Position numbers and translations under genes: made by a program
Origin: a virus
Strand: one strand, 5' to 3'
IMG/VR virus record: IMGVR_UViG_3300022072_000103
Location: 1-27,566 of that record
DNA length: 27,566 nucleotides
Notes under the pieces: generated by a model
Told to the model about the DNA's origin: nothing
The model's input: the letters and a program-made list of their open reading frames with translations, nothing else
Databases searched by the model: none
Shown here: positions 1 to 27,566 of the stretch, in pieces
How positions within the stretch are numbered: the first letter of the stretch is position 1
Layout of the letters: the number at the start of each line of letters is the position of its first letter

Positions 1-336
1 GGTGGCTTTCTGGTCAGCTACACCAGCCGCATAGGCCGCAGTGTAATCAGGATCAGATGCCAGTTTATGCACAAGGGCCTCAAGTTCAGCGATACGCTTG
101 TCCTTGGCGTCGGATAGGTCGGCGCGGGGATCAAGAACTTCGCTTTCATGTATATACCGCATATTGTCTCGCGGCCCGTCTGGTCCGTTCGGGTGCGTGA
201 TGTCGATTGCATCTTTCAAGCTATAACGCCCCGCTTCTGCTTTTGCTCTGGTATATCCGCAGCTATCAGGGCGATAGAAAACACCACTCTTGCGGATTAA
301 ATAACCGTCTTCCGGCGCTTCGTTTTTATTGGTCAT
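1..336 (-). CDS. Hypothetical early protein, 3' end cut by window
   Basis: An open frame of 112 codons starts at ATG 334-336 and is still open at position 1, so the C-terminus is missing. The N-terminus begins MTNKNEAPEDGYLIRKSG. The middle carries an acidic/basic mix, and the last part (DAKDKRIAELEALVHKL) looks like the start of a coiled coil. GGAG lies 9 bases before the ATG (GGAGACCAAAACTAATG). The start overlaps the last 11 bases of the gene upstream, as expected for translational coupling in this - strand operon. I recognise no family. Its charged helical content is common in small phage early proteins, but that says nothing about function. Confidence 0.7.
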   Translation of the reverse strand, partial: MTNKNEAPEDGYLIRKSGVFYRPDSCGYTRAKAEAGRYSLKDAIDITHPNGPDGPRDNMRYIHESEVLDPRADLSDAKDKRIAELEALVHKLASDPDYTAAYAAGVADQKAT

Positions 337-505
337 TAGTTTTGGTCTCCATTGATTTAGCGATAGCCTCAACTGCCACCACGAAACGATCAACAAGGTC
401 AAAGACGTAATCTTGTGTGACCTGTTCGTCAGTTTTCCAGTCAGGGTCTTTAGCGGCGCGTTTCAATTTCATTCGCGCGTCGTAACGCTCTTTTGGTGAG
501 GTCAT
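326..505 (-). CDS. Hypothetical 59-residue protein
   Basis: The frame starts at ATG 503-505 (MTSPKERYDARMKLKRAAKD) and ends at TAA 326-328. A longer form from TTG at 515-517 is possible, but nothing like a Shine-Dalgarno sequence precedes that codon. The N-terminal half is rich in Lys/Arg and Asp; the C-terminal half (FDLVDRFVVAVEAIAKSMET) looks like one amphipathic helix. It overlaps the next gene by 11 bases and follows a 36-residue gene by 20 bases. The family is unknown. Operon position beside other coupled genes is the main reason to believe it. Confidence 0.6.
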   Translation of the reverse strand: MTSPKERYDARMKLKRAAKDPDWKTDEQVTQDYVFDLVDRFVVAVEAIAKSMETKTNDQ

Positions 506-525
506 CTCATCATCCAATCTGTGAG

Positions 526-636
526 TTAAGCGTCGGCGAGTTCGTTTGCAGATGATCCTTCGCCTGTGCTGGCATACTCATCATCTGCGTCGCGCAGTAT
601 GTCTGCAATCTTATGGCGTGGGGTTTTATCGATCAT
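526..636 (-). CDS. Very small 36-residue hypothetical protein
   Basis: ATG 634-636 opens a short frame (MIDKTPRHKIADILRDADDE...) that ends at TAA 526-528. Its start sits inside the last codons of the upstream 72-residue gene, 11 bases before that gene's end, and AAGAAA precedes it, so coupling is likely. The product is acidic towards the C-terminus (ANELADA). Without this frame a gap of about 120 bases would break an otherwise contiguous operon. No homologue is recognised, and the short length makes this a moderate call. Confidence 0.5.
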   Translation of the reverse strand: MIDKTPRHKIADILRDADDEYASTGEGSSANELADA

Positions 637-844
637 TTTCTTCATCCATTGCATCAAGGGCAAGGGAAGCCAGAAGGTCAGAAACGGTTGAACCTTCTGG
701 TGTGTTGTCGGCCAGCCATTCGATCAATGGCAAGCCTCCTTTGTTAAAGCTGGAGCGCATTATCGATCCTATTGTGACGCCGCGACGGTTGATGTGCTTG
801 TCGTAAATCAGCATCATTTCCTTGTTGATAACGCGCTTACTCAT
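626..844 (-). CDS. Hypothetical 72-residue protein
   Basis: ATG 842-844 overlaps the stop of the upstream gene (ATGA), and the frame ends at TAA 626-628. The sequence MSKRVINKEMMLIYDKHINR is followed by SIMRSSFNKGGLPLIEWLAD and an acidic tail (LALDAMDEENDR). The fold is probably alpha-helical. No motif points to a function. It belongs to the tail end of the replication/recombination operon, where genes are usually accessory. Confidence 0.7.
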   Translation of the reverse strand: MSKRVINKEMMLIYDKHINRRGVTIGSIMRSSFNKGGLPLIEWLADNTPEGSTVSDLLASLALDAMDEENDR

Positions 845-1041
845 TCGTCACGATCTTTCCTGCCAGATGGGTTTTCCTCATAGCCGGCATAATATTCCTG
901 CCGTTCTTCAAAGGTCAGAACGTAGGAATTGTGATACTTGCCATCGATGTAAAAGCGTTTGTGAGGGATCTGCTTCCTTCCATAACGAGCATCACTGTCC
1001 CCACGGTCGTAGGGTTCATCCACATGATTTTTGATGCCCAT
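841..1041 (-). CDS. Hypothetical 66-residue protein
   Basis: I place the start at ATG 1039-1041, because the stop of the upstream membrane peptide overlaps it (TGATG) and GGTGA lies just before it. The frame could be extended upstream to about 165 residues, but that extension would run antisense-like through two other genes and is low-complexity. The product MGIKNHVDEPYDRGDSDARY is very hydrophilic, with several Tyr and Arg (RQEYYAGYEENPSGRKDRDE). It ends with an ATGA overlap onto the next gene. No family recognised. Confidence 0.65.
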   Translation of the reverse strand: MGIKNHVDEPYDRGDSDARYGRKQIPHKRFYIDGKYHNSYVLTFEERQEYYAGYEENPSGRKDRDE

Positions 1042-1166
1042 CACATCACCATGAATACGATGAATAGGACTGAAAAGAAGGCGAGCATGAGGCCCATGGC
1101 GGGCGACATAATCGATGTGGCGCCAAGGGCAAAGCCGAGGGCAAGCGCCATAATGAGGGTTTTCAT
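1041..1166 (-). CDS. Small membrane protein, 41 residues
   Basis: ATG 1164-1166 is preceded by a good ribosome-binding site (GGGAGAAG, 5 bases upstream). The frame ends at TGA 1041-1043, overlapping the next start as TGATG. The sequence is almost entirely hydrophobic: MKTLIMALALGFALGATSIM, then a second apolar stretch LMLAFFSVLFIVFMVM. It could form two short membrane helices, or a signal-like helix followed by one transmembrane segment. It fills the only gap between the zinc-finger protein and the 66-residue gene. Function is unknown; a holin cannot be excluded, but the position among recombination genes does not favour it. Confidence 0.65.
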   Translation of the reverse strand: MKTLIMALALGFALGATSIMSPAMGLMLAFFSVLFIVFMVM

Positions 1167-1168
1167 TT

Positions 1169-1435
1169 TTACTTCTCCCGAAGGGTTTTGAGGGCGTTGA
1201 TGCTGTCAAAAAGAGCATCGGATAGGGCAACGCGCTGATGCGCGTCACCTGTTGTTGTGAGCCTTTCGAAGCAATGCACGACACGATCAGCTGCTTGCGC
1301 AAGATTGTTGTCGGCTTCTTCTTCGATGGGGAAGCCATTGCAAACCGGGCAGGGGGTAATTTCCGGCGGACGGGAAAGGTAAGTCTGAACGACTGAACCT
1401 GAACCGTTGCACATGGAGCATTGAGGACGGGGCAT
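1169..1435 (-). CDS. Small zinc-finger protein with DnaJ-like cysteine repeats
   Basis: The start is ATG 1433-1435, overlapping the stop of the SSB-like gene (TGATG); a TTG just upstream is less likely. The 88-residue product has CSMCNGSG (Cys 6 and 9) and CPVCNG (Cys 29 and 32). This is the CxxCxGxG pattern of DnaJ-type or anti-TRAP-type zinc ribbons, and four cysteines can bind one zinc. The C-terminal half (from about residue 36) is helical and carries no further cysteine pairs. Zinc ribbons of this kind bind proteins or nucleic acid. Its position directly after SSB suggests a DNA-metabolism accessory role, which is inference. Confidence 0.7.
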   Translation of the reverse strand: MPRPQCSMCNGSGSVVQTYLSRPPEITPCPVCNGFPIEEEADNNLAQAADRVVHCFERLTTTGDAHQRVALSDALFDSINALKTLREK

Positions 1436-1863
1436 CAAAAGGGAATGTCGTCGTCGAATGCATCATCCAAGCCTTGATTTGGCTTGACGGTGCCGCCGCC
1501 AGAATTACCGCCGCCGCCGTTGCCGCCGCCGTCTTTGTCGAATGGTGGCTGGACTTGCAGAGAGCAGTAGTTTTGACCTGCATCTGTCTTGCCAAGCCAG
1601 CCTGACATGCGCCAGCCTGCGGGAACATCGAGCGGGCCAGAGTAATCCGGTGCTTTGTCGTTGCCCTTTTTGTCGTTGTCGAACAATACGCCGACGCGCA
1701 TGTAGACAGAGCGGACAGGATTGCCTTCGCGGCTCATCTTCTCACGCACAACAATGATGCGCTGGTCAGCGCCGTTTGCGTTGATGCGGCCTTGGCCGAT
1801 CATCTGCTGGTCAGGGTGTGGCTTAAAGAAAACGCCACGGTTTGTTTGGTCGTGTTCTGACAT
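1435..1863 (-). CDS. Single-stranded DNA-binding-like protein
   Basis: The 142-residue protein ends in DDAFDDDIPF, the acidic tail with terminal Pro-Phe by which bacterial and phage SSBs recruit replication and repair partners. It is preceded by a Gly-rich linker (about residues 110-125) and a presumably OB-fold core at residues 8-105. The core (GQGRINANGADQRIIVVREK) does not look like textbook E. coli SSB, so the assignment rests on tail, linker, size and context. CGGAGAATAATATG gives a good ribosome-binding site. It follows the annealing protein and exonuclease, making an SSB/annealase/exonuclease set for recombination and replication of phage DNA. Confidence 0.75.
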   Translation of the reverse strand: MSEHDQTNRGVFFKPHPDQQMIGQGRINANGADQRIIVVREKMSREGNPVRSVYMRVGVLFDNDKKGNDKAPDYSGPLDVPAGWRMSGWLGKTDAGQNYCSLQVQPPFDKDGGGNGGGGNSGGGTVKPNQGLDDAFDDDIPF

Positions 1864-1887
1864 ATTATTCTCCGTATGTCTGAGGGT

Positions 1888-2478
1888 TTAGAAAGGGTCG
1901 GAATTGATGCGATCGGCAGAGTTCTTGGCTGAACCCTGCGAAGGCGCGGGGGCGCTGGTATCTGGTGAACTAGAGTATTTGTCGTTGTCGCTTTCACCTG
2001 TGAAAATGTCAGCGGAAACACCCATGAAGGACGCAGCTTTGGTGAAGGCATCCGTAAGGGATTTCTTCGCCGCGTCTTCGTCCATAGACCATTTGCCAGC
2101 GTTGGTTTTGCGAAGCATCACAGTGCCGCCGTAGGACGAGAAGTAATTCTTTTCGCCGTCGACCACGCGCCACAACTTGATGCAGACTTCGTGATAAGTC
2201 TCACGAATGATCATGTATTTGATGCTCTTGCTGTCAGGGCTTTGGTGTTGCTCGGTCACAACTTGATGCGGTTCGCCTTCACGAATGCGGTCAAATTCGA
2301 CTTCCCAGCCCCAGTTGACACCGATAGGGCCAAGGGTCTGTGTGATCTTCCGAACGATGTATGTCGGGTTGATCGATGTGCCTTTGTACTGCTTGCCAGT
2401 GATGGCTTTGGTATAGGCTTTGTCGGTCTGGGACCAACTTTCCCATTCCTGAAGGTTGATGTTCGGTTTGTCTGCCAT
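1888..2478 (-). CDS. Rad52/ERF-like single-strand annealing protein
   Basis: The 196-residue product contains a long N-terminal segment with NPTYIVRKITQTLGPIGVNW and a conserved-looking block DEDAAKKSLTDAFTKAASFM followed by GVSADIFTGESDN. This is the arrangement seen in phage Rad52/Sak and ERF annealases ('D..K.a.TDA..KA...lG...DvF.G...D'). A Ser/Pro/Ala-rich disordered tail ends in DRINSDPF, another SSB-tail-like end. Such proteins form rings that pair complementary single strands exposed by a 5'-3' exonuclease; the exonuclease is the gene just upstream. GGAG lies 8 bases before the ATG. The assignment to Sak versus ERF is not certain. Confidence 0.75.
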   Translation of the reverse strand: MADKPNINLQEWESWSQTDKAYTKAITGKQYKGTSINPTYIVRKITQTLGPIGVNWGWEVEFDRIREGEPHQVVTEQHQSPDSKSIKYMIIRETYHEVCIKLWRVVDGEKNYFSSYGGTVMLRKTNAGKWSMDEDAAKKSLTDAFTKAASFMGVSADIFTGESDNDKYSSSPDTSAPAPSQGSAKNSADRINSDPF

Positions 2479-2507
2479 GTTGCTTTCTCCAAATGGACGT
2501 GAGGGCC

Positions 2508-2541
2508 GTAAGGGGTGGCCTTACAAGAGGCCGGCCACCCC
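2508..2541 (-). promoter_or_regulatory. Strong hairpin with competing pairings before the annealase gene
   Basis: Between the exonuclease stop and the annealase start, GGGGTGGCC (2512-2520) and GGCCACCCC (2533-2541) form a perfect 9-bp stem. GTAAGG (2508-2513) can instead pair with CCTTAC (2519-2524), and a small CCC/GGG hairpin overlaps the other arm. These pairings exclude each other. No U-tract follows on the - strand, so it is not a classic terminator. It may regulate translation or processing of the annealase message. Confidence 0.5.
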
Positions 2542-2555
2542 GCACGGGATGAGCG

Positions 2556-3419
2556 TCAATCGTCTTTGACGGTGAACCTGATAGCGCCGCGCGCGTCACG
2601 CTTCATGGTGAGTTGAGGTGAGTAAAGTTCACGCTCGGTTGGACCCACCATATCTTTGAGTTCTTTTTTGATCTCATCGTGGCGCTTGGCCGCAGCTTTG
2701 GTTGTGATAAATTCAGGGATCAAAGCCTGGGCGCGGTTGTCTTTGCTGATGTCGCGGCGCGTCATGTTGTCGAGTGGCACGCTGTCCTGAATAGGCTTCG
2801 GCATAACGACGCGATGATCGCTTTCGTAGTTGGACGGTGGTGGTGGGATTTTGTCGTCCAGATAGCCCCAGAATGTCTCGCAGCGAGTAAGGTAATGTTC
2901 TTGCCAGTCAATGCTTGCACCGATCCAGATGCGCTCGGGTTCGGCGTTGTTGCAGATTGCAGAAAAGAGCAGCTTATCAATGCCCCAGCAGATCATGTGA
3001 TGCTGGATTTGTGGCATGTAATGATTGGCGCAGTCTTCGGCTTTCGTAAAGCGTCCGGTGTGCTTCACTTCCACAGGGAAAGTGGTGCCGGACAGATTGA
3101 TGAGCGCGTCTGGGTGCGAGATCAGCTTCGCGACCTTGCCTGTGCTGACTTCTTTGTGAAGGTAAGTGGCTTCGTGCTGATCATCGGCACCAACACCCTT
3201 GGACCACTTCACATCTGTGTATTCGTCTTTCAGCTTGCGTGAAATCCAGTTGAGGTGGAACGGCTCGGTGTAAAGCCCAAGCTGAACGGGGAAGTTGTCG
3301 GACAAATCAGGAAATTCAATCTCCCCGGTCTTCAATTTGTAGAGGTGCAGGTAGTTGCCTGCGATGATGTCCTTGGCGTCGGACGACGTGATCGAGGTTG
3401 CGCGGTATGCTTGGTCCAT
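2556..3419 (-). CDS. YqaJ/lambda-type 5'-3' exonuclease
   Basis: The 287-residue protein shows the PD-(D/E)XK nuclease core of the YqaJ/lambda exonuclease family. Visible elements are a Glu-Pro element in LGLYTEP (residues 48-53), SHPDALI (Asp104), FPVEVK (Glu117, Lys119) and YMPQIQHHMICWG (Gln137-His141). These place the metal-binding Asp, Glu and Lys in the expected order and spacing. Such enzymes resect double-stranded ends so that the partner annealase (next gene) can pair the single strands. ATG 3417-3419 is the likely start, since a TTG upstream has no better ribosome site. The C-terminal 100 residues are charged and helical. Two bases separate it from the upstream gene. Confidence 0.85.
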   Translation of the reverse strand: MDQAYRATSITSSDAKDIIAGNYLHLYKLKTGEIEFPDLSDNFPVQLGLYTEPFHLNWISRKLKDEYTDVKWSKGVGADDQHEATYLHKEVSTGKVAKLISHPDALINLSGTTFPVEVKHTGRFTKAEDCANHYMPQIQHHMICWGIDKLLFSAICNNAEPERIWIGASIDWQEHYLTRCETFWGYLDDKIPPPPSNYESDHRVVMPKPIQDSVPLDNMTRRDISKDNRAQALIPEFITTKAAAKRHDEIKKELKDMVGPTERELYSPQLTMKRDARGAIRFTVKDD

Positions 3420-3421
3420 TT

Positions 3422-3646
3422 TCAATGCTTTCTAAGGTTGAGGGTGGAAAACTTAACGGCTTTCCCGTCCTGTTTATGGCGAATGGTTGTTTCGACCATT
3501 CCAAGAAGGAAGACACGTTTCGGAGCGGACATTTCGTATGCCATGAGAATGGTTGCGAATAGTGAGCAGATTTCCCGTTGTGTCATTTCTTTGGGAAGCT
3601 GAACGACGATATCGCCAATCAGAGATACAAGTTCATCATCTGTCAT
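3422..3646 (-). CDS. Hypothetical 74-residue protein
   Basis: The start is ATG 3644-3646, overlapping the stop of the upstream loader-like gene (ATGA). The longer frame to 3739 reads antisense-like low-quality sequence. The product begins MTDDELVSLIGDIVVQLPKE and continues with helical segments and a basic end (TIRHKQDGKAVKFSTLNLRKH). It ends two bases before the exonuclease start. No family is recognised; position between loader-like and exonuclease genes suggests an accessory of replication or recombination. Confidence 0.65.
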   Translation of the reverse strand: MTDDELVSLIGDIVVQLPKEMTQREICSLFATILMAYEMSAPKRVFLLGMVETTIRHKQDGKAVKFSTLNLRKH

Positions 3647-4263
3647 GGCGCTGGCTTCTTCACGATGCGGCGCAAGGCGTTCACAAGCTGAATGCGCCAG
3701 CCAGAGTGCGTGTCCAGTTCTGTTTTGATCTCTGCCCAACTCGGGAAGAAGTGAGACTTGTCGCCAAATTCACGCATGACGATCTGGACGCTGGCGGTGG
3801 GATACATTTTCAGCTTGTTGAAGTAGATCCCGAGCAGAGCGGCTTTGTCGTCTTCTGACAGCTTTTCATGCTTGGTGGTAAGCCAGAGTTCATAGATGGC
3901 TGATTTGAGGGCATCCGAATGGACAGTGCTGGACTGAACATGGTCCACGGCAAGGGACATTTGATCAGTGGTGATGCCTAACGGCATGTATTGAACAAAA
4001 CCGTTAAAGAAGCCGAGATACCGAACAGAATTGGCCTTCTCGAAGGCTTTCATATCGGCAAAGTCTTTGGGGTGTGCGCTAACGCATTGCAGAAAGGATA
4101 GAGCGGATCGAAGTTGCTTGGTTTCGTGGGCCTGCAAGGACAATCGGTGCTGGTCCGCTTGGCCGAGTTTCAAGGAGGGCGGTTGCATTTCGGAGGAAGG
4201 CCCCGTCACGGTCGGCAGGTCTGATGTTGACGCCTTCTCTGGCGGTATAATTTCTGAAGTCAT
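3643..4263 (-). CDS. Probable helicase-loader-like replication protein
   Basis: The 206-residue frame has a C-terminal helical segment that resembles a recurrent phage replication module: YFNKLKMYPTASVQIVMREF followed by FFPSWAEIKTEL. The 'yP...v......W......FfPs.aEl...l' pattern is often found in loader or replication-protein-P-like genes next to an initiator, as here. ATG 4261-4263 has AGGAA upstream and gives an N-terminus of about 60 Ser/Pro/Gln-rich residues. That part overlaps the upstream gene by 185 bases in another frame. An internal start at 4053 would avoid the overlap but has no ribosome site. Function is by context and motif only. Confidence 0.5.
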   Translation of the reverse strand: MTSEIIPPEKASTSDLPTVTGPSSEMQPPSLKLGQADQHRLSLQAHETKQLRSALSFLQCVSAHPKDFADMKAFEKANSVRYLGFFNGFVQYMPLGITTDQMSLAVDHVQSSTVHSDALKSAIYELWLTTKHEKLSEDDKAALLGIYFNKLKMYPTASVQIVMREFGDKSHFFPSWAEIKTELDTHSGWRIQLVNALRRIVKKPAP

Positions 4264-4612
4264 GGACAAATTCCTGTGGATCAAAGTTGTGGAGCGGAAA
4301 TAATTCCATCAACTTCTGGAGGGTTTCATTTGAAGGTTGCCAAGATGGCGGGAGTGGGACGGGCGTATCGTTTAATCCGATGAATTGATAATTCCCTTTG
4401 ACGTTTCGTATGGTTCCGCCCCGTGTAAGTCGGGCTATCGCCGCGTTGACTTGGGATGATGGCATCGAGGTCAACGCGCTTATGCCCGCGGCTGTGATGT
4501 TGCACTTGCCAGTATTGTCGTTGTGCGCGTTCGCCAGCTCGTAAAGAACAAGTTTATCGAGAGGTGAGGCGCAGCGCGTAGGGGCGATAAACCGAAGGGC
4601 GTTCATAGACAT
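4079..4612 (-). CDS. Helix-turn-helix replication initiator-like protein
   Basis: The 177-residue product has an N-terminal winged-helix-like domain (about residues 1-80: LDKLVLYELANAHND, CNITAAGISALTSMPSSQVN, then wing RNVKGNYQFIGLN). A C-terminal block, HDFRNYTAREG...RDGAFLRNA, resembles the DnaT/initiator-type 'F..YW.a..g......W...FrnWl' element of phage replication proteins. The start MSMNAL at 4610-4612 follows AAAGGA at 9 bases. It sits before the loader-like gene, as O and P genes do in lambdoid phages. An origin might lie inside the gene as in lambda, but I saw no iterons. Confidence 0.6.
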   Translation of the reverse strand: MSMNALRFIAPTRCASPLDKLVLYELANAHNDNTGKCNITAAGISALTSMPSSQVNAAIARLTRGGTIRNVKGNYQFIGLNDTPVPLPPSWQPSNETLQKLMELFPLHNFDPQEFVHDFRNYTAREGVNIRPADRDGAFLRNATALLETRPSGPAPIVLAGPRNQATSIRSILSAMR

Positions 4613-4956
4613 GGAAAATCGTCCTTTGTGACCTGAATGATGCGTGGCTCCCACTTCATCGCCTTGCCACCGCGCTTGACTTTGATCTTGCGCCAACCAT
4701 GCCCGTAAATCTCGAAGCCGCTTAGAAGGGCTGTCAGGGCGCGTGGCTCGTTCATGATCTTTTCGATCCGTGACGCGATGCCAGTCGTGGTGACTTGGAT
4801 CAGCTGGGGTTTGTCACCGGGCCGCATTGCAAGAAGATCGGCAAAACCAAACAGGTCTTGGCGTATGCGCGCAAAGGTGTTCCATTTTTCAACGATGGCG
4901 ACTTCCCAGCCTTCATCTTTCAGCATTTTGATGCTGCGCTGTGTTGGTGAAGTCAT
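4603..4956 (-). CDS. Restriction-endonuclease-fold (VRR-NUC/HJR-like) protein
   Basis: The 117-residue product carries RQDLFGFADLLAMRPGDKPQ followed by LIQVTTT. This is the compact 'DlfGfaDll....g....iQVT' pattern of phage proteins with a PD-(D/E)XK fold. The usual E-x-K is replaced by Gln54-Val-Thr56, so catalysis is uncertain and the protein may be a structural or DNA-binding relative. N-terminal residues 1-32 form the helix and strand that precede the first Asp (Asp34 and Asp40 visible). The start overlaps the upstream stop (ATGA), and the 3' end overlaps the initiator gene by 10 bases. Confidence 0.6.
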   Translation of the reverse strand: MTSPTQRSIKMLKDEGWEVAIVEKWNTFARIRQDLFGFADLLAMRPGDKPQLIQVTTTGIASRIEKIMNEPRALTALLSGFEIYGHGWRKIKVKRGGKAMKWEPRIIQVTKDDFPCL

Positions 4957-5168
4957 TTGAGGGAAAGGAGTTTTTTGCGAAGCTGTTTGATGGTGTCAGC
5001 TTGGCTCATTATCGTGATGTCAGATTTGTAAACTTCAACGCGCAGCTGGAGGATAGTTTCCTGCATTTCATGCATTTTGTAATACGTGGGCCTAAAGGCT
5101 TCGGGTTCTGACCGGAGGGAAATATGCGCCTTGGTGGGCTTCTGCGCAATGGCAGCTTGTTGGGACAT
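4953..5168 (-). CDS. Hypothetical coiled-coil protein, 71 residues
   Basis: Two in-frame starts are plausible. ATG 5166-5168 follows AAGGA at 8 bases (best ribosome site). ATG 5199-5201 would add 11 residues (MTAHKPHKDKT) and has only GGA upstream. The product begins MSQQAAIAQKPTKAHISLRS and continues with a long heptad-like helix (MQETILQLRVEVYKSDITIM... QADTIKQLRKKLLSLK) typical of a coiled coil. It is the first gene after the intrinsic terminator at 5211-5248 and ends with an ATGA overlap onto the nuclease-like gene. Function unknown. Confidence 0.65.
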   Translation of the reverse strand: MSQQAAIAQKPTKAHISLRSEPEAFRPTYYKMHEMQETILQLRVEVYKSDITIMSQADTIKQLRKKLLSLK

Positions 5169-5210
5169 TGTTTTATCCTTGTGAGGCTTATGGGCGGTCA
5201 TGATGTATCC

Positions 5211-5248
5211 AAAAAAAAACGTCGATGCAGGGAGGATTGCACCGACGT
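5211..5248 (-). terminator. Rho-independent terminator after the ParB-like gene
   Basis: On the - strand ACGTCGGTGCA (5248-5238) pairs with TGCATCGACGT (5229-5219), with one G-U pair. Together they form an 11-bp stem with an 8-base loop, followed at once by a run of nine T (5219-5211). It lies between the ParB-like gene and the replication block, and the T-run ends about 10 bases before the first possible start at 5201. The remaining spacer (5249-5307) holds no gene and no clear promoter. Confidence 0.85.
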
Positions 5249-5307
5249 TCGAGTTGGGCGGTGTAACGCCAGAGGAGTGACTTACATCACGGACAGTATG
5301 CAGATTT

Positions 5308-6993
5308 TTACAGGTCTGGGAACCAATTTTTTTCTGCTGCAAACTTTACGGCGCTATCAACGAGATCGCCTTTCTTCGATGCTTCGTCAGCGCCGTGGCC
5401 GCATTCGTGAATGATGCGGACCAACTGGCCTTTTTTGCAGGATGAAAAGAAGTTTTCATCAGGTTTCCAGTATTTTTCAACAGTTTTGCGGTCTGTTTGA
5501 GGTGCTTCGCTGTGAGACAGAAGCAAGGCATAGGACAATGCTTTCATGAGCGCGGCGTCAGGCAGAGCCTTTTTATCCATGACATCAAGTTCCATTGACG
5601 CAAGATAAGCCTTTTCGGCAGCGTCCATGGCCTTGCCTTGGGTGAAAGAAGTACCCGTTTGCAGGGCCACGTCTGTGAAGTTCTGGTTGATGAGAAATGC
5701 ACCACCATAGCGATCGTGGGTGGACGCAAGAAACAGGCGCAGAACACCGTTGGGATCGGCAGCTTTTTCATTCATCACAGTGAGGCGTTTGATGCGGTGC
5801 AAATCAAGCACAACACCAGCTGGAAAGTCAGGTTCGTCGGCGGCTTCACCATTTTCAGTGAGTGATGATGCTTTTTCAGAAGCGGGTTTGACAATTCCAG
5901 CGTCAACACAAGCCTGATAGCCTTCTTTGTCGTCTGGAATGACGCCAAAGCGGACCTGATAGCCTTCTTTTGAGTTGATACGCACGGAATAGATTACACC
6001 GAGCAGCTTTTTGTGATGCGCAGGGATTTCCCGCTCATATTCACGTCCGGCCCATTCAGCAAAGAAGGCTTCTTCCTGCTTTGTCAGCTTGGGGTTTTCT
6101 TCGTCCATTTTGTCTTCGATGGCTTCGAGGCGCTCACGCTGTTCGTCGGTCATAACCAGTTCGCCAGAATAGGCTTCAAAGTCGTAAAGGCTATCGACAC
6201 GCGTGATAGAACCCCAGACTTTGCCCCAGTCTTCCCAGACGTTGACCATTGAACCCAAGATGGCTTTCTCGGCCATTTTATCGAGGAGGTCTGCGTCCTT
6301 GATGTTGATTTCATCGCTGAACAGATCAGCTTCATATTCGCCGCCTGCATCGATGTAGTCTTGCTGGCTTACCCATGCGGAAGCGGCGCGGTTGGAAAAC
6401 TGGCTGAACCCTTCGGACGCGAGATCCCTCATATGGGATAGTCCGAACCATTTTTGGCTCAAGCAGCGTTTGAAGCAGTCTTCAAGAGTGGTCTTGTCGT
6501 CAGTAAAATAAACAAGCCCCTGCATCTGGTCGGAGTTAATCTCGTCGTTGAAGAAGGCTTCGAGGATCTTCTTGGGCAGCTTGGACATTGCCATGCAGCG
6601 TTTGACGATGCTCAAGGGGCGGTCGATCAGGCGTTGGACTGCAACCGGGTCGAGGTCTTTGAAAGCGTCACCTGAAAGCAGGTTTACGACATCTTTCTCG
6701 GTCATTTTTTCACGAACAAGGTTGTCGACGATACCGATCTGGACGGCATCTTCTTTGTTGATCTGTTGGAAAGGGACTTTGTGATCAGCTTCGAAGATGT
6801 TGGACAAGGCCAAGAGACGGCGCTGTCCGGCCACGACATGAAGCTGGTTGTCTTCAATATATCCAACAAGAGGGTTAATGAGGCCGCGTTCGCGGATCGA
6901 GTTCTCAAGACCGATGATGTTTTCTACCGACTTGCGAGGGTTTTCATCAGCAACACGAATGTTGCCGATTTCTATTTCTTGAATGGAGTTCAA
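5308..6993 (-). CDS. Large plasmid-type ParB-like protein
   Basis: The 561-residue protein starts at TTG 6991-6993, with GAGG upstream and overlap with the previous stop; no in-frame ATG lies nearby. The N-terminal ParB/Srx domain shows NPRK (18-21), IIGLENSIRERGLINPLVGY and HVVAGQRRLLALS (52-64, box matching the GxRR phosphate-binding motif). An HTH-like helical region follows at about 95-190. The C-terminal part has KTVEKYWKPDENFFSSCKKG, a segment I associate with long ParB-like proteins of alphaproteobacterial plasmids. No ParA is adjacent, so segregation is not implied; gene regulation or DNA protection is equally possible. The gene ends 60 bases before a strong terminator. Confidence 0.8.
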   Translation of the reverse strand: MNSIQEIEIGNIRVADENPRKSVENIIGLENSIRERGLINPLVGYIEDNQLHVVAGQRRLLALSNIFEADHKVPFQQINKEDAVQIGIVDNLVREKMTEKDVVNLLSGDAFKDLDPVAVQRLIDRPLSIVKRCMAMSKLPKKILEAFFNDEINSDQMQGLVYFTDDKTTLEDCFKRCLSQKWFGLSHMRDLASEGFSQFSNRAASAWVSQQDYIDAGGEYEADLFSDEINIKDADLLDKMAEKAILGSMVNVWEDWGKVWGSITRVDSLYDFEAYSGELVMTDEQRERLEAIEDKMDEENPKLTKQEEAFFAEWAGREYEREIPAHHKKLLGVIYSVRINSKEGYQVRFGVIPDDKEGYQACVDAGIVKPASEKASSLTENGEAADEPDFPAGVVLDLHRIKRLTVMNEKAADPNGVLRLFLASTHDRYGGAFLINQNFTDVALQTGTSFTQGKAMDAAEKAYLASMELDVMDKKALPDAALMKALSYALLLSHSEAPQTDRKTVEKYWKPDENFFSSCKKGQLVRIIHECGHGADEASKKGDLVDSAVKFAAEKNWFPDL

Positions 6994-7436
6994 AGGTTTT
7001 CTTCCTCTTTGGGTGCGCTTTCTGGCGCGTTGCTTTGATCAGTCAAAAGTGAGCCTGACATTTCCTTGATCTTGTCGAAGATCGGCATGATCAATTCTTC
7101 ATCGATCTCAAGTTCTGCGAGTTCTTCGGTTAGCTTCGCAAGCTTTTTGATAGCTTGTGTTCTGCGACCTTCGGAAGCGGGTTCAATAACACGACACTGG
7201 GCCGTGAAGTCGGCCAGATCAGCGGTTAACGTGTCGAAGTACAGGCGCTTATAAACGCTGTCCGTATCCGTGTTGGAGTTGATCCGGTAATACAGACAGG
7301 CGGTCATGTAGTCTGGATCGTGCGTGTCAATGCGGGCAGTGATGTAGGACACTTCATAGCCCTTTTGCGCGACTTCACTTGCGAGGTCGCTTAGAAGCTT
7401 TGAAATCTGTCTTGATGAGAGGGAAGGAGTTTGCAT
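6990..7436 (-). CDS. Hypothetical 148-residue protein
   Basis: ATG 7434-7436 is preceded by AAAGG at 8 bases. The product begins MQTPSLSSRQISKLLSDLAS, continues with a strand-rich middle (SYITARIDTHDPDYMTACLYYR, then VYKRLYFDTLTADLADFTAQ) and has a helical coiled-coil-like section (KKLAKLTEELAELEIDEEL) with an acidic end. Its stop overlaps the ParB-like start, so the two are probably co-translated; a partner or regulator of ParB is possible but unproven. Its N-terminus overlaps the previous 80-residue gene by 62 bases. No family recognised. Confidence 0.7.
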   Translation of the reverse strand: MQTPSLSSRQISKLLSDLASEVAQKGYEVSYITARIDTHDPDYMTACLYYRINSNTDTDSVYKRLYFDTLTADLADFTAQCRVIEPASEGRRTQAIKKLAKLTEELAELEIDEELIMPIFDKIKEMSGSLLTDQSNAPESAPKEEENL

Positions 7437-7617
7437 TGGTAAAACCTTTCGTAATGCGTTGAAAGAGGGTCACAAGGCGGGACGTTTGAGGCGCCCATAC
7501 CTTGAGGGGTTTGTACGCGGTGATCGCGTGGGACAGGATGCACAGATCGTCTTCGGTCAAATACGCAAAGCGCGTTTTCCCGTCTGGATATTCGACTGTG
7601 ATCCTGATTTTGGTCAT
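7375..7617 (-). CDS. Hypothetical 80-residue protein
   Basis: ATG 7615-7617 overlaps the stop of the ArdC-like gene (ATGA). The first 60 residues (MTKIRITVEYPDGKTRFAYL... DDLCILSHAITAYKPLKVWA) look like a small beta-rich domain. The last 20 are basic (SFPLIKTDFKASKRPRK) and run 62 bases into the next gene in another frame. The overlap with ArdC and the sensible N-terminal composition support the gene; the C-terminal tail is less certain. Confidence 0.6.
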   Translation of the reverse strand: MTKIRITVEYPDGKTRFAYLTEDDLCILSHAITAYKPLKVWAPQTSRLVTLFQRITKGFTNANSFPLIKTDFKASKRPRK

Positions 7618-8522
7618 GCGGCTTCTACTCGGTCGTAGGTTTCAGCCGGTTGTTGCTCGTTGCACCACTTCAGAGCCTTGCTGGCTTCGGCCGCGGCTTT
7701 GAAGATCAGCGTGTGGTCTTCATCGAGGGCTTTTATCCACGAATTGAGGTAAGCAGCTTGGTCCTGGCGCGGCAAAACTTGCAAGCCGAGTTCTTGACCA
7801 ATCATGGCGCTGCCAATCTCTGCAATGAGTTCCTCAAAGGCGCGGGTTTTGATGCTGCGCGAGTAATCATGGAGCGTGGCACGATCAAGGCGGTGTTTCG
7901 CGCCTGTTGCGTGCGTCAGCTCGTGGAACAACGTGCTGTAATAGTGATCAGAGGCGTCTGCTTCCTTGGTGTCCAAGAAGTCATTGATAGGTGGCAGGTC
8001 AATCTGATCGAGGGCGGGAATATACATTGGCTGGGAACCATTGTGGGTGATGGGAACCTGACAATTGGTAACGAACAAGTCGTAGTTTGTCACGTTTTGA
8101 AGTTCTGTGCGTTCGGGGCGCTCTTGCAACGGCTCAAGGTGATCGAGGTTGATGTTGCCAGTCTGTGAAACGTGCAGAACACGGTAGAATTTCATCACAC
8201 GGTAGGTTTTGTTGTCGCCGTTTGCTTCCTCCTTGATGTTGGTTTTGTAGAAAACGATGGGAATGGTCTTCGATCCCTTGATGATGTGGCCACCAAGGGA
8301 CTTGATCTGGTTTGGCGTCAGAAAACGGGGATCGGATTGCTTATTCTGCTGCAACCAGAAACCCGTAATCATGGAGTTGATGCCCGTGTAAACGTGTCCG
8401 GTGTTGCCGTTCATGGGAGCGTTCAAGGATACCCAAGATTTTGTCCAGTTCAGCCCCTCTGTTTTCATCATCGTGACGATCTGGGCTGTAAATTGTTGCT
8501 GGAGGTCTGTGAGATTGGACAT
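7614..8522 (-). CDS. ardC: ArdC-like antirestriction protein with zincin domain
   Basis: The 302-residue product has the two-part ArdC layout. The N-terminal single-strand-DNA-binding domain (about 1-125) carries GLNWTKSW, GHVYTGINSMI and GSKTIPIVFYK. The C-terminal metallopeptidase-like domain has FHELTHATGAKHRL (HExxH at 200-204) and RAFEELIAEIGSAMIG (third-ligand glutamate region, about 230-239). Known ArdC proteins are carried by conjugative plasmids and protect entering single-stranded DNA from restriction; the peptidase substrate is unclear. AAAGG lies 9 bases before the ATG. The first 182 bases overlap the end of the upstream membrane-protein frame. The partner ParB-like gene two genes downstream strengthens the plasmid-like flavour. 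Confidence 0.9.
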   Translation of the reverse strand: MSNLTDLQQQFTAQIVTMMKTEGLNWTKSWVSLNAPMNGNTGHVYTGINSMITGFWLQQNKQSDPRFLTPNQIKSLGGHIIKGSKTIPIVFYKTNIKEEANGDNKTYRVMKFYRVLHVSQTGNINLDHLEPLQERPERTELQNVTNYDLFVTNCQVPITHNGSQPMYIPALDQIDLPPINDFLDTKEADASDHYYSTLFHELTHATGAKHRLDRATLHDYSRSIKTRAFEELIAEIGSAMIGQELGLQVLPRQDQAAYLNSWIKALDEDHTLIFKAAAEASKALKWCNEQQPAETYDRVEAA

Positions 8523-8766
8523 TGGAAACGCCTTTCTGGGCCATGCGGCCAGCTGTCATAAAGAGGGAAAAGATAAGGCCAGCCATTGCGGCAATGACTG
8601 TGCCTTGAAGGGTGCCAGAGAAGAACATCATCAGAGCAGCAGTGACGATGATATCTACCATCCAGTGTGCGCGCATCAGCATGTCGAAGCGGAAGATGCG
8701 GAAAGCAAAGACAAGACACGCAAGAGCGGTCATGAAAGAGACAAAGCTGATCATAATGAGGTCCAT
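8341..8766 (-). CDS. Multi-pass membrane protein, end overlapping ardC
   Basis: The 141-residue frame starts at ATG 8764-8766 (AAAGG 9 bases upstream; MDLIM could restart at residue 5). The first 70 residues are strongly hydrophobic in about three segments: SFVSFMTALACLVFAFRIF, WMVDIIVTAALMMFFS and GTVIAAMAGLIFSLFMTA. The remaining 60 residues are hydrophilic (RHDDENRGAELDKILGILER) and coincide with the start of ardC in another frame. The overlap is unusually long, yet the tail composition is protein-like. The family is unrecognised; a superinfection-exclusion or envelope role is conceivable, and a holin is less likely in an early operon. Confidence 0.65.
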   Translation of the reverse strand: MDLIMISFVSFMTALACLVFAFRIFRFDMLMRAHWMVDIIVTAALMMFFSGTLQGTVIAAMAGLIFSLFMTAGRMAQKGVSNVQSHRPPATIYSPDRHDDENRGAELDKILGILERSHERQHRTRLHGHQLHDYGFLVAAE

Positions 8767-8771
8767 GTGGA

Positions 8772-9035
8772 CTAACCTTTCGTGTACGGGATACCTTTGT
8801 ATCCGTGGTTGATAAAGTTGGCCGAGATCAAGGTCGATGTCGGCTGTTCGGGGTTGTCGCGCTCAAACCATACATCACAAGTGAAAACGGTATAGTGGAC
8901 CACATCGCGCAGAGGCTTGCGGTCTGTGACAACAAGGCGAAAGAGAGCCAAGCCGTTGCCTTCGAAAGCGTCACCGTAAGCCCATTCATCATAGTCAGAG
9001 ATGAAGATGTGGCAGCCTGTTTTTGTGCATTTCAT
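8772..9035 (-). CDS. Hypothetical 87-residue protein
   Basis: ATG 9033-9035 overlaps the upstream stop (ATGA), and GGAG lies 11 bases before it. The product begins MKCTKTGCHIFISDYDEWAY. It has aromatic and acidic residues and a strand-rich middle (LALFRLVVTDRKPLRD, HYTVFTCDVWFERDN), suggesting a small beta domain. It has a few cysteines but no paired CxxC motif. It stops 6 bases before the membrane-protein start, whose ribosome site is built from its last codons. No family recognised. Confidence 0.7.
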   Translation of the reverse strand: MKCTKTGCHIFISDYDEWAYGDAFEGNGLALFRLVVTDRKPLRDVVHYTVFTCDVWFERDNPEQPTSTLISANFINHGYKGIPYTKG

Positions 9036-9337
9036 GTTGGTTCACTCCATGTTTCAGATGATGGCTTGAAGTCTTCCAAAGGAAAGTAAGACACGCCGAT
9101 GAACCAGTCCGACCAGCGCGTTTGGCAACGGACAGCCATTGTGCCGTCTTTTCTCGGTTTGAAGTTTTGGAAACTCACAAAGCCAGAGACACATTCTTTG
9201 AGGATTTTCTCAATTTCTGTGATGGCTTCTTTGTTGCGCTCAACCACTTCGTGAGACAAGCGCTCATACCCGTTGTTGTTGAAGACCAACTCGGGATTTA
9301 GATCGGCCATTTCGGAAAGTGCTTCGAAGTAATCCAT
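9032..9337 (-). CDS. Hypothetical 101-residue protein
   Basis: AAAGGA sits 9 bases before ATG 9335-9337. The product has an N-terminal helical acidic half (MDYFEALSEMADLNPELVFN) and a C-terminal aromatic half (RCQTRWSDWFIGVSYFPLED). The mix suggests a small alpha/beta fold. Its stop overlaps the next start (ATGA). No family recognised. Confidence 0.7.
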   Translation of the reverse strand: MDYFEALSEMADLNPELVFNNNGYERLSHEVVERNKEAITEIEKILKECVSGFVSFQNFKPRKDGTMAVRCQTRWSDWFIGVSYFPLEDFKPSSETWSEPT

Positions 9338-9358
9338 GCGGCTATCCTTTCAAACTTT

Positions 9359-9523
9359 TCATTTTTGAATGACGGGGGGGTCATTCGCTTCGTAAAATTC
9401 CGCATGTGCTTGCTGTTGTGCAAACTCACGCAGAAGTTTTTGACGTTCTAGGGAAGCAGCTTGTATTTTCAGACGCACTGCAAGGGTGTGACTGCGTGTG
9501 CTGGTTCTAGCATTGGGCTTCAT
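9359..9523 (-). CDS. Small basic/helical 54-residue protein
   Basis: ATG 9521-9523 opens a frame (MKPNARTSTRSHTLAVRLKI) followed by a helical stretch (ASLERQKLLREFAQQQAHAE) and the end DPPVIQK. It stops 21 bases before the next gene's start. Only a weak GGAT ribosome site is visible. A 7-bp hairpin with a six-base C loop (9367-9386) lies over its last codons. It would be the first gene after the terminator at 9632-9659. No family recognised; moderate confidence. Confidence 0.45.
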   Translation of the reverse strand: MKPNARTSTRSHTLAVRLKIQAASLERQKLLREFAQQQAHAEFYEANDPPVIQK

Positions 9524-9631
9524 GTTGAAGATCCGTTTGTGGCGCTGGACCTGCGCTTGCGGGGTGCAAGGCGGTCACGGTTCGCGCATGTGAGGGTGAG
9601 GCCCGGTACACAGGCCAGTTAAAGGGAAACT

Positions 9632-9659
9632 GCCCCCGCCACATTTCTGCGACAGGGGC
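9632..9659 (-). terminator. Probable intrinsic terminator after the 204-residue gene
   Basis: On the - strand GCCCCTGTCGCA (9659-9648) pairs with TGTGGCGGGGGC (9643-9632). The 12-bp stem includes three G-U pairs and is capped by a GAAA tetraloop. It is followed by a moderately T-rich stretch (AGTTTCCCTTT). It lies 20 bases after the stop of the 204-residue gene. The spacer 9524-9631 holds no gene and no convincing promoter. Confidence 0.7.
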
Positions 9660-9679
9660 GATACTCGTTACGAACGGGG

Positions 9680-10294
9680 TTATCCGTTGGCGTTGCGGTC
9701 AGCGACTTCTTCCTCGCTGGTGATGCCATCGGTGTTGGTCGGCGAAAGGCTCGCTTTGACGCCGAAAGCAGCCATGCGACGTTCAAGTTCGTTCGCCTTG
9801 CTGTTTTGCTGACCCGTTGGTGCAGGTGTGTATGGCATGTAAGCCTCACCAGTCGCGGTGCCGTAGATCGCCTTGGCTGCGTTCAACAGTTGCTCGATCG
9901 CCAGCGTTTCTGTTTTGCGGTTCTCGGCAAACATGATCACGCGGTCCAGCTGTTGCATGCCCAACTCGTCGTTGACCACTTGGCGGTGTGCCTTCTCGAC
10001 CTTGGCGATGTCTTCGCGCAGCTTGTCGGCAAACCACTCATGCTTCTTTTCTAAACCGTAGATGATCGATCCAAGGATGTTCTTCTGGACGAAAGCCATT
10101 CCGTTCACTTCAACTTGCTCGCCCAGCTGGCGGTTGAATTGAAGGCGTGGATCATTGAATTGATCGGCGATGATCTGCATCGCGGTGTGTACGTCTTGAG
10201 CATCGATCTGATCCTGCAAGCGTTGTGCTTCTGCCGAAGCGTCGGTAGCAAATTCGATGAGTTCAGCTTTGTTCATTGCGTTGATGTTAGTCAT
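9680..10294 (-). CDS. Hypothetical 204-residue helical protein
   Basis: I take ATG 10292-10294, because GGAG lies exactly 7 bases upstream; the ATG four codons earlier is itself part of that ribosome-binding sequence. The product (MTNINAMNKAELIEFATDAS...) is mostly helical, with charged segments (GLEKKHEWFADKLREDIAKV, ENRKTETLAIEQLLNAAKAI) and a disordered tail (PTNTDGITSEEEVADRNANG). No catalytic motif is visible. Its leader (10295-10436) contains structured element A and the 17-base ribosome-binding leader that is repeated before the gene at 10812-10964, so the two genes may share regulation. Confidence 0.75.
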   Translation of the reverse strand: MTNINAMNKAELIEFATDASAEAQRLQDQIDAQDVHTAMQIIADQFNDPRLQFNRQLGEQVEVNGMAFVQKNILGSIIYGLEKKHEWFADKLREDIAKVEKAHRQVVNDELGMQQLDRVIMFAENRKTETLAIEQLLNAAKAIYGTATGEAYMPYTPAPTGQQNSKANELERRMAAFGVKASLSPTNTDGITSEEEVADRNANG

Positions 10295-10308
10295 GTCGTT
10301 CTCCATTT
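10292..10308 (-). repeat. 17-base leader repeat, copy 1 (ribosome-binding site plus start)
   Basis: The - strand reads AAATGGAGAACGACATG, identical to 10962-10978. It includes GGAG, a 7-base spacer and the start codon of the 204-residue gene. Both copies follow a structured element with a related core. Confidence 0.85.
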
Positions 10309-10324
10309 ATTTTTCATATTTGTT

Positions 10325-10436
10325 GATAACTCCCCGCGTCAGCAGACTAAGCGGGGTGATGGTCAAGGCGGCGCTCTTGCGCCCCTGCTTCAGCAGGTTG
10401 CCTTGACGATCGCACTGCGTGGATGCAGCGATTATC
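10325..10436 (-). ncRNA. Structured element A (candidate leader RNA or structured DNA)
   Basis: In the gene-free spacer before the 204-residue gene, an outer stem (10325-10330 with 10431-10436) encloses three substructures. The first is a hairpin CACTGC/GCAGCG (10413-10430). The second is a perfect three-way junction: GTCAAGGC 10362-10369 with GCCTTGAC 10400-10407, enclosing GGCGC/GCGCC 10370-10383 and CCTGC/GCAGG 10384-10397, both with 4-base loops. The third is a hairpin CCCCGC/GCGGGG (10332-10356). The same junction is found with compensatory changes in element B. The strand is inferred from position before a - strand gene; both strands can fold. Confidence 0.6.
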
Positions 10437-10439
10437 TAT

Positions 10440-10655
10440 TTATTTCTTTGTTTTTTTCATCATACGAAGCGTTGCTTGAAGCGCGTCACGAATGGCGGTG
10501 ACTTCCGTTTCCAAGCAAGCGATGCGCTCACGGCAATCTTCGTTGATGTGATCCTGCACTGTCGAAGGCGAACGCTTCCAGGTTGGCTTCTTGAATGTTG
10601 GCATTGCAGGGAGGGTGATGGCGGGGATCGTCAATGTGATGGTCTTCGTTTTCAT
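10440..10655 (-). CDS. Hypothetical 71-residue coiled-coil protein
   Basis: AAAGGA lies 8 bases before ATG 10653-10655; a TTG five codons upstream is less likely. The product starts MKTKTITLTIPAITLPAMPT, then a basic linker (FKKPTWKRSPS), then a helix with heptad spacing (ACLETEVTAIRDALQATLRM) and a basic end MKKTKK. It follows the 26-residue membrane peptide by 11 bases. The apolar N-terminus is beta-like and prolines make a transmembrane helix unlikely. No family recognised. Confidence 0.65.
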   Translation of the reverse strand: MKTKTITLTIPAITLPAMPTFKKPTWKRSPSTVQDHINEDCRERIACLETEVTAIRDALQATLRMMKKTKK

Positions 10656-10666
10656 AGTGTGTCCTT

Positions 10667-10747
10667 TCAAGACAGTGTGATGATGTAGGTGATGAGGGCG
10701 ACGACAAGCGTGATGCTTGCCGCCAGAGCGATTGTGTCCAACTTCAT
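10667..10747 (-). CDS. 26-residue membrane micropeptide
   Basis: ATG 10745-10747 overlaps the stop of the previous micropeptide (ATGA) and has GGAG 9 bases upstream, so the start signal is strong. The product is MKLDTI followed by ALAASITLVVALITYIITL and a final Ser: one transmembrane helix with almost nothing outside it. It stops 11 bases before the next gene. Size and position suggest a single-helix modulator of a membrane partner. The function is unknown. Confidence 0.65.
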   Translation of the reverse strand: MKLDTIALAASITLVVALITYIITLS

Positions 10748-10812
10748 AGGAAGATGCTCCAAAAGAAGTAGAGGGAAGCTACAAGGGAAGCGTTAAGGAA
10801 TAATGTGTGCAT
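10744..10812 (-). CDS. 22-residue membrane micropeptide
   Basis: The start overlaps the stop of the previous gene as TAATG (ATG 10810-10812) and GAGG lies 10 bases upstream. The stop overlaps the next start as ATGA. The product begins MHTLFLNASLVASLYFFWSI and ends FL, a short apolar helix with an aromatic end. Being bracketed by two start/stop overlaps makes translation likely despite the tiny size. Confidence 0.55.
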   Translation of the reverse strand: MHTLFLNASLVASLYFFWSIFL

Positions 10813-10964
10813 TAGAATGGTACCTCATCTGAGAGAAGAATTTGTGGTTGGGTGGCGATCGGAAGCGGCTCATCGTCGTATTCGTCAATGAGCAGCATGT
10901 CCTCCCATATCTGGGCGTCACGGTCTGTCAGTGGTTCTTCGATAAAGTGAAATCTCTGTTGCAT
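10812..10964 (-). CDS. Acidic 50-residue hypothetical protein
   Basis: ATG 10962-10964 is preceded by the repeated leader with GGAG at 7 bases. The product is strongly acidic (MQQRFHFIEEPLTDRDAQIW, then LLIDEYDDEPLPIATQP) and ends LLSDEVPF, again with a terminal Pro-Phe after acids as in SSB-type tails. It opens the micropeptide string. The leader region upstream contains the large structured element B. An SSB-mimic role is speculative. Confidence 0.65.
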   Translation of the reverse strand: MQQRFHFIEEPLTDRDAQIWEDMLLIDEYDDEPLPIATQPQILLSDEVPF

Positions 10965-10978
10965 GTCGTTCTCCATTT
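10962..10978 (-). repeat. 17-base leader repeat, copy 2
   Basis: Identical on the - strand to 10292-10308 (AAATGGAGAACGACATG), ending in the start codon of the 50-residue protein. It lies immediately 3' of element B on the - strand. Confidence 0.85.
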
Positions 10979-10984
10979 GTTACT

Positions 10985-11207
10985 CGCACAGATCGCCTGT
11001 CCGATGGCCGACGCACGCTATGAGGATGATCGCACTGAACGAAGTGAAGGAACGGTCAAGGATCGCCTCTTGGGGCGACCAGCTTGCTGGCAAAGCTCAT
11101 TTTAGCGAAGCGGCCCAGCTCGTCTGGGCAAAATGAGTTGCAGTCCTTGACGGTGCATCATCCGCATGGCCTCTCGGAGAGACAATCCGGACGGGCGATC
11201 CTGTGTG
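10985..11207 (-). ncRNA. Structured element B (large candidate leader RNA)
   Basis: The gene-free sequence folds into nested helices. GATCGCCTGTCCG (10991-11003) pairs with CGGACGGGCGATC (11188-11200), 13 pairs extended outward by six more after a bulge. GGATGAT plus GCAC (11024-11035) pairs with GTGCATCATCC (11153-11163). GTCAAGGA (11055-11062) pairs with TCCTTGAC (11144-11151). Inside are hairpins TCGCC/GGCGA (11063-11078), CCAGC/GCTGG (11079-11090) and an extra arm CTCATTTT/AAAATGAG (11096-11137) carrying GCCCAG/CTGGGC. The core matches element A with covarying stems. On the - strand it ends about 20 bases before the start codon at 10964. Confidence 0.65.
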
Positions 11208-11405
11208 TGTGGTATTGGGAAGGCGTAGCAAGGCAATGACGGAAGACCCCGATAGATGATCGAGCGCGCAGGAGCTTATCGCAGATAAGTCCGAAGCAGC
11301 GACAATCATCCGGGGGCCGGCAGTGACGCAGCGAAGACGGGATACAAACACAGGTCTGGTCTGCCCCACGTATCGAAGGGTTCAGCCTGTTTGCGCTAGG
11401 AAGCC
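11208..11405. other. Gene-free stretch with further inverted repeats
   Basis: No credible gene is seen. A long imperfect hairpin spans 11255-11310: GATGAT/ATCATC outside, and GGA plus CTTATC pairing with GATAAG plus TCC at the tip. CCGG/CCGG (11310-11320) can form a small hairpin. CCTGTGT (11200-11206) could pair with ACACAGG (11348-11354), competing with the outer helix of element B. The stretch may be part of the same RNA or carry the early promoter; no consensus sigma-70 promoter is evident. Confidence 0.4.
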
Positions 11406-11612
11406 TTAAGCACGATTAGACCGAGATCGGATCTTCTTCATCAGCTTGTTGTGCTTGTTCTGCGCCTTCCGCTTCGCGTTCATCACAGCCTTACGCTTGG
11501 CAAGGTTCTCTTTGATAGAGCGGTCAATAGCCGATTTCGATAATACTTGGGACAATGCAGGCTCCACAGACAGGTTCACAGAGACAGTAAAACAAGGGGC
11601 TTCCCGCGTCAT
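11406..11612 (-). CDS. Small basic protein at the head of the early region
   Basis: I choose ATG 11610-11612 because AAGGA lies 7 bases upstream; ATG 11625-11627 is the alternative. The 68-residue product has a neutral strand-like first half (MTREAPCFTVSVNLSVEPAL) and a very basic helical second half (ENLAKRKAVMNAKRKAQNKH... KKIRSRSNRA), which suggests nucleic-acid binding. It is the first - strand gene, divergent from TerS. An antiterminator or nucleoid-type role would fit its position, but that is inference. Confidence 0.6.
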   Translation of the reverse strand: MTREAPCFTVSVNLSVEPALSQVLSKSAIDRSIKENLAKRKAVMNAKRKAQNKHNKLMKKIRSRSNRA

Positions 11613-11675
11613 ATGAATATCCTTCATAATGATGGCCCGTAATATGAAAAACATTCACTTGACAGAAATACAGCT

Positions 11676-11698
11676 GAGGGGGGAGTAAGAGGGGGGAG
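11676..11698. repeat. Tandem G-rich direct repeat between divergent gene blocks
   Basis: GAGGGGGGAG occurs at 11676-11685 and again at 11689-11698 (period 13) in a purine-only run on the + strand. It lies in the 149-base spacer between the divergent early and late genes. Two G6 runs could support a quadruplex. No consensus promoter pair is seen here, although TTGACA occurs at 11659-11664 on the + strand. Confidence 0.5.
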
Positions 11699-11761
11699 CG
11701 GGCCGCACGGGCTGCACCACCAATAGGCTGAAACCCTCCCTCGAACGAAAGGTTCCTCCAC

Positions 11762-12214
11762 ATGAATGATCAGCTTCCCGATGTCGCCATGGACGCCAGC
11801 GCAGCACTCCAACAGTACGGAAACATAGAGCCGATCGAACTCGAAAGCGGACACGCACTCACAGTCAGACAAACACAAGCAATCATGCTCCACGTCTGCG
11901 AAGGCTGGCCGACAGCAGCAATAGCCGAAGCACTCGGTTATTCAGCTCCATCAGTGCTTTATGACTTCTTCAACAGAGACACAGGGAGAGAAGCTCTACT
12001 CTTGGCCACTCGTCGCTACCTAAGCAGTGCAGCAATCATTGGTCTACACACGATGGTGAAGCTGGCAAAGTCAGCCCGATCAGAGAACGTGAGGCAGATG
12101 GCAGCGGCGGATTTGATGGACCGCGCGGGGCTACGCGAGGCAGCAGGTGGGACTGGCTCGGGTACAGCAATTCAGGTCAACATTGACCTAGGGGGAGGGG
12201 TGGGTCAAAACTAG
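11762..12214 (+). CDS. terS: Terminase small subunit-like protein
   Basis: The 150-residue product has an N-terminal helix-turn-helix region (ALTVRQTQAIMLHVCEGW, AAIAEALGYSAPSVLYDFF) and a helical C-terminal section ending in SENVRQMAAADLMDRAGL, the 'R..AA..lldraGl' pattern common in terminase small subunits. These proteins recognise the packaging site and recruit the large subunit. AAAGG lies 11 bases before ATG. It is the first late gene, but four to five small genes separate it from TerL, which is unusual. Its codon third positions are dominated by A and C, opposite to the next gene. Confidence 0.75.
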   Translation: MNDQLPDVAMDASAALQQYGNIEPIELESGHALTVRQTQAIMLHVCEGWPTAAIAEALGYSAPSVLYDFFNRDTGREALLLATRRYLSSAAIIGLHTMVKLAKSARSENVRQMAAADLMDRAGLREAAGGTGSGTAIQVNIDLGGGVGQN

Positions 12215-12270
12215 GTGGCCCCCCCCTGTAATACCCCCACCAACCCAGACAAAACGCAGAAGAAAAGGTT

Positions 12271-12283
12271 CGTTTGTGGCGCT
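12271..12283 (+). repeat. 13-base repeat shared with 9534-9546
   Basis: CGTTTGTGGCGCT occurs here, 43 bases before the 12326 start, and again at 9534-9546 just upstream of the 54-residue early gene. Both copies are in non-coding spacers and on the same strand. It could be a binding site; a chance match is not excluded. The rest of the spacer (12215-12325) has a C8 run and no gene. Confidence 0.35.
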
Positions 12284-12325
12284 CGTTTTAAGTTGTTCAC
12301 AGCGGCCTAATAGAGAGGGAACGGC

Positions 12326-12712
12326 ATGTCGTTTTTCAAGAAAGAGGAGCCTGCGCCTACGAGACGTGAGGTTCAGCCTGTTGTATGGAAGGTTAATCGT
12401 CCTGCGGAGAAGGGTAGTCGCGGGGTGCGCGGTTTGGGGATTGTTGCGCTTGTGAAGGAAGACAAGCGGGGTCGTGGTTCTATGCCTGTTGGTGGCAAGG
12501 GTTTGGACCGATCGCCGCAGGGTGTTTTGTTCAAGATGAAGACTGGCTGGATTGATGAGTTGGGTTTTTGGTGTGAATGGAATGGCAAACCTGGGGGTGA
12601 GAGTTGTGTTTATCGGAACCCTCCGCGTAAGATGCGTGCATTGATGACTTCTGAGCAGGCGCGTTTATTGGCGCGCGCTCGGGAGCGTGGTGTGAAGAAG
12701 GGTGTACGATGA
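12326..12712 (+). CDS. Hypothetical basic 128-residue protein
   Basis: GAGAGGG precedes ATG 12326 by about 6 bases. The product begins MSFFKKEEPAPTRREVQPVV. It is rich in Gly, Arg and Lys (RGVRGLGIVALVKEDKRGRG, SMPVGGKGLDRSPQGVLFKM), contains an aromatic/cysteine patch (ELGFWCEWNGKPGGESCVYR) and ends in a basic helix (QARLLARARERGVKKGVR). Nucleic-acid binding is plausible. Codon third positions are dominated by T and G, in strong contrast with TerS. It ends with an ATGA overlap onto the next gene. Confidence 0.7.
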   Translation: MSFFKKEEPAPTRREVQPVVWKVNRPAEKGSRGVRGLGIVALVKEDKRGRGSMPVGGKGLDRSPQGVLFKMKTGWIDELGFWCEWNGKPGGESCVYRNPPRKMRALMTSEQARLLARARERGVKKGVR

Positions 12713-12921
12713 GCGCGATGATCCTGAAATTTCCCGAAGTGAAAAAACCCGTGTTGGAACATGCCAGCGCGGGTTCTGTCTATGCGACTGCGCGGCGATT
12801 GAAGCTGGTGAATGTTGCGGTTGCCGGCATGGATGCGGACGGTAACTTTTACATGGTGCATAACGGCATGGGCGATGATCTGATTGAGATGGCGTCTGAA
12901 TGGGATGAGGATTGGGTATGA
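12709..12921 (+). CDS. Hypothetical 70-residue protein
   Basis: ATG 12709-12711 overlaps the upstream stop (ATGA). The sequence begins MSAMILKFPEVKKPVLEHAS, and continues as a small alpha/beta domain (LKLVNVAVAGMDADGNFYMV) ending in acids and Trp (EMASEWDEDWV). It overlaps the next start by ATGA. No family recognised with confidence. Confidence 0.65.
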   Translation: MSAMILKFPEVKKPVLEHASAGSVYATARRLKLVNVAVAGMDADGNFYMVHNGMGDDLIEMASEWDEDWV

Positions 12922-13238
12922 TTAAGCACGGCGATATGAAGCTGGGAAGGCAGATGATCCGCGCAAGCGGGCGGACTGTGAATTTCTTGGATCAGTTTGA
13001 TCTGGTCGAGGTGCCGGACTTAGAGGATAATTTGTTTGTCTTTGCCAACAAGCAGGGCAAGGTTGTGAAGAAGCTGACGTGTGACCAGTTTGCGCTGGGC
13101 GCGGAAATGCATCCTGACACGGCGGTGGCGTTTTGCGGCACCAACAACTTCGATGTGTTTTCTCGGTTCTTGCCGATGGCGATGAAGTCGATTGGCAGCG
13201 GATTGATGCAGGGCTTGAACGCGGAGTTGAAGCATTGA
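12918..13238 (+). CDS. Hypothetical 106-residue protein
   Basis: The start ATG 12918-12920 overlaps the previous stop and GAGG lies 7 bases upstream; a TTG two codons earlier is unlikely. The product (MIKHGDMKLGRQMIRASGRT...) has a strand-rich middle (VEVPDLEDNLFVFANKQGKV) and ends in a helix (MKSIGSGLMQGLNAELKH). The stop overlaps the next start as TGATG. No family is recognised. It is part of the block between TerS and TerL. Confidence 0.65.
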   Translation: MIKHGDMKLGRQMIRASGRTVNFLDQFDLVEVPDLEDNLFVFANKQGKVVKKLTCDQFALGAEMHPDTAVAFCGTNNFDVFSRFLPMAMKSIGSGLMQGLNAELKH

Positions 13239-13360
13239 TGGGTCTTGTAGTTTTGGCGATCGTTAGCGGCGTTATGATGACAACGGGTCTTCTGGGCCTT
13301 TCTTTCTGCATGGCGCTAAAGCATGGAACAGTGGTTCAGAAAAGTGATCCGAGATGGTGA
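13238..13360 (+). CDS. Small membrane protein, 40 residues
   Basis: ATG 13238-13240 overlaps the upstream stop as TGATG. The first 27 residues form one apolar helix (LVVLAIVSGVMMTTGLLGLS...CMAL), and the rest is a short basic tail (KHGTVVQKSDPRW). Its stop in turn overlaps the next micropeptide as TGATG. Tight coupling on both sides supports translation. The role is unknown. Position just before TerL is reminiscent of small lysis genes near terminases in some phages, but nothing in the sequence proves that. Confidence 0.6.
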   Translation: MGLVVLAIVSGVMMTTGLLGLSFCMALKHGTVVQKSDPRW

Positions 13361-13455
13361 TGGTTGGTATTTTCTTTGCAGGATATTTCTGTGGGGTCAT
13401 TGGGACGATTGTGTGTCTGGTAGTGATGGGCCGCCGGATGGGGCCTAAATTCTAA
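13360..13455 (+). CDS. Membrane micropeptide, 31 residues
   Basis: Starting at ATG 13360-13362 (or two codons earlier at 13354), the frame encodes MVGIFFAGYFCGVIGTIVCL, then VVMGRRMGPKF and TAA 13453-13455. The stop overlaps the TerL start as TAATG. It is one transmembrane helix with a positively charged end (RRMGPKF), so the C-terminus is probably cytoplasmic. With the previous gene it makes a two-peptide membrane pair. Confidence 0.55.
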   Translation: MVGIFFAGYFCGVIGTIVCLVVMGRRMGPKF

Positions 13456-14990
13456 TGGAATTTAACTACAAGCCGGATGGCGACACGATCATTCAGTTTA
13501 TGAAGTCAAAGGCGTTTGTTCGTGGCCTTCAAGGTCCGATTGGATCGGGCAAATCGGTGGGTTGCGTTGTGACTTGCCTCAAGGAGATTTTGGAGCAGGA
13601 GCCTTCCGTCGACGCAAAGGGCAAGACGGGCAAGCGCAAGTTCCGTCTTGGGATTATCCGCAACACCACGCCCCAGCTTGAAACGACAACGGTGAAGACG
13701 TGGTTGGATTGGCTGCCGGAAGAACACTTTGGAAAGATGCGCTGGCGTGCGCCATTCAAGCAAGTTCTGCATTTTGGCGATGTCGAGGGCGAGGTTTGGT
13801 TCTTGGCTCTTGATCGGGAAGAAGACGTGCGCAAGTTGCTGTCTTTCGAGTTCACGATGATTTTCATCAACGAAGCACGGGAATTACCTCTCAGCGTTGT
13901 GACCGCTGCGATTTCGCGCGTTGGCCGCTATCCAAGGATCATCGATGGCGGGCCGACACACCCGTGCGTGATTATGGATACGAACGCGCCGCCAGAAGAC
14001 CACTGGTGGGCGATTATGTCGGGTCAAAGCCCGGTGCCGGACTGGATGAGCGAAGAAGACCGCCTGACAATGGCGAAGCCAGCGAATTGGGAGTTCTTCA
14101 CGCAGCCGCCCGCGGTCATGGACAGGGTGGATGAAGAAGGCAACCTGATCGGGTATGATTTGAACCCTAATCGGGAAAACGGCAAATGGACGATGCCAGA
14201 ATATTACACGAACCTGATCCAAGGGCAGACGCGCGAATGGATACAAAACATGCTGCAAAACAAGGTCGGCCGCATTTTCAACGGGCGTCCGGTTTACAGC
14301 GGGTTCAAAGACAAGGTGCATGTCAGCGATATGCTGAAAGCATCCTCTGGGCATGAGATTTATGTCGGCGTCGACTTCGGATTAACGCCAGCGGCGGCTT
14401 TCTGTCAGGACGTGCGCGGGCAAGCGCGGACTATCGATGAGTTGGTGGCAAAGGATATGGGCGCCAAGGAGTTTGCCAAGGCTTTGAGCAAGAAGATCGC
14501 GGCGGAATACCCCGATTACACGATCATTATGACGGGCGACCCAGCTGGTGATCAGCGTGCGCAGACAGACGAGACAACCCCATTCGAGATTTTCCGATCT
14601 GAAGGTCTTAGCATCCAGCCTGCTTACACCAATGATCCGGTTATTCGGGTGGGATCGATCCAGACGCAGATGAATACAATGGTTGATGGCCGTGCCGGCT
14701 ACATGATTTCCTCTCATTGCAAGTATCTGGTGGACGCCAAGCGCGGCGGGTACAGCTACAAGAAAGATGGCGACGGGATTGACAAGCATTCGATCTATTC
14801 TCACGTATCGGACGCCGAGCAATACGCCTTTCTGCGCATGGGGTACGGAAAGAAGCTGGTTGGGCGGTCGACGAGCGCAAGACCGCAGGTTCAAGCGAAC
14901 ACAAAAGCGAATTTATTCAATCGAGGCGGCATTTCTGGTAGAAAGCCACGAAAAGCGAGTGAAATCCTCTCTCATGGGCGTCGTTCTTGA
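13455..14990 (+). CDS. terL: Terminase large subunit
   Basis: The 511-residue protein has the ATPase and nuclease halves of a packaging motor. Walker A is GPIGSGKS (27-34). The Walker B-like FTMIFINE carries the catalytic Glu140. A coupling-like motif CVIMDTNAPP lies at 171-180. The RNase-H-like nuclease has YVGVDFG (Asp307), TGDPAGDQR (Asp362) and a late Asp in SHVSDAEQYAF (Asp453). It cleaves concatemers and drives DNA into proheads through the portal, two genes downstream. Its start overlaps the micropeptide stop. Length is normal for this family. Confidence 0.95.
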   Translation: MEFNYKPDGDTIIQFMKSKAFVRGLQGPIGSGKSVGCVVTCLKEILEQEPSVDAKGKTGKRKFRLGIIRNTTPQLETTTVKTWLDWLPEEHFGKMRWRAPFKQVLHFGDVEGEVWFLALDREEDVRKLLSFEFTMIFINEARELPLSVVTAAISRVGRYPRIIDGGPTHPCVIMDTNAPPEDHWWAIMSGQSPVPDWMSEEDRLTMAKPANWEFFTQPPAVMDRVDEEGNLIGYDLNPNRENGKWTMPEYYTNLIQGQTREWIQNMLQNKVGRIFNGRPVYSGFKDKVHVSDMLKASSGHEIYVGVDFGLTPAAAFCQDVRGQARTIDELVAKDMGAKEFAKALSKKIAAEYPDYTIIMTGDPAGDQRAQTDETTPFEIFRSEGLSIQPAYTNDPVIRVGSIQTQMNTMVDGRAGYMISSHCKYLVDAKRGGYSYKKDGDGIDKHSIYSHVSDAEQYAFLRMGYGKKLVGRSTSARPQVQANTKANLFNRGGISGRKPRKASEILSHGRRS

Positions 14991-15048
14991 CCGTTTCTGC
15001 GTAAAAGCACACGATCTGGACAAGTTTTATGAAAAAAAGGACAAAGCC

Positions 15049-15333
15049 ATGTGCGATCCAGTAACAGCGATTTTGATAGGCGCGTCGGTAGGCGCAACGG
15101 CAGGTACTTTGAAGAATGCGAATGATGCGCAGAAAGCATCAGCAAAGGCGCAGAAAAAGATTGCGGCAGAGCAAACACAGGCTGCAAAAGACAAAGCACG
15201 CACAACAAGCCAGCAAACAATTGTCGATCGTCAAGAAAGCTACGAAAGTCGGCGTCGGTCTGGAAGCGGTGCGGAAGCTGGTCGCGGCATAACCGGAATG
15301 ACGGCATCCCGTTCATTCTTTGCTCAAGCATAA
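15049..15333 (+). CDS. Small virion-associated-type protein with MCD N-terminus
   Basis: AGGA lies 8 bases before ATG 15049, which is preferred over longer frames reaching back into terL. The 94-residue product begins MCDPVTAILIGASVGATAGT, an apolar Ala/Gly segment. A charged helix follows (ASAKAQKKIAAEQTQAAKDK), with a basic Ser/Gly-rich end. The MCD start followed by a small apolar segment recurs in the gp14-like protein at 22453, so both may be internal or membrane-contacting virion parts. No enzyme motif. The spacer 14991-15048 shows nothing clear. Confidence 0.7.
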   Translation: MCDPVTAILIGASVGATAGTLKNANDAQKASAKAQKKIAAEQTQAAKDKARTTSQQTIVDRQESYESRRRSGSGAEAGRGITGMTASRSFFAQA

Positions 15334-15342
15334 GGTGAGAAC

Positions 15343-16872
15343 ATGGACCCGAAAGAACTAAGCAAGCGCCACGAGAAATCCGTGGCAGAGCGGCAGCGAT
15401 ACGAGGGTCTGTTTGACGATGCAATTCGCCTGACAATGCCCGCGCGTAAGCGGTTTCACCAAACGAACCAAGTGGACAATTCCGAAGACATCTTCGATGA
15501 AACTGGCGCAAATGCGGTGGATGAATTTGTCAGCCGGATGCAGGCGGGCCTTATGCCGCCGTTCACCAACTTTGTGTCGTTGGAGGCGGACAGCAGCATC
15601 AATGCGCGGGACCGCAAGGCGATCAACAATGATCTGGATCAAATCACCGAATATATGTTCGAGGAAATCTGGCGATCCAATCTGGCGCAGGAAAGTTCAG
15701 AAGCCTTCACCGATCTTGCTATTTCGACGGGTTGCCTTCTGCATGAGGAAAGCCGCAAGGGCAGCGCCAGTGCGTTTCACCACAAGGCTATTCCGATCAC
15801 AGACTTCACCATCGAGCGCGGTCCAGATGATATGCTGGGCGGCGTCTATCGCGTGAACAAAATACGCGCGGATCAGATCCCGTTCACGTATCCCAACTTT
15901 GTGAACAAGGGCGCTTTGGAGCAGATTATTCTGCGCGAGGGTGACAAAGAGATCGAGCTGATCGAGTGGACGGGGGTAGATTACAAAAAGGGTCCAAACC
16001 ACTTCCGCCACATGGTGATCACGAAGGATAAGTCCGAGGTTCTCATTAACCGGAACCTGAAAGGGCGTGGATCAAACCCGTTCCACACTTTCCGTTGGTC
16101 GACAGCGGCGGGCGAGACATGGGGCCGCGGTCCATTGCTGCGTGCGATGGGCGCAATCCGCACAACAAACCTCATGGTCGAGATGATTTTGGAAAACGCA
16201 GCGATGAACATCGTTGGCATTTACCAAAGCGACAGTGACGCCACAATTAACGCGGACGTTGTGAACCTTTTGCCCGGCACGATTATGAACATCGAACCGG
16301 GGTCACGCGGGTTGCAGCAGGTCAACACGGCCACTGGCAACTTCAACATGCGCGACATTGTGCTGAATGATCAGCGGATGAACATCAAAAAGGCCATGTA
16401 TAACGACATGCTGGCTGATCCGAACAAAACACCTGCATCCGCGACCGAAGTAGCAGAGAGAATGGCTGATCTAGCCTATCGCACGTCCGCAGGGTTCAGC
16501 CGCGTGTTCTATGAGTTCATCCAGCCATACACCGAGCGGTCCCTGTATATCTTGGAAAAGCGCGGGGATATTCAGCTTCCGACATTCAAGGGTGAAGGCA
16601 TACGCTTTCGGTCGGTTTCGCCGCTTGCGCAATCGCAGTACGGGCGAGAGTTGCAGAATTTCACGCAGCACCATCAAATGTGGGCAGGTTCATTCGGACC
16701 ACAGGCCGCAGCGGCGCTTTACAAGCTGGATGAGTTGCAGCCTTGGTTACAAAAGCGGTTTGCTCTGGACAGCCGCATCTACAAGGATGCAAAAAAGCTG
16801 GGTGAAGACATGGAAAAGGCGCAGCAGCAAATGGCCGAACAACAGCAGCAAGCAGGACCACCTCAAGCATGA
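15343..16872 (+). CDS. T7-like portal (head-tail connector) protein
   Basis: The 509-residue product matches the T7-type head-tail connector in length and pattern. It has an N-terminal RYEGLFDDAIRLTMPARKRF, then NAVDEFVSRMQAGLMPPFTN, a central FHTFRWSTAAGETWGRGPLL, PASATEVAERMADLAYRTSA, and a Gln-rich C-terminus (EKAQQQMAEQQQQAG). It forms the dodecameric ring at the capsid vertex through which TerL packages DNA and on which the tail is built. AAGGTGAGAAC precedes the ATG. Its stop overlaps the next start (ATGA). Confidence 0.92.
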   Translation: MDPKELSKRHEKSVAERQRYEGLFDDAIRLTMPARKRFHQTNQVDNSEDIFDETGANAVDEFVSRMQAGLMPPFTNFVSLEADSSINARDRKAINNDLDQITEYMFEEIWRSNLAQESSEAFTDLAISTGCLLHEESRKGSASAFHHKAIPITDFTIERGPDDMLGGVYRVNKIRADQIPFTYPNFVNKGALEQIILREGDKEIELIEWTGVDYKKGPNHFRHMVITKDKSEVLINRNLKGRGSNPFHTFRWSTAAGETWGRGPLLRAMGAIRTTNLMVEMILENAAMNIVGIYQSDSDATINADVVNLLPGTIMNIEPGSRGLQQVNTATGNFNMRDIVLNDQRMNIKKAMYNDMLADPNKTPASATEVAERMADLAYRTSAGFSRVFYEFIQPYTERSLYILEKRGDIQLPTFKGEGIRFRSVSPLAQSQYGRELQNFTQHHQMWAGSFGPQAAAALYKLDELQPWLQKRFALDSRIYKDAKKLGEDMEKAQQQMAEQQQQAGPPQA

Positions 16873-17150
16873 GCGAGTTTATTGAAAAGCGTATCCGTGA
16901 TTTGAAGCCAGCGGACGCAGGAACCATCGACGGGTTCAAGCGTCCTGCAGAAATGGAAGAACGGATCAACATTGTGTGCCGTGGTGTATTGGGGAGTGAT
17001 GAAGGCGAGAAGCTGATGAATTACCTTCAATCGATCACGGTTATGACCGTCATGCCGCCCAGCGCGACAGACGCAGAATTGCGGATGCAGGAAGGGATGC
17101 GAAGGCTTTTTGGCATCTTGGATGCACGCAGACGATCAACCCCAAAGTAA
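16869..17150 (+). CDS. Small Bbp19-like phage protein
   Basis: The 93-residue product begins MSEFIEKRIRDLKPADAGTI and has a short helical core with VMPPSATDAELRMQEGMRRL followed by FGILDARRR. The '...sa....r.qeG.R.l...I' end is the pattern I know from Bbp19-type proteins found between portal and scaffold genes. The function of that family is not settled. It is coupled to the portal by ATGA and followed by a 15-base gap to the scaffold gene. Confidence 0.6.
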   Translation: MSEFIEKRIRDLKPADAGTIDGFKRPAEMEERINIVCRGVLGSDEGEKLMNYLQSITVMTVMPPSATDAELRMQEGMRRLFGILDARRRSTPK

Positions 17151-17165
17151 AAAGGAACCACTGCC

Positions 17166-18008
17166 ATGTTCATAAATAAATATCGAGATATACTGCGTAT
17201 GCCAGCTGACGAGGAAGGTTCTGGAGTTCCCGCCGGATCAGAGGGCGAAGGGCAGGCAGCCGCTTCGGGACAAAGCGGCTCGATGTTCAAAGCAGGCGAG
17301 AGCGGCGGTGCAGCGGGTGAGGGTTCGCAGGCATCGCCGCCAGCCGACAATGAACGCCCAGAGTGGCTTCTTGAGAAATTCAAAACACCTGAAGAACAGG
17401 CAAAAGGCTATGCCGAAATGTCTAAGTCGTTCTTGAAAAAGACCGACGATCTTCGCGCAGAAGTGAAGGATGAGGCCATCGAGGCCGCAAAGAAGTCCTT
17501 CTTGGAAGAACGGGGTGTCCCAGAGGACATTGGCGAATATGAAGCGCCGGAAGACCTGAATTTCAAGATCACGGAAGAACTGGACGGCGGCTTGCGCGAT
17601 TGGGCGAAAGAGCAGGGTGTTGGCAAAGAAGGCTATCAAAAGCTTTTGCAGCTCTACAACAACAACTTTCCAAACCCTGAAAAGGAAAAGGCCGCGCTGG
17701 GTGAAAATGCTGAAAGTCGCATCGATGATGTCAATCGCTGGCTGAACGCCAATGTGGACAAGTCGGACCACAAGATTGTCGAGGCCGTTATGACAACGGC
17801 GGCTGGTGTTGAGTTCATGGAACGGATGCGCGACAAAATGGGCGACAACAACTTTGCCCCAGGTGATACGCCGACACAGCGGACAGAGCCACTGACACGC
17901 GGGGAAATCCGCGAAATGCAGGGTGATCCGCGCTTTGGTGAAGACCCGGATTACACCGCGAAAGTGCGCGGCTTGTGGAAGGACTTCGCGGCACGTAATC
18001 CGCAATGA
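17166..18008 (+). CDS. Capsid scaffolding protein
   Basis: The 280-residue product is hydrophilic and low in aromatic residues. It has a Gly/Ser/Ala-rich disordered N-terminus (about residues 15-60), an acidic helical middle (RPEWLLEKFKTPEEQAKGYA, DLRAEVKDEAIEAAKKSFLE) and a C-terminal segment RGEIREMQGDPRFGEDPDYT... KDFAARNP. This is the layout of T7 gp9-like scaffolds, which direct capsid assembly and are then lost. AGGA lies 10 bases upstream; ATG 17199 would give a shorter form. Position before the capsid supports it. Confidence 0.85.
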   Translation: MFINKYRDILRMPADEEGSGVPAGSEGEGQAAASGQSGSMFKAGESGGAAGEGSQASPPADNERPEWLLEKFKTPEEQAKGYAEMSKSFLKKTDDLRAEVKDEAIEAAKKSFLEERGVPEDIGEYEAPEDLNFKITEELDGGLRDWAKEQGVGKEGYQKLLQLYNNNFPNPEKEKAALGENAESRIDDVNRWLNANVDKSDHKIVEAVMTTAAGVEFMERMRDKMGDNNFAPGDTPTQRTEPLTRGEIREMQGDPRFGEDPDYTAKVRGLWKDFAARNPQ

Positions 18009-18514
18009 CAAGCGGCATCTTCCCTTCGACACGTTGGGACATCGGTATGGTTTGCGAGTTTATGCGCGAAAGCGACATCGATGAGGTCACGCAGCTGGCG
18101 GTTCAAAAAGGCAAGAACATCGCCAGCTGGTCTTTCAAAGAGGATATGTTCAAAGCCTTCGAGGGGAATGGCGAGTTTTGGACAATCTGGATTGACGATA
18201 GCATTGTTGGGATCGGGGGATTGGTCCCAACACATGTCGACAAGGGCCTTATCTGGTTTCTCGGCACTGACTTGGCCGACAGCCAATGGCGCACAATGAC
18301 CCGACAATGCAAAAAAATGAAGACAATCTGGGAAGCAAATGGCTGGTCAACATACAACATCGCACCTCTCAATCAGGAACGACGGTTGCTTTGGCTTCAA
18401 TATTTGGGGTTTGACATAGAAATGCAGAAAGCTAATGATCCATTCAAGGGATATGTGCTTTTTCAATCACAGTCTCCATATCCGGCCCCTCAACGGCTGA
18501 CTGCGGCCCCGTAA
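18005..18514 (+). CDS. T7 gp13/DUF2833-like protein with GNAT-type fold
   Basis: The 169-residue product begins after an ATGA overlap with the scaffold gene. It has a GNAT-like sequence course: WTIWIDDSIVGIGGLVPTHV (strand pair), LIWFLGTDLADSQWRTMTRQ and NIAPLNQERRLLWLQYLGFD. The 'G...WFLGT' segment is typical of the phage gp13/DUF2833 family, which resembles acyltransferases; T7 gp13 helps virion assembly. No clear acetyl-CoA loop (R/QxxGxG/A) is visible, so enzymatic activity is doubtful. It sits between scaffold and capsid, an unusual place compared with T7. Confidence 0.75.
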   Translation: MTSGIFPSTRWDIGMVCEFMRESDIDEVTQLAVQKGKNIASWSFKEDMFKAFEGNGEFWTIWIDDSIVGIGGLVPTHVDKGLIWFLGTDLADSQWRTMTRQCKKMKTIWEANGWSTYNIAPLNQERRLLWLQYLGFDIEMQKANDPFKGYVLFQSQSPYPAPQRLTAAP

Positions 18515-18587
18515 GGATTACCCGCATCACTGTCACCAAGAGGAACACCCGAAAATCAGGTAGTTCACTTTTTGACAGGAGGCCGAA

Positions 18588-19418
18588 ATGGCACCATCAA
18601 TCGACGTAGCATTCGTTGAAGAATATAACAGCGACGTGCATCTTTCATTCCAACAGCTTGGCTCTCGCCTTATGGGTACAACCCGTAAAGGCGCAGTTCG
18701 TGGCTCTGTTGTTTATTTCCAAATCTTTGGTTCGCTTGCAGCGCAATCCAAGTCGCGGAACGCCCAGCACACATTCATTGATCCGCTGCACACTCGCGTG
18801 TCGGCCACAATGGTTGACTGGTACATTCCAACTCTGATCGATGATCTTGATCTGTTGAAGATCAACACCGATGAGAAAATGGCACACGTTCGCACGCACG
18901 TTGGCGGTCTTGGCAAGAAAGCGGATGAAATCATCATCGCAGCTTTGGACGCCGGCGCGAATGCAACTGATCTGGGTGACCCGCTGGAAGCAATGGACTT
19001 GGCAAAAATGCTTTCCATTGTTGAGACTTTCTCGACAAATGAAGTGCCTGATGATGGCCAGCGCTTCTGCGCTGTTCACCCGAAGACATTCATTCAGATG
19101 TTGAAGGTTTCCGAGTTTGCAAATGCTGACTTCGTTGGCCAAGACAGCCTCCCATTCAAAGGCGGCATGACCGCTAAACTCTGGATGGGTGTTCTCTGGT
19201 TGGTCGAGCCGAACATTGTTGTGACAACTAATGTTGCCAAAAACATTGCATGGCACAAATCGGCCATCGGTCACGGCGTCAACAAAGAGATCAACACCAA
19301 CTGGGATTGGGAAAACACCTATTCCGCATGGTCCGCAGTTTCCTGCATGTCGATGGGTGCCGTTGGCATCGAAGACACAGGCATCTACGAAGTCTCAACG
19401 CTGACGACAGCTGCATAA
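18588..19418 (+). CDS. Major capsid protein
   Basis: The 276-residue protein follows a strong ribosome site (AGGAGG, 7 bases from ATG). It contains SFQQLGSRLMGTTRKGAVRG near the N-terminus, TRVSATMVDWYIPTLIDDLD, and a C-terminal segment TNWDWENTYSAWSAVSCMSM followed by GAVGIED. I read this as an HK97-fold capsid of the podovirus type, placed after scaffold and gp13-like genes as expected. The gene is isolated by a 73-base spacer upstream and a terminator downstream, which suits high-level expression. No cleavable N-terminal delta domain is apparent. Confidence 0.88.
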   Translation: MAPSIDVAFVEEYNSDVHLSFQQLGSRLMGTTRKGAVRGSVVYFQIFGSLAAQSKSRNAQHTFIDPLHTRVSATMVDWYIPTLIDDLDLLKINTDEKMAHVRTHVGGLGKKADEIIIAALDAGANATDLGDPLEAMDLAKMLSIVETFSTNEVPDDGQRFCAVHPKTFIQMLKVSEFANADFVGQDSLPFKGGMTAKLWMGVLWLVEPNIVVTTNVAKNIAWHKSAIGHGVNKEINTNWDWENTYSAWSAVSCMSMGAVGIEDTGIYEVSTLTTAA

Positions 19419-19460
19419 TAGCTTCCGCTGCCTCATGGCAGTGGTGGCAGTGGAAAACTT

Positions 19461-19497
19461 AGGGCCGGCTGCTTCACAAGGCGGTCGGCCCTTTTTC
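19461..19497 (+). terminator. Intrinsic terminator after the capsid gene
   Basis: AGGGCCGGCTGC (19461-19472) pairs with GCGGTCGGCCCT (19481-19492). The 12-bp stem has two G-U pairs and an 8-base loop, followed by TTTTT to 19496. A further small hairpin CTGCC/GGCAG (19428-19441) sits just after the capsid stop and could protect the 3' end of the message. Downstream tail genes must rely on readthrough or a separate promoter, none being obvious in the 16 bases before the next start. Confidence 0.88.
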
Positions 19498-19512
19498 AAA
19501 ATGGAGGCATAA

Positions 19513-20124
19513 ATGCCAGCTTTGAGTGTATCCGACAGTGACATCAAGGTCACAAACGCAGCACTTTCACTGATCGGCATCCCGCCGATCGTTTCGTTTA
19601 TTGAGAACAGTGCAACAGCGGACGCGGCAAACCGAGCATATGCCGACACACTGGAAGCAGTGATTTCGCTTTACCCTTGGAGATTTGCGCAGGAAACGGC
19701 GACCCTTGTAAGGGTTGCAGATGTTCCCCCTTATCCGTGGGAAGGGTTCTACCAATTACCATCTGACGCCAAAAATCTGCGCACGGTTTACATCGGGGAT
19801 TTCAAAGCCCCCTTTGACGTGTTCGGGCGGCTTGTTGCGGTGCGTGTCCAAGCGACATCGAGCGAAGTCGTAAAGGCGACGTATTCGGTTATGGTCAATC
19901 CTTCGGAGTGGCCCGGATATTTCCGCGAAGCCTTTATAATGAAGCTGGCGGCAAGGCTTTCTCTGCCCCTGACGATGGACTTTGATTTGTCCGGTCAGTT
20001 CGAGCAGAGATCAGAAATTCAGCTGCGCCGCGCAAAGTCGATTGACGCGCAGGGCCGGACCCAGCCGCGACTTGATACGAAGGCATTTATCCGCGCACGC
20101 CGCACAGGCGGGAGAATGAATTAA
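19513..20124 (+). CDS. Tail tubular protein A (gp11-like)
   Basis: The 203-residue product resembles T7 gp11. It has VTNAALSLIGIPPIVSFIEN near the start, ANRAYADTLEAVISLYPWRF with the 'YPW.fA' element, YQLPSDAKNLRTVYI, and a C-terminal helix with FREAFIMKLAARLSLPL. This protein forms the adaptor ring between portal and nozzle. GGAGG lies 5 bases before the ATG. Its stop overlaps the next start as TAATG, as is usual for the gp11-gp12 pair. Confidence 0.92.
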   Translation: MPALSVSDSDIKVTNAALSLIGIPPIVSFIENSATADAANRAYADTLEAVISLYPWRFAQETATLVRVADVPPYPWEGFYQLPSDAKNLRTVYIGDFKAPFDVFGRLVAVRVQATSSEVVKATYSVMVNPSEWPGYFREAFIMKLAARLSLPLTMDFDLSGQFEQRSEIQLRRAKSIDAQGRTQPRLDTKAFIRARRTGGRMN

Positions 20125-22460
20125 TGGGCCGTTTGAGGACTTACCAAACCAACTTTCGCCGTGGTCGTATCGGTAATGGGCTTTTGGCCCGCACCGACAC
20201 AAATGCTTATCAGGCTGCTCTGAAAGAGGCGAAGAACATGATGGTCCTCAATGATGGCCGGATTGTCCGCCGTTGGGGTACGGAATTTAAGATCGATCTG
20301 GCGGAAGAAGCACGGATTGAAAGCTGGGAATATGCGACCGGACTTACCACCAGTTTCATCATGGTGTTCACAAACGGACAGGTTGCGATCTATGACAGCA
20401 ACCTTTTGCTTAAGGCAACGCTGACTGATCCCGAGTGCGCTTGGACAGGCCAAACAAAGTGGTTCATGACCATGACCCGCTATCGCAATCAGTTCATTGT
20501 TTGTGACAGCACCTTTAAGCCGTGCATCATCGAATATGACGCGGAATTGGACAGCTTCTCGGCACGTCCTTTTGTCTTCGAGGGAAAGTCAGACGGAACA
20601 GAGGTGTATCAACCGTATGTCAACTTTGCTGGGGATATCGAGGTGGAAGCCACGATCTTCACAACCCCAGGCGCGGCCTTGGGATATGGGGATCATATTG
20701 CGACAGCATCGGGCAACCTTGCATCAACATTTGATTTGGCGGCGGGTACAGGATCACTTTACACGACCGTTGACTTCTTCTCGGCGGACAATGTGGGGCA
20801 GCGATTGCTTATTCTCGGCGGAGAGGTCGAGGTCACGGCATATGTAAACGCGCAAGAGGTCGAAGTCATTGTTCGGCGGAACCTTGCGAAGCGTCTGGAC
20901 CCAGCGCCATTCCTGTTTTCAAAGGGAAGTAAGATCGTAAAGGTCTTTGCCTTTGAACACGGGCTAAAGGCTGGGGATCAAATTTACTTCACAGGTGTGT
21001 CTGATGTTGATCTGACAGGCGTTGCTTATTCGCCAGCAGACGTTTTGAACAATGCGGCCGGAGTGGCTCCCGACTTCACAACGGCGGCCACGGTCGTAAG
21101 CGGAACGGCGGCGGCCTACGAGGTCAAGCGAGTGATTGACGCAGATACCTTCGAGGTTCTTTCGGCGGGAACGGTCCCGACAGAGGAAGAATTGGGCGGC
21201 GGTGGGTCGGTCGATATGTATATCTTCTCGGGCATTCGGGACGGCATCCAAGAGCCGGCAATGTCGGACATACGCGGGTGGCCGCAAGCCAGCGCGATCT
21301 GGCAGCGCCGCCTATGGCTTGGAGGGACAGAAGAACTTCCAGACGCAATGTGGGGTTCAGCCCTTTTCACTATCGAAAATTTCGGTCTTGGCGACGGTTC
21401 GCCAGCGGACGCGGTAGCCTTGCTGGGCGTTGGTGAACAGGCGCGGATCAGGCACTTTGTCGGCGGGTACGACTTGTCGGTGTTTACAGATAGCGCGGAG
21501 TTTTATGTTCCGGGATCTGATGCAGTTGCGATTACACAAGAGACAGCGCGTGCAGTGGCGACGACAAAGCATGGCTGCTCATATGCAGTGCCAAGGGTGT
21601 TTGATGGAGCTGCAATGTTCATCGACGGTCCGGGCCACCACATTCGTGAGTTCATTGCCGAAAACAAAGACAGCAATTATCGCGCACCACCTTTGACAGT
21701 GGCCACACCAGATTGGATGGCGGGGCCGCGTGACACGGCGGTTTATGAGGGCAGCGCCACGGAAAGCACCCCTTATCTAATATCGGTCAATGAAGAAGAT
21801 GGATCGCTTTTGGTGATGCACTCTGCGCGGTCTGACGACAGCATGGGTTTCATGCGGTGGGAAATGGACGGTGCCAACTTTGTGAGTGTCACTTCCGTCA
21901 ACTCAAGGCTCTTTGCTGTGATTGAGGCAGGCGGCAATTATTCGATTGTCGAGTTTGATACGACAGAGCAGGGAATTTACGCTGACAATGCATCCTTGCT
22001 GACACAAGACCCAGCAGGCACGGCTTGGACGAGCCTGCATCACGCAAGCACTAATTGCGTTGTGCATGACGGGCGAGAAATCCTACCGTCATTGACGCCG
22101 GATGCAGGAGGTGTGTTTGCCACGAACGAGGCGCGGACAAGCGTTGTTATCGGAGAGCCGATGTATTGGGAGATCGAGGTTCTTCCGCCAGCGGTAAACA
22201 TGCCAAACGGGCCAGCGACAGGCAAAATGCAAAGAATTGTTTCGGTCGATGTTTATTGGGACAACATTTGGGATGGCATGGTAGAGGGCAAGCCAATCCC
22301 GACAGCAATCGACGCACCGGCTATGGAAATTCCAAGCCTAATAAATGAATGGCGCGAATATCGCGTAGCAAAATGGGGGCGCAGCCCGTCCTTGGTGATC
22401 AGCGGCAGTGATCCTGCACGCGGCGGCATCAAGGCGATTGCGTTGAATATGTATGTGTGA
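20124..22460 (+). CDS. Tail tubular protein B (gp12-like nozzle)
   Basis: The 778-residue product is beta-rich and has gp12-type features: an N-terminal YQTNFRRGRIGNGLLARTDT with AALKEAKNMMVLNDGRIVRR WG, repeated beta segments, RQRLWLGGT-like text (IWQRRLWLGGTEELPDAMWG), and HFVGGYDLSVFTDSAEFYVP. The nozzle completes the tail tube below gp11. It overlaps gp11 by one base and the next gene by 8 bases. Length is close to T7 gp12 (about 794 residues). Confidence 0.92.
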   Translation: MGRLRTYQTNFRRGRIGNGLLARTDTNAYQAALKEAKNMMVLNDGRIVRRWGTEFKIDLAEEARIESWEYATGLTTSFIMVFTNGQVAIYDSNLLLKATLTDPECAWTGQTKWFMTMTRYRNQFIVCDSTFKPCIIEYDAELDSFSARPFVFEGKSDGTEVYQPYVNFAGDIEVEATIFTTPGAALGYGDHIATASGNLASTFDLAAGTGSLYTTVDFFSADNVGQRLLILGGEVEVTAYVNAQEVEVIVRRNLAKRLDPAPFLFSKGSKIVKVFAFEHGLKAGDQIYFTGVSDVDLTGVAYSPADVLNNAAGVAPDFTTAATVVSGTAAAYEVKRVIDADTFEVLSAGTVPTEEELGGGGSVDMYIFSGIRDGIQEPAMSDIRGWPQASAIWQRRLWLGGTEELPDAMWGSALFTIENFGLGDGSPADAVALLGVGEQARIRHFVGGYDLSVFTDSAEFYVPGSDAVAITQETARAVATTKHGCSYAVPRVFDGAAMFIDGPGHHIREFIAENKDSNYRAPPLTVATPDWMAGPRDTAVYEGSATESTPYLISVNEEDGSLLVMHSARSDDSMGFMRWEMDGANFVSVTSVNSRLFAVIEAGGNYSIVEFDTTEQGIYADNASLLTQDPAGTAWTSLHHASTNCVVHDGREILPSLTPDAGGVFATNEARTSVVIGEPMYWEIEVLPPAVNMPNGPATGKMQRIVSVDVYWDNIWDGMVEGKPIPTAIDAPAMEIPSLINEWREYRVAKWGRSPSLVISGSDPARGGIKAIALNMYV

Positions 22461-22947
22461 CGCCTTTTCAGCAGTGTCGGCGGTCGGAAGTTTTGGGATG
22501 GGTCAAATCCAAGGCAACCAGATTGCGGCGGACGCCAAGTTTGAAGCAGCTCAAATCCAAGCCATGACATTCATTGTCGCGGCGCGGGGCAACGAGCAAG
22601 AGAGCGCGATGCTCACCGAGTATGCGCAGCAAGCCGAAGCCAATATGGCGGCGTCGGCGGTCTCGGGCATTGGAAATGCCAGCTTTGCTTCAATTGCGGA
22701 GGGCAATACTGCCGATATGAATAAGAATATTGGCAAGGCGCGCGACGCACAGGGCGATGAAAGTCGGCGCTTGATGGCGGAACGCGAGTTGGTGAAGATC
22801 GAGGGCAAATATGGCGCCAAAGCTGCAAGGCTAAAAGGCTTCATGGGTGCAGTCAGCGCGATCAAGGGCGGTGAAGATATGTATCAAGAATATGGGCAAG
22901 GGTCGCGGGCATCATCGTTCATGCGCAGTGTCGGATTTAAGGAATAA
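22453..22947 (+). CDS. gp14-like internal virion protein
   Basis: The 164-residue product begins MCDAFSAVSAVGSFGMGQIQ and is Ala/Gly-rich and helical (AADAKFEAAQIQAMTFIVAA, EQESAMLTEYAQQAEANMAA), ending KGGEDMYQEYGQGSRASSFM. In T7 the 196-residue gp14 has similar composition and place, between gp12 and gp15, and is ejected to form the outer-membrane part of the DNA channel. There is no ribosome site of note. The start lies in the last codons of gp12-like, so coupling is likely. Confidence 0.75.
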   Translation: MCDAFSAVSAVGSFGMGQIQGNQIAADAKFEAAQIQAMTFIVAARGNEQESAMLTEYAQQAEANMAASAVSGIGNASFASIAEGNTADMNKNIGKARDAQGDESRRLMAERELVKIEGKYGAKAARLKGFMGAVSAIKGGEDMYQEYGQGSRASSFMRSVGFKE

Positions 22948-22952
22948 AAAAC

Positions 22953-25328
22953 ATGCCAGTTTTGAGAAAGCGCGAAACCGTTCAAGCCCAATCTGGGCAA
23001 TCTGGTGTGATCCGGCCAAGAGGCAACCAAGCTGCGATGCAGCTGGGATGGCAAGCCAGTGACATGATGGCACAGGAAGCGGCCAAGTTTGGTCGTTTGA
23101 TGGGGCAGGAGACCGAAGAAAAAGCGGTTGGCCTTGCGCGTAATGCTGTTTTCTCAATGGACGAAAATGGCGTGCCACAAATGCCCGACAACCCGACAGG
23201 GGATTGGGGCCGCATCGGACGGCGCGCGTACAAAGACAATGTTGAGCGGCGTTATGCCGACCGTTTGGCGGTATCGGTAAAAGCACAGGTCGAAGCGGCC
23301 AAGACTGAAAACCCGTATGACCTTGATGCCTTTATGGCAAATGTGAATGATCGACTGGACGGGATGCAGGGAAGCGTCCCCGAAAACTTCGGCGGCTTGT
23401 TCAACGACATCGTAGCGGACATGAAGACCACAGCGGGCGCTGCGATCGGGCGTGCGCAGGGGCAGCTGCATGACGCAAACCAGACAGGCGTTCAGCAAGG
23501 CTTCAACGACAGTGTGATCTCGCAAATTGGCCAGCTGATCCAAGCGGGTGATGAAGATAGTCTGCTTGCAGCGGAAGCGGTCATATCAGATCAGTTTCGG
23601 CATATCGCGAACCAGCCAGATCACATTCTAAGTCCAGCGCAAAAGATTGCTATGACGCAAGAACTTGTGGTGTCATCTGGGGCGCAGCGCATGATCGCGG
23701 GTGAAGATGTGCGCGGCATGACACCGGGACAGCTTGCAACGCTGATTGCCGATGTGAACACAATGAACCCCGATCTGATGGAATACTTCACCATGCCTGA
23801 TGGCACGATGGCCACAGAAGGGATGATGCGACAGGTCGCGGGGCGACTGAATACGTTCTACGCGCAAGCAAACGCAGCAGAAGGCGCGCGCGGCACAATC
23901 AACGACATGACAGCAATCATGGAAGGGCGCGCAACAGAGACAGAAAAAACGCGCACGGCGCAGGATTTGCTGATTGCGGATCGTGCTGGGATTGTCGGTG
24001 AGGATGGGACACGCGCAGCGGTCACTTGGGACACGTGGCTGAACATGACGCCCGAGCAAATGGCACGGTCGATTGAAACAGTGAAGACGGCTGGTTTCTT
24101 GCCAGCAAGTCTCAAGCAGCTTGATTTGATGATCCAGCGCGGCTCGCTTGATACAGAGACATCTCTGCAAGGCGCGTATGATTTATTCCGCGCCTTGAAG
24201 GCGGCGCCGAACCTTGCTGGTGAAGTGCGTGATATGACTGGCGACTTTAGCGACCACACAAAGCAGATTTTCGGGCTTGCTTCGGCATTGGTGAATGACG
24301 GATCGGCGGGTGATACCCCGCTTGAAGAAGCATCGCGCCGCGTGCGGACCATGAACGAGCAGGAATGGACGGACGTTGATACCGCTTTCATGATGAATGA
24401 ATACAATGACGGGTTCTTCTCGAATGGTGAGCAAGTCACAGCGGAAAACGCGCGAAGCTATATGAACCGGCGCGTGGTATCGCGGCTAAGTGAGGGCGGG
24501 TATGCCTTCGACGGAGTTGATCCTTCACCGCAGGAAATCAAAGAAGCGCAGATGCTTTATGAGACATTTATGCGAACAGCGGGTGTCGATGAAGACGGCG
24601 TTTTGGATATGGTCACGCAATCTATGGAAGGTCGCTGGACTGACACGGAAGCGATGCTTGGTGTCGAGCGGTCAGCCTATGCGCCAGAGGTGCGGTATGC
24701 TGCGCCAGCTGCGAAAAGCGGCTTGGAGACATTCAGCAATATCGGTCGCATGATTGGTGGCGGCGCGGTCGAAGGAGCGGAAGCATTCCGAGAGGCATAC
24801 ACAAGCATTTTGTCACTGGGGTTCGATGATCGGGAAACTGATTGGGGATCTGATCTTATGCAGGCAGAGCCTTGGGAAATCTTGGCAGACGGGCAAATTC
24901 GGGATGCGTTGCAAGGGGCCTCAAATGCAGAAGATATCTGGGCGGCCATGGGGTATCGCCAGGGCGAAGGAACACGCGGAAGCCCATTGCGTGCGGGCGA
25001 GCATTACAAGCTGGTCCCTGATGGGTCGGGAAGCGTAAATGCGCCAGTTTACCGCGTGTTTATGATGGACAAGCAGCGCGGACAGATGGTCGAGTTGGAG
25101 GGCAACTTCCGCCTCGATCTTCGTGATGGCATGGCAGAGATTGAAAACAACTTCTCGGCATTTGCGGAAAACGGCGCGAAGCTGCGTGAAGAAGTTATTC
25201 GCCGGCAGCAAAACGGCGAGACAATCTCGATCGATATGTTCAACGATCTGGCAGAGCAATATATGGGCGTCCGTGGTGAAACACCATCAGCGCGGGATAT
25301 GGCACTTGAAGCAACGGGACGCAATTAA
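22953..25328 (+). CDS. gp15-like internal virion protein
   Basis: The 791-residue product is hydrophilic and largely helical, with a Gln/Arg-rich N-terminus (MPVLRKRETVQAQSGQSGVI) and long runs of acidic-basic helices. Examples are KQLDLMIQRGSLDTETSLQG and TEEKAVGLARNAVFSMDENG. It has no enzyme motif. Length, composition and position match T7 gp15 (747 residues), which forms the periplasmic part of the ejection tunnel with gp14 and gp16. AGGAA lies 9 bases before ATG 22953. The stop overlaps the next start (TAATG). Confidence 0.8.
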   Translation: MPVLRKRETVQAQSGQSGVIRPRGNQAAMQLGWQASDMMAQEAAKFGRLMGQETEEKAVGLARNAVFSMDENGVPQMPDNPTGDWGRIGRRAYKDNVERRYADRLAVSVKAQVEAAKTENPYDLDAFMANVNDRLDGMQGSVPENFGGLFNDIVADMKTTAGAAIGRAQGQLHDANQTGVQQGFNDSVISQIGQLIQAGDEDSLLAAEAVISDQFRHIANQPDHILSPAQKIAMTQELVVSSGAQRMIAGEDVRGMTPGQLATLIADVNTMNPDLMEYFTMPDGTMATEGMMRQVAGRLNTFYAQANAAEGARGTINDMTAIMEGRATETEKTRTAQDLLIADRAGIVGEDGTRAAVTWDTWLNMTPEQMARSIETVKTAGFLPASLKQLDLMIQRGSLDTETSLQGAYDLFRALKAAPNLAGEVRDMTGDFSDHTKQIFGLASALVNDGSAGDTPLEEASRRVRTMNEQEWTDVDTAFMMNEYNDGFFSNGEQVTAENARSYMNRRVVSRLSEGGYAFDGVDPSPQEIKEAQMLYETFMRTAGVDEDGVLDMVTQSMEGRWTDTEAMLGVERSAYAPEVRYAAPAAKSGLETFSNIGRMIGGGAVEGAEAFREAYTSILSLGFDDRETDWGSDLMQAEPWEILADGQIRDALQGASNAEDIWAAMGYRQGEGTRGSPLRAGEHYKLVPDGSGSVNAPVYRVFMMDKQRGQMVELEGNFRLDLRDGMAEIENNFSAFAENGAKLREEVIRRQQNGETISIDMFNDLAEQYMGVRGETPSARDMALEATGRN

Positions 25329-27566
25329 TGGAAAACCTTCTGAACGTCATTTACAACGCGGAAACGTCTTACGGTCTTGGCGAAGATGGACGGATCGATC
25401 CGCGTGCATATGACACTTGGAACCACGGCGTCAGACAGCGCGGCAATAAACCGCTCACGCAAATGACAGTTGGTGAGGTGCATGATTTGCAGCGCCAAAA
25501 CTTGCGGTCGAAGTACACGGCGGCGGGCGCGGTACAGGTGACTTACACCACGTTGGGCGAGTTGATTACGAACGGGCAAATTGCACGGGATATGCCGTTT
25601 GATGCGCGGACCCAAGATCAGATTGCCGTGACACTTTTAGAGCGTCGTGGTCTTTCTGCGTATCAATCTGGCCGCATGAGCGCGGAAGCCTTTGGCAACA
25701 ACATTGCGAAGGAATGGGCATCGATGCCCGTCCTCTCAAACACCTATAATCATGCTGGTCGTCCCGTATCGCGGGGTTCAGCCTATTACGGCGGAGTTCT
25801 AAACAATCCGGGCCGATCGCGGGTAAACGCGGATATGGTGGCTGGCATCCTTGATGATCCGACAATCACGCCGCAATTCTCTGACTATGTTGATGTGAAT
25901 GTCCCCACAAATCGGGCGCGGATCGAGGCCAACAATTATGGCCCAAGTGGGCGCGGTCCTATTACGGTTTCATGGGCCGACCCAGATTATGACATTCAAA
26001 GCCGGACAAATGCATGGATGGGGAATGGTGAAGACACTTCCCAATTTTCCGAGCCTGTGATGGTTGACCCGCTTGCGCGTGTTGATCTTTCGCGGGGGGC
26101 GGGCAGTGCGCCAATGGTGCATGGCGGGTGGCGGCAGTCATTCGCAGACGGTTTCGCGGACAATAACAACATTGCGCGGTCAATGGGAATGTCGTGGGCT
26201 GCGGCTGGCTTCGAGCGGGAGCAAGGCTTCTCTGGCGTGGATACAGCACAAAGCGCGGGATACGGCGGGCGTGATCTTGGATATTTTGCACAGGCAAAAA
26301 ACCAAGAGCATTTCGACTACTTGGATCGCAACCACAAGACAGAAACACGGCGTCGTGACCGCATGGCGGTGGCTGACGGGTGGGTGGCAGACTTTGCAGG
26401 GGCAATGGTAGGCACGGACACGCTTATGAGCATGGGTGTGCCTGTAGGCGCTGGATACACGACGTTGCGGCGCGGCGGTGCGGCGTTTGTGCGCGGCATG
26501 GGCAAAGGCGGCGGTGCAGCTGGTGCATTTGAAGTGGGTGCAGAAATGTCCCGCCAGCGCGTCAACCCGAATGCGACATTTGAAGAAGGCTTGATGCGCG
26601 TCGGAATGGCGTCCTTGATGGGTGGATTTATCGGCGGTGGCACGGCGGCATTCACAAGTGCGCGTGCAGCAAAGGCGCTGAATGAATTGGCATCAGAGGT
26701 GAATGTGGCCCGGGGGACAGTCGGATCAACAGAGTTGCGCGTGGGTGGCCGGAATTACACAGTGCGGGCCGACCCGAGCGGCGGCCGTGTGCTGGCAAAG
26801 GGTGAAGCGGTGCCATCGCCCAAACAGGTTGAACCCCCCGTTCGCGTCGTGGGTGGTGAAGTCATTGTGAATGAAAAAGCAGTGATCGAAGGATACCGAG
26901 CGCAAGCCAAGGGCGGCAACGGTGCGTTTGAGAACGCGACGGAATACATGGAATTTCTGACGCGCGAAGCTGCGGAGTTGGACGTGATCCAGCGCAAGAT
27001 GATGAAAGAGGGCAAGGGGATCAGCCTCACATCGGCCAACAAAGCGGACGATATCGAGTTCGATGCGGCAAGTGCAGCAAAAACAAAGGCGGAAGGCGGG
27101 ACATTCCAAGCGGGTCCGAGCAAGGGAAACCTGAACGCAGGCAAGATTGCTGGCATCCCAATCGACAGCAAGAAGATCAAGTCCGTGGAAGACATGGAAA
27201 AGATCACAAAGATTGCGGATGAAGTTGCAGCGAAAGCGCGTGACCAGTTGGAGTTCGAAGACATCATGCGTGTCGAGTTGAAGAAACTTGGTTATCGCCT
27301 CGATGATGTTCTGCCACAAGAATACAAAGCCAAGCTGCAAGCCGCGAAAGTGGAAGCATCTGCCAAGGCAGAGGTCAGCTTGGAAAAGTGGCGCAAGAAG
27401 AACAACAAAATCCTTGAGAACAAGAAGCTGGAATTTATTTCGCGCATGACTGACAGCCCGTACAAGCGGGTCCACAGAAATGCGTTGTCTGGTGAAACGC
27501 GGGACTTGATCGATCTTCTGATTAACGATGGCGCCTATGCGCGCGCAGCAGACAGCAAGGGCGCAA
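25328..27566 (+). CDS. gp16-like internal virion protein with peptidoglycan hydrolase domain (partial)
   Basis: At least 746 codons are open to the window end, so the C-terminus is missing. The N-terminal 140 residues form a lysozyme/muramidase-type domain: IYNAETSYG (Glu12 as probable catalytic acid), MTVGEVHDLQ, AAGAVQVTYTTLGELI (65-80), FDARTQDQIAVTLLERRGLS (91-110) and NNIAKEWASMPV (124-135). T7 gp16 also starts with a transglycosylase that opens the cell wall during ejection, though of another sequence type. A Gly-rich apolar region at about 355-450 could enter the membrane, followed by long charged helices (VEASAKAEVSLEKWRKKNNK). Confidence 0.88.
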   Translation, partial: MENLLNVIYNAETSYGLGEDGRIDPRAYDTWNHGVRQRGNKPLTQMTVGEVHDLQRQNLRSKYTAAGAVQVTYTTLGELITNGQIARDMPFDARTQDQIAVTLLERRGLSAYQSGRMSAEAFGNNIAKEWASMPVLSNTYNHAGRPVSRGSAYYGGVLNNPGRSRVNADMVAGILDDPTITPQFSDYVDVNVPTNRARIEANNYGPSGRGPITVSWADPDYDIQSRTNAWMGNGEDTSQFSEPVMVDPLARVDLSRGAGSAPMVHGGWRQSFADGFADNNNIARSMGMSWAAAGFEREQGFSGVDTAQSAGYGGRDLGYFAQAKNQEHFDYLDRNHKTETRRRDRMAVADGWVADFAGAMVGTDTLMSMGVPVGAGYTTLRRGGAAFVRGMGKGGGAAGAFEVGAEMSRQRVNPNATFEEGLMRVGMASLMGGFIGGGTAAFTSARAAKALNELASEVNVARGTVGSTELRVGGRNYTVRADPSGGRVLAKGEAVPSPKQVEPPVRVVGGEVIVNEKAVIEGYRAQAKGGNGAFENATEYMEFLTREAAELDVIQRKMMKEGKGISLTSANKADDIEFDAASAAKTKAEGGTFQAGPSKGNLNAGKIAGIPIDSKKIKSVEDMEKITKIADEVAAKARDQLEFEDIMRVELKKLGYRLDDVLPQEYKAKLQAAKVEASAKAEVSLEKWRKKNNKILENKKLEFISRMTDSPYKRVHRNALSGETRDLIDLLINDGAYARAADSKGA

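Follow-up and report, generated by a model that had tools for sequence, protein, structure and literature searches.

GTAG REPs/RAYT elements are dispersed palindromes of folded DNA that have short loops, carry a GTAG tag and are associated with a tyrosine transposase. The CGTC-tagged REP superfamily consists of short palindromic intergenic DNA sequences, dispersed mainly in Alphaproteobacteria and often paired head to head with two hairpins side by side, in which an unpaired CGTC (or variant) directly precedes an 8-9 bp hairpin beginning with A/T pairs (Di Nocera et al. 2013, PMC3733652). The put RNA of phage HK022 is about 70 nt long, forms two stem-loops without an enclosing stem and lies next to early promoters (PMC9378689). 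The element described here resembles REPs and HK022 put, yet fails a defining test of each.

The window, that is the whole stretch of DNA analysed, is a virus record of 27,566 bases. It contains two copies, A and B, of one family of T-shaped palindromes. In this family the stem GTCAAGGC/GCCTTGAC closes a junction with two unpaired A, from which two hairpins arise directly next to each other; as a rule a longer outer helix carries the whole. The features concerned are the following.

10362..10407, - strand: element A core; closing stem GTCAAGGC/GCCTTGAC, unpaired AA and two abutting 5-bp hairpins forming a three-way junction (basis: fold, family matches, covariation).
10325..10440, - strand: extended A domain; the core set within an outer helix GATAA/TTATC and flanked by two hairpins (basis: fold z, sister-phage identity).
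11055..11151, - strand: element B core; closing stem and hairpin order of A, third arm on the AA side (basis: fold, sister-phage identity).
10985..11207, no strand assigned: extended B domain; nested outer helices 10991-11003/11188-11200 and 11017-11030/11157-11170 (basis: inverted repeats I8 and I12, fold z, sister-phage compensatory changes).
9680..10294, - strand: early gene after A, without family match; in both the sister phage and phage L348 the element precedes a related gene.
10812..10964, - strand: small ORF after B, 50 aa, kept in the sister phage.
10292..10311, - strand: leader copy for the gene after A, with its start codon and ribosome-binding region; direct repeat D3, 95%.
10962..10981, - strand: leader copy of the small ORF after B, direct repeat D3, 95%.

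On the - strand the core of A reads GTCAAGGC, AA, CCTGC-TGAA-GCAGG, GGCGC-AAGA-GCGCC and GCCTTGAC, and that of B reads GTCAAGGA, an extra arm, CCAG-CAAG-CTGG, TCGCC-CCAAGA-GGCGA and TCCTTGAC; in the family both hairpins are enclosed by an 8-bp stem. Re-checking of sequences and coordinates bore out the original prediction that A and B have in common the closing stem GTCAAGG/CCTTGAC and the order of two abutting hairpins, with an extra arm in B: the closing stem of B is that of A except for the last pair, A-T, and its third arm is inserted at the junction on the AA side. All six pair-preserving differences claimed between the copies are there, four in one hairpin, one in the other and one in the closing stem; the B hairpin proposed as CCAGC/GCTGG does pair, but its usable stem is of 4 bp, not 5 bp. 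Against dinucleotide shuffles the A core folds with z = -5.9 on the + strand and -5.7 on the - strand, and the extended A domain (10325-10440) reaches z = -6.3 on the - strand against shuffles. The B core alone gives a modest z of -2.3 to -2.5, and B with its outer helices (10978-11206) gives -5.0 on the + strand and -2.8 on the - strand.

Both elements are kept in a sister phage (L186/L187), which encodes the gene after A at 74% identity. Between the two phages, A with its leader (10295-10439) is 94.5% identical and the B core 95.9%, against 64-73% in the coding regions round A and B, 53% at 10757-10962 and 58% at 11208-11400. The conserved island takes in the element and the untranslated leader as far as the start codon. 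The sole change in the A core is a loss of 2 nt in the loop region of hairpin 2, and the outer helix of B carries two compensatory changes. At the level of sequence, A and B thus stand as conserved islands, evidently under purifying selection. The region 11199-11402 gave no significant structure in the folding test; within it, 40 nt at 11261-11300 are 90% identical to the sister phage in otherwise poorly conserved surroundings.

Pattern scans of viral and bacterial collections, in which nothing was specified but the closing stem, the AA and the opening pairs of hairpin 1, returned 38 distinct matches, 27 of which complete the same three-way junction where shuffled interiors lead one to expect 0.71; this test is the least biased, because the patterns demanded neither hairpin 2 nor the rest of hairpin 1. 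The original prediction had looked to relatives for covariation in the stems, and among 20 representative copies 11 of the 18 pairs are changed on both sides and 98.8% of cells pair, counts that lean towards structure because the alignment was padded by hand with N to fit it and a few rows came from structure-aware searches. None of 500 shuffles comes near the covariation of the 20 copies, and compensatory changes are present in all three stems. The closing stem also varies in distant phages, reading GTCAAATC/GATTTGAC in L058 and GTCAAGTC/GACTTGAC in L348. The fold scores against shuffles, the conserved islands of the sister phage and the proportion of matches forming the junction together sustain the earlier claim of a selected structure, and the T-shaped element is a real genetic element and apparently an undescribed one.

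Several searches gave nothing or only candidates to be rejected. The pattern GTCAAGG-CAAGAG-CCTTGAC found 104 stretches in viral contigs, essentially all of them chance, and was replaced by AA-junction patterns. Ten loci have the pattern but not the fold (L205, L206, L216, L219, L221, L224, L228, L263, L264 and L266), as do L349-L351 for the GA-junction pattern. With blastn against named phages, nothing was found for 9600-12300, and a 44-mer gave only partial weak matches. A blastn match to a Roseivivax plasmid is real; the next plasmid match lies inside an acyl-CoA dehydrogenase gene and was discarded. The element was not found in Pelagibacter phage Hodr, the nearest cultured terminase relative. 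A relaxed three-way-junction search over 147 kb upstream of terminase genes yielded 10 matches against 12 in the control, and only L271 (same as L058) and L341 (same as L348) were accepted from it. In four phages (L306, L297, L301 and L305) an early MTKK... gene has in its leader a weaker, G.U-rich three-way fold with the AA junction, which may be a divergent family member or due to chance.

The original prediction knew of no described family with this form, and none turned up: Rfam 15 (cmscan) gave no match to the window at E<=1 and only weak chance miRNA matches to relatives, and the core sequence and similar motifs found no match in the open-licence literature. The likeness to the CGTC-tagged REPs lies in the distribution and in the fact that many of the present copies also end in CGTC...GACG. 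Here, in contrast, GTC belongs to the paired closing stem (of the 20 aligned copies one alone departs, and at no more than the first pair), and after it come AAGGC or a variant of it, the AA junction and hairpins beginning CC; membership was rejected, the tag of that superfamily being by definition unpaired. With the GTAG REPs/RAYT elements the present family has in common that they are dispersed folded-DNA palindromes with short loops, whereas those are single hairpins and this is a three-way junction; the GTAG tag occurs in none of the 27 junction-forming cores, and inspection by eye found no evident RAYT gene among the listed neighbouring ORFs of the copies looked at. HK022 put likewise has two related structured copies in early transcription units and hairpins side by side, but no counterpart of the 8-bp enclosing stem, a difference in defining architecture on which membership fails.

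The element is also found outside phages. It is carried by a plasmid of Roseivivax marinus; it lies between an integrase-like ORF (by eye) and a KfrA_N gene in L265, before a coupling-ATPase-like gene in three Rhizobiales-type loci (L217 by Pfam; L196 and L218 by eye), and between carA- and carB-like genes (by eye) in a Rhodovastum MAG (L202). Two Melainabacteria-type MAG loci have it, the next gene in one of them (L227) being a tyrosine integrase, as do two Lachnospiraceae and two Eubacterium MAGs. In two alphaproteobacterial MAGs it is a dispersed repeat of 13 and 8 copies, against 1-2 in other genomes. Chromosomal copies occur in both orientations relative to genes. The family is uncommon, since with strict filters a match remained in one of 239 further genomes taken from the class to which the Leisingera genome belongs. 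The proposal of a phage leader-RNA family therefore holds as to the family and the leader position, and its restriction to phages is lost with the plasmid, mobile-element and chromosomal copies.

Some of these loci show further common features. Seven Rhizobiales-type loci (L196, L207, L208, L217, L218, L251 and L252) share a conserved 3' tail, about 45 nt long, in which GGGAATG or a variant of it occurs at two places some 26 nt apart with CACCA between them; L202 and L214 have a different tail in common, 83% over 41 nt. A DUF3768 gene adjoins the element in L214 (confirmed by Pfam) and in L251 and L252 (by eye). In L214, from Hoeflea poritis, a small protein (3397-3894), RuvC-like by eye, also adjoins the junction-shaped element.

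In phages the position is uniform: the element lies in the sense-strand leader of the following gene in 10 of the 10 viral contigs or groups read.

Viral contigs/groups with the element, coding strand of the following gene: window, L186/L187, L190, L191, L192, L058, L053, L268, L262, L348/L352-L354.

The start codon stands about 45-110 nt downstream, each phage has 1-2 copies (L192 may have a second, B-like element at about 771-913), and the following gene is mostly early and adjoins the early/late boundary. This agrees with the earlier claim of a position before - strand genes, now seen as leaders of early genes and kept in sister and distant phages; the common leader claimed for the genes after A and B was likewise found, 20 nt at 95% identity. 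A itself lies between two same-strand genes and not at a divergent promoter. The gene after the element in the window is related to that of L348 (E 9e-7), and resembles those of L190/L191 by only about 20% over the alignment; family searches of its protein gave no match, and the predicted structure is helical with a mean pLDDT of 56, not usable. The leftward genes of the window encode a ParB-like protein, a RecE-like exonuclease and a protein matching an anti-restriction family, and the rightward genes begin at 11762 with the terminase small subunit. Two of the leftward genes, 7614-8522 and 5308-6993, are a phage anti-restriction family match and a 561-aa ParB_N protein.

The question of which strand is active receives opposing answers: leader position in phages favours the mRNA (-) strand, whereas loop types and wobble changes favour the + strand. 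On the strand opposite the mRNA (window +), 39 of 52 loops are canonical (26 GNA, 5 GNRA, 2 other GNNA and 6 CUUG), against 0 of 52 canonical stable loops on the mRNA strand. Loops of the GNA and GNNA types are the hallmark of ultra-stable DNA mini-hairpins (PMC4686876), a rule that 33 of the 52 + strand loops obey; such loops are found in 30 of 38 non-phage and 3 of 14 phage cases, counted by hand over related copies that are not independent. Core pairs that are not Watson-Crick are mostly A.C on the mRNA strand, equivalent to G.T on its complement; in B, the changes seen in the sister phage again lean in their wobble direction towards the + strand, and a few cases (hairpin 2 of L058 and one pair of B) point the opposite way. 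Outer-helix wobble counts are even (81 versus 86). A bias of RNA energy towards the + strand (22 of 27) was set aside as a composition effect, since shuffling of the flanks removes it (17 to 10); by the same test the structure does reach into its flanks, with a mean flank-shuffle z of -3.4 to -3.6. Of the two natures originally proposed, leader RNA or structured DNA site, the first thus has the phage position on its side, while loops and wobbles point to the opposite strand.

Our preferred reading, at a probability of roughly 0.42, is that of a REP-like T-shaped palindrome kept by phages as an early-gene leader and acting as RNA on both stability and processing of the downstream cistron. In bacteria and plasmids it would be a REP-type intergenic element of REP-type origin, and in phages it would act after transcription. 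The rigid three-way junction could cap or insulate the downstream cistron at its start, so that decay is slowed and the processed 5' end is set, and the near-invariant stem and AA would be the face read by a putative host factor. A leader RNA is suggested by the unvarying sense-strand position in all ten viral contigs or groups, by the island conserved from element to start codon, by the location of A away from any divergent promoter, by compensatory changes in all three stems and by the relatedness of the following gene in the window, L186 and L348; in phage copies the DNA-type GNA/GNNA loops have moreover been lost, as though a different constraint acted there. The absence of canonical loops from the mRNA strand, the predominance of A.C mismatches on it and the two orientations of chromosomal copies speak against an RNA, and leader position in related phages may reflect common descent only.

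The + strand loops, many of which suit DNA, and the wobble changes that lean to that strand make the next candidate a site on the + strand in the form of folded single-stranded DNA or a cruciform, unlikely though worth keeping in view: a T-shaped pair of mini-hairpins would be read by a DNA enzyme, for example as a priming or replication site or as a target through which a single-strand transposase would disperse the element. Its standing is owed to the loop evidence; the integrase, KfrA and coupling-ATPase genes that adjoin copies and the dispersed repeats of the two MAGs also agree with it. It sits badly with phage copies that mostly do without GNA/GNNA loops and always occupy a sense leader near a start codon, with the failure to find a dedicated enzyme and with a + strand energy bias that vanishes against shuffled flanks. 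A doubtful combination of the two would have one sequence-conserved junction, common to phages, plasmids, integrative elements and bacteria of several phyla, exist as folded DNA with GNA mini-hairpin loops and as phage leader RNA with the same fold; a single conserved host factor would recognise either form by its GTCAAGGC stem and AA junction.

An antiterminator like put, in which the nascent leader RNA binds RNA polymerase and carries it through early-operon terminators, would account for two copies in one early transcription unit, as with putL and putR in the early units of HK022 (PMC9378689), for leaders of both phage and mobile-element operons and, through a universal partner, for the wide host range. 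It is improbable, put being two stem-loops without an enclosing stem (PMC9378689) and neither terminators (21 terminator-like sites against 16.4 expected) nor promoters (9 promoter-like sites against 9.0) being convincingly placed. Very improbable is an RNA of the + strand, whether directed against the early leader as antisense or belonging to a rightward late leader: the better fold of the B domain on that strand and its GNRA and CUUG loops would fit, but the region is full of - strand genes conserved in relatives and the promoter scan gave no + strand support. An inert mobile repeat lying by chance in phage intergenic spaces, as the dispersed copies in two bacterial genomes might suggest, is hardly credible and for the phage copies largely refuted, because the 95-96% identity of A and B amid genes at 64-73% and the compensatory change across phages require selection.

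A fold kept in shape and in stem sequence across phages and several bacterial phyla implies a conserved partner. Current annotation passes over the family, because it is absent from Rfam and no description of it was found in the open-licence literature. The opposing strand signals pose a sharp and cheap experimental question, and the partner, if found, would reveal either a new phage RNA control of early genes or a new DNA site of mobile elements.
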